This document shows, one piece after another, positions 1-64,000 of a DNA stretch of 64,000 bases. The stretch's first letter is position 1; the number at the start of each line of letters is the position of its first letter. A model generated the notes under the pieces. It was not told the DNA's origin. It saw only the letters and a list, made by a program, of their open reading frames with translations, and did not search any database. Source of the DNA: an uncultured Bacteroidota bacterium (lineage in GTDB: Bacteria; Bacteroidota; Bacteroidia; B-17B0; Aurantibacillaceae); the NCBI GenBank assembly GCA_903834765.1, contig CAILKE010000057.1:1-64000 (forward strand), read 5' to 3'. Made by a program: the position numbers and the translations under genes.

Positions 1-448
1 ATAATTTAATTAATTTATTTCGTTCTTCTGCAAGTGCTGTTATTTCATCTAAGGTTTTAAAAAAAGTATCAACTTTTTCTTTACCTAATTTTATTTCAGC
101 TAAATGATTAAAATCTCTTACTACTTTTTTAGCAAGATCTTTTGATGCTTTTCCTTTCGGAGTAAGTACAATTTTTATTTTACGCCTATCTGTTTTATCA
201 GGTAAACGTTGAATTAATTTTTTTTTCTCTAGCGATAAGGTAATACGTGATAAGGAGGTACTCTCCATGCCTAATAATGGTGCAATATCTGATCCATATG
301 ATCCTTCGTGACTATCTATATTTAATAAAAAGTGTCCCATAGCGATTGTTAGATCATGTAATGAAGCTTCTGCATTATACATACGACTTACCACCTGCCA
401 AGTCGTTTTTAATTTAGAATCAATTGTTTCAGTGTGTTTTTTACTCAT
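1..448 (-). CDS. MarR-family transcriptional regulator (C-terminus beyond window)
   Basis: The reading frame opens with ATG at 446-448 and stays open to the window edge, giving at least 149 codons; the stop lies outside. The middle matches a MarR winged helix: a recognition-helix region (GMESTSLSRITLSLEKK) followed by the wing signature (LPDKTDRRKIKIVLTPKGK), and a C-terminal dimerisation helix begins afterwards. MarR proteins are dimeric repressors that bind palindromes and often release DNA when they bind a small ligand. A 16-bp perfect palindrome lies just upstream and a near copy lies in front of the neighbouring lipid genes, so control of itself and of those genes is inferred. The ligand is unknown; an acyl-CoA or fatty acid would fit the neighbours. 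Confidence 0.9.
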   Translation of the reverse strand, partial: MSKKHTETIDSKLKTTWQVVSRMYNAEASLHDLTIAMGHFLLNIDSHEGSYGSDIAPLLGMESTSLSRITLSLEKKKLIQRLPDKTDRRKIKIVLTPKGKASKDLAKKVVRDFNHLAEIKLGKEKVDTFFKTLDEITALAEERNKLIKL

Positions 449-458
449 AGTTCGGAGT

Positions 459-493
459 CAAATATAAGGAATAATTTATTATGCGCGCATAAT
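459..493 (-). promoter_or_regulatory. Promoter and MarR-type operator of the marR gene
   Basis: Positions 478-493 form a perfect 16-bp palindrome, ATTATGCGCGCATAAT. On the minus strand it is followed after 12 bases by TATATTTG (466-459), a full match to the Bacteroidota -7 box TAnnTTTG. The ATG is only 10 bases further on, so the predicted leader is very short. A repressor on the palindrome would cover the -33 region. The palindrome and -7 match are seen; repression by the adjacent MarR is inferred. Confidence 0.65.
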
Positions 494-514
494 TATATAT
501 TTTTTAGCTATTTT

Positions 515-2287
515 TTAAGATGGGTATATGCGGTTATATGCCGCTTTATTGTCCAACATAATAATTTTTCGTTTTAAAGACATTTTCGGCGTCATTTCGC
601 CACTTTCCACGCTCCATTCCTTAGGAAGTAATTCAATTTTTTTGATTTTTTCGTATTGAGCAAGTCCCTCATTTGTAAGTTCTACTTCTTTCATAATACG
701 ATTTTTGATTTGCTCATTATTAATCATTTCGATATTCGTTGTATAAATAATATTATGTTTTTCGCACCATGTTTTTAAAAATGTAAACGAAGGAACAATA
801 AATGCTGAAGGGAATTTCTCGTTTTCACCAATAACCATAGCTTGTTCAATAAAACGACTTTCTTTTAATTTATTTTCTGTGATTTGTGGTGTAATATACT
901 TGCCACCAGATGTTTTAAACATCTCTTTTTTTCTGTCTGTAATCTTCAAGAAACGACCATCTTCTATAATGCCAATATCTCCTGTATGAAACCAACCATC
1001 AGTATCAAACGATTCTTTAGTTAACTCAGGTAAATTATAATAGCCTAACATCACATTAGGCCCTTTTACACATATTTCTCCATCTTCTTCAAATTTCACT
1101 TGAACATTATTTATAATAGGACCAACAGTGCCTATTTTTTCATCTTTGTCAGCATAGCAATTTACGGCTATTACTGGTGAGGTTTCTGTCAATCCATAGC
1201 CTTCTAGTACTTTAATTTTAGCTGCATGAAATACCCTTGCTAATCGTGGTTGAAGGGCAGAGCCCCCGGAAACAATACCAACAATGTTTCCCCCAAGTGC
1301 ATCTCTCCATTTATTGAAAATTAGTTTATTGGCAATTTTTAATTGAAATTCATACCACCAACCATTTGCGCCATGTTGCTCATATCTTAAACCTAAATTA
1401 AGCGCCCAATAAAAAAGCATTTTTTTAATCCCTGTTAATTGTGAGCCAGTAGTAACTATTTTTTCATATACCTTTTCTAATAAACGAGGAACAGTCACAA
1501 ATATTTGAGGTTTTACTTCCTTTAAATTATCTCCAATAGTTTCAATGCTTTCGGCATAATAAACCGACATACCTCTGCTTATATATAAATAAGAAAGCAT
1601 ACGTTCATATACATGATTTAAGGGGAGGAAACTTAAAGCTCGCCATTCATATTGAAATGGACATAAATCTTTAGTAGCATGCACATTAGTAGCAAAATTT
1701 TTATGAGATAACATTACCCCTTTAGGATTACCAGTTGTTCCTGATGTGTATATCAGTGTTGCTAAATCTGTGTTTTTAATACCGGCCTTAATTTTTTCAA
1801 GGGCTTCTATGTGAGGATTATTTTTACCTATTGTTATTAAATCTTGTAAACTTGGAATTCCTTCTATTTTAGAAAAAGTATAAATCTCTTTAATTCCTGA
1901 GTTTTCAGAACAAGCCTTTACTTTATCATATGCAGTCTTATCAGAAACAAAAAAATAGCTAATACCAGCGTCGGCAATCACATATTTTAAATCATGTTCG
2001 CTAATTGTTGGATAGAGTGGAGTATTAATACTACCTGTTTGCGAACAAGCATAGTCAATAAAATTCCACTCTGGTCGATTATTAGATATTAATCCAATTT
2101 TATCACCAGGTTTAATTCCTATTTGAATAAAAGCATAACTTAAAAAATTTACCGTATCAATATATTCTTGTGTACTATATTTTCTCCATATACCATTTTC
2201 TTTTGCCGCCAAAGCATCCTCTTTTAAAGGCATTTGTTTCAAATGATCTAAGAAATCAAAAAGTCTGAAATTTTCGATAATATCCAT
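515..2287 (-). CDS. Long-chain acyl-CoA synthetase (AMP-forming)
   Basis: This enzyme activates long-chain fatty acids with ATP to acyl-CoA via an acyl-adenylate, at the cytoplasmic membrane face. The 590 residues are typical of bacterial FadD and AMP-dependent synthetases. Visible motifs are the P-loop LIYTSGTTGNPKG near residues 178-190, GYGLTETSP near 366, GWFHTGDIG near 440 and ITDRKKEMFKTSGGKYI near 460-477, which includes the C-terminal hinge and the catalytic Lys region. It starts with ATG at 2287, 95 bp from a divergent flavoprotein gene. That gap holds a palindrome like the one before marR, so induction by fatty acids through MarR is plausible. Chain-length preference cannot be read from sequence. 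Confidence 0.93.
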   Translation of the reverse strand: MDIIENFRLFDFLDHLKQMPLKEDALAAKENGIWRKYSTQEYIDTVNFLSYAFIQIGIKPGDKIGLISNNRPEWNFIDYACSQTGSINTPLYPTISEHDLKYVIADAGISYFFVSDKTAYDKVKACSENSGIKEIYTFSKIEGIPSLQDLITIGKNNPHIEALEKIKAGIKNTDLATLIYTSGTTGNPKGVMLSHKNFATNVHATKDLCPFQYEWRALSFLPLNHVYERMLSYLYISRGMSVYYAESIETIGDNLKEVKPQIFVTVPRLLEKVYEKIVTTGSQLTGIKKMLFYWALNLGLRYEQHGANGWWYEFQLKIANKLIFNKWRDALGGNIVGIVSGGSALQPRLARVFHAAKIKVLEGYGLTETSPVIAVNCYADKDEKIGTVGPIINNVQVKFEEDGEICVKGPNVMLGYYNLPELTKESFDTDGWFHTGDIGIIEDGRFLKITDRKKEMFKTSGGKYITPQITENKLKESRFIEQAMVIGENEKFPSAFIVPSFTFLKTWCEKHNIIYTTNIEMINNEQIKNRIMKEVELTNEGLAQYEKIKKIELLPKEWSVESGEMTPKMSLKRKIIMLDNKAAYNRIYPS

Positions 2288-2329
2288 AATGTGTTTTTTG
2301 TGAATTAATATTTATAGTATAAATAAGTA

Positions 2330-2359
2330 TTATGCATGCATAAAAATAACTTATATTTG
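2330..2359 (+). promoter_or_regulatory. Divergent promoter region with second MarR-type operator
   Basis: Positions 2330-2343 are a perfect 14-bp palindrome, TTATGCATGCATAA, identical to the marR-upstream palindrome core except for its central two bases. Eight bases later comes TATATTTG (2352-2359), the same -7 octamer as in front of marR, 23 bp before the ATG of the nitronate monooxygenase-like gene. A repressor bound here would sit over the -33 zone of the rightward promoter and could also block leftward transcription of the acyl-CoA synthetase gene. No clear leftward -7 box was found. Confidence 0.65.
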
Positions 2360-2382
2360 TATTAAATCAAAATATATTTTAA

Positions 2383-3381
2383 ATGAAAAGTGATGATAGT
2401 TTAAAGGAATTATTAGGGATTGATTTTCCTATAATCATGGCTCCCATGTTTCTAGTTAGTAATATGGAGATGATGAAAGCTGGCATACGTGCAGGTATTA
2501 TGGCAACTTTCCCTTCGCTTAATTATAGAAAAGAAGGAGAGTTGGAAAAAGTGTTAGATGAACTAAACGCATACAGCAAAAATTATAAAGGAAGTTATGG
2601 CGTAAATATTATAGTCCAAAAATCTAATCCATTATCTATTAAACATACTAAAATATGTCTTGAAAAAAAGGTGCCATTTTTTATTACATCGTTAGGAAAC
2701 CCAAAGGAAGTAATCGATGGCGCTCACAAATATGGTGGAAAAGTATTTTGCGATGTGACTAATATCCCTCACGCTAAAAAATGTTTAGAGGCTAAGTGCG
2801 ATGGCTTTATTGCTGTTGGGCAAGGTGCTGGCGGACACGCAGGCCCTAATCCTTTACAAGTATTAATTCCCGCTTTAAAAGAACATTTCCCTTCAGTGCC
2901 TGTTATTGCTGCTGGTGGGATTACTAATGGCTCTGGATTATTATCAGTGCAAGTGTTAGGAGCAAGTGGTGTATCTGTTGGTACTCGTTTTATTGCAACA
3001 ACAGAAGCGGGTGTAAATGATAATTATAAAAATGCGATTGTTTCTTCGGGTATGGATGATATTGTAATGACTACCAAATTATCAGGAACTCCTTGTGCAG
3101 TTATCAATAATGAGTCGGCAAAAAAAATGGGTTATACTCAAAATTGGTTTGAAAAATGGTTAAGCAATAATTCTCAAACCAAAAAATGGTTTAAAATGCT
3201 TGTGCAAATTAGAGGAATGAAAAAATTGGAGAAATCGATTTTACCTAATAATTATGAAACCTTATGGACAGCAGGAAAATCATCTGAATTGATTCATGAT
3301 ATTATCCCTTGCGAAGAAGTAGTTAATAGAATTAAAAAAGAATATGAGCAAAGTTTAAGTTCTTTGGTTAATTTGATTTAA
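2383..3381 (+). CDS. Nitronate monooxygenase / 2-nitropropane dioxygenase family flavoprotein
   Basis: This is an FMN-dependent TIM-barrel enzyme of the NPD/NMO family (332 residues). Seen: the N-terminal APMFLVSNMEMMKAG segment (20-34), the glycine-rich AVGQGAGGHAG loop with His152 at the position of the family's proposed catalytic His, the phosphate-binding AAGGITNGSG (176-185) and SVGTRF (198-203). Family members oxidise nitronates, but the fold also includes FabK enoyl-ACP reductases and uncharacterised fatty-acid-linked enzymes. Divergent arrangement with an acyl-CoA synthetase under a shared MarR-like palindrome suggests a lipid-related substrate (inference). The substrate is not determined by the sequence. 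Confidence 0.88.
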   Translation: MKSDDSLKELLGIDFPIIMAPMFLVSNMEMMKAGIRAGIMATFPSLNYRKEGELEKVLDELNAYSKNYKGSYGVNIIVQKSNPLSIKHTKICLEKKVPFFITSLGNPKEVIDGAHKYGGKVFCDVTNIPHAKKCLEAKCDGFIAVGQGAGGHAGPNPLQVLIPALKEHFPSVPVIAAGGITNGSGLLSVQVLGASGVSVGTRFIATTEAGVNDNYKNAIVSSGMDDIVMTTKLSGTPCAVINNESAKKMGYTQNWFEKWLSNNSQTKKWFKMLVQIRGMKKLEKSILPNNYETLWTAGKSSELIHDIIPCEEVVNRIKKEYEQSLSSLVNLI

Positions 3382-3393
3382 TTTATTTTTTGT

Positions 3394-3418
3394 ATCTTGA
3401 GGTACTCAAAGTCAAGAT
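3394..3418 (+). terminator. Weak stem-loop after the flavoprotein gene
   Basis: ATCTTGA (3394-3400) pairs with TCAAGAT (3412-3418) around an 11-base loop, 13 bp past the stop codon. There is no U-tract after it, so a termination role is tentative. Confidence 0.3.
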
Positions 3419-3448
3419 TGTTTATACGCTATAACGAACAAAAGTATC

Positions 3449-4699
3449 ATGCCTCTTAATAAACACAAACACATTGATTTAAGTAGATATATAGCGTTAG
3501 GAGATTCTATAACATCGGGTTATACAGACGGTGCCTTATTTTACGAAGGCCAAGTGCATTCATTTGCAACTTTATTAGCCGAACAATTCAAATTAGTTGG
3601 AGGTGGTGATTTTAAACAACCATTCATTAAATCTAATTCTGTTGGTGTTGGTTTTTATGGAAATTCCCGTATCATATTAAAAAAAGTAGGTAGTGTTGAG
3701 ATGCCTTCATATATTGCTCCTCAAGGTGATTTATCTGTTTTTTCTGAAAATATTTTTGAAAGTGAAGGACCATTTAATAATTTAAGTGTGCCAAGCGCAA
3801 AGCTTATATCAATGGTATTATCAGGAATAGGGAACCCACAAAATGGGGTAGGAAATTATAATCCTTTTTTTACAAGGATAGCATCAAATCCTTTAACATC
3901 TTCAATTTTATCAGATGCCTTAGCATTACATCCAACCTTCTTTACTTTATTTATAGGGAATAACGACGTACTAACTTTTGCATCATCTGGCGGAACTATG
4001 GATTCCATTACACCTATTGAAGGGGATGTCGGAATAGGATTTCATAAAAGTTTGGATGCATTAGTTAGTTTATTAACTGAAGAAGGAGCAGAAGGAGCTA
4101 TTGCTAACTTAGGCGATATTACGACTGTTCCATATTTTACAGTGATTCCTTACGATGGCCTAATACTGAATCAATCTCAAGCCAATCAATTAACCATAAA
4201 ATATAAAGATTTTGGCTTGCAATTTCATGAAGGTAGAAATGCATTTGTAATTAATGATTCAACAACCGATAGACAAAGCATTCGTCAAATTAAAAAAGGT
4301 GAGCTATTAATTTTAGAAATTCAATTAGACCCATACAAAGATAAATACCTGACCGCAGAGATTCCTATTCCTAAAAAGTATATGCTAACACATATAGAGA
4401 TAGCTAATGTGCAAAAGGCAATAGCTTCTTACAATGAATGTATAGAGTATGTTGCCAAAGAAAAAAAAATAGCATTTGTTGATGTGCATGCCTTTACAAA
4501 AACATTTAGAGAAGAAATAACATTTGATGAAAGCTCATTATTTGCTAGATATGACGAAAATAGTATTTTCTCATTTGACGGCTTACATCTTAACTCGTTG
4601 GGGCAAGCTTTTTTGGCGAATATATTTATTAAAGCTATCAATAAAAGATATGCCTCTGAAATTCCTTTAGTAAGTATTTCAAATTATAAAAGAATATAA
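3449..4699 (+). CDS. SGNH/GDSL-family hydrolase
   Basis: This is a 416-residue serine hydrolase of the SGNH/GDSL esterase-lipase superfamily. Block I is ALGDSITSGY with nucleophile Ser20, block III is FIGNND (Gly170-Asn171-Asn172-Asp173), and block V is FDGLHLNSLG with the Asp377 and His380 dyad. No signal peptide or lipobox is visible at the ATG start (MPLNKHKHIDLSRY), so the protein may be cytoplasmic; many Bacteroidota relatives are exported lipoproteins, which makes this unusual. The next gene downstream, on the same strand, is a patatin-like lipase, so the pair may act on lipids or acylated sugars. The substrate is unknown. Confidence 0.88.
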   Translation: MPLNKHKHIDLSRYIALGDSITSGYTDGALFYEGQVHSFATLLAEQFKLVGGGDFKQPFIKSNSVGVGFYGNSRIILKKVGSVEMPSYIAPQGDLSVFSENIFESEGPFNNLSVPSAKLISMVLSGIGNPQNGVGNYNPFFTRIASNPLTSSILSDALALHPTFFTLFIGNNDVLTFASSGGTMDSITPIEGDVGIGFHKSLDALVSLLTEEGAEGAIANLGDITTVPYFTVIPYDGLILNQSQANQLTIKYKDFGLQFHEGRNAFVINDSTTDRQSIRQIKKGELLILEIQLDPYKDKYLTAEIPIPKKYMLTHIEIANVQKAIASYNECIEYVAKEKKIAFVDVHAFTKTFREEITFDESSLFARYDENSIFSFDGLHLNSLGQAFLANIFIKAINKRYASEIPLVSISNYKRI

Positions 4700-4804
4700 A
4701 ATTTAAAGAGACTCTAAGTTTGTGTATTTAGAATTTGTTTAAGTTTAGCCATATTGTTTTTTTATATTTTATTTTTCCGTAATTTAAAACTTTCTAAACG
4801 TTTT

Positions 4805-6577
4805 ATGGAAAATCAGTTTAATGTGTCAAAAAATAGTAAAGAAAGAGGGAGTAATCATCTTCCGAAATCTCCTTTTGAAAACATTGCTATTTCATTATCA
4901 GGAGGAGGCTATAGAGCCACGTCTTTTCATTTAGGCACTATGTCCTATTTGTCTTCTAAAACGTGGTTGGGAATTAGTTTATTAGAGCGAACACGCATAC
5001 TATCAACTGTATCGGCTGGAACTTTCGTAGGCATAAAATATGTGACTACCTTAAAAAAGGGAGGTACTATCAAAGATTGTTACAAAAGTGTATACGATTT
5101 TATGTCTCATTGTGATTTAGTAACAGAAGCGCTTCAATATTTATCGAAAGACGAAAACTGGTTAGAAGGAAAACAGAGGTCGTTAATCAATTCATTTGCT
5201 GCTATTTATTATGAAAAATTTGAATCTGAAACATTTAATTTAATTTGGGATGAGAAGATTAACATTCATTTAAAAGAAATTTGTTTTAGTGCTACAGAAT
5301 TTAATTTTGCTTTACCTTTTTATTTTACTAAAACAGAAAAACCATCAAGTACCCAAATACATCATGAATATATAGGGAATAAAAAAATTCATATTCCCAT
5401 TGATGTTGCAAAAGAAATTCGTTTATCTGATATCATTGCCTCTTCATCTTGTTTTCCATTTGGCTTTGAACCCATTAACTTTCCCGATGATTTTGTGTAT
5501 TCGGGAGCTGTTAAATTAATGGACGATACATTGTTACCAAGACATGCTCACGAAGGCGATCAAATTCATTATCCGATAGGTTTAATGGACGGCTCGATTG
5601 ATGATAATCAGGGGATTGATGCTGTGGTATTAGCCGAAGAACGCATGAGGCAGTATTCTCCAGAGTTAAAAGACATACGTTCTCACGATCATAAGGCAGT
5701 TGATTTATATATCGTTTCTGATGTTTCGCCTCCCACTATGGAAAGTTTCATTAGAAGTACCAATAATAAAATTCCATATATTGGTAATTGGAATTTTGGC
5801 AGCTTACAAAACTTCGGACTATGTAGCGCTATTATTGGAGTCTTTTCTATTTTACTTGCCTCTTATACAAGTTCAAAAGTTTCCATCATTGTGTTATCTA
5901 TTTTTGGAACGGTTAGTTTAATGTTAGCCTTAGTACTGCTAATATTTTCTAAAGGCATTACAGGCTTAACGAAACGATTTGGGGTATCTGATTATGAATT
6001 AAATAGAATCTTACACTTTGATAAATTAAAATTTGGAACCTTATATAATTTATTTATCAATAGGAGTCGATCTGGAATGAAATTAGTTTCGGAAGTATTT
6101 ATTAAACAAATGAAATGGTTTAGTTTGGAGCGCATCTATAGCGATTCTGCTTGGAAGCCTAGAGTAGTAATGAATGCTGCACGAAAACTTATTGACCATG
6201 AAGTGATTAAAAGAAGAAAAAAACATCATTACCTGCATAATGAATTATTAGAGCCTGGAGAAAAAATCATATTAGCCACCTCAAAGGCTAATACAAAGCT
6301 TACAACTCTTTGGTTTACGGATGAGGAATTAGCAGGTAAAGATAATATGCTTGACACCTTAATTGCCTGTGGGCAGTTTACAATTTGTTTTAATTTACTC
6401 GAGTATATTGAAAGAACCATTAAGAATGAATATTATGAGACTGATTATAATCGGTACGATCAAACTACTAAAACAGCTATAGAAGATTTACAAGCAAGTT
6501 TAATGGCCGATTGGATCAAGTTTAAAGAAGATCCTTATTGGATGGTAAACGAATGGAATACTAAGAGCGAATTGTAA
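4805..6577 (+). CDS. Patatin-like phospholipase with two central membrane segments
   Basis: The N-terminal half is a patatin-like acyl hydrolase: oxyanion-hole SLSGGGYRA (about 31-38), nucleophile elbow STVSAGT with Ser70, and dyad Asp262 in LMDGS. The elbow lacks the first Gly of GxSxG and the dyad reads DGS rather than DGG or DGA. Two hydrophobic stretches (about 337-355 and 358-382) suggest membrane anchoring, followed by about 200 residues I do not recognise. An in-frame TTG lies 17 codons upstream at 4754; I prefer ATG 4805 because the upstream residues are mostly hydrophobic and not patatin-like. Phospholipase or lysophospholipase activity at the inner membrane is the family-based inference. 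Confidence 0.85.
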   Translation: MENQFNVSKNSKERGSNHLPKSPFENIAISLSGGGYRATSFHLGTMSYLSSKTWLGISLLERTRILSTVSAGTFVGIKYVTTLKKGGTIKDCYKSVYDFMSHCDLVTEALQYLSKDENWLEGKQRSLINSFAAIYYEKFESETFNLIWDEKINIHLKEICFSATEFNFALPFYFTKTEKPSSTQIHHEYIGNKKIHIPIDVAKEIRLSDIIASSSCFPFGFEPINFPDDFVYSGAVKLMDDTLLPRHAHEGDQIHYPIGLMDGSIDDNQGIDAVVLAEERMRQYSPELKDIRSHDHKAVDLYIVSDVSPPTMESFIRSTNNKIPYIGNWNFGSLQNFGLCSAIIGVFSILLASYTSSKVSIIVLSIFGTVSLMLALVLLIFSKGITGLTKRFGVSDYELNRILHFDKLKFGTLYNLFINRSRSGMKLVSEVFIKQMKWFSLERIYSDSAWKPRVVMNAARKLIDHEVIKRRKKHHYLHNELLEPGEKIILATSKANTKLTTLWFTDEELAGKDNMLDTLIACGQFTICFNLLEYIERTIKNEYYETDYNRYDQTTKTAIEDLQASLMADWIKFKEDPYWMVNEWNTKSEL

Positions 6578-6651
6578 TAAATTGCGAATTACACGATTTA
6601 AAAATAAATTTTAATGATACATTTATGCTTTAAAATTTTCAACATAATAAT

Positions 6652-8109
6652 ATGAACGAAGCTATCAGAAAACTAGAACCCACAGCGATGTGGAATAATT
6701 TTGCCAATTTAAATGCAGTACCGCGTCCATCTAAAAAAGAAGAACGCATTATACAATTTGCTAAAGAGTTTGGCGAAAAATTAAACTTACCTACAATCGT
6801 AGATGAAGTTGGAAATGTTATTATTAAAAAGCCTGCTACCAAAGGAATGGAAGACAGAGTAACTATTGTGTTACAAAGCCATTTAGATATGGTTCATCAA
6901 AAAAATGCAGCCACTCAATTTGATTTTAATACGCAAGGTATAGAAATGTTAGTGGATGGAGATTGGGTAAAAGCAAATGGAACAACTTTAGGCGCTGATA
7001 ATGGTATTGGTGTTGCATCTATTATGGCGTTATTAGAGTCAACGACTATTCCTCATCCCGCATTGGAAGCTTTATTTACGATTGATGAAGAAACAGGAAT
7101 GACAGGCGCATTATCTTTAAAGGGTGGTTTATTAGATGGTGAAATTATGCTGAATTTAGATACGGAAGATGACGATGAACTAACCATTGGTTGTGCAGGT
7201 GGTGTTGATGTAACGGCAGTTGGTAAATATGAATTAGTTGCTCCAAATAATGCTGCCGCCTTTTGTATTGCTATTAAAGGATTAACAGGCGGACACTCTG
7301 GAATGGATATACACCGTGGTAGAGGAAACGCCAATAAAATCATGAATCGTTTGTTATTGAATTTGAGTAATGATTTACACATAGAAATTGAATCGATTGA
7401 TGGTGGAAGTTTGCGTAATGCCATTCCTCGCGAATCCCTTTCTGTGATTGCTGTTTCAGATGCTAACAAAGAAGCACTTATAAAACAAATTAAGAATTTT
7501 GAAAAGATAATCAAAGAAGAATACGAAACAACGGATCCAAAATTAGCTGTGACCATTGAAGATTCAGATGCACCGAAACAAGTGTTGCAAAAAGATTTTC
7601 AATTCAAATTATTACGCAGTTTATATGCTTGTCCTTATGGCATTTATCGTATGAGTCCCGATATTGCAGGATTAGTGCAAACTTCTAATAATGTTGCTCG
7701 CGTTATGGTAAAAGAAGGTGCTTATCAAATACAATGCTTAACGCGCAGTTCTGTTGATTCTGAAAAAAGAGATTTACAAGATGCGATTACATCAACATTT
7801 GAACTGTTAGGAGCTGAAATATCTGCTACAGGCTCTTATCCGGGTTGGACACCAAAACCTTCGGCACCTATTGTGAAATTGATGAGTGATTTATACAAAG
7901 AAAGATATCATTCAGAAGCTAAGGTTAGTGCTTGTCATGCGGGCTTAGAGTGCGGAATTTTAGGTACGAATTATCCTGATATGCAAATGATTTCTTTTGG
8001 TCCAAACATTAAAGGTGCTCATTCACCCGACGAGAGAGTGCAAATTAGTTCGGTTCAAAAATATTGGGGTTTCTTATTAGAAACGTTAGTGAGAATTCCT
8101 AAAAAATAA
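6652..8109 (+). CDS. pepD: Aminoacyl-histidine dipeptidase (M20 family, cytosolic non-specific dipeptidase)
   Basis: PepD is a cytosolic dinuclear zinc dipeptidase that cleaves Xaa-His and many other dipeptides. Its 485 residues match the family length of about 485. Visible M20 residues are SHLDMVHQK (His77 with the assisting Asp79), TLGADNGIG (metal Asp116) and FTIDEETGMTG (general base Glu146 and metal Glu147). GHSGMDIHRGRGNAN marks the lid/dimerisation domain, and a late SACHAGLECG supplies a ligand region. It starts with ATG at 6652. Only two bases separate its stop from the LRR-kinase gene, so the two are probably cotranscribed. Confidence 0.95.
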   Translation: MNEAIRKLEPTAMWNNFANLNAVPRPSKKEERIIQFAKEFGEKLNLPTIVDEVGNVIIKKPATKGMEDRVTIVLQSHLDMVHQKNAATQFDFNTQGIEMLVDGDWVKANGTTLGADNGIGVASIMALLESTTIPHPALEALFTIDEETGMTGALSLKGGLLDGEIMLNLDTEDDDELTIGCAGGVDVTAVGKYELVAPNNAAAFCIAIKGLTGGHSGMDIHRGRGNANKIMNRLLLNLSNDLHIEIESIDGGSLRNAIPRESLSVIAVSDANKEALIKQIKNFEKIIKEEYETTDPKLAVTIEDSDAPKQVLQKDFQFKLLRSLYACPYGIYRMSPDIAGLVQTSNNVARVMVKEGAYQIQCLTRSSVDSEKRDLQDAITSTFELLGAEISATGSYPGWTPKPSAPIVKLMSDLYKERYHSEAKVSACHAGLECGILGTNYPDMQMISFGPNIKGAHSPDERVQISSVQKYWGFLLETLVRIPKK

Positions 8110-8111
8110 AA

Positions 8112-9449
8112 ATGCAAACATTGGAGCAATTACAAGCTGGTGAATTAGCAGGTTGTACTTCTGTCAAATTAGCTTGTGGCTTAACGGAGTTTCCCCGCGA
8201 ATTATTCAATTTAGCCGATAGCCTTGAATTACTTGATTTATCAGGTAATCAGCTATCTGCTTTACCAAGTGATTTTGGAAAATTTAAAAAATTAAAAATT
8301 GCTTTTTTTTCAGATAATTTATTTACAGAATATCCGGAAGTATTAGCGGATTGTCCATTGTTAGAAATGGTTGGGTTTAAAGCCAATCGTATTTCTTATA
8401 TTTCAGAAAAAGCGATTTCAAGTCATCTTCGTTGGTTAATCTTAACTAATAATTGTATTACACAATTACCGAAATCAATTGGAGAATGTAAACGTTTACA
8501 AAAATTTCCTTTAGCTGGTAATCAATTAACGGAAATACCAGAAGAAATGGCAATGTGCAGAAACCTTGAATTATTGAGGATCTCAGCAAATCATATCAAA
8601 GAATTACCCGAGTGGCTTTTAACCTTGCCAAAGTTAGCTTGGTTGGCTTATGCTGATAATCCTTGTAGTGAAATAAAATATAGCAGTCCAGTTCTGAAAG
8701 AAATTTCGTGGGATGAATTGATCATAAAAGAACAATTAGGTGAAGGAGCGTCAGGTATTATTTCAAAAGCAATTTGGAATAAAAAAGAACAACTAGAAAT
8801 TGCTGTTAAAGTATTTAAAGGAGAAGTAACAAGTGATGGCTTTCCATTAAGCGAAATGACAGCATGTGCAGTAGCAGATAATCATCAATGTTTAGTGACG
8901 CTTTTAGGTAAAATATCAAATCATCCGCAACAAAAAGAAGGTTTGGTTTTTGAATTAATTCCAACTGAATTTAAAAATTTAGGAAAACCACCAAGCTTTG
9001 AAAGCTGCACCAGAGACATATTTGAAGTTGGGACTGTTTTTTCTATAAAAGAATTGATAGACATAGCGATTCATTCTGTTTCTGTTTTAAGTCATCTACA
9101 TGATAAAGGAATTATGCATGGCGATTTTTATGCTCATAATTTAATGATTAATCTAAATTCGAGAACACTCTTAGGAGATTTTGGTGCTGCTACCTTATAC
9201 GATATATCATCTTCAAATGCCTATCTGCATGAGAAATTAGATATAAGAGCCTATGGTTGTTTGTTGGAAGATTTATTGGAACGTTTGGAAGAATCAGAAA
9301 TTAATGATGACTTAATGACTCAGTTAGTGAAATTAAAAAATGACTGTTTACATGAAATTGTTTCTCAACGCCCAAATTTAAAAGACATTAATAGCAGGTT
9401 AATTTCTTTTAAGTCGTTAAGCTCTTATACAGCAAGCGTTTCGCAATAG
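8112..9449 (+). CDS. Leucine-rich-repeat protein fused to a protein kinase domain
   Basis: Residues about 15-185 hold LRRs of the LxxLxLSxNxLxxLP type, for example LELLDLSGNQLSALP at 38-52. Residues about 203-435 are a eukaryotic-like protein kinase: glycine loop GEGASG (210-215), ATP-anchoring Lys233 in IAVKVFKG, helix-C Glu248, catalytic loop HGDFYAHN with Asp338 and Asn343 (HGD instead of HRD), and DFG at 356-358. All key residues are present, so the kinase is predicted active. No signal peptide or membrane helix is seen, so it is cytoplasmic. LRR-kinase fusions are common in plants but unusual in bacteria. Its 3' end overlaps a convergent unknown gene by 41 bp. The target is unknown. Confidence 0.88.
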   Translation: MQTLEQLQAGELAGCTSVKLACGLTEFPRELFNLADSLELLDLSGNQLSALPSDFGKFKKLKIAFFSDNLFTEYPEVLADCPLLEMVGFKANRISYISEKAISSHLRWLILTNNCITQLPKSIGECKRLQKFPLAGNQLTEIPEEMAMCRNLELLRISANHIKELPEWLLTLPKLAWLAYADNPCSEIKYSSPVLKEISWDELIIKEQLGEGASGIISKAIWNKKEQLEIAVKVFKGEVTSDGFPLSEMTACAVADNHQCLVTLLGKISNHPQQKEGLVFELIPTEFKNLGKPPSFESCTRDIFEVGTVFSIKELIDIAIHSVSVLSHLHDKGIMHGDFYAHNLMINLNSRTLLGDFGAATLYDISSSNAYLHEKLDIRAYGCLLEDLLERLEESEINDDLMTQLVKLKNDCLHEIVSQRPNLKDINSRLISFKSLSSYTASVSQ

Positions 9450-10116
9450 GTAAAAACGTTTCGTCGTTGGGGAGTTCTGCATTCGCCTTAAATAAATAAA
9501 CGGCAGGATTTGGTAAATGAGGATTAGCATCAATGATGTCTAATTTAATTTTATCTACGGGCTTAGCTAACGAAATGGTATAGTTTGAAACATAAGAACA
9601 ATTCAATCCATAAACTTCTTGTTGTAATAAATTTATTTTGGAGAAATTGTAATTATATACGAACACTTGTTTTGCCTGATAAGGATATAATACAAAATAG
9701 CCTTCAGTTTTATAAATTGGTAATATACCAATATGATGGGTTAAAATATGTTGTTCGGCAAAATCAAATATGTTTTTTCCTTTTTGCAATTCATTCACCA
9801 AAAGCGGTTCACTAAAAGCGATAATTTGTTTGAGATCATTTAAGGATTCGTCTGTGATGATATTTTCATATACGAATGATAGGGTATTATAATCAATTCC
9901 TTTTACATTTTTTTTGAAACTATTCTCTAAGGCTAATGTGTTATTTTTGAGAGCTATTAAGTTTTTGTAATGAGCAATAAGTTCAGCAAAATCAGGATAT
10001 AATTTTTGTTCATTAAAATGCGCTTCTACATTTTGCAAATATCCTAATAACACATACTTTTTATACTCAAAATCGATGAGGTTTTCAGTAATCCAGTTTT
10101 CTGATAAGGTTGCCAT
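9409..10116 (-). CDS. Conserved-looking protein of unknown function
   Basis: I do not recognise a named family. The 235-residue protein is soluble, with no signal peptide or membrane helix, and starts MATLSENWITENLIDFEYKK. The N-terminal half is helix-rich with many Lys, Asn and Glu; the C-terminal half (about 125-210) alternates hydrophobic and aromatic residues as expected for a beta-rich domain (GYFVLYPYQAKQVFVYNYNF). ATG at 10116 is the first start. It converges on the LRR-kinase gene with a 41-bp overlap of coding ends, so the two may interfere transcriptionally. A functional link to the kinase is possible but not shown. Confidence 0.75.
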   Translation of the reverse strand: MATLSENWITENLIDFEYKKYVLLGYLQNVEAHFNEQKLYPDFAELIAHYKNLIALKNNTLALENSFKKNVKGIDYNTLSFVYENIITDESLNDLKQIIAFSEPLLVNELQKGKNIFDFAEQHILTHHIGILPIYKTEGYFVLYPYQAKQVFVYNYNFSKINLLQQEVYGLNCSYVSNYTISLAKPVDKIKLDIIDANPHLPNPAVYLFKANAELPNDETFLPIAKRLLYKSLTT

Positions 10117-10180
10117 ATATATTATACGCGCGCTGTTTGCAAAAAGTTACTTGAGTATGTTTAAACCAAAAATTAAGCAA

Positions 10181-12841
10181 TTATTCTACAATCATTTTTT
10201 TAACTCCGAGTATACTCTTACAATGCGTTCTAATATAATAAAGGCCAGAGCTTAGATTTAAGTTTATTTTAATTTTATCTAAATTTGTTCTTTGAGTATA
10301 TATTATTTTACCCATTACGTCAATCACCTCAATAATCTTCGAGTCTTGATCATTTTTAAACTCTAGATTAAAAGTGCCACTATTTGTTGTTGGGTACAAT
10401 TTAAATTCATAATTTTTTTGAGGTTCATTATTTATCCCTGTAGAGGTATTTATATTACTTTCCCAAATTCCTCTACCGAAAGTTGATACATAAACTTTGT
10501 TTAAAGCTACATTAAACTCAATATCAGTAATTATAACATTTGGTAAACCAAAACTATAATTAACCCATATAGCTGTACCTGAATATAAAATATATACACC
10601 AATATCTGTTCCAATCATTAAATTGTTAGTGCCTGGAATTTGTTTAATGCAATTAACTGGCAAGTTTGGTAAGTTATATGTTATATTTTGCCAAGATATC
10701 CCTCCATTTGTTGTTGTAAATACCTTGTTGGTTGCAGTAAAACCAGCCATTGATACATATACTATGTTTTCATTTGTTTCATTTATTTCTATTCCAGTGT
10801 AATATAAACTATCTGGTAAATTATTTGTAACATTTGTAAATGTTGTTCCTCCATCTGTTGTTTTAAATACTATTCCATTTAATCCATTTTCATATCGAAC
10901 TCTTCTAGCTGCATATAACACCTGGCTATTTGAATTTGAAACTGCTATGGCAGATATTTCAGTATTTTCTAATGTCAAAGAATTAGTATATATCGTTGAA
11001 AGTGTGTTCCAAGTTTGTCCAGCATCAGTAGATTTAACAATATTTTCATGTCCTATATACATCACGCCTACATTATTATAATCCGCTACAATTGGAGTAA
11101 CCCATTCGCTTTGTTCACTATTAAAATTAGTAAATGGAGACGATCCACTTACACCATTATCATTACTATAATAAAAATTTCCGTATTGACTTGCTCCAAA
11201 AACTTCAAGAGGATTTGAAGGGTTTAAACAATTATCCATTCCATCTCCTCCAAAAATAGTTGACCAAGAACCTGCATTAAAATAAAAGGATGCGTTATCC
11301 TGAGCTCCTGCAATAATTTGTTCGTTTGTTGTTCTAGAACTTGATAATTTATAAAAAGAAGAAATTTGCATATTATCATTCATCTTAGTCCAAGCAGTTG
11401 GCCAGCCAGCAGTGCTCCATGTATCAATTACCATGCTCGTTGTTTGATAAACACCTCCATCACTACAAACAAAATAATTGCCTGTTAATGGATTTCTATT
11501 AATAAAATGTATATCACCATGAAGCGTAGGTCCGTATTGCGTTGTCCAATGTGAGATAGGGTTAAAAGTATTTGCTCCATCAATAGAGCCCCATAAATTT
11601 ACACCTCCCGTAAATACTTTATTAGGATCAGTAAAATCTACTGCGAATCCTAAATCATAATTTCCCTGTCCTCCTATATTACTTCCAGTTCCACTTTCCA
11701 AAATATTGTCGTTTGGTGGAATAAATGTCCAATTTAAACCGGCATTAATAGACTTATAAATACCATATAAACCACCATTCAAATCAACACATAATGCATA
11801 AATATAATTATTATTAGAAGGAGCAATAGCTAATTTTACACGTTGTATATTGTTAGTCAAAGGCATATTTGTATTAAGCATTATCCAAGTATTACCAAAA
11901 TCAGTAGATTTGTAAACACCTGCACTACCAATATTTGATGTCATAATCCAACCAGTTGATGCATAAATAATAGAAGGGTTAGAAGGGTCTTGATGCATAT
12001 CCCAAAACAAGGAATCTAATTTTTTTACCCAAGTAATTCCTCCATTAGTTGATTTATACATTCCACTTACTCCACAAGCAACTAAGTCATTTGTGTTAGA
12101 GGGATTAATCAATACTTTGCGAATAAGGGAAGCATCTCCGTTTGTTAGGTTATAAGTTAACCCCGTTGGGTTCCATGTTAAACCACCATCTATTGTTTTA
12201 TAAACACCTAATCCATAATGTGTATTTCTTTTTCTCCCATTTAAATGTAAGCTCACTCCAATGTATTCGAAATCACATACAGAGATATACATTTCGTTGG
12301 GATTCGTTGGGTTGATTGTAATATCACTAATTCGAGTGATAGGTAAATTATCTGTGAGTGGTGTCCAAGTAATGCCGTTGTTAATGGTTTTCCAAACACC
12401 GCCTTGAGCAACACCTACAAAAAATGTATTGGGGTTGGTTGGATGAAACGTAATGCAATTGATACGACCAATTCCATTTTCCATATAACCAGTTAGGTTA
12501 TTAGGCAAGACGTTAGGGCCGAATGGCGACCAACTGGATGATGCGTTAGCTTGCGTCATTTGTTGTTTATAATTTGACATCGCTATTGTAGCATTTACAT
12601 ATTCATCAAAGCCTGCAGGTTCGCCTTTAGCATTTGTGTGAAGTTCCATTTCATGCTCCCAACGTTTGTAGCTTTTCCAATATTTTTGTTTGGATAAATC
12701 ATTAGACTTTTTAAAATTATTGAATTGAATTTTCAATTCATTAAAAGTTAAGGCTCTATTGGTTGGGTTTTTATAAAAAGACTGAGCCTTCAATTGATAC
12801 ATTGAAAGTATAAAAATGAAAATAACTAAATAAGGCTTCAT
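10181..12841 (-). CDS. Secreted BNR/sortilin-like beta-propeller protein with T9SS type A sorting domain
   Basis: This 886-residue protein has an N-terminal signal peptide (MKPYLVIFIFILSMYQLKAQ) and is exported by Sec, then by the type IX system. The body carries at least eight Asp-box/BNR-like repeats of the form G-V-Y/W-K-T-x2-G-G-x-T-W, such as GGVWKTINNGITW and GVYKSTDFGNTW, which predicts a VPS10/sortilin-like beta-propeller. The last about 75 residues, YEFKLYPTTNSGTFNLEF through GLYYIRT and KKMIVE, are a T9SS C-terminal sorting domain. Such propellers occur in sialidases and glycan-binding proteins, but no sialidase active site could be recognised here. It follows another T9SS cargo gene in the same direction. 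Confidence 0.87.
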   Translation of the reverse strand: MKPYLVIFIFILSMYQLKAQSFYKNPTNRALTFNELKIQFNNFKKSNDLSKQKYWKSYKRWEHEMELHTNAKGEPAGFDEYVNATIAMSNYKQQMTQANASSSWSPFGPNVLPNNLTGYMENGIGRINCITFHPTNPNTFFVGVAQGGVWKTINNGITWTPLTDNLPITRISDITINPTNPNEMYISVCDFEYIGVSLHLNGRKRNTHYGLGVYKTIDGGLTWNPTGLTYNLTNGDASLIRKVLINPSNTNDLVACGVSGMYKSTNGGITWVKKLDSLFWDMHQDPSNPSIIYASTGWIMTSNIGSAGVYKSTDFGNTWIMLNTNMPLTNNIQRVKLAIAPSNNNYIYALCVDLNGGLYGIYKSINAGLNWTFIPPNDNILESGTGSNIGGQGNYDLGFAVDFTDPNKVFTGGVNLWGSIDGANTFNPISHWTTQYGPTLHGDIHFINRNPLTGNYFVCSDGGVYQTTSMVIDTWSTAGWPTAWTKMNDNMQISSFYKLSSSRTTNEQIIAGAQDNASFYFNAGSWSTIFGGDGMDNCLNPSNPLEVFGASQYGNFYYSNDNGVSGSSPFTNFNSEQSEWVTPIVADYNNVGVMYIGHENIVKSTDAGQTWNTLSTIYTNSLTLENTEISAIAVSNSNSQVLYAARRVRYENGLNGIVFKTTDGGTTFTNVTNNLPDSLYYTGIEINETNENIVYVSMAGFTATNKVFTTTNGGISWQNITYNLPNLPVNCIKQIPGTNNLMIGTDIGVYILYSGTAIWVNYSFGLPNVIITDIEFNVALNKVYVSTFGRGIWESNINTSTGINNEPQKNYEFKLYPTTNSGTFNLEFKNDQDSKIIEVIDVMGKIIYTQRTNLDKIKINLNLSSGLYYIRTHCKSILGVKKMIVE

Positions 12842-12845
12842 AAAT

Positions 12846-12885
12846 AATTATTGTTAATTAAGTTTTATTAAAGTTAACAATAATT
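12846..12885. repeat. 12-bp inverted repeat between two T9SS cargo genes
   Basis: AATTATTGTTAA (12846-12857) is the exact reverse complement of 12874-12885, with 16 bases between. It fills most of the 55-bp gap between the stop of the SGNH/PKD gene and the ATG of the propeller gene, five bases from the ATG. It could be an AT-rich attenuator or a protein-binding site. Confidence 0.5.
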
Positions 12886-12896
12886 CACCCAATATT

Positions 12897-14147
12897 TTAC
12901 TGCTTAATGAATTTTAAAGTATGTATTTTATTGTTTAATTGTACTTCTATATAGTACATTCCATTTGCTAATCCAACTAATTCTATTGACCCAGAAGCCT
13001 TTCCTGATAATAACAGCTTTCCAAACAAATTAAATATTTTATAGCTATATATACTATTATTAGCTAAAACATTTATTGATGAACTTGTTGGGTTCGGATA
13101 AATTGAAATTATATCAGAACTATTAATTCCTTCAACACCTGACAAAAATGTATTTAAGTCAATAGACACTGAGTCTTTATTACAACCATTTGTCACTACA
13201 TGAGATACAATATAAGATTGACTATTTGCATATATATGAGCGGGATTAGCAGACGAATTAGTTGTTCCGTCGCCAAAATACCATTTATTCATTAATGCTG
13301 GTGAAGCACTTGTAAATTGATAATTCAAACTATTAATAATTGTACTAGTAAATGGAGCCCAAGGAAAATATGTTCCGATATTCCACGTATTTAAACTATC
13401 ATTAACCACGTCATGTGCAATTTGCTGTAAAAAAGCAGTATTAGTAGCACTAATACCTGCAGTAAATGTGTTTGTTAATACACTTTTATGAAAAAGTACT
13501 TCATAAAAAACGCATGCAGTTAAATAGGATCCTTCTATTGAAGGATGACTTTGATCCGCATTATATAATTCAAGAGAAGGATTTAAGGCAATAGACTTTC
13601 TAAATGCCTCGCCTGCAGGTGACATCGTTGCATGAGTTGAATCAGAAAATAATTTATAAGAAGATTTTAATCTATCTTGCATACCTAAATAAGTGCAAAC
13701 AGGAGGATAACTTGCGCAATTAGAAGCATCGCCATATTTTCGTCCCCATGTTTCATAAAAAATAGTTTCAGTACAACTATTGTTGTGCTTAATAATACTA
13801 TCTAATTTAATGGCAAATGGTAAGGTTTCAATTTCAACTTGAGTTGGATCAAATGATGGTTCTTGGCTTTGAGCCTGTAATACAACATGATCCCAAGCTT
13901 GCGAATTTATCTTCGATAAACTCGTTACATCCGTGAAATGATTATGAAAAGTATAACCTCCAAGGCAATTTGAATCAAATACTAAGGTATCACCACTTGC
14001 TAAAGCAATGTCTTTAATTAATTGTGGTAAATTATTTACATAAGTATAACTGTTTCCTAAAAATAAGGCATTAATTTTTTTAAACTGAGCCTTTGATGTA
14101 ATTGTACAGCTAATAAGAACTAAAACTATGATAAAGATTTTTTGCAT
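12897..14147 (-). CDS. Secreted SGNH-like (DUF4886-type) hydrolase with PKD and T9SS sorting domains
   Basis: A signal peptide (MQKIFIIVLVLISCTITSKAQ) precedes a DUF4886-like SGNH region: block I is FLGNSYTYVNNLPQL, with Ser in GNSYT as candidate nucleophile, and the dyad region is DQSHPSIEGSY near 200-210. A PKD-like module follows (YFGDGTTNSSANPAHIY, about residues 290-310). The end is a type A T9SS sorting domain (ISIYPNPTSSSINVL through GMYYIEV and HTLKFIKQ). The protein is probably released or anchored at the cell surface, where it may deacylate carbohydrate. Length is 416 residues and the start is ATG. It lies upstream of the propeller gene in the same direction. Confidence 0.85.
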   Translation of the reverse strand: MQKIFIIVLVLISCTITSKAQFKKINALFLGNSYTYVNNLPQLIKDIALASGDTLVFDSNCLGGYTFHNHFTDVTSLSKINSQAWDHVVLQAQSQEPSFDPTQVEIETLPFAIKLDSIIKHNNSCTETIFYETWGRKYGDASNCASYPPVCTYLGMQDRLKSSYKLFSDSTHATMSPAGEAFRKSIALNPSLELYNADQSHPSIEGSYLTACVFYEVLFHKSVLTNTFTAGISATNTAFLQQIAHDVVNDSLNTWNIGTYFPWAPFTSTIINSLNYQFTSASPALMNKWYFGDGTTNSSANPAHIYANSQSYIVSHVVTNGCNKDSVSIDLNTFLSGVEGINSSDIISIYPNPTSSSINVLANNSIYSYKIFNLFGKLLLSGKASGSIELVGLANGMYYIEVQLNNKIHTLKFIKQ

Positions 14148-14467
14148 GAAGTAAAATTACAATAAAAAAAGACATGTTTAAAAAACAGTTAGCGTAAATT
14201 GATTAAAACAAATGATAATAAAATTATTAGTAAGTTTGGTTTTAAAAAATATTATTTGCTATTAAAAATAAAACAATAAAAAAAATAAATTTAATTTTAC
14301 GAAGTGCAATATTAGCTTAATGTTTCTAATTGTTATAATCATAAACAATTGCGTCATTTTTGTTCAATAATACAATTAAGTAAAACCCCTAAAAAAATGC
14401 TACAAAACGTAGCTAATTTCAGCTACAAAATAAAGTACATTTGTTTAATTATTTTTATAGAAAGGTT
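14148..14467. other. Divergent AT-rich intergenic region
   Basis: This gap lies between a leftward T9SS gene and the rightward Bro-N gene. Its left part is A/T-rich with no open frame of note. Its right end holds the repeats and promoter described separately at 14399-14443. Confidence 0.6.
14399..14443 (+). promoter_or_regulatory. Promoter and repeat-containing operator of the Bro-N gene
   Basis: GCTACAAAA occurs twice, at 14399-14407 and 14422-14430. Between and overlapping them is a perfect hairpin, GTAGCT (14409-14414), loop AATTTC, AGCTAC (14421-14426). TACATTTG at 14436-14443 matches the TAnnTTTG -7 box, 24 bp before the ATG at 14468. The repeats occupy the zone where -33 would lie, so they look like an operator, possibly for autoregulation by the Bro-N protein. 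Confidence 0.55.
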
Positions 14468-15301
14468 ATGACAAAAGAAACAGCGATTAAATTATTTGAG
14501 CAAAAGCAAGTCCGCTCGGTTTGGGATGCCGAACAAGAGAAATGGTTTTTCTCTATTATTGATGCAGTTGAGGTGTTGACGGAAAGTCAAAATCCTCGTA
14601 AGTATTGGAGCGTACTTAAAACAAGATTAAAAGCAGAGGGAAGTGAGTTGGCTACAAAATGTAGTCAACTGAAATTAAAGTCCTCTGATGGCAAATTTTA
14701 CAATACTGATGTAGCTGATACCGAACAGCTATTTCGTTTAATACAATCGGTTCCTTCCAAAAAAGCAGAACCTTTTAAATTATGGTTAGCACAAGTTGGT
14801 AGAGAACGATTAGATGAAATTGAAGATCCCGAAATTGGCATTGACCGATTAATGGAAACCTATTTAAAAAAAGGATATAGTAAAGAGTGGATTAACCAAC
14901 GTTTAAAAAGCATTGAAGTTAGAAAAGATTTAACGGATGAGTGGCAGGAACGAGGTGTAAAAAAAGGACAAGAATTCGCCATATTAACCGACGAAATTAC
15001 TAAAGCCTGGAGTGGCCTATCAGTAAAAGAATACAAACAACATAAGGATTTAAAGAAAGAAAATCTGCACGACAACATGACTAATTTGGAGTTAGTATTG
15101 AATATGTTAGCTGAAGCAACCACTGCAGAAATTAGTAAAGAGAAAAAACCAAAAGGTTTTACAGAAAGTAAAGTTATTGCTAAACAAGGTGGCACAATTG
15201 CCGGCAATGCAAGAAAACAAATCGAAGAAAAAACGGGTAAAGAAATAGTTTCAAAAACAACAGCAAAAAAATTAATTGCTGCTAAAAAAAGGAATAAATA
15301 A
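14468..15301 (+). CDS. Bro-N domain (phage antirepressor-like) protein
   Basis: The 277-residue protein starts MTKETAIKLFEQKQVRSVWD at ATG 14468; an in-frame TTG nine codons earlier overlaps the -7 box and is unlikely. Residues about 12-115 match the Bro-N fold of phage antirepressors and baculovirus Bro proteins (EKWFFSIIDAVEVLTESQNPRKYW, split by the family's KxR segment, then LFRLIQSVPSKKAEPFKLWL). The C-terminus is Lys-rich (KKLIAAKKRNK) and probably binds nucleic acid. No other phage gene is nearby; similar stand-alone genes occur in Bacteroidota chromosomes. A transcriptional role is inferred. It precedes mfd by 17 bp. Confidence 0.85.
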   Translation: MTKETAIKLFEQKQVRSVWDAEQEKWFFSIIDAVEVLTESQNPRKYWSVLKTRLKAEGSELATKCSQLKLKSSDGKFYNTDVADTEQLFRLIQSVPSKKAEPFKLWLAQVGRERLDEIEDPEIGIDRLMETYLKKGYSKEWINQRLKSIEVRKDLTDEWQERGVKKGQEFAILTDEITKAWSGLSVKEYKQHKDLKKENLHDNMTNLELVLNMLAEATTAEISKEKKPKGFTESKVIAKQGGTIAGNARKQIEEKTGKEIVSKTTAKKLIAAKKRNK

Positions 15302-15318
15302 ATTATCTTTACAGCTCG

Positions 15319-18300
15319 ATGTGGTGGAACGGTAAGTTTATTGGAGAGTTAAAACAAAAGCAAGTAAATCTTAATACAAGTGTATTTATTTCGGGTTTAC
15401 GAGGGAGTTCATTTGCTTTTTTGATAAATGACCTTTTTCAAAATACCACGTCGAATTACGTTATTGTCTGTAACGACAAGGAAAGAGCCGCATACGTTTT
15501 AAATGACTTACAAGCTTTACTTCCAGAAAAACATATTTTATATTTTCCTGAAAGTTATAAAGTTCCATATAAAGAAGAGAAAACAAGCAATGCATCTGTG
15601 CAAGAACGCGCTGAAGTATTGAGCCAATTGAGTAAAGAAAATTACTCAGGCATTGTTGTTACATACGCAACAGCATTAGCAGAAAAAGTAGCTTCGAAAT
15701 CAAGTTTAAATAAAAATACTTTAGTCATTAAAAAAGGCGATAAATTAAGCATCGAGTTTATCGAAGAATTTTTAATTAGTTACGATTTTGAATTGTGTGA
15801 TTTTGTTTCTGAACCTGGTCAATACGCCATTCGTGGCGGTATAGTGGATGTATATTCTTTTGCTCATGAAATTCCTTATCGCATCGAATTATTTGGGAAT
15901 GATGTAGATGCCATTAAATCATTTGATCCTGCGACACAACTCTCCAATCATACGTATGATTTTGTAACGATCATTCCGAACATCCAATCCAATCAAGTGA
16001 TTGAAGTGCGAAAACCTATTTTCGATTATTTCTCAGAAGATACCGTTATCTGTTTTGATGATGTGATATTGAGTAAAGATGAAATAAGTAAGCAATTTGA
16101 GAAAACAGAAAAAGCATTCGCGCATTTAACAGGCGAAATAAAACATTTACCGCCTCACGAATTATACATTACCGGCGAAGATTTTTTAGCACTCATCAAA
16201 CCCTTTCATATCATCGAATATGGTTTAATGGCTCATATCGCCTCACAGGAAGTAAGTTTTAATCAAAGTCAGCAACCACAGTTCAATAAAAACTTTGAAA
16301 TGCTGATCAACGACCTTAAAGCAAATAAAACCAAAGGATACAAAAATTATTTAACAACCGATAATAGCAAACAAGCTGAACGCTTGCATACTATATTTAA
16401 TGATATACTTTCTAAAGAGCATCGTAACTTCGATAGTTTAATAGAGCATGTGAAAATCAATATTCACGAAGGTTTTATCGACCATGATTTAAAAATTGCC
16501 TGTTACACCGATCATCAAATATTTGAACGTTACCATCGTTTCCATTTAAAAGAAACACGCTACAAAACATCAGAGTCATTAACCTTAAAAGAAATTTTAT
16601 CATTAAACCCTGGAGATTTTGTAACGCATATCGACCACGGTATTGGGCGTTTTGGAGGCTTAGTGAAAATTAATGCTAACGGAAAACAACAAGAAGCCGT
16701 TAAGTTAGTTTATAAAGACAACGACTTTTTGTATGTGAGTATTCACAGCTTACACCGTATCAGTAAGTATACAGGTAAGGAAGGGAATGTGCCGCGTATT
16801 GATAAAATAGGATCTACGACCTGGAGTACGCTCAAACAAAAAACAAAAAAGAATGTCAAAGAAGTTGCATATGATCTCATTAAATTATATGCTAAACGTA
16901 AGGCTCAGGCTGGACACCGTTTTCTACAAGATAATTATTTGCAACACGAGTTAGAGGCTTCTTTTATTTATGAAGATACGCCCGATCAAAATAAAGTAAC
17001 GCAAGATGTGAAGCGGGATATGGAAAAGCCACATCCAATGGATCGATTAGTGTGTGGTGATGTTGGTTTTGGTAAAACAGAAATTGCCATCCGTGCGGCA
17101 TTTAAAGCCGTGTGCGATAGTAAACAAGTTGCTATTTTGGTTCCAACAACTATTTTAGCATATCAACATTACAAAACATTTAGCGAACGATTGAAAGACT
17201 TGCCTTGCACGGTGAGTTATATCAACCGTTTCAGAACAGCGAAGGAAGTAAAAGAAATTTTAACGAAAACCAGTGAAGGTAAAATTGACATCTTAATCGG
17301 TACGCATAAAATTGTTGGAAAGGATGTGAAGTTCAAGGACCTTGGTTTATTGATCATTGATGAAGAACAAAAATTTGGTGTTGGTATCAAAGATAAATTA
17401 AAACTCTTTAAATCAACCGTTGATACTTTAACGCTTACAGCAACACCTATACCTCGTACCTTACAATTTAGTTTAATGGGTGCGCGCGATTTATCTGTTA
17501 TTTCAACTCCTCCAGCCAATCGTTATCCGGTGCAAACAGAATTAATTTCTTTTAGCGAAGAAGCTATCAGAGATGCTATTTCTTATGAATTGAATCGCGG
17601 TGGACAAGTTTACTTTGTACATAATAAAGTTCAAAATATTACGGAAGTAGCAGGAATCATTCAACGCTTGGTGCCCGAAGCACGTGTTACTTTTGGGCAC
17701 GGACAAATGGACGGCGATAAATTAGAAGAAACCATGCTTGCCTTTATAGAAGGCGAATACGATGTGTTGGTTGCTACAACCATTATAGAATCAGGATTGG
17801 ATATTAGTAATGCCAATACCATTATCATCAACGATTCACAAAATTTTGGATTGAGTGATCTGCATCAAATGCGAGGTAGAGTAGGGCGTAGTAACAAAAA
17901 AGCCTTTTGTTATTTACTAACGCCTCCGTTTATTAATTTAACCGAAGAAGCCCGTAAACGCTTGAAAGCCATTGTTGAGTTTAGCGATTTAGGATCAGGT
18001 TTTCAAATTGCGATGCGTGATTTAGATATTCGTGGGGCAGGAAATTTATTAGGTGGTGAACAAAGCGGATTTATTAATGATATGGGCTTTGACACCTATA
18101 TGAAAATATTGAATGAAGCCATTGAAGAATTAAAACAAGAAGATTGGTATAAAGAAACCGTGGATGATGCTTCTGAAAGCACTGATAAATCAGTATTCTC
18201 AAGGCAGTTTGTAAAAGAAACGGTCGTTGATACCGACTTATCATTATTAATTCCGGATACTTATGTGAGTAATTTAACTGAGCGTTTATTATTGTACCGC

Positions 18301-18693
18301 GAGTTAGATAACATCACTAAGGCAGAAGACTTAGTAGTATTTGAAAATAATTTACGAGATCGTTTTGGTCCTGTGCCTGTTGAAGCTTCTGAATTGATCA
18401 ATGTGGTTCGTATGCGTTGGGCAGCCATGCCATTAGGTTTCGAAAAAATCACCTTGAAGAATAATAAAATGCTATGTTATTTTTTAAGTAAGCAAGACAG
18501 CGATTATTACAACTCCCCCATGTTTAAGGGCGTGATGTTGTACGCACAAAAAAATCCAAATCGGAGCGCACTGAAAGAACAAAATAATAAACTTTGGCTG
18601 ACGATTGAATACGTGAAAAGTGTGGATGAAGCCATCGTTGTTTTGGAAAAAATTTCAGCGATGATCGTTGTTCCTAAAGACGAATTAGTTTAA
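15319..18693 (+). CDS. mfd: Transcription-repair coupling factor
   Basis: Mfd removes RNA polymerase stalled at DNA lesions and recruits UvrA. Its 1124 residues agree with the family. The N-terminal third is the UvrB-homology region (VSEPGQYAIRGGIVDVYSF). The RNA polymerase interaction domain begins near 432 (GDFVTHIDHGIGRFGGL). The helicase has Walker A CGDVGFGKTEIA, DEExQ box DEEQKFGVG, motif III TATPIPRTLQFSLMGARDLS, and motifs V-VI with a QMRGRVGRS box. The TRCF C-terminal domain follows. ATG 15319 lies 17 bp after the Bro-N stop. The coding end overlaps the convergent exonuclease gene by 4 bp. Confidence 0.97.
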   Translation: MWWNGKFIGELKQKQVNLNTSVFISGLRGSSFAFLINDLFQNTTSNYVIVCNDKERAAYVLNDLQALLPEKHILYFPESYKVPYKEEKTSNASVQERAEVLSQLSKENYSGIVVTYATALAEKVASKSSLNKNTLVIKKGDKLSIEFIEEFLISYDFELCDFVSEPGQYAIRGGIVDVYSFAHEIPYRIELFGNDVDAIKSFDPATQLSNHTYDFVTIIPNIQSNQVIEVRKPIFDYFSEDTVICFDDVILSKDEISKQFEKTEKAFAHLTGEIKHLPPHELYITGEDFLALIKPFHIIEYGLMAHIASQEVSFNQSQQPQFNKNFEMLINDLKANKTKGYKNYLTTDNSKQAERLHTIFNDILSKEHRNFDSLIEHVKINIHEGFIDHDLKIACYTDHQIFERYHRFHLKETRYKTSESLTLKEILSLNPGDFVTHIDHGIGRFGGLVKINANGKQQEAVKLVYKDNDFLYVSIHSLHRISKYTGKEGNVPRIDKIGSTTWSTLKQKTKKNVKEVAYDLIKLYAKRKAQAGHRFLQDNYLQHELEASFIYEDTPDQNKVTQDVKRDMEKPHPMDRLVCGDVGFGKTEIAIRAAFKAVCDSKQVAILVPTTILAYQHYKTFSERLKDLPCTVSYINRFRTAKEVKEILTKTSEGKIDILIGTHKIVGKDVKFKDLGLLIIDEEQKFGVGIKDKLKLFKSTVDTLTLTATPIPRTLQFSLMGARDLSVISTPPANRYPVQTELISFSEEAIRDAISYELNRGGQVYFVHNKVQNITEVAGIIQRLVPEARVTFGHGQMDGDKLEETMLAFIEGEYDVLVATTIIESGLDISNANTIIINDSQNFGLSDLHQMRGRVGRSNKKAFCYLLTPPFINLTEEARKRLKAIVEFSDLGSGFQIAMRDLDIRGAGNLLGGEQSGFINDMGFDTYMKILNEAIEELKQEDWYKETVDDASESTDKSVFSRQFVKETVVDTDLSLLIPDTYVSNLTERLLLYRELDNITKAEDLVVFENNLRDRFGPVPVEASELINVVRMRWAAMPLGFEKITLKNNKMLCYFLSKQDSDYYNSPMFKGVMLYAQKNPNRSALKEQNNKLWLTIEYVKSVDEAIVVLEKISAMIVVPKDELV

Positions 18694-19400
18694 GGTTTAA
18701 ATTCAATTATAATAGGGTTATGATCGCTAGACTCTTTCCAGCTTTCATATTTCCCTATATCGAATTTAATCAACTTGTCTGCAAATTTTTTAGGAGCAAA
18801 ACAATAATCGATGTGATATGATTTATCAATTTTTCTATGAAGATAGAACGTTGGTTGTGTTTCCTTACCTTGTTCTTCTTTAGTGTATTTATGATAAAGG
18901 CTTTCAATTCCTAGCTGGGATAATTCTTCAACAACGTCTGAATGATTCCACCACCTATCCCATTCGTCCCAAATTTTATTACTATTAAAATCTCCAATTA
19001 GAATAGCATTTCCAATTTTGTCTTTATTGATTTGTAGATATTTCCATAACTGACCAATGTAACCAAAATTTGGAGAATTATTTTGATGCGTCCAAATTGC
19101 TAAAAAATCGATTTCATTATTTATAGAAAATGGAAGAAAGTATTTTACCGAATGGTCTTTATAAGTATTTGACCAATCCAATTTTTTTAAAAGTAAATTG
19201 TTTTTTGCAAAAACTCCGATACCTTTATTTTTTGTATCTCCTATCCATAAATAATTACCAGCCCAATTCAAATAGTTAGTATCATTTGATTCATTTGGAT
19301 TTTCACATTCTTGGATTATAAATATGTCTGCATTTATTTCCTCAAGTTTATGGTATTTTTTTCTTAAGGCTCCATTGCAATTCCACGTTATTATTTTCAC
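18690..19400 (-). CDS. Endonuclease/exonuclease/phosphatase family protein
   Basis: The 236-residue protein has the metal-dependent EEP fold shared by exonuclease III and DNase I. Visible catalytic elements are ITWNCNG (Asn7), FIIQECE (metal Glu about 32), ILIGDFNSN (Asp and Asn near 143-145) and the C-terminal SDHNPI with Asp226 and His227. It appears to start with GTG at 19400 (GTG AAA ATA), since the EEP core begins immediately there. It converges on mfd with a 4-bp overlap. No signal peptide is seen, so it is probably an intracellular nuclease or phosphodiesterase; the exact substrate is unknown. Confidence 0.86.
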   Translation of the reverse strand: MKIITWNCNGALRKKYHKLEEINADIFIIQECENPNESNDTNYLNWAGNYLWIGDTKNKGIGVFAKNNLLLKKLDWSNTYKDHSVKYFLPFSINNEIDFLAIWTHQNNSPNFGYIGQLWKYLQINKDKIGNAILIGDFNSNKIWDEWDRWWNHSDVVEELSQLGIESLYHKYTKEEQGKETQPTFYLHRKIDKSYHIDYCFAPKKFADKLIKFDIGKYESWKESSDHNPIIIEFKP

Positions 19401-19450
19401 TTATATAAAATTTATTTTTACAGTTAAGCACTATATATTTAAATTGTTCA

Positions 19451-19897
19451 TCATTGCAACGTAATATCAAAGATCAAAACTGAATTAGCAGGAACACTTC
19501 CACTTGCTTGTGCACCATAGCCTAGAGCTGATGGAATCAATAATATTCCTTTTCCTCCGCCTTTTTTAAAATAAGGAATGCCTTCTTGCCATCCTTGAAT
19601 CACGGAACTTAAACTAATACTTAATCCGGAGGCGCTGCTTTGATCAAAGGAACTTCCGCTCGTAAAATAGCCTTTATAAATAACATTAACCGTGGAGTTA
19701 GCCGCTGGATTGGCACCCGTACCTATTGTTTTGATCACATAGTACAAACCTGAACCTGTAGCAATGGCATTCAATTGATGATCGGAGATGTACTGCTTAA
19801 TTATATCATCATCAACCGCTGCCTGATTAACGGTGGGTGTTTTTTTACACGACACAGATAATATGATTATTAGTAAGAGTGCTAGGCAGTTTTTCAT
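19451..19897 (-). CDS. FKBP-type peptidyl-prolyl isomerase lipoprotein
   Basis: This is a 148-residue lipoprotein with an N-terminal LSVSC lipobox (Cys17) after MKNCLALLLIIILS. An FKBP domain follows: VNVIYKGYFTSGSSFDQS, VIQGWQEGIPYFKKGGGKG and IPSALGYGAQASGSVPANS, covering most active-site segments. It would catalyse prolyl isomerisation and assist folding in the periplasm or at the outer membrane. An in-frame ATG 17 codons upstream (19948) lies inside a repeated palindrome and would bury the lipobox, so ATG 19897 is preferred. Confidence 0.92.
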   Translation of the reverse strand: MKNCLALLLIIILSVSCKKTPTVNQAAVDDDIIKQYISDHQLNAIATGSGLYYVIKTIGTGANPAANSTVNVIYKGYFTSGSSFDQSSASGLSISLSSVIQGWQEGIPYFKKGGGKGILLIPSALGYGAQASGSVPANSVLIFDITLQ

Positions 19898-19946
19898 TTT
19901 GTAATTTAAATTTAATTGTATGATGCTTCGGTTTGCTTGTCCCGTC

Positions 19947-20014
19947 ATGCTGTCACGCTATAGCGTGACAGCATCTCTATTTAATGCGAGACCCAGAATC
20001 ACGCTATAGCGTGA
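19947..20014. repeat. Paired REP-like palindromes
   Basis: Positions 19947-19974 form a perfect 28-bp palindrome centred on CACGCTATAGCGTG. Positions 19999-20014 (TCACGCTATAGCGTGA) form a second 16-bp palindrome with the same core. They fill the gap between the FKBP and flavoprotein genes, are more GC-rich than their surroundings and resemble dispersed repetitive extragenic palindromes. Confidence 0.75.
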
Positions 20015-20027
20015 CAGGGTGACATCA

Positions 20028-21719
20028 TTAAGCCTCAATCATTTCTTCGTTATAAAACCAGGTTTTTGCAACGTCTGATTGTATGGCAGGATCTACCAAT
20101 AAACCATTTACATGATCTTCTTCTTGATACGGAATTTTTAAATCCATGATGTATGGATCAACTTTAATATCTAAAGCAGTTCCATTAACTTGATTACTAA
20201 CTAAACGAAATACTTCAGCGGCAACATTCTCTAAAACACCCATATTTTCAGCTACTACAGCTACAATATTTGTTAAGCCATGAATGGTATCGATACCTCT
20301 TTGGAATTTTTTCAAGTAATCTAAATCCAATGGATCGATGTAGCGATTATTGAATGTTTTGTTTTCGTGTGGTAACCAATCTAAAAATAAATCTTGTACC
20401 GCTTTATTTAATTTTCCAAATTTACGTCCTAAACTTTTTTCAGAAACAAATAATTCTTTCAATACTTTTAAATCGGTAAAGCCATGATTTGTAAATAATA
20501 AACAAGGTACCGACCAGTATATAGCCCAATCCCAAAATATTTTCACGACCATAATTTGTGCGCTTCCCATCAATTTATATTTATCCTGATAAATTGGTAA
20601 CCAGCTTGTAAACCACGATAAATGCGTTTGTTCATAGATTTGTGCACGCACCGAAATGTCTTCACCTTTTTTATCTCTTAAAATTAAATCGCTTAACCAA
20701 GTATTATTTAATGAAATAAAATCACTGCCCGGCGAATAGAACGGATCTAAAAAGGCACCAGCTTCGCCTGTTACAGCCCACTTATCAGACGAATAAATGC
20801 GACCACTATCGTGTGCAAAATGTTTCAAGATTCTGAAATCCATTAAATCTTCCTTAGGTGGGCAAACATGTTTCAAGGCCTGAGGCTCATGTTTTTCTAC
20901 CCATTTAAGTGCTTTTTCGTAAGTATTGATTGTCTCAAACGGATGTATGTCTTCGTCAGCAACAATACCTATGCTCGTATTTTTTGAACCTAAAGGAATG
21001 ATCCATAACCAATAACCTTTATCCATAAAATGTACCGTACTCAAGTAACGTAATTTTGGCGCTAAAAATGTTTTCCACTTTTCATTTGCACTCCACTCAT
21101 CAATATCAATCACACCTTTTACTCTAAACCAAACTGCATTCACATTATGAGGCGCTTCTTTGGCAAAGCCCATTTTTCTCTTTAATAGGCTAATACGGCT
21201 CGTTGCATCTACAACCCATTTACCAATTGCTTTTTTATCTTCGCGCTCGTGTGCATAAATCACTTCGTGTAATCCGTCATCATTAATTTTAAAATTAACG
21301 TCTTTAGCACGCGCTGCTAAAATAAAATCTGTGCCTAAGGATTTAGTGTATTTTTCCAAATAATTTTCAAAGGTACCTCTATCTAATTGATGACTTGGAA
21401 CAGGGAGTTTCAAACGAGGTCCTAATTCAACACGATTAGATAATTCATCTTTTTTTCCATCTGTAAAAAAGAATCTCAAACCGTGTTTTGGTAATTCAAA
21501 TTCTTCCAAATAATCTTTCAAGCCCAATACTTCTCTATAATAATGTGTGGCTAATTCAACGGTTGACTCGCCTACCTTGTGAGCACCTATCGGCGCTGCT
21601 TTATCTCTGCTTTCTAATATTAAAATAGAAACATCAGGGTTTGCTTGTTTCAGTTGAATGGATAGGGTTAGCCCGGCTAAACCGCCACCAGCAATAATTA
21701 CATCGTATTGTTTTTGCAT
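20028..21719 (-). CDS. Flavin-dependent halogenase-like FAD oxidoreductase
   Basis: The 563-residue protein has an N-terminal FAD-binding GGGLAG (11-16). It also has hallmarks of flavin-dependent halogenases: KVGEST (48-53), Lys78 in LPKHGLRF, at the position of the catalytic Lys79 of tryptophan halogenase PrnA, and W237-L-W-I-I-P242, matching the WxWxIP motif. DPFYSPGSD (325-333) corresponds to the family's FAD-contact segment. The C-terminal about 180 residues are unfamiliar. Halogenases need a flavin reductase; none is adjacent, although a flavin reductase-like gene lies at 57127-57972. Relatives without halogenase activity exist, so the function is a candidate only. ATG 21719 is the start. 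Confidence 0.78.
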   Translation of the reverse strand: MQKQYDVIIAGGGLAGLTLSIQLKQANPDVSILILESRDKAAPIGAHKVGESTVELATHYYREVLGLKDYLEEFELPKHGLRFFFTDGKKDELSNRVELGPRLKLPVPSHQLDRGTFENYLEKYTKSLGTDFILAARAKDVNFKINDDGLHEVIYAHEREDKKAIGKWVVDATSRISLLKRKMGFAKEAPHNVNAVWFRVKGVIDIDEWSANEKWKTFLAPKLRYLSTVHFMDKGYWLWIIPLGSKNTSIGIVADEDIHPFETINTYEKALKWVEKHEPQALKHVCPPKEDLMDFRILKHFAHDSGRIYSSDKWAVTGEAGAFLDPFYSPGSDFISLNNTWLSDLILRDKKGEDISVRAQIYEQTHLSWFTSWLPIYQDKYKLMGSAQIMVVKIFWDWAIYWSVPCLLFTNHGFTDLKVLKELFVSEKSLGRKFGKLNKAVQDLFLDWLPHENKTFNNRYIDPLDLDYLKKFQRGIDTIHGLTNIVAVVAENMGVLENVAAEVFRLVSNQVNGTALDIKVDPYIMDLKIPYQEEDHVNGLLVDPAIQSDVAKTWFYNEEMIEA

Positions 21720-21886
21720 GAGTTTTTTATTTGTATTCTAACAAAAATACATAGTTTTTTGTTATGTTTTTAGATCAATACTTAAATTAACAAAACTACC
21801 GTAAATTTGTTTAAATGATTGGTAATATTAAAGATAAAAGGGTGCCCAATTAGTATATTCGCACTTAATATTAAATAAATACATTT

Positions 21887-22315
21887 TTGTTAAAAAACCC
21901 TCACATACAGATTAGTAAAGCAATCGAACAGGATTTTGATTTTATTGTAAAGCATGTAAAATTATTTGATTTAGATAACCGTGACTTACATTTTCAACAA
22001 TTTACTGTCGCGAAATTGCATGATGATATTGTTGGCTTTGTAAGAATTCGTAAACACGAGGGTTGCGATGAGTTTTGTTCTTTAGGAATAATAGAAGCCT
22101 ATCGTAATCAAGGTATCGCAGAAGCTTTGATATTTGCACGTATCGAATTATCTACTCAGCCTATATATTTAGTGTGTATTATTCCGGAGTTCTTTGAGCC
22201 TTTAGGTTTTACAATCGTTACAGAGTATCCTCTTGAGATACTTGATAAACTAAATTACTGCATCAGCGAATTAACTGTGCTGGAGCCATACGTGGTGATG
22301 ACTTTGAGTCACTAG
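21887..22315 (+). CDS. GNAT-family N-acetyltransferase
   Basis: This 142-residue protein resembles the GNAT fold, including the acetyl-CoA binding motif A (SLGIIEAYRNQGIAEALI, with R-N-Q-G-I-A as the pyrophosphate loop) and a strand-rich C-terminus (EFFEPLGF). There is no in-frame ATG before the domain; TTG at 21887 fits best, giving M-L-K-N-P-H-I-Q. The similarity to the ArgA-type GNAT domain is only suggestive, so the acceptor is unknown. It stands alone between a leftward flavoprotein and a rightward adenine deaminase gene. Confidence 0.8.
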   Translation: MLKNPHIQISKAIEQDFDFIVKHVKLFDLDNRDLHFQQFTVAKLHDDIVGFVRIRKHEGCDEFCSLGIIEAYRNQGIAEALIFARIELSTQPIYLVCIIPEFFEPLGFTIVTEYPLEILDKLNYCISELTVLEPYVVMTLSH

Positions 22316-22319
22316 TGAT

Positions 22320-22430
22320 TTTTTAACGCCGAGTTACAGAGTAAAAGAGGACTCAGAGAGTTTTTGAAATATAAAAAATTACTCTGCGAACTCTTAATAC
22401 TCAAAGTCTTTGTGTTGAATAAATTATACG
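22320..22430. repeat. Degenerate GC-box repeat remnant
   Basis: The stretch holds degenerate, mirrored copies of a CTCTGCG/CGCAGAG-like theme (for example ACTCAGAGAG near 22350 and ACTCTGCGAACTC near 22380). A related piece, CTCTGCGTCTT, lies at 37487-37500. The pattern looks like decayed extragenic repeat units. Confidence 0.35.
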
Positions 22431-22474
22431 CAGCATAGTTGAGAACAAATGTTATTTTTACTTAAAAATTGCTT

Positions 22475-24097
22475 ATGCTTATCAAATCAAATTTAATAGA
22501 TGTGGTTTCTAAAGAAACCTATCCTGCAGAAATTACGATTGAAAATAATATTATTGTTTCAATCAAACGAATTAACGAAACGCTTCATACCTATATATTA
22601 CCTGGTTTTGTGGATGCGCACGTACATGTAGAAAGTAGTATGTTAGTGCCTACAGAATTTGCTCGCATTGCTGTAACACATGGAACAGTTGGTACTATCT
22701 CTGATCCACATGAAATAGCAAACGTTCTTGGAGTTGCAGGAGTTGATTACATGATCGAGAATGCTAAGCAGGTACCTTTTCATTTTTATTTTGGAGCGCC
22801 CTCTTGCGTGCCAGCTACTAATTTTGAAACAGCAGGAGCAGTGATTGATTCCAATGATATAGATCAACTATTAGTACGACCTGAAATTTTGTATTTGGCA
22901 GAGATGATGAATTTCCCTGGAGTGATTCATCAAGATGAAGAAGTCTTGAAAAAATTAGCTTCTGCTAAAAAACATGGCAAGCCTATTGATGGCCATGCGC
23001 CGGGTTTAATGGGAGATGATATGAGACATTATTTCAATGCAGGCATCACAACCGACCACGAATGTTTTGGTTACATGGAAGCCTTAGAAAAATTACAACA
23101 CGGTGTTAAAGTATTGATACGAGAAGGTTCTGCGGCTAAAAATTTCGAGACTTTAATTTCTTTACTGAAAGATTATCCAGAGCAGATCATGTTTTGTTGT
23201 GATGATAAACATCCCGATAATTTAATTGAATCTCATATCAACGATCATGTGAAGCGTGCATTGAAAGAAGGACATGATTTATACCATGTCTTAAGAGCAG
23301 CTTCATATAATGTTGTCAAGCATTATAACTTAACGATTGGTTTATTGCAAGTAGGTGATAGTGCTGATTTTATTGAGATTGATAATTTAAAAGACTTCAC
23401 AATTTTAAAAACGTATATCAGTGGAACGCTAGTTGCTGAAAACGGTTTATCATTTTTGAAATCCGTCAATGCGCCCATCGTTAATAATTTCAACTGTAGT
23501 TTAAAAACAGCCGATGATTTTAAATTAAAAGGAGAAGGTGATAAGATACGAGTGATTGAAGTATTAGACGGGCAATTAGTAACAGATGAATTATTTATAC
23601 AATCCTTTGTAGTTAATGGTTTTGCAGAATCGAACATAGAAGAGGATATTTTAAAAATAGCTGTGGTAAACCGTTATAGCGATACACCTATTGCGAAAGC
23701 TTTTATTAAAAACATAGGATTAAAACAAGGCGCTATTGCTAGTTGCGTAGCACACGATTGCCATAATATTGTCGTGGTTGGAACCAATGATGAAGATATG
23801 TGCAAGGCTGTGAATTTAATTATCAATGCCAAAGGTGGTATTTCTCTAGCAAATAAAGAAGAAGCGATGGTGTTAGAATTGCCTATCGCTGGTATCATGA
23901 CCAACCAACCTGCAGAAATAGTGGCTGAAGCTTATACCAAATTAGATAAACGCGCCAAAGCCTTAGGAAGCAAATTACGCGCTCCATACATGAGTTTATC
24001 TTTTATGGCATTGCTTGTAATCCCTGAATTAAAGCTTAGCGACAAAGGTTTGTTTAATGGAAAAACCTTTCAGTTTACGGATGTGTTTGTGAAATAA
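22475..24097 (+). CDS. ade: Adenine deaminase
   Basis: This enzyme converts adenine to hypoxanthine in purine salvage. The 540-residue protein is an amidohydrolase with metal ligands in LPGFVDAHVHVESSM (His49 and His51), followed by GTISDPHEIANVLG and the family-specific DGHAPG and TTDHECFG segments. The C-terminal part has the ADE-type VAHDCHNIVVVGTN segment. The longest frame begins at TTG 22469 two codons earlier; ATG 22475 is chosen. Length agrees with bacterial AdeC (about 540-590). No purine gene is adjacent. Confidence 0.95.
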   Translation: MLIKSNLIDVVSKETYPAEITIENNIIVSIKRINETLHTYILPGFVDAHVHVESSMLVPTEFARIAVTHGTVGTISDPHEIANVLGVAGVDYMIENAKQVPFHFYFGAPSCVPATNFETAGAVIDSNDIDQLLVRPEILYLAEMMNFPGVIHQDEEVLKKLASAKKHGKPIDGHAPGLMGDDMRHYFNAGITTDHECFGYMEALEKLQHGVKVLIREGSAAKNFETLISLLKDYPEQIMFCCDDKHPDNLIESHINDHVKRALKEGHDLYHVLRAASYNVVKHYNLTIGLLQVGDSADFIEIDNLKDFTILKTYISGTLVAENGLSFLKSVNAPIVNNFNCSLKTADDFKLKGEGDKIRVIEVLDGQLVTDELFIQSFVVNGFAESNIEEDILKIAVVNRYSDTPIAKAFIKNIGLKQGAIASCVAHDCHNIVVVGTNDEDMCKAVNLIINAKGGISLANKEEAMVLELPIAGIMTNQPAEIVAEAYTKLDKRAKALGSKLRAPYMSLSFMALLVIPELKLSDKGLFNGKTFQFTDVFVK

Positions 24098-24106
24098 ATA
24101 ATCGAT

Positions 24107-25285
24107 TTACAGCCCCATCAATTTCTCTAAGTAATGAAACTCTATACCGAAATAGGCTTTTGTTTCTTTTATTTTTTTTCGGATTTCTTCTTGCTGTTCT
24201 CGTGTTTTCAATTTCTTTTCAGCAACTATCATGACATTCTTTGGTGTATTAGCTTCTGATACAAATTCAAATACTTTGGTTGTATAGTCATAATACTCTA
24301 AAAGTAACGATCGCAAACCATCAGTAACCATCTCAGCCTGACGTTCTAGAAAGATTCCATGTTTTAGTAAAAAATCTAATTCATTTTTTGTTTTGTGCTT
24401 TTCTATCTCTTTACGTATTTGTTTATGGCAACAAGGCGCAACTACGATCAAATCAGCATTAGCCGTGATGCCTTTATAAATAGCATCATCAGTGGCTGTA
24501 TCGCAAGCGTGCAAGGCAATTAACACATTAGTGTCTTTTGCGTCATAGGCTTCTATGGTTCCTTCTACAAAATGAAGGTCTTTAAAATTTGATTTTTCTG
24601 CAATGCCATTACAGAGTTCAACCAGATCTTTTCTGAACTCAACACCGGTCACTTGAGTTTGTAGGTGTAATACATTACTTAAATAATCATATAAAGCAAA
24701 AGTCAAATAACCTTTACCTGCTCCCATATCGCTTACATGAAGGGTTTCGTGCTTTGATAAATTTTTGATTAAAGGACTTAATAATTCTACGTAATGATTG
24801 ATCTGTTTGAACTTATCTTGAGAATGATTATTTACTTTTCCTTTTTCGTCTGTAATATTTAATTGATGCAAATATGATTTACCATCTGAAACGATCAATC
24901 TGTTTTTTTGAGTATTGTGTTCCAAAGAAGGTAATTCTGTATGCGTTGCTTTGTTTTTCTTCAAGCTGGTTTTGTCTTTATTGATAAACTCAAACACCGA
25001 ATCAAACTCGATGGTAAAGAGTGTCGCTAACCTAAATGCACCCTGAGTAATAAAACCAGCGATGATAGCCACACCTTCTGAATATGCATAATTTTTTACA
25101 ATATCTTTGGTTTGATAGCGATATGTTATGCTCAATTTATCTTTTTGTTTAATCTGTATTTTCTTTACATAACAATTCTTCAAACCTTCTGTAAAACCTT
25201 TATAATTAGCCAACGACACTTTTATAAAGGTATTTTCGTCTAAGGATTTATTGAGTAAAGCAATAAATTGTTCTTGGTTCGTCAT
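24107..25285 (-). CDS. SAM-dependent methyltransferase, METTL25/Methyltransf_32-like
   Basis: The 392-residue protein has an about 150-residue N-terminal region of unknown fold and a C-terminal Rossmann methyltransferase. Motif I is VSDMGAGKGYLTF (about 184-196), motif II is VTGVEFRKDLV, motif IV-like VLIALHACDTATDD, and APCCHKQ follows. The LHACD and APCCH pair is characteristic of the Methyltransf_32 family (METTL25/RRNAD1). Bacterial members are uncharacterised; an RNA or protein substrate is possible. It starts with ATG and converges on the adenine deaminase gene with a 9-bp gap. Confidence 0.85.
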   Translation of the reverse strand: MTNQEQFIALLNKSLDENTFIKVSLANYKGFTEGLKNCYVKKIQIKQKDKLSITYRYQTKDIVKNYAYSEGVAIIAGFITQGAFRLATLFTIEFDSVFEFINKDKTSLKKNKATHTELPSLEHNTQKNRLIVSDGKSYLHQLNITDEKGKVNNHSQDKFKQINHYVELLSPLIKNLSKHETLHVSDMGAGKGYLTFALYDYLSNVLHLQTQVTGVEFRKDLVELCNGIAEKSNFKDLHFVEGTIEAYDAKDTNVLIALHACDTATDDAIYKGITANADLIVVAPCCHKQIRKEIEKHKTKNELDFLLKHGIFLERQAEMVTDGLRSLLLEYYDYTTKVFEFVSEANTPKNVMIVAEKKLKTREQQEEIRKKIKETKAYFGIEFHYLEKLMGL

Positions 25286-25410
25286 AACTGTTTTATTTAT
25301 TCGGTGAAGATACGTTAATCATTATTTAGTATGACAAATTACATGTTTTTTATCATTATTTATTTCTACATTTAAAGGTGATTATTTGTTTAATATTTTA
25401 ATAATATTCT

Positions 25411-26274
25411 ATGCACTCATGTTATAAGATAACAGTAGCAATCGTCTTAATTTTAGGGTTATCTTCTTTAGCTTTATTAGAAGGAGATGACGGACACTTT
25501 GTGTTTTTGCACGGGAAAAAGCAATATGTATTAGTACAAGGAACTGGTAATCCCACCGTTGTTTTTATTACAGGGAAGGGTAGACCACAAACTGATTTTA
25601 AAAAAGTATATAGTAAAATAAAAAAAGAGGTTCAGATATTTTCTTATGATAGAGCCAGTACTGGACAATCTCAAGCATTTAATAATGATCGAACAGTTGA
25701 TACGATGGCTTACGAATTAAATGAGTTATTGCTTAAAGAAAAAATTAAACCTCCGTTTATTTTGGTAGGTCATTCCCTTGGAACTTATATTATGAGGTGT
25801 TTCGTCAACATGTATCCAACTAGAGTTTCGGGATTAGTTTTTGTAGAACCGGCTCATGAATATGAATATCAGTATGGTTTAACACTCAGAACGGATTCTG
25901 ATAAAATAGTATTTAAGGATCAGTTTAAATCTTTCTTAAAAGTAACTGGAAAAACAAAAGGCAATCATATCGAATCTTTAAAATGCTTTGACTTTGATAG
26001 TCTTGGTTTTTCAACAAATCAGCGCATTTTAAAAAAAATAAATGTACCAACGACTATTCCTATGACGTTTATAATATCTACAGTTCCTGATGTAGAGAAT
26101 GATTATATCTCAAAAGAAATAGATTATAAAATAAATTATTTTAAAAATTGGCAAACACTTAATCCAAAAACATCTATCATCATAACTAATAAAAGTGGTT
26201 ATTTTATTCAGAAAGAAGAACCTAGCTTAGTTGTAGATGCTATTAAAGACATGATAGGTAAGGTTAAAAAATAA
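25411..26274 (+). CDS. Alpha/beta hydrolase, catalytic His replaced by Tyr
   Basis: This 287-residue protein has an N-terminal membrane anchor or signal (about 6-23), the strand FITGKGRPQ, FSYDRASTGQS and the nucleophile elbow GHSLGTY with Ser122. In relatives the catalytic His sits in a C-terminal SGHxIQxxxP motif; here it reads SGYFIQKEEP with Tyr264, encoded by TAT at 26200-26202. CAT would need a single base change, so the gene may be catalytically dead, recently mutated, or affected by a base error. Residue context otherwise looks intact. It probably acts at the membrane or in the periplasm. Confidence 0.83.
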   Translation: MHSCYKITVAIVLILGLSSLALLEGDDGHFVFLHGKKQYVLVQGTGNPTVVFITGKGRPQTDFKKVYSKIKKEVQIFSYDRASTGQSQAFNNDRTVDTMAYELNELLLKEKIKPPFILVGHSLGTYIMRCFVNMYPTRVSGLVFVEPAHEYEYQYGLTLRTDSDKIVFKDQFKSFLKVTGKTKGNHIESLKCFDFDSLGFSTNQRILKKINVPTTIPMTFIISTVPDVENDYISKEIDYKINYFKNWQTLNPKTSIIITNKSGYFIQKEEPSLVVDAIKDMIGKVKK

Positions 26275-26351
26275 TAATAATATTTAAAATAGTTGGGATC
26301 AATTTAGAATTATAACCAACACTTAAAAATTAATTTATTAAATTATAATCA

Positions 26352-26441
26352 TTGAAATATGAGGTTTTAGAAACCTTGTATCGTATTGCATCTGATCTGG
26401 AAATTTTGAAAAAAAATAAAAAGTTTAAGATAATTTATTAG
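26352..26441 (+). other. Possible very short coding fragment
   Basis: A 29-codon frame opening with TTG reads LKYEVLETLYRIASDL and ends [13 protein letters not shown] before TAG. Its amphipathic composition looks protein-like, but there is no recognised family, ATG or clear promoter, and it overlaps the last 17 bases of the thymidine kinase gene on the other strand. It contains the small hairpin AGGTTT-tag-AAACCT (26362-26376). It could be a remnant or chance. Confidence 0.2.
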
Positions 26442-27006
26442 CCGCATTATAGCAATCTCTGCAAAGAGGCTCGTAACTATCCGTTTCGCCTAATAGCACT
26501 AAATTAGTGTCAGCAGTTTTACGATGAGAGATGTGCGCTAAACTGCCACATTCCATGCAAATAGCATGCACTTTCGTTACATATTCTGCACAAGCTAACA
26601 AATCAGGCATAGGCCCAAAAGGATTGCCTTTAAAATCCATATCTAAACCAGCAATGATTACTCGTACGCCACTATCTGCAAGTTGTTTGCATACATTAAC
26701 TAATTCCATATCAAAAAATTGAGCTTCATCAATGCCCACCACATCTACATCATTGGCCAACAATAAAATATTTGAACTGGCGGGAACAGGTGTACTCATG
26801 ATTTCTAGTCCTGAATGTGATACTACTTTTTCTTCGTGGTAACGGGTGTCTATTTGTGGCTTGTAAATTTCTACTTTTTGTTTGGCAAACTGGGCGCGCT
26901 TTAAACGACGAATTAACTCTTCTGTTTTGCCCGAAAACATAGAGCCACAGACTACTTCTATCCATCCGCGTTTGTGTGAGCTATGTTTAACGTTTTCTAA
27001 AAACAT
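26425..27006 (-). CDS. tdk: Thymidine kinase
   Basis: Thymidine kinase phosphorylates thymidine to dTMP in pyrimidine salvage. The 193-residue protein has the type II (TK1-like) arrangement: Walker [11 protein letters not shown] (21-30), [11 protein letters not shown] with the Mg-binding Asp, the lasso segment, and a zinc motif from paired cysteines (ICMECG and LCRDC). The start is ATG 27006, with [19 protein letters not shown] matching the family N-terminus. It is divergent from the unknown 27095 gene. Confidence 0.96.
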
Positions 27007-27094
27007 GTTTAAAGACTATTGATAACAAAAACCTAAAAATAAGTGAAGTAGTTTTAAAATAGCGTATTTTTAATTCATTAATTATCCACAATAT

Positions 27095-27733
27095 ATGCAA
27101 ACTGACATTTTATACAAGCAATTAACTACTAAATTAAATGAGTTAAAAACCTCTATTGAACGTTTTGAGAAACATACACCTCCAAGTACAGCTTATGCCG
27201 AACATTTGTATTCTGCTATTAATGATGCTAACAAGCTAGTTTCAGCTTATTTAGTGCTTAAAGAACAAAAAGATGTATCTCCTGATTTGAATTTACATTT
27301 GAAATTAATGAATGTAGCTTCTGCTCAGCAAGAAGTTGAAGAACAAGTTAAGACCGAAATTTTGGTTGAAAAATCGGAGATGAAAGAACCTCTTAAAGTT
27401 GAATTAACTCCGCCAGTGGCAGAAGTGAAACCATTAGAAGTTGTTGTTGAGGCAGTTATTGAAAATAAACCAATAGCAATTGCTGTTGAAAAAACGGAAA
27501 ATAAAACTTATCCTAAATTAGCCATTAACTTAAATGATAAATTTAGATTTATCAATGAGTTGTTTGCGGGGAATGCCAATGAATACAATATTGCCATAGA
27601 ACAATTAAATAATGTGAATTCTATGGATGAAGCAACTGCTTATACTAAAGGCTTAAAATCTATTTATAATTGGAACGACGATCATGAAATGGTTAAAAAC
27701 ATGAATAGTTTAATTCATAAACGATTTTTATAA
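27095..27733 (+). CDS. Protein of unknown function, coupled to an M28 peptidase gene
   Basis: I do not recognise the 212-residue protein. The N-terminus is helical and charged (about 1-90), the centre (90-145) is Val-, Glu- and Pro-rich with repeated VE/KPLEV units typical of a flexible linker, and the C-terminus (about 150-212) is a compact region beginning LNDKFRFINELFAGNANEYN. There is no signal peptide. The stop TAA shares its last A with the next ATG (TAATG), so translation of the downstream peptidase is probably coupled. Function is unknown. Confidence 0.75.
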   Translation: MQTDILYKQLTTKLNELKTSIERFEKHTPPSTAYAEHLYSAINDANKLVSAYLVLKEQKDVSPDLNLHLKLMNVASAQQEVEEQVKTEILVEKSEMKEPLKVELTPPVAEVKPLEVVVEAVIENKPIAIAVEKTENKTYPKLAINLNDKFRFINELFAGNANEYNIAIEQLNNVNSMDEATAYTKGLKSIYNWNDDHEMVKNMNSLIHKRFL

Positions 27734-28888
27734 TGAATATATTTTTTCGTTTTTCATTTTTTAATTTTTTTTAATTCAACAACGTTAAATGCTCAAGATA
27801 CCGTTTACGCTCGTCAGGTTATAAAAAAATTGACATCTTCCGAATTACTTGGCAGAGGCTATGTAAACGATGGTGTCAATAAAGCAGCTGCCTATTTGTT
27901 GAATGAGATGAAAAAGATAGGAGTTTTAAAAATTGGAAAATCCTATTCGCAAGCCTATCATTTTTCGGTGAACACTTTTCCCGGTAAAATGTCGGTTGTA
28001 TTGGATGGCAGAGAATTAACAGCAGGAAAGCATTATTTAATTTATCCGTCAGCTACGACAAAAAAAACGGGTTATCAATTATTTAAAACGGACAGTGTCA
28101 CGTATCATGCAAATGACGGTAGAAGAGAGGTGCCTGTGATTATTAAACTCAAAAAAAAATTAACCTATACAGTTGCCACCGATACGTCTGATAAAACAGT
28201 GATCGAATTATTAAATGATTCTTTTCCAAACGAATTAAAAAATGTGGATGTTATTTTTGAAAACAAATTCATTCCTAATTTTAAGTGTCAAAATTTATGT
28301 GGTTATATTAAAGGAAAGCAACAACCTGATAGTTTCGTTGTATTTACCGCTCACTACGATCATTTAGGTGCTATGGGCAAACAAGCCTTTTTTCCAGGAG
28401 CAAATGATAATGCGAGTGGCGTAAGTGTTTTACTAAACTTGATGAAATATTATAAAAAAAATCCCGCTAAATATTCAATAGCTTTTATCTTTTTTAGTGG
28501 CGAAGAAGCAGGATTATTAGGATCTAAATATTATTCAGAACATCCTTTATTCCCATTATCAAGCATTAAATTTTTAACGAATATGGATTTATTAGGAACT
28601 GGTGATGATGGAATTATGGTCGTAAATGCGACTGTTTTTAAAGAGCAGTTTGAAAAATTAAATACCATTAATGTAGAAAAAAAATATGTCAAGCAAATTA
28701 AGCAACGTGGCAAAGCTGCTAATAGCGATCATTACTGGTTTACAGAAAAAGGTGTTCCTAGTTTTTTTATTTATACCATGGGCGGTATACAAGCCTATCA
28801 TGACATTAATGATATAGAAAAAACATTGCCCTTAACTGATTATATAGATGTTTGTAAATTATTAATGGAGTTTGTCGAAAAAATTTAA
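27733..28888 (+). CDS. Secreted M28 family aminopeptidase with an apparent frameshift in the signal peptide
   Basis: The mature part is an M28 metallopeptidase. Zinc-site segments are FTAHYDHLGAMG, PGANDNASGVSVLL (metal Asp), FFSGEEAGLLGS (Glu-Glu), LTNMDLLGTGDDG and YHDINDIEKT. The frame carrying these has no ATG upstream; ATG 27733, overlapping the previous stop as TAATG, starts another frame that ends at TAA 27772-27774. The region in between is made of T runs (T6, T5, T6, T8). Removing one T, for example from the first T6, restores a good signal peptide, MNIFFVFHFLIFFNSTTLNAQ. The TTG at 27830 would begin inside the mature domain. Either an assembly error, a phase-variable tract or a young pseudogene. 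Confidence 0.8.
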
Positions 28889-29229
28889 TTTATCTAATTT
28901 TTTAAACCCAATTAGTTGTTTTCATTACAACATAATACAAACATTTTTTGCTATTATTTTCAGGAATTAATTGATTTACAAAAACACAACTTCTTTAATC
29001 CTTTATTAATAAGCCTTTCAAATCAATTTAATAAATTTATTTTTTAAAACATTCTTCGGTTTTACTAAAGATTAGGATTGCAGCCTAGCTGAATGTTTTT
29101 ATTAATGACATTAAAAAAATAAACTTTATTATTACTGACAACGCTTCAACTATTTTCAAAATATCTAAATTCGGTAAACATTAGTCATGCTGCAGTTATT
29201 AATAATTAGATTAGTCTTTATAAACCAAT
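28889..29229. other. Convergent intergenic region with one stem-loop
   Basis: This 341-bp gap separates the rightward M28 gene and the leftward membrane protein gene. It contains AAAACATTC (29046-29054) paired with GAATGTTTT (29091-29099) around a 36-base loop that itself holds TAGG/CCTA, followed by a short T-run on the plus strand. It may act as a bidirectional terminator. No open frame of note was seen. Confidence 0.4.
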
Positions 29230-29973
29230 TTATTTAAATAACAAATCATACTCTTCAAGAGACATTAGTGCATTAGCTCCTTTGAAACCTTTGTTTTTAG
29301 CTAATTTCAGTAATTCTTTTTCGGTACATACTTCTACTTTTTGCTCAGAATCAAAAGAAAATAAAAGGTATTTTTTATCTATTTTATTAGAACGTGTTGA
29401 TGTGATGCTTTGCTCTAGTAATAAATAGTTTTTATCTAATGCTAATTTAGAGATGTTTAAAATATTGGTTGTTGATTCTCCATTATCATTGATGTCAAAT
29501 TGAATCACATTTTTTTCATTGTATAATTCACCATTATCTCTAAAAGGCGAACAATGAATGGAGTAGGGGTAACGCAATGGAAAACGGTAATAACTTTCAA
29601 AACCTAAATAGGTATAAAATTGATTTGGCACAGTTATACTATCTGTATCATAACTCTTTAGTCTTTGTAAATGCTCGTTGGTTTGTAAAAGTGCATCATT
29701 GCTATGAGATAGAGAATCTGAAAGACCTTGCATGGATTGTTCTATCTGATTGCCAAACTCGTCTGTTAAGCTTTGTATTTTATTAACTGCTTTATTGATG
29801 AATAAATAAATACACGTGATCATTCCTATAAGGAATACAAAAAAAGCTGTTAACCAACTGTATTTATGTGGCTTATTATTAGCAAAGCCAACAATTGTAA
29901 ATACAATGGAAAGTATAACGCCCACTAAACAAAGGAAACCAAGGATGATGAGCATGCCAGCTTTTAAAAACAT
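29230..29973 (-). CDS. Membrane protein of unknown function with coiled coil
   Basis: I do not recognise the family. The 247-residue protein has two N-terminal membrane helices (about 5-30 and 40-60), then a hydrophilic, probably coiled-coil stretch (NKAVNKIQSLTDEFGNQIEQ to about 105), then a mixed alpha/beta region (about 120-247). The second helix is preceded by a charged short loop, so the C-terminal part may face the cytoplasm. It lies 11 bp downstream of the carboxylase gene and is probably cotranscribed with it, although a functional link is unproven. Confidence 0.75.
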   Translation of the reverse strand: MFLKAGMLIILGFLCLVGVILSIVFTIVGFANNKPHKYSWLTAFFVFLIGMITCIYLFINKAVNKIQSLTDEFGNQIEQSMQGLSDSLSHSNDALLQTNEHLQRLKSYDTDSITVPNQFYTYLGFESYYRFPLRYPYSIHCSPFRDNGELYNEKNVIQFDINDNGESTTNILNISKLALDKNYLLLEQSITSTRSNKIDKKYLLFSFDSEQKVEVCTEKELLKLAKNKGFKGANALMSLEEYDLLFK

Positions 29974-29984
29974 GGTATTAAATT

Positions 29985-31529
29985 TTACAACGGAATATTA
30001 CCATGTTTTTTCTTAGGGAGTTTATCGGCTTTGTTTTCAAGCATTTTGAAAGCACGAATTAATTTTTCACGCGTTTGTTCAGGCTTAATTACTTCGTCAA
30101 TAAATCCACGTTCAGCTGCGCGGTAAGGGTTAGCAAACATTGTTTGATATTCTGCTTCTTTCTCTTTCCATTTCTCATCTTTATTAGCAGCGGTTGAAAT
30201 TTCATTTTTGAAAATAATTTCAGCAGCACCCTTAGCGCCCATTACGGCTATTTCAGCACTTGGCCAAGCATAGTTCATGTCTGCACCAATGTGTTTGCTA
30301 TTCATCACGTCATACGCACCGCCATAAGCTTTACGCGTAATTACTGTAATACGAGGAACGGTGGCCTCACTAAAGGCATATAATAATTTAGCTCCGTTTG
30401 TAATGATAGCATTCCACTCTTGATCAGTGCCTGGTAAAAAGCCCGGCACATCTTCAAATACCAATAACGGAATATTAAAGCAATCGCAAAAACGAACAAA
30501 ACGAGCCGCTTTTGTTGATGAATGTATATCTAATACGCCAGCTAATACGGCAGGTTGATTGGCAACGATACCAATGGAACGTCCCGCTAATCGTGCAAAT
30601 CCAACCACGATGTTTTCCGCAAAATATTTATGAACTTCAAAAAATGAATCAGTATCAATCACGTTTTCAATGACTTCTCTGATATCATAAGGTTGATTAG
30701 CATTTTCAGGAATGATAGAATTTAATTCTGTACGAAGTTCTGAACCTGTTTGTTCATAAGGAACGCTTGGTGCATTTTCTTCACAGTTTTGAGGCACATA
30801 ACTTAGTATTTGTTTTAAGTTCGTAATCGCTTCTATTTCATTAGCACAAGCAAAATGGGTTACGCCACTTTTGCTTGCATGAGTCATTGCGCCTCCTAAT
30901 TCTTCGCTAGTAACTTCTTCATGCGTCACTGTTTTAACTACGTTCGGACCTGTTACAAACATATAGCTAGTATTTTCTACCATTAAAATAAAGTCTGTAA
31001 TAGCCGGGCTGTAAACTGCACCACCAGCGCATGGTCCCATGATTGCTGATAATTGTGGTATGACACCACTAGCCCGCACATTACGGTAAAATATATCAGC
31101 ATATCCACCTAAAGAAACAACGCCTTCTTGTATTCGAGCGCCACCACTATCGTTTAAGCCAATTAATGGAGCTCCATTTTTTAATGCTAAGTCCATTATT
31201 TTACAAATTTTTTCAGCATGCGTCTCAGATAAAGATCCTCCAAACACGGTGAAATCTTGAGAAAATACATACACTAATCTACCGTGTACGGTGCCGTAAC
31301 CCGTTACAACGCCATCTCCAAGGTATTGTTCTTTTTCTAAACCAAAATCCTTGCTGCGATGCGTTACCATCATGCCAATTTCTTCAAAACTTCCTTCGTC
31401 TAATAAAAAATGTAAACGCTCACGAGCAGTTAGTTTTCCTTTTTTATGCTGGGCGTCAATACGTTTTTGCCCACCACCTAAAAGCGCTTCGGCTTGTTTT
31501 TGTTCTAATAAAGATATTTTCGAGTTCAT
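29985..31529 (-). CDS. Acyl-CoA carboxylase beta (carboxyltransferase) subunit
   Basis: This 514-residue subunit transfers the carboxyl group from biotin to an acyl-CoA such as propionyl-CoA, giving methylmalonyl-CoA. The length agrees with PccB-type subunits (about 515). Seen: [58 protein letters not shown] and [13 protein letters not shown], covering the crotonase-like fold and the two oxyanion regions. The biotin carboxylase partner is not in the window. ATG 31529 is the start. The preceding 248 bases are A/T-rich without a recognised gene. Confidence 0.94.
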
Positions 31530-31777
31530 GTTTTAGTATTTAAAGGCAATGTTTACTGATTTTTGTTTACAGAAAACATGGAGTTAATTTTCATTTTAAT
31601 TACAAGTTTTAAATATACAATTTAGTATTAAAATAGCGAAGTATAATATTATGACTTAAATAGCTTAAAACTAATCATTTAACCACTTTTCTAGGATGAT
31701 TTATGATATAAACAAAGGGCTCGAAGCAAATGGAATTATTTGACTCAGTAATTGATTGACGGTTGTAAAATCAAATT

Positions 31778-32830
31778 TTAATTATACCTGATATATGGAT
31801 CAGCAAAGCGTTTGTCATATAAAAATGCGCAATCAGTTAAGGTTTTTAAAAATGCGATAATATCCATTTTTTCGACAGTGTTTAACTCTCCAATTTTAAG
31901 TAAACTCCGATCGGCATTAGTAGAGAAGTTTGATGGCTTTGAATAATGATCAACGACTTGTTGTAACGTTTTGAATCTTCCATCATGCATGTATGGGTAA
32001 GTCATTTCAACGTTTCTAAGACTGGGTACTTTAAAGGTTTGATTATCATTTTCAATTCCTGTAATTTTTCCGCGTCCCATATCTTTTAATGATGTATCTA
32101 TCTTAATACCATTGTTGCGATAACTATTGTCTGTAAATAATGGATCTATATGGCAGTTAGCGCATTTAGATTTGAATAGCCTCAGACCATTTTTTTCAGA
32201 GGCCGAAAAGGTGTCCTTTTTATTGATAAATTTATCGTATCGGGAATTTGAAGAAATTAATAAGCCTGTGAATTGGGCTAAAGATTTTAGTAATCGTTCA
32301 GAATTAATAATTGTGTCTTTCCATGCTTTTTTAAATAAAGAAATGTAAGTTGAATCTCTTTTTAATTTAATTAAAACATTAGCGATTAATTCATCCATTT
32401 CAATGGGATTGGTAATTGGATTAATTGGCTGAACTTCCATATTATTGACTCCGCCATCCCACATGTAAGTATCTTTCCAAATTAAATTTTGCAAGGCTGG
32501 GACATTTCGCGTACCGATTTTAGCATAAATTCCATGACTTAATTTATGATCAATGTGGGCGAAGGCAGCAAACTGTTGGTGGCAAGTACCGCAATTAACT
32601 GTGTTGTCTTTTGATAAAATATTATCGTAGAATAAGGTTTTTCCTAAAATAAATTTTTCTACACTAATTTTATTATTCTCGAAATTATAATTTGGTTTTG
32701 GAAATCCTTTAGGATTAGTAAAGGTTATATCTTTAAGTGTGATTTTTTTAGTTGGATCATTTTTGAAACTAAGCAATGTGATAATGATTACAAATAAAAA
32801 AATGCTGATATATCGTTTCTTACTTTTCAT
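31778..32830 (-). CDS. Diheme cytochrome c peroxidase/MauG family protein, MbnH-like
   Basis: This 350-residue protein has an N-terminal membrane anchor or signal (about 6-22) and two c-type heme sites, NCGTCH (Cys80, Cys83, His84) and KCANCH (Cys223, Cys226, His227). A YPYMHDGRF segment (278-286) may supply a distal ligand. It is probably periplasmic. It directly follows the MbnP-like gene, with 11 bp of overlap, as in MbnP-MbnH pairs, where MbnH is a diheme enzyme that oxidises a tryptophan of MbnP to kynurenine. I therefore suggest MbnH-like rather than a classical peroxidase. Confidence 0.85.
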   Translation of the reverse strand: MKSKKRYISIFLFVIIITLLSFKNDPTKKITLKDITFTNPKGFPKPNYNFENNKISVEKFILGKTLFYDNILSKDNTVNCGTCHQQFAAFAHIDHKLSHGIYAKIGTRNVPALQNLIWKDTYMWDGGVNNMEVQPINPITNPIEMDELIANVLIKLKRDSTYISLFKKAWKDTIINSERLLKSLAQFTGLLISSNSRYDKFINKKDTFSASEKNGLRLFKSKCANCHIDPLFTDNSYRNNGIKIDTSLKDMGRGKITGIENDNQTFKVPSLRNVEMTYPYMHDGRFKTLQQVVDHYSKPSNFSTNADRSLLKIGELNTVEKMDIIAFLKTLTDCAFLYDKRFADPYIRYN

Positions 32831-33581
32831 TTTTTATGCTTAAAATACTAAACATATCTTTGTAATTAGTAGCAATCAATTCGGCATTTTTTAAATCTGT
32901 TACAGAAGAAAGAATAGAAAAATCAATAGAATTAGGCGTTTTAAGAACTTCTGCTACATCGCTTTGTATATTTAAGTGACTTGTATTTGAATTGATAATT
33001 AGTGGAGTTGATGACAAATCTAAATCTATTTGACGTATGCTATTAGTTGGTTGTTTGTAACCTCCAATATGGTATTCAAACACACCACTAGGTGATTTTG
33101 AAAAAGAAGAATTGCCTTCTAGTTTCAAAAAAATATAACCAGTATTCCAAGCCCAAAACATAGCGTTTAAAGGATCTAAAGCTCCCGATTGAGCGCCACT
33201 AAAATTATGCAGGCTATCAACGCCTAAAATAAAATGTATGCTTGTATATGTTCCGTTTGGAATATTACTAAGGTTAATTTGTTTTGAAAAATCTTCGTCT
33301 TCATTGATTAAATAATAATCTTTAGAAATGAAATCTTTACCATTTGCGTTTGTTAAATGAATTTTCCCAACGTAATATTTAAATTTAGAGATTATAAAAT
33401 CTTGTCCTAACTCATTTTTGTAATGCATGGAATCTAATTTCAATAAATCATTTCCTACTATATGTTTAAAGTTGATCTGTATACTCCCTTTATATGGCTT
33501 TGAAATCAATGTAAAGCTATATTGTACAACAATTAAAATTAGAGCAACGATGAGTATAAATATCTGAAGTATTTTTTTCAA
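32820..33581 (-). CDS. MbnP-like copper-binding protein
   Basis: The 253-residue protein has a hydrophobic N-terminal segment (about 4-25) without a lipobox, so it is probably a membrane-anchored periplasmic protein. The MbnP family core is visible: IQINFKHIVGNDLLKLD (35-50), ISKFKYYVGKIHL, FILGVDSLHNFSGAQSG and DPLNAMFWAWNTGY, with Trp143 and Trp145 in the conserved segment. MbnP proteins bind copper and are oxidised at Trp by MbnH. The frame has only TTG as a plausible start (33581, preceded by TAA). A terminator-like hairpin and the YHYH gene lie upstream. Confidence 0.83.
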   Translation of the reverse strand: MKKILQIFILIVALILIVVQYSFTLISKPYKGSIQINFKHIVGNDLLKLDSMHYKNELGQDFIISKFKYYVGKIHLTNANGKDFISKDYYLINEDEDFSKQINLSNIPNGTYTSIHFILGVDSLHNFSGAQSGALDPLNAMFWAWNTGYIFLKLEGNSSFSKSPSGVFEYHIGGYKQPTNSIRQIDLDLSSTPLIINSNTSHLNIQSDVAEVLKTPNSIDFSILSSVTDLKNAELIATNYKDMFSILSIKNEK

Positions 33582-33614
33582 TTATAATATGAAGTTGATG
33601 ATACATATAAAACA

Positions 33615-33649
33615 TAAACACATTTACTAATGTATAGTAAATGTGTTTA
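33615..33649 (-). terminator. 15-bp stem-loop between YHYH and mbnP-like genes
   Basis: TAAACACATTTACTA (33615-33629) and its exact reverse complement (33635-33649) flank a 5-base loop, ATGTA. It follows the stop of the YHYH gene by 22 bp. On the minus strand it is followed by TGTTTTAT, a weak U-tract. It could be a terminator that lets a fraction of transcripts read into mbnP-mbnH. Confidence 0.6.
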
Positions 33650-33671
33650 CGAATAAATTAATTATAAAAAA

Positions 33672-35006
33672 TTATTTTACTTTCATGATTTTTTGTTTCA
33701 CAACTTCGTTTCCTGCTTCTAATACTAGCATATATACACCTGAAGAATAATTACTCATATCTAATTCGTAGGAAATGCTTGGTTGCAGATTTTCAAAGGT
33801 TTGAACTAGTTGGCCTTTCGTATTATATAAACTGCCTTTTACATTGTTTTTACTATCCACATCCATATAAATTGCTGTTACATCTTCAACCGGATTTGGC
33901 CACACAGTACATTTAATTTTTTGGTTTAACTGCTCATTAATAGCAGTTGTAGTTGATGGTGTATATATAGTAGTTGTTTCGGTAATAGTATTATGTCCAC
34001 CACCAGGTCCCGTATTGCCAGCTTGAACCGTTCCATAATAGGTTGGCCCTAATACAAAAGGATAAACAGGGTAACCAGTAGCATCAATTGTTACAAAATA
34101 GGCATATGTGCCTGCAGGATATTCGGGCGTAATACAAAAACGACCATTGTGAAAATCTAAATCGCCAGAACCAGCAACATAAACATAATCCTCTAACATG
34201 TTTCCTAAAGGGTATGATGTATTTACCGGTGGTCCAGCATTACGCGTTGTTGGTGTTGTTGGTGTGGCCGCAGCCGATGCTGAATTAGCACCTAATAATA
34301 CAGTGCCTGTACTTGGCGCTAAAACAAAACTTGGAGTCATTCGTTTAATAGCTCCTGTCCCATTTGTATTGGTATAGGCGTAAGCTCCATAAACAGGAAA
34401 GCCATCAAAGGCATAGCCAATAATAGGTGAGTGAACAGTTGTGTTTGAAGAATTGTATAGACAAGACGGGTTTACATGATTGTGATATGTTCCGCTTGGA
34501 GCAGGATGTCCAAGGCAATTATCAAAACTAATTCCTTCATAAACCAATGCATTTCTATTATAACCAGTTGTGGTTACCCCCATGGAGAAGGCGCCTGTAG
34601 AGTTATTCCAATATTGACCATCTTTAGGATTAAAGATAGCAACACCATTGCTCCATAAGCCAATATTGCCATTAGGACAATAAATAGCAGTAGATGTGTT
34701 TTGAACAGCAGCCCTTGTAAATTTACATACTAAATTTTGGTTTGCAGGTTGGTTAGGATTTGATGCCCATGGACCTATGTTATATGATGGAACACCACAG
34801 GCGCTAACATAAACTTGTGTAGCAGAATATTGCACCGTTTGTATATTAGCTTGAATAGCAGTTAATGTTTGACTAGCGCAAGCAGTGCAGCTACCAGTAG
34901 CACTATTTGTATTCACTATCCATGAAGTGATTTGTGGACTTAGCTGCGCATCTGCATTAAATGAAGTTAGTAACGCTGTTGATGCTATGAGTAGTGCTTT
35001 TTTCAT
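33672..35006 (-). CDS. YHYH-domain secreted protein with T9SS sorting domain
   Basis: A signal peptide (MKKALLIASTALLTSFNADAQ) is followed by a CTAC cysteine pair (Cys40, Cys43) and a YHYH-type domain (about 60-310). Histidine-rich segments include LGHPAPSGTYHNHVNPSC, with His167, His175, His177 and Cys182, and LDFHNGRFC, with His286 and Cys291. The C-terminal part (about 365-444), ending GVYMLVLEAGNEVVKQKIMKVK minus its first residues, is a type A T9SS sorting domain. YHYH proteins are poorly understood; the His and Cys clusters suggest metal binding. The neighbourhood with MbnP- and MbnH-like proteins suggests copper. Confidence 0.86.
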   Translation of the reverse strand: MKKALLIASTALLTSFNADAQLSPQITSWIVNTNSATGSCTACASQTLTAIQANIQTVQYSATQVYVSACGVPSYNIGPWASNPNQPANQNLVCKFTRAAVQNTSTAIYCPNGNIGLWSNGVAIFNPKDGQYWNNSTGAFSMGVTTTGYNRNALVYEGISFDNCLGHPAPSGTYHNHVNPSCLYNSSNTTVHSPIIGYAFDGFPVYGAYAYTNTNGTGAIKRMTPSFVLAPSTGTVLLGANSASAAATPTTPTTRNAGPPVNTSYPLGNMLEDYVYVAGSGDLDFHNGRFCITPEYPAGTYAYFVTIDATGYPVYPFVLGPTYYGTVQAGNTGPGGGHNTITETTTIYTPSTTTAINEQLNQKIKCTVWPNPVEDVTAIYMDVDSKNNVKGSLYNTKGQLVQTFENLQPSISYELDMSNYSSGVYMLVLEAGNEVVKQKIMKVK

Positions 35007-35142
35007 GCTATGTGTTTTTAGGGTTAAGAGGCATTATAATTAATTATAAAACTAAAGTAAACAATTTTAAAGATAAAATAAACGAGGTAAATATTCATTT
35101 TTTTGCGATAAAATTAAACAAAACTCTTATTGTTATATATAT

Positions 35143-35174
35143 AACCCTCACTTTTGATTACGAAATGAAGGGTT
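35143..35174 (-). terminator. Weak stem-loop after rhlE-like gene
   Basis: AACCCT (35143-35148) pairs with AGGGTT (35169-35174), with additional partial pairing inside. It lies about 25 bp beyond the stop of the helicase gene, and the minus strand continues as TTATATATATAAC. The U-tract is poor, so this is tentative. Confidence 0.35.
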
Positions 35175-35198
35175 GCAATTTGTTATAATTTTTAGATT

Positions 35199-36449
35199 TT
35201 ATTTTCGCTCTTTATTAAATTTTGGTTTTCTACCTCCTGATTTATTGCTAGCACCTTTATTATTGAAAGATTTAGGTTTATCAAATTTTTTCTTGTTTGC
35301 ATCTGGATTGTATTCTGGACCTTTACCAAATGCTGCTGGAATTTCCATTTTAGTTACATCCATTCCCATTAATGCTTCTATTTGTGCAAAGCGAGGCTGG
35401 TCTTTTTCATTGATAAATGTAATAGCCACGCCTGCTTTTTCAGCTCTTGCCGTGCGACCAATACGATGAATATAATCTTCCGGATCTGGTGGTGCATCAA
35501 AATTTACGACCAAACTAATCCCATCAACATCAATTCCGCGTGACAAAATATCTGTACCAATTAAAATACGTAATCGTCTGTTTTTAAAATCACGCATAAT
35601 TTCTTCGCGCTCCGACTGGTCTAAATCAGATGAAAAGCCTTTGGAAGAATAATTTAACATTTTAAAACTTTGCGCTAATTCCTTCACTTTTTCTTTGGTT
35701 GACGAAAAAATAATAATTGATTTATAATCTTCGTTCTTTAAAATTTCGTGTAATATTTTTTCTTTTTGATTATCATATACTACATAAGCTTGTTGCACAA
35801 TACCCGCTGCTGGTTTAGAAATAGCAATATTGATTGATTCATGTTCTTTTAATAACTGAGCTGCTAATACTCTAATTTTAGGAGCCATCGTAGCCGAAAA
35901 CATGATGGTTTGACGTTTCTCTGGAACATATTTTAAAATGGTTTTAATATCATCTGAAAAGCCCATATCTAACATACGATCTGCTTCATCTAAAATTAAA
36001 TGCTCGATAGTATCAAACTTCACATCACCTGATTGAAGTAAAGCAATTAATCGGCCAGGAGTAGCAATAACAATATCAACTCCTTCACGCAAGGCCTTTG
36101 CTTGTCGTTCCCATGTCACACCATCGTTTCCACCGTATATGCCAATAGAACTAACGCCACAAAAATAGGCCATTCCTTCAATTTGTTGATCTATCTGTAA
36201 AACTAATTCACGCGTTGGTGCAATAATTAGGGTGTTAATACCTCCTTTTTTAGTTTTGATGATTCTATCTAAAATAGGTAATACAAATGCCGCAGTTTTA
36301 CCTGTGCCTGTTTGTGCGCAAGCAATAAGATCTTTACCTTGTTGTATAACAGGTATAGCTTGCTGTTGAATGGGAGTAGGCGCTTTATATCCCATGGATT
36401 GTAAGCCGTCTAATATTGTTGTATCGAAATTAAAATCGTTGAATGTCAA
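35199..36449 (-). CDS. DEAD-box ATP-dependent RNA helicase, RhlE-like
   Basis: This 416-residue cytoplasmic RNA helicase has Q-motif APTPIQQQAIP, Walker A AQTGTGKTAAF, PTREL, DEAD in LILDEADRMLDMGF, SAT in FSATMAP, and C-terminal RGIDV and HRIGRTARA. The tail (about 375-416) is rich in Lys, Asn and Gly (KPKFNKERK), as in RhlE-type proteins. It probably remodels structured RNA during ribosome assembly or decay. It appears to start at TTG 36449, since no ATG is found before the Q-motif. Confidence 0.93.
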   Translation of the reverse strand: MTFNDFNFDTTILDGLQSMGYKAPTPIQQQAIPVIQQGKDLIACAQTGTGKTAAFVLPILDRIIKTKKGGINTLIIAPTRELVLQIDQQIEGMAYFCGVSSIGIYGGNDGVTWERQAKALREGVDIVIATPGRLIALLQSGDVKFDTIEHLILDEADRMLDMGFSDDIKTILKYVPEKRQTIMFSATMAPKIRVLAAQLLKEHESINIAISKPAAGIVQQAYVVYDNQKEKILHEILKNEDYKSIIIFSSTKEKVKELAQSFKMLNYSSKGFSSDLDQSEREEIMRDFKNRRLRILIGTDILSRGIDVDGISLVVNFDAPPDPEDYIHRIGRTARAEKAGVAITFINEKDQPRFAQIEALMGMDVTKMEIPAAFGKGPEYNPDANKKKFDKPKSFNNKGASNKSGGRKPKFNKERK

Positions 36450-36582
36450 AGTGTAATTATTTTATAAGTATTAAAGGGCTAATTTACTCATTTTATATGA
36501 TTTATTTCACATCGAACAATGCAACTAAATTTCTAAAAGAATAATTTGGTTACTATTTCTGCAACATTTACTTTCACGCTTG

Positions 36583-37377
36583 ATGAATATTTCTCAGTTT
36601 TTTGAAGAGTATAGTTTACTAACACTAAGTTTAGTTTCTATAGCTGGTTTTATAGCCGGCTTTATCGATTCTATCGTTGGTGGAGGCGGACTCATTCAAA
36701 CACCTTTTTTCCTAATTACATTCCCAGATATATCATTACCAAAAGTTCTAGGTACTAATAAAATATCTGCTTTAATGGGTACTTCTGTTGCTGCGGTGAA
36801 ATATTCTAAAAAAGTAAAATTTGATTTTAGTTTATTGTTTGTAATAGCGGCTAGTTGTTTTATTGCTTCTTTTTTCGGTGCGAAGCTTGTTAATTATTTA
36901 GACTCCAAAACGTTGAAACCACTGGTATTAGTAATCCTTATTGTGATTGCTATTTATACATTTTTTAAAAAAAATTTAGGTATTCATCCAACAAAAGAAT
37001 TATCGGTAACAAAACAAAAAGTATATGGGGCTTTAATAGGCTTGGTAGTGGGCTTTTATGACGGCTTTTTTGGACCTGGAACAGGCAGTTTTTTTGTGTT
37101 AGGCTTTGTAGTAATACTTGGTTTTGAATTTGTAAAAGCCTCCGCTTATGCAAAGGTTGTTAATTGCATTACTAATATTTCAGCTTTGTTTGTATTTATT
37201 TCTCATGGAAACTTTATTCTGCCACTTGCTCTATTAATGGGTGGATTCAATATGCTGGGAAGTTATATCGGAAGTTCGCTCGCTTTAAAAAATGGAAATG
37301 GCTTTGTTAGAATTATTTTCTTAGTGATCGTATCATTGATGATTTTAAAATATGGATATGAAGTATTTAATGCCTAA
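36583..37377 (+). CDS. TSUP family (TauE/SafE) membrane permease
   Basis: The 264-residue protein has about eight hydrophobic segments and TSUP hallmarks: AGFIDSIVGGGGLIQTP near the N-terminus and the repeated half GFYDGFFGPGTGSF near 165. Such permeases export or import sulfur-containing or organic anions such as sulfite. The start is ATG 36583; a TTG one codon earlier is not needed. It sits alone between the helicase gene and radA. The substrate is unknown. Confidence 0.9.
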   Translation: MNISQFFEEYSLLTLSLVSIAGFIAGFIDSIVGGGGLIQTPFFLITFPDISLPKVLGTNKISALMGTSVAAVKYSKKVKFDFSLLFVIAASCFIASFFGAKLVNYLDSKTLKPLVLVILIVIAIYTFFKKNLGIHPTKELSVTKQKVYGALIGLVVGFYDGFFGPGTGSFFVLGFVVILGFEFVKASAYAKVVNCITNISALFVFISHGNFILPLALLMGGFNMLGSYIGSSLALKNGNGFVRIIFLVIVSLMILKYGYEVFNA

Positions 37378-37417
37378 AACAACTCTAATTCATTTCATAA
37401 AAGAGGCAATTATAAAA

Positions 37418-37434
37418 TGCTATAATATATAGCA
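37418..37434 (+). terminator. Short stem-loop between the TSUP gene and radA
   Basis: TGCTATA (37418-37424) and TATAGCA (37428-37434) form a 7-bp stem with a 3-base loop, about 40 bp past the permease stop. TACTTTTG at 37456-37463 downstream matches the -7 box and could drive radA. Confidence 0.35.
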
Positions 37435-37512
37435 ATCAATAGCTATTATTTATTTTACTTTTGATAAAAACTCCGAGTCATTTATGTCTCTGCGTCTTAA
37501 AAAAATAAAATC

Positions 37513-38889
37513 ATGGCTAAAACCAAAATAGCATACTTCTGTCAAAGTTGTGGTGCGCAGGCAGATAAATGGGCTGGTAAATGCAACAGTTGCGGCAGTT
37601 GGAATACCATCGTCGAAGAAGTTGTTCATAAAGAAACTAAAAATAACCGTTTACAAGTTTTTGCAAAAAACGAAAAAGGCGCTTCGAATAAATCTATTTT
37701 ATTACAAGACGTTGGTTCCATAGAGCATCCTCGAATTCCAGTTGCTGGCAAAGAACTTACGCGCGTATTGGGCGGCGGCATAGTTCCTGGCAGTTTAGTG
37801 TTGTTTGGAGGAGAACCGGGTATTGGTAAATCTACCTTGATGCTGCAGGTAGCTTTGCGTTTAAAGCATTTGAAAATTTTATATGTCAGCGGCGAAGAAA
37901 GTGAACAGCAAATTAAAATGCGTGCTGATCGAATTGGCATTACAACTGAGAATTGTTTTATCCTTCAAGAAACCAATACTCAAAATATTTTTTTACAAAT
38001 TAATGAAGTTCAACCCCAGTTGGTGATTATCGATTCTATACAAACTTTACATACGAGTTTTATTGATAGCAGTCCCGGAAGCGTAAGTCAGGTGCGGGAG
38101 TGTGCCGCTGAATTTTTGCGTTTTGCTAAGGAAACCAATGTGCCTGTGTTTATGATAGGACATATTACTAAAGACGGAACATTGGCAGGACCAAAAGTTT
38201 TGGAACACATGGTGGATACCGTTTTGCAATTTGAAGGAGACCGAAATCATGTGTATCGTTTATTACGTGCTACTAAAAACCGTTTCGGAAGCACGAATGA
38301 ATTAGGTATTTATGAAATGCATGGTTCTGGTTTAAGAGAAGTAAATAATCCCTCAGAAATATTAATCACAAGTAGAGATACACCTACAAGTGGCGTTGCT
38401 ATTTCTGCAACTCTTGAAGGAAATCGTCCGATGTTGATTGAAACACAAGCGCTCGTTAGTACTGCTGCTTACGGCACGCCACAACGATCAGCTACAGGCT
38501 TTGATTTAAGACGTTTATCTATGTTGTTGGCAGTACTCGAAAAACGTTGTGGTTTTAGGCTTGGTGCAAAAGATGTATTTATCAATATCGCTGGTGGCAT
38601 TAAAGTAGAAGATCCAGGATTAGATTTAGCTTTAGTATGTGGTATTTTATCGAGTAACGAAGATTTACCAATTCCACAAAACGTTTGTTTTGCTGGAGAA
38701 GTTGGATTAACGGGAGAGATACGTCCAGTAAGTAGGATTGATCAACGCATACATGAAGCACAAAAATTAGGCTTTGAAAAAATATACATATCTTCGTATA
38801 ACCAAAAAGGATTAGACTTAAAACAGTTTTCTATTAAAATAATTACTGTTTCAAAAATGGAAGAAGTATTTACGAATCTATTTGGTTAA
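37513..38889 (+). CDS. radA: DNA repair protein RadA (Sms)
   Basis: RadA is a RecA-like branch-migration ATPase in recombinational repair. The 458-residue protein has the N-terminal zinc finger (Cys10, Cys13, Cys24, Cys27), Walker A FGGEPGIGKSTL near 97-109, the RadA-specific KNRFG motif (about 256-260) and a C-terminal Lon-like domain (AKDVFINIAGGIKVEDPGLD). The start is ATG 37513. The upstream 50 bases include a decayed CTCTGCGTCTT repeat and a likely -7 box. Confidence 0.96.
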   Translation: MAKTKIAYFCQSCGAQADKWAGKCNSCGSWNTIVEEVVHKETKNNRLQVFAKNEKGASNKSILLQDVGSIEHPRIPVAGKELTRVLGGGIVPGSLVLFGGEPGIGKSTLMLQVALRLKHLKILYVSGEESEQQIKMRADRIGITTENCFILQETNTQNIFLQINEVQPQLVIIDSIQTLHTSFIDSSPGSVSQVRECAAEFLRFAKETNVPVFMIGHITKDGTLAGPKVLEHMVDTVLQFEGDRNHVYRLLRATKNRFGSTNELGIYEMHGSGLREVNNPSEILITSRDTPTSGVAISATLEGNRPMLIETQALVSTAAYGTPQRSATGFDLRRLSMLLAVLEKRCGFRLGAKDVFINIAGGIKVEDPGLDLALVCGILSSNEDLPIPQNVCFAGEVGLTGEIRPVSRIDQRIHEAQKLGFEKIYISSYNQKGLDLKQFSIKIITVSKMEEVFTNLFG

Positions 38890-38908
38890 TGCTTGATGCT
38901 AATATAAA

Positions 38909-41041
38909 ATGAGATTAAGTTTCGTATTAATAATTTTAATTGGACAAATCGTATTTGCTCAAAATACAGATAGCTTAAGATCAGCCCTGAAAAATGTTAA
39001 GCAGGATACTACTCGCGTTAAATTAATTAAAGAAATAGGAGAAGCAGAATCTATTTTTAGGATTGGATATTGGGATACGTTAAGAAGAGAATGCGAAAAG
39101 CTCCTTATTAAATGTCCTCCATCAGAGAAACTATTTTATCAGAAACAATTAGCCTATGCTTTAAACAATATAGGTTATGTCGCCGACGAAAATGGCGATA
39201 TGCAAAAAGCTTTAGAGTATTATAATAAAAGCTTAAAAATTCAGGAAATCATTCAAGATAACATTGGCTTAGCAAGATCATTAAATAATATTGGAAGTAT
39301 TTATGAAAATTTTGGAGACATAACTAAATCGCTTGAATACTACCACAAAAGTTTAAAAGTGCGAGAAGACATTCATGATGAAAGAGGTGTAGCTGCTTGT
39401 TTAAATAATATAGGTTTGGTCTATTACAAACAGAAGTTTTTTTTGAAGGCTTCGACCTCTTATTTTAAAGCGTTGAACATTCTTGAAAAAATAAATAATA
39501 TTGATTTTAAAGCAATAGTAATTTCTAATATAGGTCTTGTTTACAAAGAACAAAAGAACTATGAGAGTGCCCTTAATTATTTTCAAAGAGCTAGGTTATT
39601 ACAAGAAAGCATACATGATGAATTTAATTTATTTGGATCGCTTAATAATATTGGAACCATATACGAAAAACAATATAATTACACTTTGGCATTGGAGTAT
39701 TTTGATAAAAATTTAGCGTTGTGTGAAAAGATAAAATATAAAAAGGGAATTGCTGTATCATTATGTAACATAAGTGATATTTTTTTTAAAACTAGTAATT
39801 TAAATGAAGCTCACGTTAAAGCAAAATTGAGTTTACAATTATTTCAAGAGTTGGGATTTCCTGATTACATTAGTAATGTCAGTCATTTGTTAAGCGAGAT
39901 TTACGAGAAGAAAGGAAACTATAAGGATGCATATCTCATGCAAGTTCTTTATAAAAAAATGGCAGATAGCACCAATAATGATGTTAATCGAAAGGCCTTA
40001 ATTCAAAGAGATTTGCAATATACATTTGAGAAAAAGGTAATTGCTGATAGTTTAAAAGTAGAAGAAGAACGAAAGGTGTTTAGTGTAGAAATAAAACACG
40101 AAAAAAATCAACGCTATTATTTATATGGCGGAGTAGCCTTATTACTTCTTTTTTCAGGTTTTATATTTAATCGATTTAAAGTCACTCAAAAACAAAATCT
40201 AATAATTAATAATCAAAAACTGGAAGTAGAATTAAAAAATGAAGAAGTTATCCTTCAAAAAGAGCTTGTAGAAGTAAAACAAAAAGAAATTATTGATAGT
40301 ATTAATTATGCCAAACGCATTCAGCAAGCTGTTTTGACAGGTGAAGATGTTTGGAGCAAAATATCTAAAGAGCATTTTATATTATTTAAACCGAAAGATA
40401 TAGTAAGTGGCGATTTTTATTGGGCATATAATACTCCTAATGGTCGCTCAGTGTTTGCATTAGCAGATTGCACAGGGCATGGCGTGCCAGGAGGTTTTAT
40501 GAGTATGCTTGGTAATAGTTTTTTAAACGAAATCGTCGTTGAAAATAAAATTTTTAAAGCTAATGAGATCTTAAACAGACTGCGGTCTAAAGTGATAGCA
40601 GCATTGGAACAAAAAGGACAAACAGAGCAAAAAGACGGAATGGATATTTCCCTTTGCGTTTGGAATAAGATGGACAATACTCTTGAATTTGCTGGCGCTA
40701 ATAATCCTTTATGGCTTTTAAGAGGAAGAGAAATACTTGAATATAAAGCCGATAAAATGCCTATAGGCACTTATTTAGAAATTGAAAAACCTTTTGTAAG
40801 TATTACGATTCAACTACAACAAGGCGATATTTTATATTTAAGTACAGATGGTTATGCAGATCAGTTTGGAGGACCTAAAGGAAAGAAATTTAAATACAAT
40901 GCGCTACTCGAAATGCTGATGAAAAATAGCATTCTTGAAATGGGAATTCAAAAAACAAAATTAGAGGAAGCCTTCGTAGCTTGGAAAAACAAACATGACC
41001 AAGTAGATGACGTAGCAGTGATTGGAGTGAAAGTTATTTAA
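38909..41041 (+). CDS. TPR-repeat SpoIIE/PP2C-family serine phosphatase
   Basis: A signal peptide-like N-terminus (MRLSFVLIILIGQIVFAQ) precedes about seven tetratricopeptide repeats (about 75-340, ALNNIGYVADENGDMQKALEYYNKSLKI style). A membrane helix (about 405-421) and a coiled coil follow. The C-terminal about 240 residues are a SpoIIE-like PP2C phosphatase with LFKPKDIVSGDFYW and ADCTGHGVPGGFMSMLG. The TPRs are probably periplasmic sensors and the phosphatase cytoplasmic, likely acting on an anti-anti-sigma-like phosphoprotein. The target is not adjacent. It is in the same direction as radA with a 19-bp gap. Confidence 0.9.
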   Translation: MRLSFVLIILIGQIVFAQNTDSLRSALKNVKQDTTRVKLIKEIGEAESIFRIGYWDTLRRECEKLLIKCPPSEKLFYQKQLAYALNNIGYVADENGDMQKALEYYNKSLKIQEIIQDNIGLARSLNNIGSIYENFGDITKSLEYYHKSLKVREDIHDERGVAACLNNIGLVYYKQKFFLKASTSYFKALNILEKINNIDFKAIVISNIGLVYKEQKNYESALNYFQRARLLQESIHDEFNLFGSLNNIGTIYEKQYNYTLALEYFDKNLALCEKIKYKKGIAVSLCNISDIFFKTSNLNEAHVKAKLSLQLFQELGFPDYISNVSHLLSEIYEKKGNYKDAYLMQVLYKKMADSTNNDVNRKALIQRDLQYTFEKKVIADSLKVEEERKVFSVEIKHEKNQRYYLYGGVALLLLFSGFIFNRFKVTQKQNLIINNQKLEVELKNEEVILQKELVEVKQKEIIDSINYAKRIQQAVLTGEDVWSKISKEHFILFKPKDIVSGDFYWAYNTPNGRSVFALADCTGHGVPGGFMSMLGNSFLNEIVVENKIFKANEILNRLRSKVIAALEQKGQTEQKDGMDISLCVWNKMDNTLEFAGANNPLWLLRGREILEYKADKMPIGTYLEIEKPFVSITIQLQQGDILYLSTDGYADQFGGPKGKKFKYNALLEMLMKNSILEMGIQKTKLEEAFVAWKNKHDQVDDVAVIGVKVI

Positions 41042-41077
41042 TTTATTTTTTACTGAATTAGTTTAATACCTCATAAT

Positions 41078-41866
41078 CTACAAACAACCCGTTCTTCCGC
41101 CATCTACAGGTAAATTAATGCCATTGATGTAAGATGCAGCAGGTGATGCTAAAAAAGCCACCGCATTCGCAATTTCTGAAGCTTCAGCAAAACGTCCCAT
41201 TGGTATTTCCGAAATCATCTCGCTAGTAACTGAATCAACAGCATGACCTGTTTTAGTCGATTTATTTTCAATAATATTTTGTAAACGAACCGTTGCTGTT
41301 GCTCCTGGTAATACATTATTGACGGTGATGTTAAATTTACCAAATTCATTGGCTAAGGTTTTACTCCAATTAGCTACTGCTGCTCTAATCGTATTTGATA
41401 CACCTAAATTTGCTAGTGGTAATTTAACTGAGGTAGAAATAATATTGATGATACGTCCGTATTTGGCTATTTTCATGCCTTCTACGCAGGCTTGTGCTAA
41501 AATATGATTGCAGATTAAATGATTATTAAACGCTGATAAAAATTCTTCAGGTTTTGCAGAAGCAATTGGCCCCGCTGGTGGCCCGCCTGTATTATTAACT
41601 AAAATATGTACAATCGGTTGGCGTTGAAGATATGCTTCTATTAATGTTTTTAACTCTTCCGGCTTACTAAAATCAACACACACATAGCCGTGTAATTGAC
41701 CAGCTTCTGTGCTTAATTCTTGTTTTGTTTTTTTAAGAGCTTCTTCATTTCGAGCAATTAATGTTACGCTAGCGCCCAAATTAGCTAATTCCATAGCGAT
41801 AGCTTTACCAATGCCTTGTGTACTGCCGCAAACGATAGCTTGTTTATGTTTTAAATCAATATTCAT
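41078..41866 (-). CDS. SDR-family oxidoreductase with replaced YxxxK
   Basis: The 262-residue protein has the Rossmann motif CGSTQGIGKAIA (13-24), the NNTGG segment (91-95, normally NNAG), and the catalytic Ser144 in INIISTS. The classical YxxxK is replaced by Ser157-Asn-Thr-Ile-Arg161. Similar replacements occur in a known atypical SDR subgroup near 3-oxoacyl-ACP reductases. The cofactor site looks intact, but standard alcohol dehydrogenase chemistry is unlikely. It stands between a T9SS gene and a convergent phosphatase gene. The substrate is unknown. Confidence 0.88.
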   Translation of the reverse strand: MNIDLKHKQAIVCGSTQGIGKAIAMELANLGASVTLIARNEEALKKTKQELSTEAGQLHGYVCVDFSKPEELKTLIEAYLQRQPIVHILVNNTGGPPAGPIASAKPEEFLSAFNNHLICNHILAQACVEGMKIAKYGRIINIISTSVKLPLANLGVSNTIRAAVANWSKTLANEFGKFNITVNNVLPGATATVRLQNIIENKSTKTGHAVDSVTSEMISEIPMGRFAEASEIANAVAFLASPAASYINGINLPVDGGRTGCL

Positions 41867-41898
41867 GTTTAATGTATAATGTAGGTTAAAGAATGTTT

Positions 41899-42921
41899 TT
41901 ACAACTTTACAAATTTGATTTTTTTACTAATTCCACCCTCTTTCAATTCGATGAAGTAAATACCTGCATCAAGATTAGCCGTTTCAAGGTTTAAGCGATT
42001 AATTCCAATTGTTGCATGTATTTGAGTTGTTAAATTTTCTTTTCCAAACACATCGTAAATTGCAATTGATAATGTGGTTTCTGTTTTTGCTAAATAATTT
42101 AAAGTAAGGTTATCAAAAGTAGGATTTGGGAATAAACTAATATTCATCACATTCTGTAATTCTTGTAGCCCAACTGTATTAACGACAGTAAAATTATCCA
42201 TGCAAAAATAAGCAGGTGTATTTATCCCGTAAATTCCTGTATCACTTGATTTCATTGTTATAAGAATACTATCAGATATAGGTAGATTAGCGCAAAATAC
42301 ATATTGCCAATTGTTCTGAATAAAATCATTTGCAGTCCCAGCTGAGCGATAATCTGCTAAATAATGCTCCACACTGTCATTTAATAGTATTCCATTTCTG
42401 AAAGGGCGAACAATTAATTTAAACCAATCGGGATAAGTGCCTTGAGGTAAACCAGAGTGAGTGCCTGTGGTATCGCCAAATTTTCGAGAAAAACTATTGC
42501 CGTTTTTAATTGATTTATAGGCAAAGGTAGTGTTAGTTACAAAAAAACCTGATAAAGAAAGAGCGTTGGAATTCATTTTAATAATTGCGCTGTCTTTTAC
42601 GGTAACATAAGAAGAGCCATTAAATGCTCCATTAGTTATACTACCATATAAATTTGTATATGTGCCGTTGGCAGTATCTTTTACGTTAGTAAAAGCAGAG
42701 CCAGATTTCCAATAGCCGCCAAATGCTGTATCCCAATGGTAACGAAAGGTTGCAAATGGAGTTGATCCTGAAGTTTGCCAATCATCAGTCGTAGTGTTTT
42801 TATAAAACGAATTTGGAGTTAACGAAAAGGTAGCGCCATCAAAGTTTTCGGTAAGTTGAGCTAATGACGTAAAGGTTGATGCCATACAACAGATAAAGGC
42901 AAGGGTAGCTATTTTTTTCAT
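41899..42921 (-). CDS. DUF4465 protein with T9SS sorting domain
   Basis: This 340-residue secreted protein has a signal peptide (MKKIATLAFICCMASTFTS then LAQ) from ATG 42921; the longer frame begins at TTG 42948 and adds nothing convincing. The middle resembles DUF4465 (TNVKDTANGTYTNLYGSI, GNSFSRKFGDTTGTHSG, PDWFKLIVRPFRNG). The C-terminal about 80 residues, ISLFPNPTFDNLTLNYL through GIYFIELKEGG and KKIKFVKL, are a type A T9SS sorting domain. Function of DUF4465 is unknown. It probably resides at the surface. Confidence 0.86.
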   Translation of the reverse strand: MKKIATLAFICCMASTFTSLAQLTENFDGATFSLTPNSFYKNTTTDDWQTSGSTPFATFRYHWDTAFGGYWKSGSAFTNVKDTANGTYTNLYGSITNGAFNGSSYVTVKDSAIIKMNSNALSLSGFFVTNTTFAYKSIKNGNSFSRKFGDTTGTHSGLPQGTYPDWFKLIVRPFRNGILLNDSVEHYLADYRSAGTANDFIQNNWQYVFCANLPISDSILITMKSSDTGIYGINTPAYFCMDNFTVVNTVGLQELQNVMNISLFPNPTFDNLTLNYLAKTETTLSIAIYDVFGKENLTTQIHATIGINRLNLETANLDAGIYFIELKEGGISKKIKFVKL

Positions 42922-43128
42922 AGATGATTCTTTATAAAGAGGTTTCAAAGTTACTAAAATAGTTGGCAGAAAAAATTCCTTCCTAAAATGGTAAAATAAA
43001 AGCGTTTAAAGCCTTTTGTCAAATACTAAAGTGATAATGCTCATTTGGAGACCTCACATAATAAATTAGATTTGAAAAAGAATATTGCTTTAAAAACCAG
43101 AATATTAAACCTTTATTAATTTAGAAGA

Positions 43129-43584
43129 ATGAAATCATACAAGGTATTTTTGTGGACTACACTCTTGCTTTCAGGTATTATTTTGATAATGAATTTAAAC
43201 AATAGCAATAATACTATAGATATTAGCATTCACGATACCTACATAATAATTGCAAAATTTCAGGTATGGCTCGGATTGACCCTATTTTTAGCTGGATTAA
43301 CCTTTGTTTATTACATATTAAATAAATTTAATCGAGCACCTATTGCGTTTTTGATAATCTTACATTATTTAATGACTGTAGCGCCTATAGTCATAATACC
43401 AATTTGCATAAACCAAGAGCAAAGAACACTTAATCGTTATACCCCAACTTCATTTTATGCAGAATTAAATAATGGCTTAGTTTTAACAAAAATAATTTTA
43501 GCATTGATCCTTATATTTTTCGTTGGTCAATTGCTGTTTATTATAAATATTGCGATTAGTAAAAAAAGGATGCCGATTAATTAA
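43129..43584 (+). CDS. Small membrane protein with a cytochrome oxidase subunit I-like segment
   Basis: The 151-residue protein has four likely membrane helices (about 5-22, 42-64, 70-92 and 115-140). Residues 35-45, HDTYIIIAKFQ, align to the conserved HDTYxVVAHFH of heme-copper oxidase subunit I with identical spacing. However, the two His that ligate hemes a3 and a are Lys43 and Gln45. Such miniature relatives occur in Bacteroidota and are not characterised. It probably cannot bind heme in the canonical way. It stands alone; ATG start is at 43129. Confidence 0.72.
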   Translation: MKSYKVFLWTTLLLSGIILIMNLNNSNNTIDISIHDTYIIIAKFQVWLGLTLFLAGLTFVYYILNKFNRAPIAFLIILHYLMTVAPIVIIPICINQEQRTLNRYTPTSFYAELNNGLVLTKIILALILIFFVGQLLFIINIAISKKRMPIN

Positions 43585-43671
43585 TCCTATGATAGCTGAT
43601 AAAGCTGCATTTCTTAAACAATTACATACTTTTAGCGTTATATTTTCGTTATAAACGGTAAAATTAATATT

Positions 43672-43703
43672 TAGGAAACTTAAAAATGAAAATAAGTTTC
43701 CTA
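43672..43703 (+). promoter_or_regulatory. Stem-loop in front of the TonB receptor gene
   Basis: TAGGAAACTTA (43672-43682) pairs exactly with TAAGTTTCCTA (43693-43703) around a 10-base A-rich loop, 26 bp before the receptor ATG. It may be a terminator for the preceding gene or a leader structure. No known riboswitch class could be recognised. Confidence 0.5.
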
Positions 43704-43729
43704 CATTTATTGCCTCAAATAAACATGAT

Positions 43730-46084
43730 ATGAAAAAAATTATTTTACTATTTTTTATTTATGCTAACCTCTGCATTATTGCTCAAGAAAAATTCACCAT
43801 CAGTGGTTATTTGAAGGACGCTAAAAACGGAGAGGCTTTAATTGGCGTAACTGTTTATAAAAAGAATTCACAGCTAGCGACAAACACCAATGCTTATGGT
43901 TTTTATTCATTAACACTTCCTAAAGGACAGGATACTGTTGTGTTTTCTTATGTTGGATATAAAACATTATTGCTACCTATTAATCTTGTTGCTAATCAAA
44001 CTATTAGTAATGAATTAGCTGAAGAAGGAAAGGAATTAGCTGAGGTTGAAGTATCATCAGAGAAAGATGATAAAAATATTACTAGTATGGAAATGAGCGT
44101 ATCTAAATTAGATATTAAACAAATTCAAAAAATGCCTGCTTTATTTGGAGAGGTTGATATTATTAAAAGTATACAATTATTGCCAGGTGTTACCACTGTT
44201 GGTGAAGGCGCCAGTGGATTTAATGTTCGAGGTGGTAACATCGATCAAAATTTAGTGTTGATGGATGAAGCGCCAGTATATAATTCATCCCATTTATTTG
44301 GTTTCTTTTCTGTGTTTAATCCGGATGCTGTTAAAGATGTTAAATTGATTAAAGGTGGAATTCCTGCTCAATACGGTGGTAGAGCATCTTCTATTTTAGA
44401 TATTAGAATGAAAGAAGGAAATAATAAAAAAATAGAAGTGAATGCTGGGCTTGGTACTATTTTTAGTCGTTTATCTATTGAGGCCCCAATTTTAAAAGAC
44501 AAAGCCTCCTTTATAGTTGCCGCGCGTCGCAGTTACATAGATGTGTTGGCAAAGCCATTCATTGCTAATCAAGCGGGATTAAAAGATGCTAAATTTTATT
44601 TTTATGATTTGACAGCTAAATTCAATTGGCGTATTAATGATAAGAATACAGTCTTTGCTAGCGGTTATTTTGGTAGAGATGTATTTGGCGCAGGCTTTAA
44701 ATTTAATTGGGGAAATAGTACTGCTACATTGCGTTGGAATCATATTTTCAACAGTAAGTTATTCATGAATTTATCTTCGTTTTATAGTAATTATCAATAT
44801 AATTTAGGTTTTACAAGCGATGGCAATGGACAAAAATTTGATTGGACATCCAATATTATTAATTATAGTGCGAAGCCTGATTTCACTTACTATTTAAATA
44901 GTAAAAACACCATTAAATTTGGAGCTCAAGCCATATTATTTATCTTTAATCCAGGAGAAGCTATTCTTACAACAGCAGATGGCGTTGTAAATAATATTAG
45001 TTCTCCAAATCAATATGGTGTTGAGTATGCAGGATATATTGATAATGAACATAAATTGAATAGCCGCTTAAGTATTCAATATGGATTGCGTTGGTCTTTT
45101 TTTAATTACATCGGACAAGGAACAAAGTATACCTATCGCGACACTATTCCCAATGAGAGCAAGCCTTTAGCCAAGGAAGAAAAAATTACCAATAATCAAA
45201 CTATTGCTGCTTATAATAATCCAGAGCCACGCTTAGCTGTTAATTATACAATTAATGATAAGAGTTCTATTAAATTAGGTTATAACCGTATGTCGCAATA
45301 CCTGCACATTGTGTCTAATACTGCTGCATCAACGCCCTTAGATATTTATACGCCTGTAACTAATAATATTAAGCCATTAATTTCTGATCAAATCACATTG
45401 GGTTATTTCAGAAATTTTAAAGATAATATGTTTGAAGCTTCTGCTGAAATTTATTATAAAGATTTACAAAATCAATTGGATTACGTTGATAATGCTAATC
45501 TTTTGTTAAATAAATATATAGAAGCTGATTTGGTTCAAGGTAGAGGCAGAGCTTATGGAATGGAACTATACTTGAAAAAAGCAAAAGGAAAATTAAATGG
45601 TTGGATAAGTTATACGTTATCTAAAACAGAGCGTCAGGTGCTTGGAATAAGTAATGGCGATTGGTTTTTATCTAAGTATGATAGAACACATAATTTAAAT
45701 ACGGTTTTAATTTTTGATTTAAATAAGCGTTGGAGTTTTTCTGCTAATTTTATATATCAAACTGGTACTCCTGCTACTTTCCCTACAGCTAAGTTAGAAA
45801 TACAAGGATATGTAATTCCTTATAATACAGATGGTACACGTAATAATTATCGCAATGCATCTTACAATCGTTTAGATATAGGTATCACTTACAACTTTAA
45901 AAAGAATGAAACAAAAAAACGCAAACAATCTTTGGTATTAAGTGTATACAATGTGTACAACCGCAGAAATACATTCTCTACTTATTTTAGAAATAATCCT
46001 GATTATCCAGTAAATACAGAGGCTGTAAGGTATTCGGTAATTGGTTCTATCATTCCGGCTATTACGTATAATTTAAAATTCTAA
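43730..46084 (+). CDS. TonB-dependent outer-membrane receptor
   Basis: This 784-residue receptor has a signal peptide (MKKIILLFFIYANLCIIAQ), a CarboxypepD_reg-like domain (about 22-110, ISGYLKDAKNGEALIGVTVY), a plug (GASGFNVRGGNIDQNLVLMD near 162-181) and a beta-barrel ending in Phe (ITYNLKF). It lies 36 bp upstream of a DUF4249 lipoprotein gene, the usual pairing in Bacteroidota. Transported ligand is unknown; no adjacent gene clarifies it. Unlike SusC it is short. Confidence 0.93.
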   Translation: MKKIILLFFIYANLCIIAQEKFTISGYLKDAKNGEALIGVTVYKKNSQLATNTNAYGFYSLTLPKGQDTVVFSYVGYKTLLLPINLVANQTISNELAEEGKELAEVEVSSEKDDKNITSMEMSVSKLDIKQIQKMPALFGEVDIIKSIQLLPGVTTVGEGASGFNVRGGNIDQNLVLMDEAPVYNSSHLFGFFSVFNPDAVKDVKLIKGGIPAQYGGRASSILDIRMKEGNNKKIEVNAGLGTIFSRLSIEAPILKDKASFIVAARRSYIDVLAKPFIANQAGLKDAKFYFYDLTAKFNWRINDKNTVFASGYFGRDVFGAGFKFNWGNSTATLRWNHIFNSKLFMNLSSFYSNYQYNLGFTSDGNGQKFDWTSNIINYSAKPDFTYYLNSKNTIKFGAQAILFIFNPGEAILTTADGVVNNISSPNQYGVEYAGYIDNEHKLNSRLSIQYGLRWSFFNYIGQGTKYTYRDTIPNESKPLAKEEKITNNQTIAAYNNPEPRLAVNYTINDKSSIKLGYNRMSQYLHIVSNTAASTPLDIYTPVTNNIKPLISDQITLGYFRNFKDNMFEASAEIYYKDLQNQLDYVDNANLLLNKYIEADLVQGRGRAYGMELYLKKAKGKLNGWISYTLSKTERQVLGISNGDWFLSKYDRTHNLNTVLIFDLNKRWSFSANFIYQTGTPATFPTAKLEIQGYVIPYNTDGTRNNYRNASYNRLDIGITYNFKKNETKKRKQSLVLSVYNVYNRRNTFSTYFRNNPDYPVNTEAVRYSVIGSIIPAITYNLKF

Positions 46085-46120
46085 TATAAAAAATTATAAA
46101 AAACTAAATTCATAACTACA

Positions 46121-46984
46121 ATGAAAGCTATTAAATTATTATTTTCTATACTAACGGTTATCTCCTTTACATCTTGTGAGGATGTGGTACAAGTTAAATT
46201 GGATTCAGGCGCTCCTATGATTACCATTGATGCTTTTGTGAATGATATGCGTCAAGCGCAAACTATTCGTTTAACCTATTCCGATAATTATTTTAGTCAA
46301 AAGGCTAATAGTCCTATTGCTGGCGCAACGGTGATTGTTAAAGATGTTACTTCAGGACAATCGTACAATTTTACCGATAATACCAATGGTAATTACGTGT
46401 TCAATTTAGCAAATACAGATACAATTGGTCGAGTAGGTCATACCTATGAATTAACAGTAACGCATCAAGGAAATGTATATAATGCCACTACTGCCATGTA
46501 TAGAACAACTTCAGTTGATAGTATTGTTGTTAAATACAAAGAAGAAGGAGCATTTGGAACTAAGGCAGGTTACGATTTATTTTTTATTGGAAAAGACCCT
46601 GTTGGTCCTATACCTGATTATTTTTGGGTTAAATCTTACCGAAACGGCGTGTTTTATAACAAAGGACTTGACATCAATATTACCATGGATGGCGCTAATG
46701 GTGCAGGTTCTGACGGACTAATTTTTATTCCGCCTATTGCTAATGGCATTGTTCCTCGTGGCGAACGTTTTGATAAGTATGATATGTGTCGTGTTGAAAT
46801 TCATTCACTTTCTGAACAAGCTTATAATTTTTTAACTCAGGTACAAGCACAAACTACTAACTCAGGCTTATTTGCAACAACACCTGAAAATGTAAAAACA
46901 AATATTACAACTACCTCTACTGTTAAAGTTGTAGGATGGTTTAATATGGCTGCCGTTAATTGGAGACAGCAGATTGCGGAGTAG
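46121..46984 (+). CDS. DUF4249 lipoprotein, TonB receptor partner
   Basis: A lipoprotein signal with lipobox FTSC (Cys20) precedes a 267-residue mature part resembling DUF4249 (MITIDAFVNDMRQAQTIRLT, AGATVIVKDVTSGQ). These proteins are commonly encoded after a TonB-dependent receptor and are thought to work with it at the outer membrane. The length is 287 residues. It is cotranscribed with the receptor, with a 36-bp gap. Confidence 0.87.
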   Translation: MKAIKLLFSILTVISFTSCEDVVQVKLDSGAPMITIDAFVNDMRQAQTIRLTYSDNYFSQKANSPIAGATVIVKDVTSGQSYNFTDNTNGNYVFNLANTDTIGRVGHTYELTVTHQGNVYNATTAMYRTTSVDSIVVKYKEEGAFGTKAGYDLFFIGKDPVGPIPDYFWVKSYRNGVFYNKGLDINITMDGANGAGSDGLIFIPPIANGIVPRGERFDKYDMCRVEIHSLSEQAYNFLTQVQAQTTNSGLFATTPENVKTNITTTSTVKVVGWFNMAAVNWRQQIAE

Positions 46985-47285
46985 TTGCAATTTCACTCTT
47001 GATGCGTTGAATTTTTTTATCTATTAAAATGACGAAAACAATTTGTTAACACTGAGCTTGTTATCATTTTGCAATTCAAAGTGAGTAGTCGCGCGAGTTA
47101 ATTTTGATTTGCATTCACTAATTTTTTTACCTTTAAATAAACATTTGCGCTCATATTCAGTGTGATCCTCGTAAGGTCCTCCGAAAATTTGTATGCAAAA
47201 CGTTATTTACATTAAAACAAAAGACTCGAAGTTAAAGGAATTTATATAGAACGATACATAAATACTAACTATCAAACAATAAAAC
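46985..47285. other. Intergenic region without recognised gene
   Basis: The 301-bp gap is A/T-rich with a small hairpin, TAACA-ctgagct-TGTTA, near 47046-47062 that may terminate the receptor operon. A segment around 47160-47210 (GGTCCTCCG and GCAAAACGTTA) is less A/T-rich than its surroundings but does not match any element I can name. No coding frame of note is seen. Confidence 0.4.
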
Positions 47286-47987
47286 ATGAAAAACTCTAAG
47301 AGAACTACTTTAGGAATAGTAATTACAATTCTAATATATTCAATTTCGGTATTAATTGGTAAAGTTGTGAAAATACCAATTGAATTTATACCATCAGCTT
47401 TTATGAGTCAATTACTAATGCTGATATTATCTGGAATTTCAATATTTTATTTTCAGTCAAACGGACTATTAAATTTTAGTATAAAACCTGTTAAAGCAAA
47501 GTTGATATTGAGGACTATTTTATTAGCGATAATTGTATTTATTGCTGCAAGTTTTACAGCAAGTATTGCAATTAAAATTATTTGTGGAGATATCCCAAAA
47601 GGACCTAATCCATTTATGAAATATACTCCATTACAATATTTTATTTTTCTTTCAATTATTGCGCCCATTGCAGAAGAATATTTGTTTCGTGGTTTTTTGC
47701 TTAATATGATAGAACCATTAAAAAGTAGAGGCATTAAATTATTTCGGATAAAACTTAATATTTCAGTTTTAATAAGCGGGGTGTTATTTGGTTTGGCGCA
47801 TTTACTTATTTTAACAACTGGCATAGATCTTCCATTTGGATTTCGTATATTGTTTTTTACTACAATTGTTGGTATTATGAGTGGATATTTACAGCAGAAA
47901 TATGAAAACAATACACTTGTTCCAATTATTGCTCATATTACCGTAAATACAATAGGCTTTATAATTTCGCTTTTGTCGTTATCATAG
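47286..47987 (+). CDS. CPBP family intramembrane glutamic protease
   Basis: The 233-residue protein has about seven to eight membrane helices and the CPBP (Abi/CAAX) motifs: AEEYLFRGFLL with the catalytic Glu-Glu pair and Arg, GVLFGLAHLL with the His, and a late IIAHITVNTIGF. It probably cleaves or modifies a membrane protein. A SpoIIE-type phosphatase gene follows 24 bp later, suggesting cotranscription. The substrate is unknown. Confidence 0.9.
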   Translation: MKNSKRTTLGIVITILIYSISVLIGKVVKIPIEFIPSAFMSQLLMLILSGISIFYFQSNGLLNFSIKPVKAKLILRTILLAIIVFIAASFTASIAIKIICGDIPKGPNPFMKYTPLQYFIFLSIIAPIAEEYLFRGFLLNMIEPLKSRGIKLFRIKLNISVLISGVLFGLAHLLILTTGIDLPFGFRILFFTTIVGIMSGYLQQKYENNTLVPIIAHITVNTIGFIISLLSLS

Positions 47988-48011
47988 ATAGAATAATTAA
48001 ACTAATTAAAT

Positions 48012-49073
48012 ATGAAGAAAAATATTACTGATAACATAGCCAATTCCCTCAATAGCAAAAAAGTGATGTGGAAGTTGACAATGAAAAGCCGTATTAAGAG
48101 TAAATTCCTTTTTTTTGCAATCCCTATTGCTTTAACAACTTTATGGTTGTCCTTTTTTGGCAGCGAAAATCAATTTAATGAATTTCTTCCTTTTCTTGCA
48201 GGTTCAATGTTTTTAATAATGCTATACAATTTTAGGAAAAGTGAAAAAGCTAACATTATAATTACAACTCAAAAAGAAGAATTAGATAAAAAAAATGAAA
48301 TAATCGAAGAGAAAAACAAAGAAATAATTGATTCTATAACTTATGCTTTGCGAATACAACAAGCAAAACTTCCAAAGAAAGAAGATATTTATACTTCATT
48401 TCCTCAAAGCTTTATTTTATTTAAACCGAAAGACATTGTAAGCGGAGACTTTTATTTTTTTCAAAAAAACAATCAATCTATCTTTATTGCCGCTGCTGAT
48501 TGCACAGGACATGGAGTGCCAGGCGCACTTATGAGTATGATCGGTTCAGAAAAATTAGATGATGCAGTTTCTCAAAGTATAGATACATCAGTAATTTTGA
48601 AGCAACTGAATAAAGGAATCAAAACATCCCTTCGTCAATCCGACAGTGATGAATCAACCAGAGACGGAATGGACATTGCACTTTGCTCTGTTGACAAACA
48701 AAATTTTATAATAAAATATGCTGGTGCTAACCGACCTTTGTGGATTATCCGAAATGGACAGACCGAAGTAGAAGAAATAAAAGCAACAAAAACTGCCATA
48801 GGTGGTTTAACAGAAGACAATCAGCACTTTGATACGCATGAAATAAAATTAAAAGAAGGCGATACTTTTTACATTTTTACAGATGGTTACGCAGACCAAT
48901 TTAACGGACAAGGTGGGAAAAAATTAATGACAAGAAAATTCAAAGAAATTTTACTTAGCATTCAAAATAAAACAATGCGTGAACAAGAAAATCATTTAGA
49001 TGATTTTTTGGAAAATTGGAAAGAAGGAGCAGAACAAGTTGACGACATTTTAGTAATTGGGGTTAGACTTTGA
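48012..49073 (+). CDS. Membrane-anchored SpoIIE/PP2C-family serine phosphatase
   Basis: The 353-residue protein has two N-terminal membrane helices (about 31-50 and 55-72), then a coiled coil (about 85-115, KEELDKKNEIIEEKNKEI), then a SpoIIE-like phosphatase with LFKPKDIVSGDFYFF and ADCTGHGVPGALMSMIG. The catalytic half is closely similar to that of the TPR phosphatase at 38909-41041. It lies 24 bp after the CPBP protease gene. It probably controls a partner-switching or stress pathway, but no partner gene is adjacent. Confidence 0.9.
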   Translation: MKKNITDNIANSLNSKKVMWKLTMKSRIKSKFLFFAIPIALTTLWLSFFGSENQFNEFLPFLAGSMFLIMLYNFRKSEKANIIITTQKEELDKKNEIIEEKNKEIIDSITYALRIQQAKLPKKEDIYTSFPQSFILFKPKDIVSGDFYFFQKNNQSIFIAAADCTGHGVPGALMSMIGSEKLDDAVSQSIDTSVILKQLNKGIKTSLRQSDSDESTRDGMDIALCSVDKQNFIIKYAGANRPLWIIRNGQTEVEEIKATKTAIGGLTEDNQHFDTHEIKLKEGDTFYIFTDGYADQFNGQGGKKLMTRKFKEILLSIQNKTMREQENHLDDFLENWKEGAEQVDDILVIGVRL

Positions 49074-49098
49074 CAACATCGATAAACAATAGTCATTT

Positions 49099-50736
49099 TC
49101 ATAATAGCGTTTTTCTATAAATCAATTTCATCATCTCTTCATCTTTTCGATACACATCAATGTAGAGTTTTAAACCCGTACTATCTGCTTCAGCCGTATA
49201 ATAGCGGGTAAATATTGGCAACTGTTTTCTGAGTTTTATTTTTCGTTGTTCCTGTTTGGCAAAATACACTTGCAAACTATCATGAGTGTAATGTAAACTA
49301 TCATCACGTATCAAAAAATCGGCAAATTCTGAGAACTTCTCAAGTCTAATACAGCCGTGGCTTTGCGAGCGATTGCTGGTTTTAAAATAACGTTTAGAAT
49401 TAGTGTCGTGTAAATAAACACCAAAAGGATTATTAAAATTGAACTTTACAATTCCCAAACTATTTTCGTCACCTATGCGTTGTCTAAACCTCACAGGTAA
49501 ATAATCTTGAGTATATCTTTTCCAAGGAATTTTAGTGTAATCCAATACCACATTGTGATTTCCTAAAACTTCGAAGTTTTTACGACGGATATATGAAGTA
49601 TCATGCTTAACGGCAGGTAAAATTTCTTTGGTTGCTATACTGATGGGCACATTCCAATAAGGATAAATGAGCATATGATCAATTTTGCTTTTTAGGATAG
49701 GTGTTTGATGATCTGGTTTACCACATACAATAGCTGATTGCATTACTACCGTATCTTTTTCAAAAACAGTTAGCCAAAATGCTGGTATATTTACAAAGGC
49801 ATAACGTTCAGGAAATTTAGGTTCTTCCCAACGCCAGCGTTCCATAGCCATCGCTATTTGTTTAATAACTTTAGCTCTGTTGTAACTCAATGCCTGTTGA
49901 GTATATTTTCCTAATTTCCCGTCGGGCTGAATGAACCATTTTTTTTGTAAACCATTTAATGCCTTTGCTAATTTGGTACTATCATTTTTTACAGAAGCAG
50001 TATCGTAAAGCCCTTGTTTAATTAAGTTTTTTATGATGAGTTGTTTTTTGAGTGCTGTATCTTTTTCTGTGACAAATGGTATAGAATCTAATTGGTACAA
50101 TAACGGATTATTTAGAATATTTGCTAATTCTTTTTTAAGCATTCTGTAACCATAATGCTTTGGTTCTAATGAATCTAAAGTAGCTTTGATATGTGCATTA
50201 GTATATCCAACTCTAAGTATACTATCCCAGCCTTTTACTAATTTATCAAAGTTTGTGTGTAATAATAAACTATCATTGTAAAAACGGCCTTTGTTCAAAT
50301 GCGCTCCTAACAAGTAATAAGCGTCACTCAATAATAAATCGGTTTTAACAAGAGCGGTTACGTTGATGTAATTTTTAGTAACAGAAATAGAATCTAATTT
50401 GTTTTTTATTTCAATCAAATGATAGTTATTAGGAATTAAACCATTGTAATCGCAATGCTTTATATAACTTAATAGACTGTCGCCTTTAGCTGTTATCGTT
50501 GCATGATTAAACCACAGTAAGTTATTGGTGTAATTAGGTTTAAAATAACGGTAACAAATCAATGAAACAGAATCGACTGTTATACTACTATCATTTGTTA
50601 AGTATTGTTCTAATTGGCTTTGAACCTCTTTATCTATATCTTGAGGTGTATTAATTTGTATAATTTTGTCAGGCTTCTTATCGTTATTACAAGCGATAAA
50701 AAATAACAGAATAGATATAAAAAAACAAAGCCTCAT
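49099..50736 (-). CDS. L,D-transpeptidase, YcbB/LdtD-like lipoprotein
   Basis: From ATG 50736 this is a 545-residue lipoprotein (MRLCFFISILLFFIAC, lipobox Cys). It has a long alpha-helical N-terminal region, a peptidoglycan-binding-like segment (WFIQPDGKLGKYTQQAL near 280), and a YkuD catalytic domain with SHGCIRLEKF containing the catalytic Cys (about 462). These enzymes cross-link peptidoglycan with 3-3 bonds or attach proteins. An upstream ATG at 50790 would add 18 residues and overlap the previous gene by 14 bp; it is less likely because the lipoprotein signal starts at the second ATG. The start codon lies within a terminator hairpin. Confidence 0.9.
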   Translation of the reverse strand: MRLCFFISILLFFIACNNDKKPDKIIQINTPQDIDKEVQSQLEQYLTNDSSITVDSVSLICYRYFKPNYTNNLLWFNHATITAKGDSLLSYIKHCDYNGLIPNNYHLIEIKNKLDSISVTKNYINVTALVKTDLLLSDAYYLLGAHLNKGRFYNDSLLLHTNFDKLVKGWDSILRVGYTNAHIKATLDSLEPKHYGYRMLKKELANILNNPLLYQLDSIPFVTEKDTALKKQLIIKNLIKQGLYDTASVKNDSTKLAKALNGLQKKWFIQPDGKLGKYTQQALSYNRAKVIKQIAMAMERWRWEEPKFPERYAFVNIPAFWLTVFEKDTVVMQSAIVCGKPDHQTPILKSKIDHMLIYPYWNVPISIATKEILPAVKHDTSYIRRKNFEVLGNHNVVLDYTKIPWKRYTQDYLPVRFRQRIGDENSLGIVKFNFNNPFGVYLHDTNSKRYFKTSNRSQSHGCIRLEKFSEFADFLIRDDSLHYTHDSLQVYFAKQEQRKIKLRKQLPIFTRYYTAEADSTGLKLYIDVYRKDEEMMKLIYRKTLL

Positions 50737-50761
50737 CTTTGTAAAGATAAGGCTTTGTTTT
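50722..50761 (-). terminator. Strong terminator hairpin overlapping the transpeptidase start
   Basis: AAAACAAAGCCT (50722-50733) is the exact reverse complement of 50750-50761. Inside, ATCTTT (50735-50740) pairs with AAAGAT (50743-50748), so nearly the whole 40 bases fold into one stem with a 2-base tip. On the minus strand the descending arm runs into TTTGTTTTTTTATA, a U-tract, matching a rho-independent terminator for the T9SS gene at 50777-51787. The ATG of the transpeptidase gene (50734-50736) sits inside the stem. Confidence 0.75.
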
Positions 50762-50776
50762 AAAGATAACTGAAAA

Positions 50777-51787
50777 TTACTTACTGACATTAAATTTTCC
50801 TGTGTTAATCACTTGGTTATTTTTACCAATAACTGTAAATAAATATAATCCGTTTGATAAAGGATGAACGTTCATTTTCGCTTTTCCAAATTCAACTAAT
50901 TCAGTAGCTACCATTTTCCCAGTTAAGTCATAAGCTATAACTTTAGAGGCTTCTGAGTTTGCTGTGTTAAAGTTTATAAAAGATGATGATGGATTAGGAA
51001 ACACACTTATCTCTGTATTTACTTGCTGTAATTCATTAATACCAACTGTTTGGTAATCTTTAAGAAGTGTAACTAACGTTTGTGTACTTGTGCCACCCAA
51101 AGTAGATTGAAGCGTAGATGTAGCTATTGATAAAATAGGTACTAATGATGCAGATGCTGAATAATAATTGTAAGTAAGTTGAGTAACTGTTCCAGGAGTT
51201 ATTGAGGAAGTAAAAGTTAATGCTTGAGAGGTAACAACTCTTAAAATATCGGTGTATGTTTTTCCTGGTAAGGTTAATGTGCCTGTAGCATCTGCAGTAA
51301 AGGCATTATTCCCTGTAAATGATCCTGGTATACCGCCTACAGTTAAAGATCCACCAACTGTTGCATTAGTTGCTGTTCCTATACTCATAGGATATTTCCC
51401 CATAATAGCTGGATAAGCATATATTAAATTAACAGAAAAAGCATTAATAAGTATATTTCCACCATAATATTTTAAAATATTAGACGATGATGTATAATAG
51501 GAATCATCAGAAGCAGATGCGCTTACATGAGTATAGGCATTAGGATATGCTGCGTTTGAATTATAACTTGATACGTATGTTTTAGAAATATTAGTATGGG
51601 CAGTAATAGAAGCAAAATTCCATGTTTGTCCTGCACCAGAAGCGCCGGGCGTTACGCCAGTTGAGTCACATTGATAAATAGTATATGCTGGATTCCATGG
51701 AGCTGGCACGCTTGTAGATTCCATTAATGTTTGAGCCTGAGTCGCAGTGCTGGTGATAATAGCTATAGATAATAATATTTTTTTCAT
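50777..51787 (-). CDS. Secreted protein with T9SS sorting domain
   Basis: The 336-residue protein has a signal peptide (MKKILLSIAIITSTATQAQ) and a Ser-, Thr- and Ala-rich body I do not recognise, including WNPAYTIYQCDSTGV near the N-terminus. The C-terminal about 85 residues, ISVFPNPSSSFINFN through NGLYLFTVIGKNNQ and NTGKFNVSK, are a type A T9SS sorting domain. It probably resides at the surface. It is followed on the same strand by the transpeptidase gene after a strong terminator. Confidence 0.8.
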   Translation of the reverse strand: MKKILLSIAIITSTATQAQTLMESTSVPAPWNPAYTIYQCDSTGVTPGASGAGQTWNFASITAHTNISKTYVSSYNSNAAYPNAYTHVSASASDDSYYTSSSNILKYYGGNILINAFSVNLIYAYPAIMGKYPMSIGTATNATVGGSLTVGGIPGSFTGNNAFTADATGTLTLPGKTYTDILRVVTSQALTFTSSITPGTVTQLTYNYYSASASLVPILSIATSTLQSTLGGTSTQTLVTLLKDYQTVGINELQQVNTEISVFPNPSSSFINFNTANSEASKVIAYDLTGKMVATELVEFGKAKMNVHPLSNGLYLFTVIGKNNQVINTGKFNVSK

Positions 51788-52088
51788 GAAGTATATAATT
51801 ATGTTTATTCAAATTTAAATAAAAGGATGGAGATAATCAATTATTATTTATCCGTAATTTCATATGTCTAAATTATTGTTTTTTATTTACCATATGGTAT
51901 AGCCAGTTTATCTTCTCCCGATAGCTATCGGGATGTGTTTGTGTTTCGGCAAACATGGCTATTTCATATGTCTAAATTATTGTTTTTTATTTACCATATG
52001 GTATAGCCAGTTTATCTTCTCCCGATAGCTATCGGGATGTGTTTGTGTTTCGGCAAACATAGCTATTTCATACATATAAGTTTTGGGC
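51788..52088. other. Intergenic region dominated by a 104-bp tandem repeat
   Basis: The 301-bp gap holds an A/T-rich leftmost part and the tandem repeat annotated at 51857-52072. No gene is seen. Confidence 0.6.
51857..52072. repeat. Two-copy 104-bp tandem direct repeat with an internal palindrome
   Basis: Positions 51857-51960 and 51961-52064 are the same 104-bp unit with one visible difference (ACATGGCT versus ACATAGCT at the end), and a further 8 bases (ATTTCATA) begin a third. Each copy contains the palindrome TCCCGATAGCTATCGGGA (51916-51933 and 52020-52037), which is more GC-rich than the surroundings. The near identity suggests recent duplication. Confidence 0.9.
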
Positions 52089-53501
52089 TTAAAATACCAT
52101 TTTACCGGGATTCAATATCAAATTTGGATCAAATAGGGTTTTTAAATTTCTCATTAATTGAAGTTGGTGTTCAGGAAATACGATTGGTAAATAATCCTTT
52201 TGGACTAAGCCTATGCCATGTTCACCGCTAATAGTACCTCCCAGCGCTTTACATAATTCAAATATTTCAGTAATTCCTTTTGGTAATTCTTTATTCCATG
52301 CTTCATCCGATAATTCTCCTTTAATAATATTAACATGTAAATTCCCATCACCTGCGTGCCCGTAACACACACTTTTAAAACCGTATTTTTTGCCTATTGC
52401 TTTCACTCCATTCAAAAGCATAGGTAATTCAGCTCTAGGGACAACCGTATCTTCTTCTTTATAGATTGAATTACTTTTAACGGCTTCCCCAACTTTGCGT
52501 CTGATTTTCCATAATGAAGCTTTTTGTTCGGCGCTATCAGCAAATAAAATTTCATCACAACCATGCTCCGTCATAATACTTGCAATTGTTTCGCAGTCTT
52601 GCATCAAAACATCCATATTATTACCATCTACTTCTATTAATAGTAAGGCTTGCCATTCGGGCTTTACCGAAAAGTTTATTTCGCCCGCATATTTCATGCT
52701 CCAATCAATCGCATCACGCTCCATAAACTCCATGGCGCTTGGCGTAATACCTGCCCTAAAAGTAGCACCTACGGATTCACAAGCCTGTTCCGCTGAGGTA
52801 AACGGAACCAGCATTAATAAATCGTGCTTTGGTAAAGGAATTAATTTGAAAACAATTTTAGTAATGATACCAAGCGTCCCTTCGCTACCAACCATTAAAT
52901 GAGTTAAGTTATAACCCGTTGAATATTTCAACGTATTAGCGCCTGTCCAAATAATATCACCGTTAGGTAATACCATTTCAATATTTAAGACATAATCTCT
53001 CGTTGTGCCATATTTAACTGCTTTCGGACCACCGCTGCTATGTGCCACGTTCCCGCCTAACGAACAACTGCCCCAGCTTGCGGGATCTGGTGGATAAAAT
53101 AAACCTACTTTTTTTACTTCTTCTTGAAACATATAATTGATAACTCCTGGTTCAACTGTGGCCTGCAAGTTACGCTCATCAATTTGTAGTATATGATTAA
53201 AACGTTCCATACTTATAACTATGCCACCATATATTGGTAAAGCTCCACCACTTAATCCAGTGCCAGCTCCGCGCACAGTTACAGCTATTTTGTGAGTATT
53301 GGCTAATTTCAGGATGTTTGAAATTTGTTCAACTGTTTTTGGCTTTACAACTATTTCAGGCTTATATATTAGGTCTTCAGTTTCGTCTCGGCCATATTTT
53401 TCAAGGTTCTCAATGTCTGTTAATATATCTTCCGTATCAACTAATTGAGTAAGTTCTGCTAGTATCTGAGGGTTGAGTAGGGTATAGGTTTTTTGCATCA
53501 T
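52089..53501 (-). CDS. FAD-linked oxidase, GlcD/D-lactate dehydrogenase type
   Basis: The 470-residue protein oxidises a 2-hydroxy acid such as glycolate or D-lactate using FAD. It has the FAD-binding-4 domain (VTVRGAGTGLSGGALP near 75-90; PPDPASWGSCSLGGNVAHSS near 136-155) and the C-terminal FAD-linked oxidase domain, with CYGHAGDGNLHVNI near 381 and GGTISGEHGIGL near 432. The iron-sulfur GlcF subunit is not seen in the window. The start is ATG 53501, or the next codon, also ATG. Exact substrate is uncertain. Confidence 0.93.
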   Translation of the reverse strand: MMQKTYTLLNPQILAELTQLVDTEDILTDIENLEKYGRDETEDLIYKPEIVVKPKTVEQISNILKLANTHKIAVTVRGAGTGLSGGALPIYGGIVISMERFNHILQIDERNLQATVEPGVINYMFQEEVKKVGLFYPPDPASWGSCSLGGNVAHSSGGPKAVKYGTTRDYVLNIEMVLPNGDIIWTGANTLKYSTGYNLTHLMVGSEGTLGIITKIVFKLIPLPKHDLLMLVPFTSAEQACESVGATFRAGITPSAMEFMERDAIDWSMKYAGEINFSVKPEWQALLLIEVDGNNMDVLMQDCETIASIMTEHGCDEILFADSAEQKASLWKIRRKVGEAVKSNSIYKEEDTVVPRAELPMLLNGVKAIGKKYGFKSVCYGHAGDGNLHVNIIKGELSDEAWNKELPKGITEIFELCKALGGTISGEHGIGLVQKDYLPIVFPEHQLQLMRNLKTLFDPNLILNPGKMVF

Positions 53502-53571
53502 GTTTTTTTGGAAGATAAATATATAAAATTTATTTGTTTGGTCGTGTCCCCTTTAAAGAGACAGCGGGGTC

Positions 53572-53642
53572 GGGCTTATCGCTATTATCTTTTTATGCCT
53601 ACAGTTAACTCTTTTTATAAAAAGGATAACCGCTACAATCCC
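53572..53642. repeat. Imperfect inverted-repeat element (REP/MITE-like)
   Basis: The arm GGGCTTATCGCTATTATC plus TTTTT (53572-53594) is nearly complementary to 53619-53642 (AAAAAGGATAACCGCTACAA then TCCC). A perfect 14-bp palindrome CTTTTTATAAAAAG (53611-53624) adjoins the right arm. GTCCCC/GCGGGG at 53545-53570 extends the GC-rich part. The composition differs from its A/T-rich surroundings, as expected for a dispersed element between genes. Confidence 0.6.
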
Positions 53643-53662
53643 TCACGCTTAGTCAGTATTTA

Positions 53663-53711
53663 TTTAGACCTACCTAAAAATTTGTTTAGATTAGCAAAAT
53701 TACTATTTTTG
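53663..53711 (+). promoter_or_regulatory. Promoter of the DtxR-type regulator with candidate metal-response operator
   Basis: TTTG (53681-53684) and TATTTTTG (53704-53711), separated by 19 bases, fit the Bacteroidota -33/-7 promoter. The ATG begins only 5 bases after the -7 box, so the message may be leaderless. Immediately upstream, TTTAGACCTACCTAAA (53663-53678) is an imperfect inverted repeat (TTTAG and CTAAA arms), reminiscent of DtxR/MntR operators. Its role in metal-dependent repression is inferred. Confidence 0.6.
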
Positions 53712-53716
53712 TAAGT

Positions 53717-54394
53717 ATGTTAATAACGTTTACAGAGGAAAATTACATCAAAGCGATTTTTAAATTAGAAGAGTTAAATGGCAAAGAAGCTATTTCTACT
53801 AATGATATAGCTATTTCTTTAGCGATGAAGCCTGCTTCGGTAACAGATATGATCAAGCGTTTGTCGGATAAAAAAATTATTACCTACAAAAAATACTATG
53901 GTGTTTTATTAACTAAAAAAGGGAAAGATATTGCCTTAGATATTATTCGGAAGCATCGTTTATGGGAAGTGTTTTTAGTTAAAAAATTAAATTTTAAATG
54001 GGACGAAGTACATGATATTGCTGAGCAATTGGAGCATATCAATAGTAAAGAACTAGTTAATAAGTTAGATGATTTTTTAGGTAACCCTAAATTTGATCCA
54101 CATGGAGATGCCATTCCTGATAAAGATGGTAAAATGCGTTACCAACAATCTTTTCCGCTAAGCACCTTGTCAAAAAAACAAAAAGTAATATTTAGCGGTG
54201 TGCTTAATCACGAAACTAAATTCTTGCAATACTTAACTACACTTGAATTAAACCTTGGAAGTATCATAGAAATTGAGTCATTCAACGACTATGATCATTC
54301 ATATAAAGTAAAAATTAATAAAAAAAATCAAGAATTTATAAGCGAACAAGTGGCTTCATCTATTCTTGTGTATTCAGCTAATGGCAAGTCATAA
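53717..54394 (+). CDS. DtxR/MntR-family metal-dependent regulator
   Basis: The 225-residue protein has an N-terminal winged helix (FTEENYIKAIFKLEELNGKE, then LAMKPASVTDMIKRLSDKKI), then a dimerisation/metal-binding domain (HRLWEVFLVKKL, EVHDIAEQLEHI, GNPKFDPHGDAIP), and a C-terminal SH3-like part. DtxR-family proteins bind Mn or Fe and repress uptake genes. The gene overlaps the Nramp transporter gene by 14 bp, so the pair is an operon that probably controls Mn or Fe import. ATG 53717 begins at the family N-terminus. Confidence 0.92.
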   Translation: MLITFTEENYIKAIFKLEELNGKEAISTNDIAISLAMKPASVTDMIKRLSDKKIITYKKYYGVLLTKKGKDIALDIIRKHRLWEVFLVKKLNFKWDEVHDIAEQLEHINSKELVNKLDDFLGNPKFDPHGDAIPDKDGKMRYQQSFPLSTLSKKQKVIFSGVLNHETKFLQYLTTLELNLGSIIEIESFNDYDHSYKVKINKKNQEFISEQVASSILVYSANGKS

Positions 54395-56246
54395 CCAACA
54401 GTCGCTGGATGAAGTAAATGCATCCGTAAATACCAAAAATAAATTTGGTGTTCGTAAGCTCTTGGCATTTTTTGGCCCTGCTTATATGATCAGTGTTGGT
54501 TATATGGATCCCGGGAATTGGGCTACCGACATTGAAGGCGGAAGTAAATATGGTTACAGTTTAATATGGGTATTAGTGATGAGTAATTTAATTGCTCTAC
54601 TTTTACAAAGTCATTGTGTTCGTTTGGGTGTGGTACGTGGTAAAGATCTTGCTCAAGCGTCTAAAGAACACTATACTAAATTTATTAATTATTTTTTATA
54701 CATCCTCGCCGAAATTGCAATCGCAGCCTGCGATTTAGCCGAAGTAGTGGGTATGGCTATTGGTATTCATTTATTATTTCCCAGTGTGTCTTTATTAACA
54801 GGAGTTTGTATTACGGTATTAGATAGTTTTATTTTATTGTTCTTATTAAATTCAGGTATTAAAAAATTGGAAGCATTTATTATTTCTTTGGTAGTAATTA
54901 TCGGTGTTTCCTTTTTTATTCAATTATTTATCGCAAAACCTGATGTCGTAGAAATCTCCAAAGGCTTGATACCAGGATTTACCAATCAAAATGCCATATA
55001 CATTGCTATTGGTATTATTGGTGCAACAGTTATGCCCCATAATTTATATCTGCACTCTTCTTTAGTGCAAACACGTAAGTTTGATCGTACCCCAAAAGAA
55101 ATAAAAAAAGCAATCCGTTTTAATATTATTGATAGTGCGGTGGCACTTAATTTGGCATTATTCGTAAATGCCGCCATTTTAATTATTGCAGCTACCACGT
55201 TTTTTAATACAGGAGTACAAGTGACTGAAATACAAGAGGCACATAAAATGATGGCACCTATGTTAGGAAGTACATTGGCACCATTGTTATTTGCTATTGC
55301 CTTAATTGCAGCCGGACAAAGTTCTACTATTACAGGAACATTGGCCGGACAAGTGATTATGGAAGGCTATCTGAATTTACGTCTGCAACCATGGATACGT
55401 CGCATTCTAACAAGGTTGATTGCGATTGTTCCAGCATTTTTAACCATTTATTATTTAGGCGAGTCTAAAACAGGCGATTTATTAGTGATGAGTCAGGTTA
55501 TATTGAGCTTGCAGTTAGGGTTTGCGATTATTCCATTAATTCATTTTGTGAGCAACAAAAAATTGATGGGTGATTTTGTCATTCCGCTTTGGCAAAAAAT
55601 TGGTTCATGGATTGCCGTTTCTGTTATTGTATTTTTGAATTGCCAAATGTTGTTTCATAAAATAAGTGATTGGTTAAGTTCTGCTGAAAGTCCTTTAATA
55701 ATAGGATTTACCGTAATTCCTTTTATGTTGTTTTGTTTGTGTATTTTAATATACATTACCATTGAACCTTTATTTAAAAAGTCAAAAAAACGAGTAACTA
55801 CTACTTTTCATGGTGAGGTGCAGCAAATTGATTTTAAAACATTAAAGCCTTATTCAACCATTGCCATAACAGTTGATTTCAGTAGCTCTGATAATAAAGC
55901 TATTAACAAGGCTATACAATTGGGAGGAAAAGATGCCGTTTATAAATTAATACATGTGCTCGAAACCACCAATGCCGTTATGTATGGCGAAGATACTGGT
56001 GATAATGAACGAGACGAGGATACGCAACATTTATTGGCATATAAAAATCAAATGATTGACCGTGGTTACCGATGCGAAACACAATTAGGCTTTGGTAGTC
56101 CTAAAACAGTTATTCCAAAATTAGTAGCTGATGCCGATTTATTAGTAATGGGAACGCATGGCCATACCACTTTAAAAGACTTGTTATTTGGAACAACAGT
56201 AGAGCGGGTTCGCCATAACATTGCTATCCCTTTGGTTTTGGTGTAG
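54381..56246 (+). CDS. Nramp-family divalent metal transporter fused to a UspA domain
   Basis: The 621-residue protein has the Nramp core with about eleven helices: TM1 YMDPGNWATDIEGG (metal-binding DPGN) and TM6 MPHNLYLHSS, whose Met selects transition metals. The C-terminal about 150 residues are a UspA-like domain (STIAITVDFSSSDNKAI, LLVMGTHGHTTLKDLLFGT). It imports Mn or Fe with protons across the inner membrane; the UspA domain probably senses nucleotide. TTG 54366 is a poorer start than ATG 54381. It overlaps the DtxR-type gene by 14 bp. Confidence 0.93.
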   Translation: MASHNQQSLDEVNASVNTKNKFGVRKLLAFFGPAYMISVGYMDPGNWATDIEGGSKYGYSLIWVLVMSNLIALLLQSHCVRLGVVRGKDLAQASKEHYTKFINYFLYILAEIAIAACDLAEVVGMAIGIHLLFPSVSLLTGVCITVLDSFILLFLLNSGIKKLEAFIISLVVIIGVSFFIQLFIAKPDVVEISKGLIPGFTNQNAIYIAIGIIGATVMPHNLYLHSSLVQTRKFDRTPKEIKKAIRFNIIDSAVALNLALFVNAAILIIAATTFFNTGVQVTEIQEAHKMMAPMLGSTLAPLLFAIALIAAGQSSTITGTLAGQVIMEGYLNLRLQPWIRRILTRLIAIVPAFLTIYYLGESKTGDLLVMSQVILSLQLGFAIIPLIHFVSNKKLMGDFVIPLWQKIGSWIAVSVIVFLNCQMLFHKISDWLSSAESPLIIGFTVIPFMLFCLCILIYITIEPLFKKSKKRVTTTFHGEVQQIDFKTLKPYSTIAITVDFSSSDNKAINKAIQLGGKDAVYKLIHVLETTNAVMYGEDTGDNERDEDTQHLLAYKNQMIDRGYRCETQLGFGSPKTVIPKLVADADLLVMGTHGHTTLKDLLFGTTVERVRHNIAIPLVLV

Positions 56247-56290
56247 GGTTTTTTTATTGACTAATCTTATTCATTAGCGATACTTCTCTT

Positions 56291-56338
56291 TTTGGAAAAT
56301 TAAGATGTTATACGTATCTTTGTTTTAAATACACGTGT
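56291..56338 (+). promoter_or_regulatory. Toxin-antitoxin promoter with two palindromic half-operators
   Basis: TTTG (56291-56294) and TATCTTTG (56315-56322), spaced by 20 bases, form a good Bacteroidota promoter. The 8-bp palindromes ATACGTAT (56310-56317) and ACACGTGT (56331-56338) lie at and after the -7 box, with centres 21 bp apart (two helical turns). Binding by the RHH-type antitoxin is inferred. Confidence 0.6.
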
Positions 56339-56339
56339 C

Positions 56340-56582
56340 ATGAATACTAAATTAACACTGACAGTTGAAAAGTCAATTATAGAAAAAGCTAAATCTTATG
56401 CAAAGCATACGGGACGAAGTTTATCGGAGTTAATAGAAAATTACTTGGAAACTATTACGCAAGTTGAAACTCAACAGAAAATGTCGCCAAAACTTAAAAA
56501 AATAGTTGGCGCAGTAAAACTTCCTAAAAATTTTGATGAAGAAAAAGAATTGCGTTCTTACTTTGAGAAAAAACATTTATGA
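56340..56582 (+). CDS. DUF6364-like ribbon-helix-helix antitoxin
   Basis: The 80-residue protein begins MNTKLTLTVEKSIIEKAKSY, a ribbon-helix-helix start with the beta-strand KLTLTVE, then GRSLSELIENYLETI, and a C-terminal tail rich in Lys and Glu that probably wraps the toxin. It overlaps the PIN toxin gene by 4 bp (ATGA). It would neutralise the toxin and repress the operon. Confidence 0.88.
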   Translation: MNTKLTLTVEKSIIEKAKSYAKHTGRSLSELIENYLETITQVETQQKMSPKLKKIVGAVKLPKNFDEEKELRSYFEKKHL

Positions 56583-56992
56583 AGAAAATATTTGTTGATA
56601 CTAATATTATTGTAGATCTCATTGCAGATAGAAAACCATACAGTAAGTTCGCCATTGAAATATTTAAGAAAGCCGAACATAAGAAAATCGAACTCTATAC
56701 GTCTTCTCATTCTATAGCTACAACTCATTATTTACTCAAAAAATATATTGACGAAAAACAACTGCGTGACATTTTATGTAATTTATTAGATTACATAAAA
56801 GTAATAGCGGTTGATCAAGATGTTATAAAAAAAGGACTTAAATCGAAGCATAAAGATTTTGAGGATGCTATTCAAATTATTAGTGCTTATTCTGTAGAAA
56901 ATATTAATTGTATTGTGACACGTAACATTAAAGATTTTCGCGATTCAGAAATTCCTGTATTTACTCCTGACGAGTTGATTAACAAAATATAA
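56579..56992 (+). CDS. PIN-domain ribonuclease toxin (VapC-like)
   Basis: The 137-residue protein begins KKIFVDTNIIVDLI with Asp7, and has DFEDAIQII (Glu95 and Asp96) and TRNIKDFRDS (Asp119), the acidic residues of the PIN active site. It would cleave RNA when free from its antitoxin. The ATGA overlap with the antitoxin gene supports translational coupling. No other mobile gene is adjacent. Confidence 0.9.
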   Translation: MKKIFVDTNIIVDLIADRKPYSKFAIEIFKKAEHKKIELYTSSHSIATTHYLLKKYIDEKQLRDILCNLLDYIKVIAVDQDVIKKGLKSKHKDFEDAIQIISAYSVENINCIVTRNIKDFRDSEIPVFTPDELINKI

Positions 56993-57126
56993 TAATTAGG
57001 CTATCTATTCCTTTCCCAACATTCTTCTGAAATTTTCTTTATCTGAAGGAATTTCTATCAAATTTGTAATTAATAAAAAGGCTGGCTCTATCAGCAATTG
57101 TTTACTTTATGATATAAATAAATATA

Positions 57127-57972
57127 TTATCCTAATAATACACACCAAGCTTCTTTTACTTTATTAAGTTCCAATAAGGTTTTAGCGAAAGCATGCTTTT
57201 CATCTTCTGTATTTATTTTTTGAGAAATAGTATGGTTGAAATTTTTTATGTCTTCTGCATTAGGCAATTCCTCTATGTTTCCGAGTTGCCCCAAATTATT
57301 TCCTGTTAAAATAGAGCTGTGTTTGATGCGTTCAGGAATGACATCAATGCCTATACCAATTGTAGTAATTGGTTTTTCAATTTCAAATAATGCATCGCCA
57401 TGAGCCCTGCAATACCAATTCCCACCCATACGTGCAACCAAATCTATTTTTTGTTGATCAATTAATTTCTTGTCATCAAGCACTGCTTCCGAAATATGAA
57501 TTTTTACAATTTCACACATTACTAAATTGCAATTACCAATTTCTTTTACTTCAAATACTTTACATTCCAATTGCACAGGACTTTCTTTTACTCGCATTGG
57601 TTTCACTAAGTCGGATGGAATAGGCGTGAAGCCTGCTTTTATAAATTCGCTCGTTCCTTTAGGATATGGACTGCTAGCTAAACTCATTTGATGCACCATG
57701 CTATAATCCACAATATTGATAACGCACTCAGGCACTTCTTTAATATTCAAATGCGTGTCTTTAGCTTGACCTGTTCGTCCACTTAAGTTTGGTGAAAAAA
57801 TAGCAATAGGTGGTTTAGCAGAAAATACATTAAAAAAACTAAAAGGTGCAAGATTATGTTTACCTGTAGCATCCACAGTACTTGCAAAGCAAATGGGACG
57901 GGGGCCAACAGCTCCTAATAAGTATTGATGTAAAAGTGGAATAGGTGTTTCGCTTGGAATGATAGATAACAT
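57127..57972 (-). CDS. Flavin reductase-like FMN-binding protein
   Basis: The 281-residue protein resembles flavin reductase-like proteins (split-barrel FMN-binding fold): AVGPRPICFASTVDATGKHN near 20, LAPFSFFNVFSAKPPI and DTHLNIKEVPECVINIV. The length exceeds the usual about 200 residues because of a C-terminal extension. Relatives act as FMN reductases or binding proteins; there is no oxygenase neighbour. It is in the same direction as the CrtI-like gene, 43 bp upstream of it. Confidence 0.88.
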   Translation of the reverse strand: MLSIIPSETPIPLLHQYLLGAVGPRPICFASTVDATGKHNLAPFSFFNVFSAKPPIAIFSPNLSGRTGQAKDTHLNIKEVPECVINIVDYSMVHQMSLASSPYPKGTSEFIKAGFTPIPSDLVKPMRVKESPVQLECKVFEVKEIGNCNLVMCEIVKIHISEAVLDDKKLIDQQKIDLVARMGGNWYCRAHGDALFEIEKPITTIGIGIDVIPERIKHSSILTGNNLGQLGNIEELPNAEDIKNFNHTISQKINTEDEKHAFAKTLLELNKVKEAWCVLLG

Positions 57973-58015
57973 TTTGTAAGATTTTAAATTATTATATTGT
58001 AGTTTAATATTTATT

Positions 58016-59533
58016 TTAAGAAGGATTTTTTATTTTTTCAATTAAATTTGGGTTGCCTAACACATCACTGCAGGTAACAACCGAACTAACGGTTACGCCC
58101 ATAATTCCATGTAAATTGAGGTTTTGGCCTGTTAAAAATAAATTACTGATTTTAGTACGAGGTGTAATAAATGATTTTAAAGGGTCTGTATAATCTTTTA
58201 TTATACCATATAAACTACCATCTCTTGAGCCAATATAATCACGGTAAGTAATTGGAGAGGCTGTTGTGTATGATTTAATTTTAGAGCGTGTTCCTGGTAA
58301 ACGCATTTCTAAAACGTCTAATATTTTTTCTGCCTTTTCTATTTTAAATGCTTCGTAATCTTCGCCTCTGTAATTAATATTGTTAGGAATAATACTTTTT
58401 GTGTTTTCCCACTTTGCGCATTCCTCATAACGCATGTAAGCTAATGCCGTGAAATTTTCAGTAAAATCAGGATTTTTGGAGCTTGTGGTAGTAAATAAAC
58501 CTATGGTTTCCGGCCATGTTTTTTCGGTATAATTTCCACCTGTCCAAATATCAGGAGCCATACAATGGTAAATGTTGTGATTGTAATGTGGCATAGATTC
58601 TGGTTTCACAACTACATTCACCAAAAACGAGGACACTGAATTTTCTAAACTATTTATTCTATTTCTATAGGCTGTTCTAATATGAGAACCTTCAACCATA
58701 TCAAGGGTTTTACTAATGTCAATACCTGATATGAATGTATTTCCTTCAATGCGTTCTCCATTTGTCAACTCAACAGATTCAATTTCACTCCCATTAAAAT
58801 AAAATGTTTTGGCTTCGCTATAATTTAATATTTCGCCACCTAATTTTTTAATATTAGTGCTTAATATTTTTGCTATTTGCGAACTGCCATCTATGCATCT
58901 GTAAGAGCTTTGAATATATGAATCAACTACTAATGCATGAACATAAAAAGGGGTCTTGTCTTCTAAGCCAGCATAAAGCATATTACTTCCGCCAATAACT
59001 TGTTGCAATTTAGGGTCTTTGAAAATAGAATTAATAACACTTTTAGAATCTATTTGCAAATGCCAAGCAGCTGTAATGTCTTTTTTTTCCGCAGATAAAT
59101 TATACAATGGAAAGGAATCACAAACTTCTTTAATTTTTTCTATATACAATTTTAAATTCGCACGTTCGTTAGGGAAAATTTGAGCTAGTTGATCTATAAA
59201 ATTTTCATAACCTTGAGCATGAGGATACACTTGTTTATCGTCTTTAAATGAAATAAGATCATAACCATTTTGGTCTAATTTCTGAAGTTTTAATTCCTTC
59301 ATCAATCCAAAATAGTTGAAGTAGGCATTTAAGTTTTGCCCCTCGTCTAAACCGCCTAAATAATGAACACCAGTTTCAAAAATAGTTTTATCTCTGCTGT
59401 ATATTTGCAAGGATCCTCCAATTTGCCTGTTTTTTTCAAGTACACAAACACGCTTACCTTCTTTAGCTAATATGTAAGCACAACAAAGTCCACCCATGCC
59501 ACTACCTATTATAACTGTATCGTACTTTATCAT
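58016..59533 (-). CDS. NAD(P)/FAD-dependent oxidoreductase, CrtI/retinol saturase-like
   Basis: The 505-residue protein has an N-terminal FAD-binding GSGMGGLCCAYILA (11-24), the GG doublet and Glu/Lys segment (EKNRQIGGSLQIY), and a C-terminal segment (FLTGQNLNLHGIMGV) that closes the FAD site. This layout is shared by phytoene desaturases and retinol saturases. There is no carotenoid gene nearby, so the substrate is unknown. The start is ATG 59533. Confidence 0.88.
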   Translation of the reverse strand: MIKYDTVIIGSGMGGLCCAYILAKEGKRVCVLEKNRQIGGSLQIYSRDKTIFETGVHYLGGLDEGQNLNAYFNYFGLMKELKLQKLDQNGYDLISFKDDKQVYPHAQGYENFIDQLAQIFPNERANLKLYIEKIKEVCDSFPLYNLSAEKKDITAAWHLQIDSKSVINSIFKDPKLQQVIGGSNMLYAGLEDKTPFYVHALVVDSYIQSSYRCIDGSSQIAKILSTNIKKLGGEILNYSEAKTFYFNGSEIESVELTNGERIEGNTFISGIDISKTLDMVEGSHIRTAYRNRINSLENSVSSFLVNVVVKPESMPHYNHNIYHCMAPDIWTGGNYTEKTWPETIGLFTTTSSKNPDFTENFTALAYMRYEECAKWENTKSIIPNNINYRGEDYEAFKIEKAEKILDVLEMRLPGTRSKIKSYTTASPITYRDYIGSRDGSLYGIIKDYTDPLKSFITPRTKISNLFLTGQNLNLHGIMGVTVSSVVTCSDVLGNPNLIEKIKNPS

Positions 59534-59623
59534 AAGTTAATTAACATCAATGATATAAAAATTTCACATAATAAATGATAAGAATTTATCAGTTATTGTT
59601 AAATTTAAGGGTTACTAAAAATA

Positions 59624-62086
59624 ATGAAAAAACGTATACCTTATATTCTATTTCTTTTTTTGATAACTTTCGTTTCTTACGCTCAAAACTATACTATTAC
59701 AGGTAAAGTATTTGATATAGATTCGAAGGAGCCATTGCCATTTGTGCCAGTTTTGATTAAGGGAACCACTGTTGGCGGAACGAGTGATTTTGATGGAAAG
59801 TATACAATTAAAACAGATAAAACAGGTGATTCTATCGTGGCTTCCTATATGGGTTATAAAAGATCAGCACGTTCTATAAAAAATAGAGTTAATCAGGAAG
59901 TTAATGTTCCTATGACTTTAGAAGGCGTAAATTTAATAGAAGTAGTAATAAAACCGGGAGAAAACCCAGCGCACCGTATTATTAGAAATGTAATTGCTAA
60001 TAAAAATAAGAATGATAAAAGCCATTTAAATGCCTATCAATACGAAACTTATAATAAAGTTGAGTTTGATTTAAATCGTATTCCGAAAGAAATGCGAGAA
60101 CGTAAATTATTTAAACCTGTTAAATTTATTTTTGATAATGTAGATAGTGTAAATTCGGATGAAAAACCATCATTGCCTATTTTTATCATCGAATCTCTTT
60201 CTAATTTTTATTATAAAAAAGACCCAACTCTAAAAAAAGAAGTTATCAAAGCTAGTAAAATTACAGGCATGGAAAATACCAGCATTTCTGCAGTAATGGG
60301 AGACATGTATCAAAATATTAATATTTATGATAATAATGTTTTAGTATTTAATAAACAATTCACTAGTCCCATTTCTGATAATGGTTTTTTTTATTATAAA
60401 TATTATTTAGAAGATAGTTTGTTTATTGGCAATACATGGTGTTATCATATAAGGTTTAAATCTAAACGTCCGCAAGAGTTATGTTTTAGTGGTAATATGT
60501 GGATAGCAGATTCAACATGGGCTATTAAACGTTTGGAAATGAGTATACCTAAAGATGCGAATATTAATTTTATCAATGCGGCGAATATAGTACAAGAATA
60601 TAATAAAATTGATAGCGCTTGGATGTTGAGTAAAGATCGATTGATTATTGACTTCGCCCTAAATCCTAATAAAATAGGTATATACGGACGTAAAACCACC
60701 TCTTATAAAAACTTTGAAATTGATAAACCGAAAGAATCAAAGTTTTATGAGTTTGGCGATAAAATTGTAGTGGATGATTCTGCTTCTCTTAAAACAGCTG
60801 CATTTTGGGATAGCAACAGGCATGATAGTTTGTCTTCACGTGAACGAAAAATTTACCACATGATTGATACAATAAAATCATTACCAGTATACAAAACTTG
60901 GGTGGATGTCTTAACGCTTTTTGTATCAGGTTATAAAGAAGTTAATAATTTTGAAATTGGCCCCTATTATAATTTGGTAAGTTACAATCGCATCGAAGGA
61001 TTACGACTTAGGTTTGGAGGCAGAACAAGTAAAAAGTTTAGTAAATGGTATCAACTCGAAGGTTATGTTGCTTATGGAACTAAAGACGAGAGGTATAAAT
61101 ATAGTGTAGGATTTAAAACATTTATTAGTAAGAAAAAGAATCGCTCCATGGTGGGTATGAATTTTAAAAGTGATTATGAAATTTTAGGACAGAGTCAAAA
61201 TGGTTTTTCTCAAGATAATATTTTTGCTTCTTTACTAAGGGTTAGCCCATTAACTAATTTAACACGTGTAGATAATGTGACAGCTTGGTTTGAGAGAGAT
61301 TGGATAGATGGTTTATCATCTCGTATTTCCCTTGTAGGAAGAACAATTACTCCTTTATCTACTAATGGTTATCTTTATTATAAAAATGATGGAAGAATTG
61401 CCACAAAAGAAAATATTAAAAATACTGAGATTAAAATCAATATACGTTTTGCTTTTAAAGAAAAATTTATTAATGGTGATTTCAAGCGAATCAGTTTAAG
61501 AACTAAATGGCCTGTTGTTCAAGTTAACTATACAAAATCCTTACAAGATGCTTTCAGAGGCGAGTATGATTATCAAAAATTAGTATTTAAATTGAGCGAT
61601 CGTATCAGATTGGTTTCTTTATTAGGCTATACAGATTATACGGCAGAAATTGGTCAAATATTTGGTGCGGTACCTTACCCTTTAATGGAGCTGCATGGTG
61701 GTAATGAAACCTATGTTTATGATGAATTATCTTATAATATGATGAAGTATTATGAATTTGCCAGCGATAGATATGCGGCGGTAGGATTTTTCCATCACTT
61801 TGAAGGATTATTATTTAATAAAATCCCTTTGATTAAAAAATTAAAATGGCGTGAAGTTGTTACTGCCAAAGCATTATGGGGAACTGTGAATGATAGAAAT
61901 AGAGCAACGATGATTTTTCCTTCCTCCCTTAATGCACTTGGTAACGAACCTTATATTGAAATGAGTGCTGGGATTGAAAATATTTTTAAAATATTTAGAG
62001 TGGATGCTTTATGGAGAACTACTTACAAACGAGCTAGTTTCAATGATAATTTTGGAGTTAAATTTGGATTTCAGTTATCCTTTTAA
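59624..62086 (+). CDS. DUF5686 outer-membrane protein with carboxypeptidase-regulatory-like domain
   Basis: The 820-residue protein has a signal peptide (MKKRIPYILFLFLITFVSYAQ), a CarboxypepD_reg-like domain (about 22-105, ITGKVFDIDSKEPLPFVPVL), and a long DUF5686 region ending in Phe (KFGFQLSF), typical of an outer-membrane barrel. Function is unknown; a role in adhesion or envelope biogenesis is conceivable. It precedes lptB by 93 bp. Confidence 0.9.
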   Translation: MKKRIPYILFLFLITFVSYAQNYTITGKVFDIDSKEPLPFVPVLIKGTTVGGTSDFDGKYTIKTDKTGDSIVASYMGYKRSARSIKNRVNQEVNVPMTLEGVNLIEVVIKPGENPAHRIIRNVIANKNKNDKSHLNAYQYETYNKVEFDLNRIPKEMRERKLFKPVKFIFDNVDSVNSDEKPSLPIFIIESLSNFYYKKDPTLKKEVIKASKITGMENTSISAVMGDMYQNINIYDNNVLVFNKQFTSPISDNGFFYYKYYLEDSLFIGNTWCYHIRFKSKRPQELCFSGNMWIADSTWAIKRLEMSIPKDANINFINAANIVQEYNKIDSAWMLSKDRLIIDFALNPNKIGIYGRKTTSYKNFEIDKPKESKFYEFGDKIVVDDSASLKTAAFWDSNRHDSLSSRERKIYHMIDTIKSLPVYKTWVDVLTLFVSGYKEVNNFEIGPYYNLVSYNRIEGLRLRFGGRTSKKFSKWYQLEGYVAYGTKDERYKYSVGFKTFISKKKNRSMVGMNFKSDYEILGQSQNGFSQDNIFASLLRVSPLTNLTRVDNVTAWFERDWIDGLSSRISLVGRTITPLSTNGYLYYKNDGRIATKENIKNTEIKINIRFAFKEKFINGDFKRISLRTKWPVVQVNYTKSLQDAFRGEYDYQKLVFKLSDRIRLVSLLGYTDYTAEIGQIFGAVPYPLMELHGGNETYVYDELSYNMMKYYEFASDRYAAVGFFHHFEGLLFNKIPLIKKLKWREVVTAKALWGTVNDRNRATMIFPSSLNALGNEPYIEMSAGIENIFKIFRVDALWRTTYKRASFNDNFGVKFGFQLSF

Positions 62087-62179
62087 GTTATTTTAACCTC
62101 ATAGGTATATATGCTTATCTTTTATTTATTTTTTTAGTATAACTTCATGCCCCATATAGATTAGATAATTTTGTAATAA

Positions 62180-62905
62180 ATGATACTACGTTCGGAAAAT
62201 TTAGTAAAGAAATATAAAAATAGAATTGTTGCCAACAACGTAAGTGTTCAAGTGCAACAAGGCGAAATTGTTGGACTATTAGGACCTAATGGAGCCGGTA
62301 AAACGACCTCCTTTTATATGATAGTGGGAATGGTGAAACCTAACTCGGGCAAAATATTTTTAGATGATAGAGATATTACAAATGAGCCCATGTATCGCCG
62401 TGCGCAACTAGGCGTTGGCTATTTGCCGCAAGAAGCTTCAGTATTTCGTAAGCTCAGTATTGAAGATAATTTACGAGCTGTTCTCGAAATGACTAATAAA
62501 ACCAAAGCAGAACAAGCTTATAAGGTTGAAAGTTTATTAGATGAATTTGCTTTACATCATGTGCGTAAAAATTTAGGAGACCAATTATCAGGTGGTGAAC
62601 GCCGCAGAACCGAAATTGCTAGAGCCTTAGCAACAGACCCAAAATTTATTTTATTAGATGAACCTTTCGCGGGTGTTGATCCTATTGCAGTTGAAGATAT
62701 TCAAAGCGTTGTACGAAAATTGAAAGATAAAAATATAGGTATTTTAATTACCGATCATAATGTACACGAAACATTAAATATTACAGATAGAACCTATTTA
62801 TTGTATGCAGGAGAAGTTATTAAATCAGGCTCTGCACAGGAGTTAGCAGATGATGAAATGGTGAAGCGTGTTTATTTAGGACAAAATTTCAAGCTAAGAG
62901 ATTAG
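62180..62905 (+). CDS. lptB: Lipopolysaccharide export ABC transporter ATP-binding protein
   Basis: The 241-residue ATPase drives LPS extraction with LptFG. It has Walker [11 protein letters not shown] (about 35-44), Q-loop, signature [10 protein letters not shown], Walker [13 protein letters not shown] and H-loop TDHNVHE. GGERRR and the VYLGQNF end are typical of LptB. ATG is the start. The LptFG genes are not in the window. Confidence 0.95.
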
Positions 62906-62916
62906 TCTTCAAAAAA

Positions 62917-63387
62917 TTATCTGTTTAACCACCATAAACTTGCATTTAATAGCGTAGCGAAGCTAACCCACATTATATAAGGAATTTGAAGATATGCCGC
63001 TGTTTTATGTATCTTATGAAAGTTAATAATCATCATTAAAATATAGATCCACATCGTGATAATTTCAATGAACGCTAGACCTAAATATTGAAATTTAAAG
63101 AAAATAAAACTCCACCAAAAATTTAAAAACAACTGTACAGCAAAAACAGTAATTGCATTTTTTCTATGCTCATTCTTAGGTGTTTGTAAAATTAAATACA
63201 ATGATACGCCCATTAATATATAAAGTGTTGTCCAAACTGGTCCAAATAAATAATTTGGTGGATTGAAAAACGGTTTGTTTAACGTCACATACCATGTGTT
63301 AATGCTTGTTGCTGTGGCGAATCCGCTAATGCCACCAACCATTAATGGCAATAGGATACATAAGGCTAATTTAAGGTAACGATTCAT
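62917..63387 (-). CDS. TspO/MBR family protein
   Basis: The 156-residue membrane protein has five helices and TspO hallmarks: LNKPFFNPPNYLFGPVWTTL near 35-55 and NFWWSFIFFKFQ near 110, with tryptophans lining the site. TspO proteins bind porphyrins and are linked to stress responses. It is convergent with lptB (11-bp gap). ATG 63387 is the start. Confidence 0.92.
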   Translation of the reverse strand: MNRYLKLALCILLPLMVGGISGFATATSINTWYVTLNKPFFNPPNYLFGPVWTTLYILMGVSLYLILQTPKNEHRKNAITVFAVQLFLNFWWSFIFFKFQYLGLAFIEIITMWIYILMMIINFHKIHKTAAYLQIPYIMWVSFATLLNASLWWLNR

Positions 63388-63403
63388 CGTGTTTTATTTT
63401 AAA

Positions 63404-63452
63404 ATTTTATGTTTTCATAAAATAGCCTGATTAAATACAATTAATCAGGCTA
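63404..63452 (-). terminator. Tandem stem-loops after the M13 peptidase gene
   Basis: TAGCCTGATTAA (63423-63434) pairs exactly with TTAATCAGGCTA (63441-63452) around ATACAA, 27 bp after the M13 stop. A second stem, ATTTTATG (63404-63411) with CATAAAAT (63416-63423), adjoins it. The minus strand after the first stem reads TTTTATG, a short U-tract. It fits a terminator and may also affect the tspO promoter region. Confidence 0.65.
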
Positions 63453-63479
63453 ATAATTATGATTAATAAACAACCAATT

Positions 63480-64000
63480 CTACCAAATGTTTACACGCTT
63501 TTCAGCTGGTCTGAACATACCATCTCCTTCTTTGACACCAAATGCTTCATAAAACTCAGTCATGTTGCTTAAAGGAGCAATAGCTCTGAAATTGCCTGGT
63601 GAATGAGGGTTTGTAGCTACTTGTTGTTTTAAAGCGGCATCACGCATTAATGTTTTCCATCCTTGAGCCCAAGAGATAAAGAAACGTTGTTCACCTGTAT
63701 AACCTGCCATTACGGGTGATTTAGCTCCATTTAAAGATTTTTTATATGCATAATAAGACATGGTTAATCCACCTAAATCAGCAATGTTTTCACCTTGAGT
63801 CAACTCTCCATTTACGTGCAATGTATCAATAGCCACATAAGCATTAAATTGTTCAATGATTAATTTTGTTTTGTCTTTAAAGTTTTGGTAGTCTTTTTCT
63901 GTCCACCACATTTTTAAATTCCCATCAGCATCAAATTGCGCTCCTTGGTCGTCAAAACCATGTGTTAATTCGTGACCAATAATAGCGCCCATTACACCAT
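63480..64000 (-). CDS. M13 family metallopeptidase (C-terminal part; N-terminus beyond window)
   Basis: The frame is open across the window edge; only the C-terminal about 173 residues are visible, so no true start is assigned. The zinc motif HELTH in AIIGHELTHGFDDQGAQFD, the third ligand region ENIADLGG, and the conserved ending (FRPAEKRVNIW) identify the neprilysin-type (M13) family. These proteins are usually secreted or lipid-anchored endopeptidases. Confidence 0.93.
   Translation of the reverse strand, partial: GVMGAIIGHELTHGFDDQGAQFDADGNLKMWWTEKDYQNFKDKTKLIIEQFNAYVAIDTLHVNGELTQGENIADLGGLTMSYYAYKKSLNGAKSPVMAGYTGEQRFFISWAQGWKTLMRDAALKQQVATNPHSPGNFRAIAPLSNMTEFYEAFGVKEGDGMFRPAEKRVNIW

Follow-up and report, generated by a model that had tools for sequence, protein, structure and literature searches.

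In protection of the IS10/IS50 type, read-through RNA that enters from outside folds back on the transposase start, whereas RNA from the internal promoter does not. Gene e of bacteriophage T4, like soc, 49, and I-TevI, has a late promoter inside a hairpin, on its 5' strand; in long early transcripts this hairpin sequesters the start region (PMC3014915). The short gene e RNA without the 5' strand has been shown experimentally to be translated, and similar leaders are predicted in related genomes (PMC3014915). Here, we describe a hairpin in a 64,000-nucleotide stretch of DNA from an uncultured Bacteroidota bacterium (the whole stretch is referred to as the window), where a gene with a type IX secretion (T9SS) sorting tail is followed on the same strand by the gene of a lipoprotein-type L,D-transpeptidase (LDT). 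Bacteroidota hardly use Shine-Dalgarno sequences. The -7 box of Flavobacterium psychrophilum is TAnnTTTG at -12 to -5, and leaderless messages make up 5.5% of its mRNAs with high-confidence start sites (PMC9723704). In B. thetaiotaomicron, about 3.7% of the 5' UTRs are under 10 nt (PMC7366714), and for F. johnsoniae a -33 element could reportedly not be identified (as cited in PMC7366714).

By mechanism, T4 gene e is the closest of these systems. In both cases RNA from upstream buries the start, and a short translatable RNA arises from a promoter located in the DNA that encodes the 5' strand; for LDT both steps are predicted. The LDT gene, however, is cellular, its hairpin has the form of a terminator with a U-run and encodes a signal peptide, the -7-like box in its stem predicts a leaderless message, and its switch is deduced from sequence. 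Membership of the gene e type is not claimed for the LDT hairpin because its promoter function is a prediction. The likeness to IS10/IS50 lies in read-through RNA that folds over the start and self-initiated RNA that stays free (both predicted for LDT), but the LDT locus has no mobile element and its hairpin is terminator-like. As in leaderless Bacteroidota mRNAs with TAnnTTTG, the candidate LDT -7 box ends 5 nt before the ATG; it differs in reading TTTA instead of TTTG, in lacking a -33 TTG, and in being embedded in a terminator-type hairpin. Among open-access titles and abstracts, none described a cellular gene with a single hairpin that combines terminator, promoter, and start codon; this result applies to those records and is not a claim of absence from print.

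Anatomy of the Hairpin and the Genes It Joins

A preliminary description of this DNA had placed a hairpin followed by a U-tract on the minus strand at 50722-50761 and the LDT ATG within its stem, and both observations are borne out. On the minus strand, the 5' arm (50761-50744) and the 3' arm (50739-50722) form 18 pairs, one of them G-U, around a 4-nt loop (50743-50740), and the structure begins 15 nt past the stop codon of the T9SS gene. At its foot stands a run of seven U (50725-50719, minus strand) that doubles as Phe codons of the LDT signal peptide. An 80-nt segment with the hairpin folds at -24.7 kcal/mol against a mean of -8.2 for shuffled sequences (z -7.5; none of 200 shuffles equals it). 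This stable, G+C-containing stem-loop with a U-run directly after it, located past a stop codon, has the form of a Rho-independent terminator, except that it extends over the start and opening codons of the same-strand gene that follows. The stem core occurs once in the 3.63-Mb genome, which rules out a repeat or mobile hairpin. An Rfam comparison of 50400-51100 gave only matches below the gathering score (RsaJ with 26.5 of 100 bits and MIR837 with 20.6 of 117), so that no known riboswitch or leader RNA is recognized here.

The LDT gene (49099..50736, minus strand) encodes 545 amino acids from 50736, with a YkuD domain (PF03734, E 1.1e-21) and a scaffold domain (PF20142, E 3e-21); no viral relatives of LDT were found. 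The preferred start codon (50734..50736, minus strand) belongs to the 3' arm, the remainder of which, together with the U-run, supplies codons 2-6, as had been described. Solely this ATG gives the compact lipoprotein signal peptide MRLCFFISILLFFIAC, with the lipobox Cys at codon 16. A start farther downstream is ruled out, since none of the window's codons that separate 50736 from the lipobox Cys is ATG, GTG, or TTG.

The T9SS gene (50777..51787, minus strand; PF18962, E 3.8e-10) ends with the stop codon 50779-50777. A consensus -7 box, TAAATTTG (51810..51817, minus strand), is found 22 nt ahead of its ATG. Upstream of this gene, a 104-bp tandem duplication (51857-52064, plus strand) has 99% identical copies, each with the palindrome TCCCGATAGCTATCGGGA.

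Conservation and Two Forms of the Junction

A search of the genome collection returned 28 loci, of which 17 (L001-L017) have a best-segment identity of at least 61%, and the family search found a match in 61 of 87 genomes. An orthologue is present in 18 of the 20 genomes of the window's genus, its own included; G077 has none, and G083 has only a 31% match. The comparison set consists of 19 sequences, namely the window, L001-L017, and L077 (a split gene in G081), with orthologues taken at about 60% identity or more. Loci L030-L046 were dropped because they lie on the same contigs as L001-L017.

The hairpin is found at the T9SS/LDT junction in all 19 sequences. A gene with a T9SS-type C-terminus lies upstream of LDT in the window and in 18 of 18 hairpin-bearing relatives, with L015 matching in the C-terminal part only, and in none of 40 other loci (some of them duplicates, several with about 1.5 kb of upstream sequence, and one, L021, beginning inside LDT). 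Twelve of the 18 pairs change on both sides, with 34 such cells compared to 9.7 after shuffling and 3-12 in slid controls, and the stem pairs are formed in 89.8% of the alignment cells compared to 78.4% and 35-56%, respectively; these pairing figures are indicative, as the shuffles ignore kinship, the structure was taken from the window, and the 19-sequence MAFFT alignment is slightly out of register at L003 and some others. Because the hairpin is present in 19 of 19 sequences and shows paired changes even though one arm and the U-run encode a signal peptide, its overlap with the LDT start is, on this comparative evidence, not a matter of chance.

The 19 junctions fall into two forms. In form A (n = 11: the window, L001, L002, L005, L008, L009, L014-L017, and L077), the stem contains the ATG, with TATnTTTA 5-8 nt ahead of it. 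In form B (n = 8: L003, L004, L006, L007, and L010-L013), the hairpin lacks TATnTTTA, an in-frame ATG lies at most 8 nt after the T9SS stop or overlaps it, and the entire hairpin is inside the open reading frame; the stems of L003, L004, L010, and L011 contain no ATG, and that of L012 has a GTG. In nine of the ten form A sequences other than the window, the stretch from the preceding stop to the stem is free of in-frame ATGs, and in L015 the sole upstream in-frame ATG is 42 codons up, inside the T9SS gene. A nearby upstream in-frame ATG thus accompanies the in-stem box in one of 11 sequences (the window) compared to eight of eight without the box (Fisher p 1.2e-4, kinship not corrected). The trade of box for ATG is seen in three independent phylogenetic pairs on supported branches, a number too small for a significant result (sign test, median p 0.25). 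In the LDT tree, in which many inner branches are unresolved and from which L077 was left out, the forms are interspersed with at least five changes, and the sister pairs L001/L003 and L004/L008 differ in form.

The stem forces AGG and CTT, which are uncommon in this genome (5.8% of Arg and 10.8% of Leu codons), and among the 11 sequences with ATG in the stem AGG is kept at codon 2 in nine and CTT at codon 3 in all. This fits a constraint on the nucleotides.

Form B brings up another reading of the window, which has a second in-frame ATG (50788..50790, minus strand) just ahead of the T9SS stop codon. A start at this ATG overlaps the T9SS stop by a few codons and adds 18 residues, giving a 563-amino acid protein with a longer signal peptide. 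The LDT gene could be co-transcribed and co-translated from here, with re-initiating T9SS ribosomes melting the hairpin, which would then act as a translation-relieved attenuator within the coding region. A start upstream of a translated hairpin is likely the state of eight related genomes: these eight of the 19 have their first in-frame ATG at the T9SS stop, no box, and the hairpin inside the reading frame, and the stem ATG is missing from four of these, with GTG in its place in a fifth. In the window, 50790 is open and in frame, and its context as a leadered start is better than that of 50736, which is poor (17th compared to 6th percentile of called starts), so that start-codon context failed as an argument for 50736. 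The earlier suggestion that ATG 50790 would put the hairpin within the coding region holds as to frame and signal peptide, but the ATGs of relatives in this position are not homologous to it. No in-frame start matching 50790 is present at the junctions of relatives, and 50790 itself derives from the conserved Asn-Val codons (AAT GTC) of the T9SS gene. The window moreover retains the in-stem box and stem ATG of the ATG-in-stem group, of which nearly all other members, as noted above, have no in-frame ATG ahead of the stem. For these reasons co-translation from 50790 is considered unlikely.

Three form B hairpins have a distinctive tip. The palindrome TCCGCCANNTGGCGGA, of the TCCGCCA..TGGCGGA type, forms the tip in both L003 and L013 and, apart from one mismatch, in L004. 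Exact copies number seven in the L003 genome and 11 in the L013 genome, the hairpin counted, and TCCGCCANNTGGCGGA occurs once elsewhere in the L004 genome and once in the window's genome. A repeated palindrome may possibly have replaced the tip and the -7 box in these three sequences.

Candidate Promoter and Predicted Burial of the Start Codon

The candidate -7 promoter box, TATCTTTA (50742..50749, minus strand), is located in the ascending arm and loop of the hairpin. Seven of its eight positions match the consensus TAnnTTTG or are free in it, and the last base is A where the consensus has G. The spacing known from F. psychrophilum predicts a transcription start at about 50737, one base ahead of ATG 50736. 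TATnTTTA stands at 5-8 nt before the ATG in 11 of 11 form A sequences and resembles the Bacteroidota -7 box at leaderless spacing. It is invariant save for one free position, and even the last A, which falls within the predicted loop, is kept, while the opposing bases are variable (at position -3 before the ATG, 7 A and 4 G; at position -4, 7 A, 2 C, and 2 T). Shared ancestry and pairing account for part of this conservation.

Promoter-box statistics were obtained from a 709-kb sample of this genome (window included) with 495 usable starts and three rearranged control patterns. TAnnTTTG ends 4-8 nt before 13 of the 495 starts (controls 0, 3, and 2) and lies 16-25 nt before 28 of them (controls 6, 8, and 4). 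TAnnTTTA is clearly enriched at 16-25 nt, where it precedes 43 starts (controls 14, 10, and 18), but at 4-8 nt it precedes 21, which is no excess over two of its three A/T-rich controls (6, 17, and 24), so that at this spacing the TTTA variant is no more than a candidate promoter in this genome. The sigma-A -33 element (TTTG/TTG) is absent from form A, as none of the 11 sequences has a TTG within 35 nt upstream of the in-stem box; in this genome, a TTG at 17-21 nt was found 42 times before 185 boxes. A sigma-70 promoter scan was not used because its model does not cover Bacteroidota promoters. Between the T9SS and LDT gene starts of form A, no strict TAnnTTTG recurs at one place, and the in-hairpin box is the sole recurrent candidate for an LDT promoter. 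TAnnTTTG recurs beside the start of the T9SS gene, about 1.02-1.09 kb upstream of the LDT start, in nine of 11 form A and seven of eight form B sequences, and the T9SS gene therefore probably has its own consensus promoter.

A second copy of TATCTTTA (50761..50768, minus strand), 24 nt before ATG 50736, is a rival promoter in the window. RNA from this copy would keep most of the hairpin (13 bp, -19.5 kcal/mol as predicted), and an LDT promoter placed in this way, just upstream of the hairpin, would put the structure on every LDT message, where it would work as an attenuator or RNA switch at the 5' end. About 11 of 19 members, on inspection by eye, also have a TAAATTTA-like string in the 3'-terminal part of the T9SS gene that could serve such a message, but it is explained by the Gly-Lys-Phe codons of that gene. 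Neither the string nor the second box is conserved across the 19 sequences; among the other ten form A members, only L014 has a TATnTTTA nearby, 29 nt before its ATG. With no Rfam family at gathering score and no alternative antiterminator fold evident for the hairpin region, an attenuator of this kind is very improbable.

Folding predictions separate the two kinds of LDT message in form A. In read-through RNA with 70 nt of upstream sequence included, the predicted probability that the AUG is unpaired is 0.001-0.002 in 11 of 11 sequences. The computed cost of opening the AUG together with the three preceding bases is 9.3-11.5 kcal/mol in read-through RNA compared to 0.2-2.5 kcal/mol in self-initiated RNA, again in all 11, and the self-initiated RNA of the window has no notable structure (z +1.06). 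The pattern of T4 gene e, in which RNA initiated upstream buries the start codon and self-initiated RNA leaves it exposed, is thus found in silico throughout form A. The double role proposed for the hairpin, ending transcription and hiding the start codon, is supported to this extent by the computed opening costs and by the compensatory changes in the stem. An LDT message that starts inside the hairpin had been named as an observation that would speak against this role. The comparison points the other way: such a start is likely the route of expression, because the -7-like box is kept exactly in those sequences whose likely start is the stem ATG.

These observations can be brought together in a model in which the T9SS gene at its 3' end and the LDT gene at its 5' end share one hairpin. 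In form A, polymerase from the T9SS promoter would mostly halt at the U-run, and the leftover read-through RNA, with the LDT AUG locked in the stem, would be little translated. The LDT promoter, with its -7 box TATCTTTA in the ascending arm, would give a leaderless or almost leaderless message from about 50737, without the 5' arm and with its AUG free. The hairpin would insulate LDT from its neighbor, and only self-initiated messages would be translated. In form B, co-translation would have replaced this logic, with the box lost and an in-frame ATG gained at the T9SS stop; LDT would be made from the T9SS message by ribosomes that continue past the T9SS stop and melt the hairpin. Termination, AUG burial, and an LDT promoter inside the hairpin, with co-translation in some relatives, form a model that we hold to be as probable as not on the sequences compared. 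We put forward somewhat more tentatively the full claim of a three-in-one hairpin (T9SS terminator, LDT promoter, and signal-peptide start) that lets only self-initiated leaderless messages be translated and that, within one genus, repeatedly switches to stop-coupled translation with its tip exchanged. The window fits form A, yet either form or both may operate there because ATG 50790 and the second TATCTTTA (50768-50761) are present.

A simpler account is that of a plain terminator which happens to overlap the start, with the LDT promoter near or within the stem and AUG burial of no regulatory value. Conservation of the hairpin does not need AUG burial, because hairpin and U-run are kept in all eight relatives whose likely start lies upstream of the stem, and U-runs easily encode Phe-rich signal peptides. 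Against this account stands the position of the ATG: the spacer ahead of the hairpin drifts freely, yet the ATG stays in the stem across the 11 form A sequences, and a shift of it beyond the stem is not seen. We consider a plain terminator improbable.

If the shared-hairpin model is true, a stop signal, a start signal, and protein code are packed into about 40 bases, and the position at which an RNA starts lets the cell distinguish a gene's own message from the read-through of a neighbor. This would give Bacteroidota a clear use for leaderless starts. The two forms alternating in sister species would be a natural experiment on how overlaps arise and break, and software for gene calling or terminator prediction would take one or other of the overlapping features for an error.

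Other Hairpins That Overlap Start Codons

The 709-kb sample, about 20% of the genome, contains 92 terminator-like hairpins, four of which overlap a called start, and the LDT hairpin is the most stable of these (-22.6 kcal/mol). On this sample, a general habit of the genome was rejected, as the other three overlaps are weaker or doubtful.

Among the 31 more distant or paralogous loci of the family, L063 and L072 (G025 and G027, of one other genus) have a different hairpin with a U-rich tail, located fully inside the N-terminal coding region of LDT (KKAPIKGALFF, KRAPQRGAFLFF). This is possibly an independent origin of the overlap; inspection by eye revealed no clear overlap of this kind in the remaining loci of that group.

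The rnpA gene starts with a GTG that is part of the 3' arm of a 9-bp hairpin, and the stop codon of the upstream gene falls in the 5' arm (L105, minus strand, G000:C4, about 127990; L121). By eye, this hairpin over GTG is present only in the window's genome and G077 among the 20 genomes of the genus, unlike the LDT hairpin. In L097 (minus strand, oriented 5320-5400), the ATG of a gene for a large secreted-type protein overlaps the stop of the previous gene, and a second ATG is found in a -13 kcal/mol hairpin in the signal-peptide region, a layout that resembles LDT. In L117 (plus strand, 8663-8702), a strong hairpin lies over the first ATG of a membrane-protein reading frame, for which a downstream TTG start looks likelier, with a TAnnTTTA box 7 nt before the TTG.
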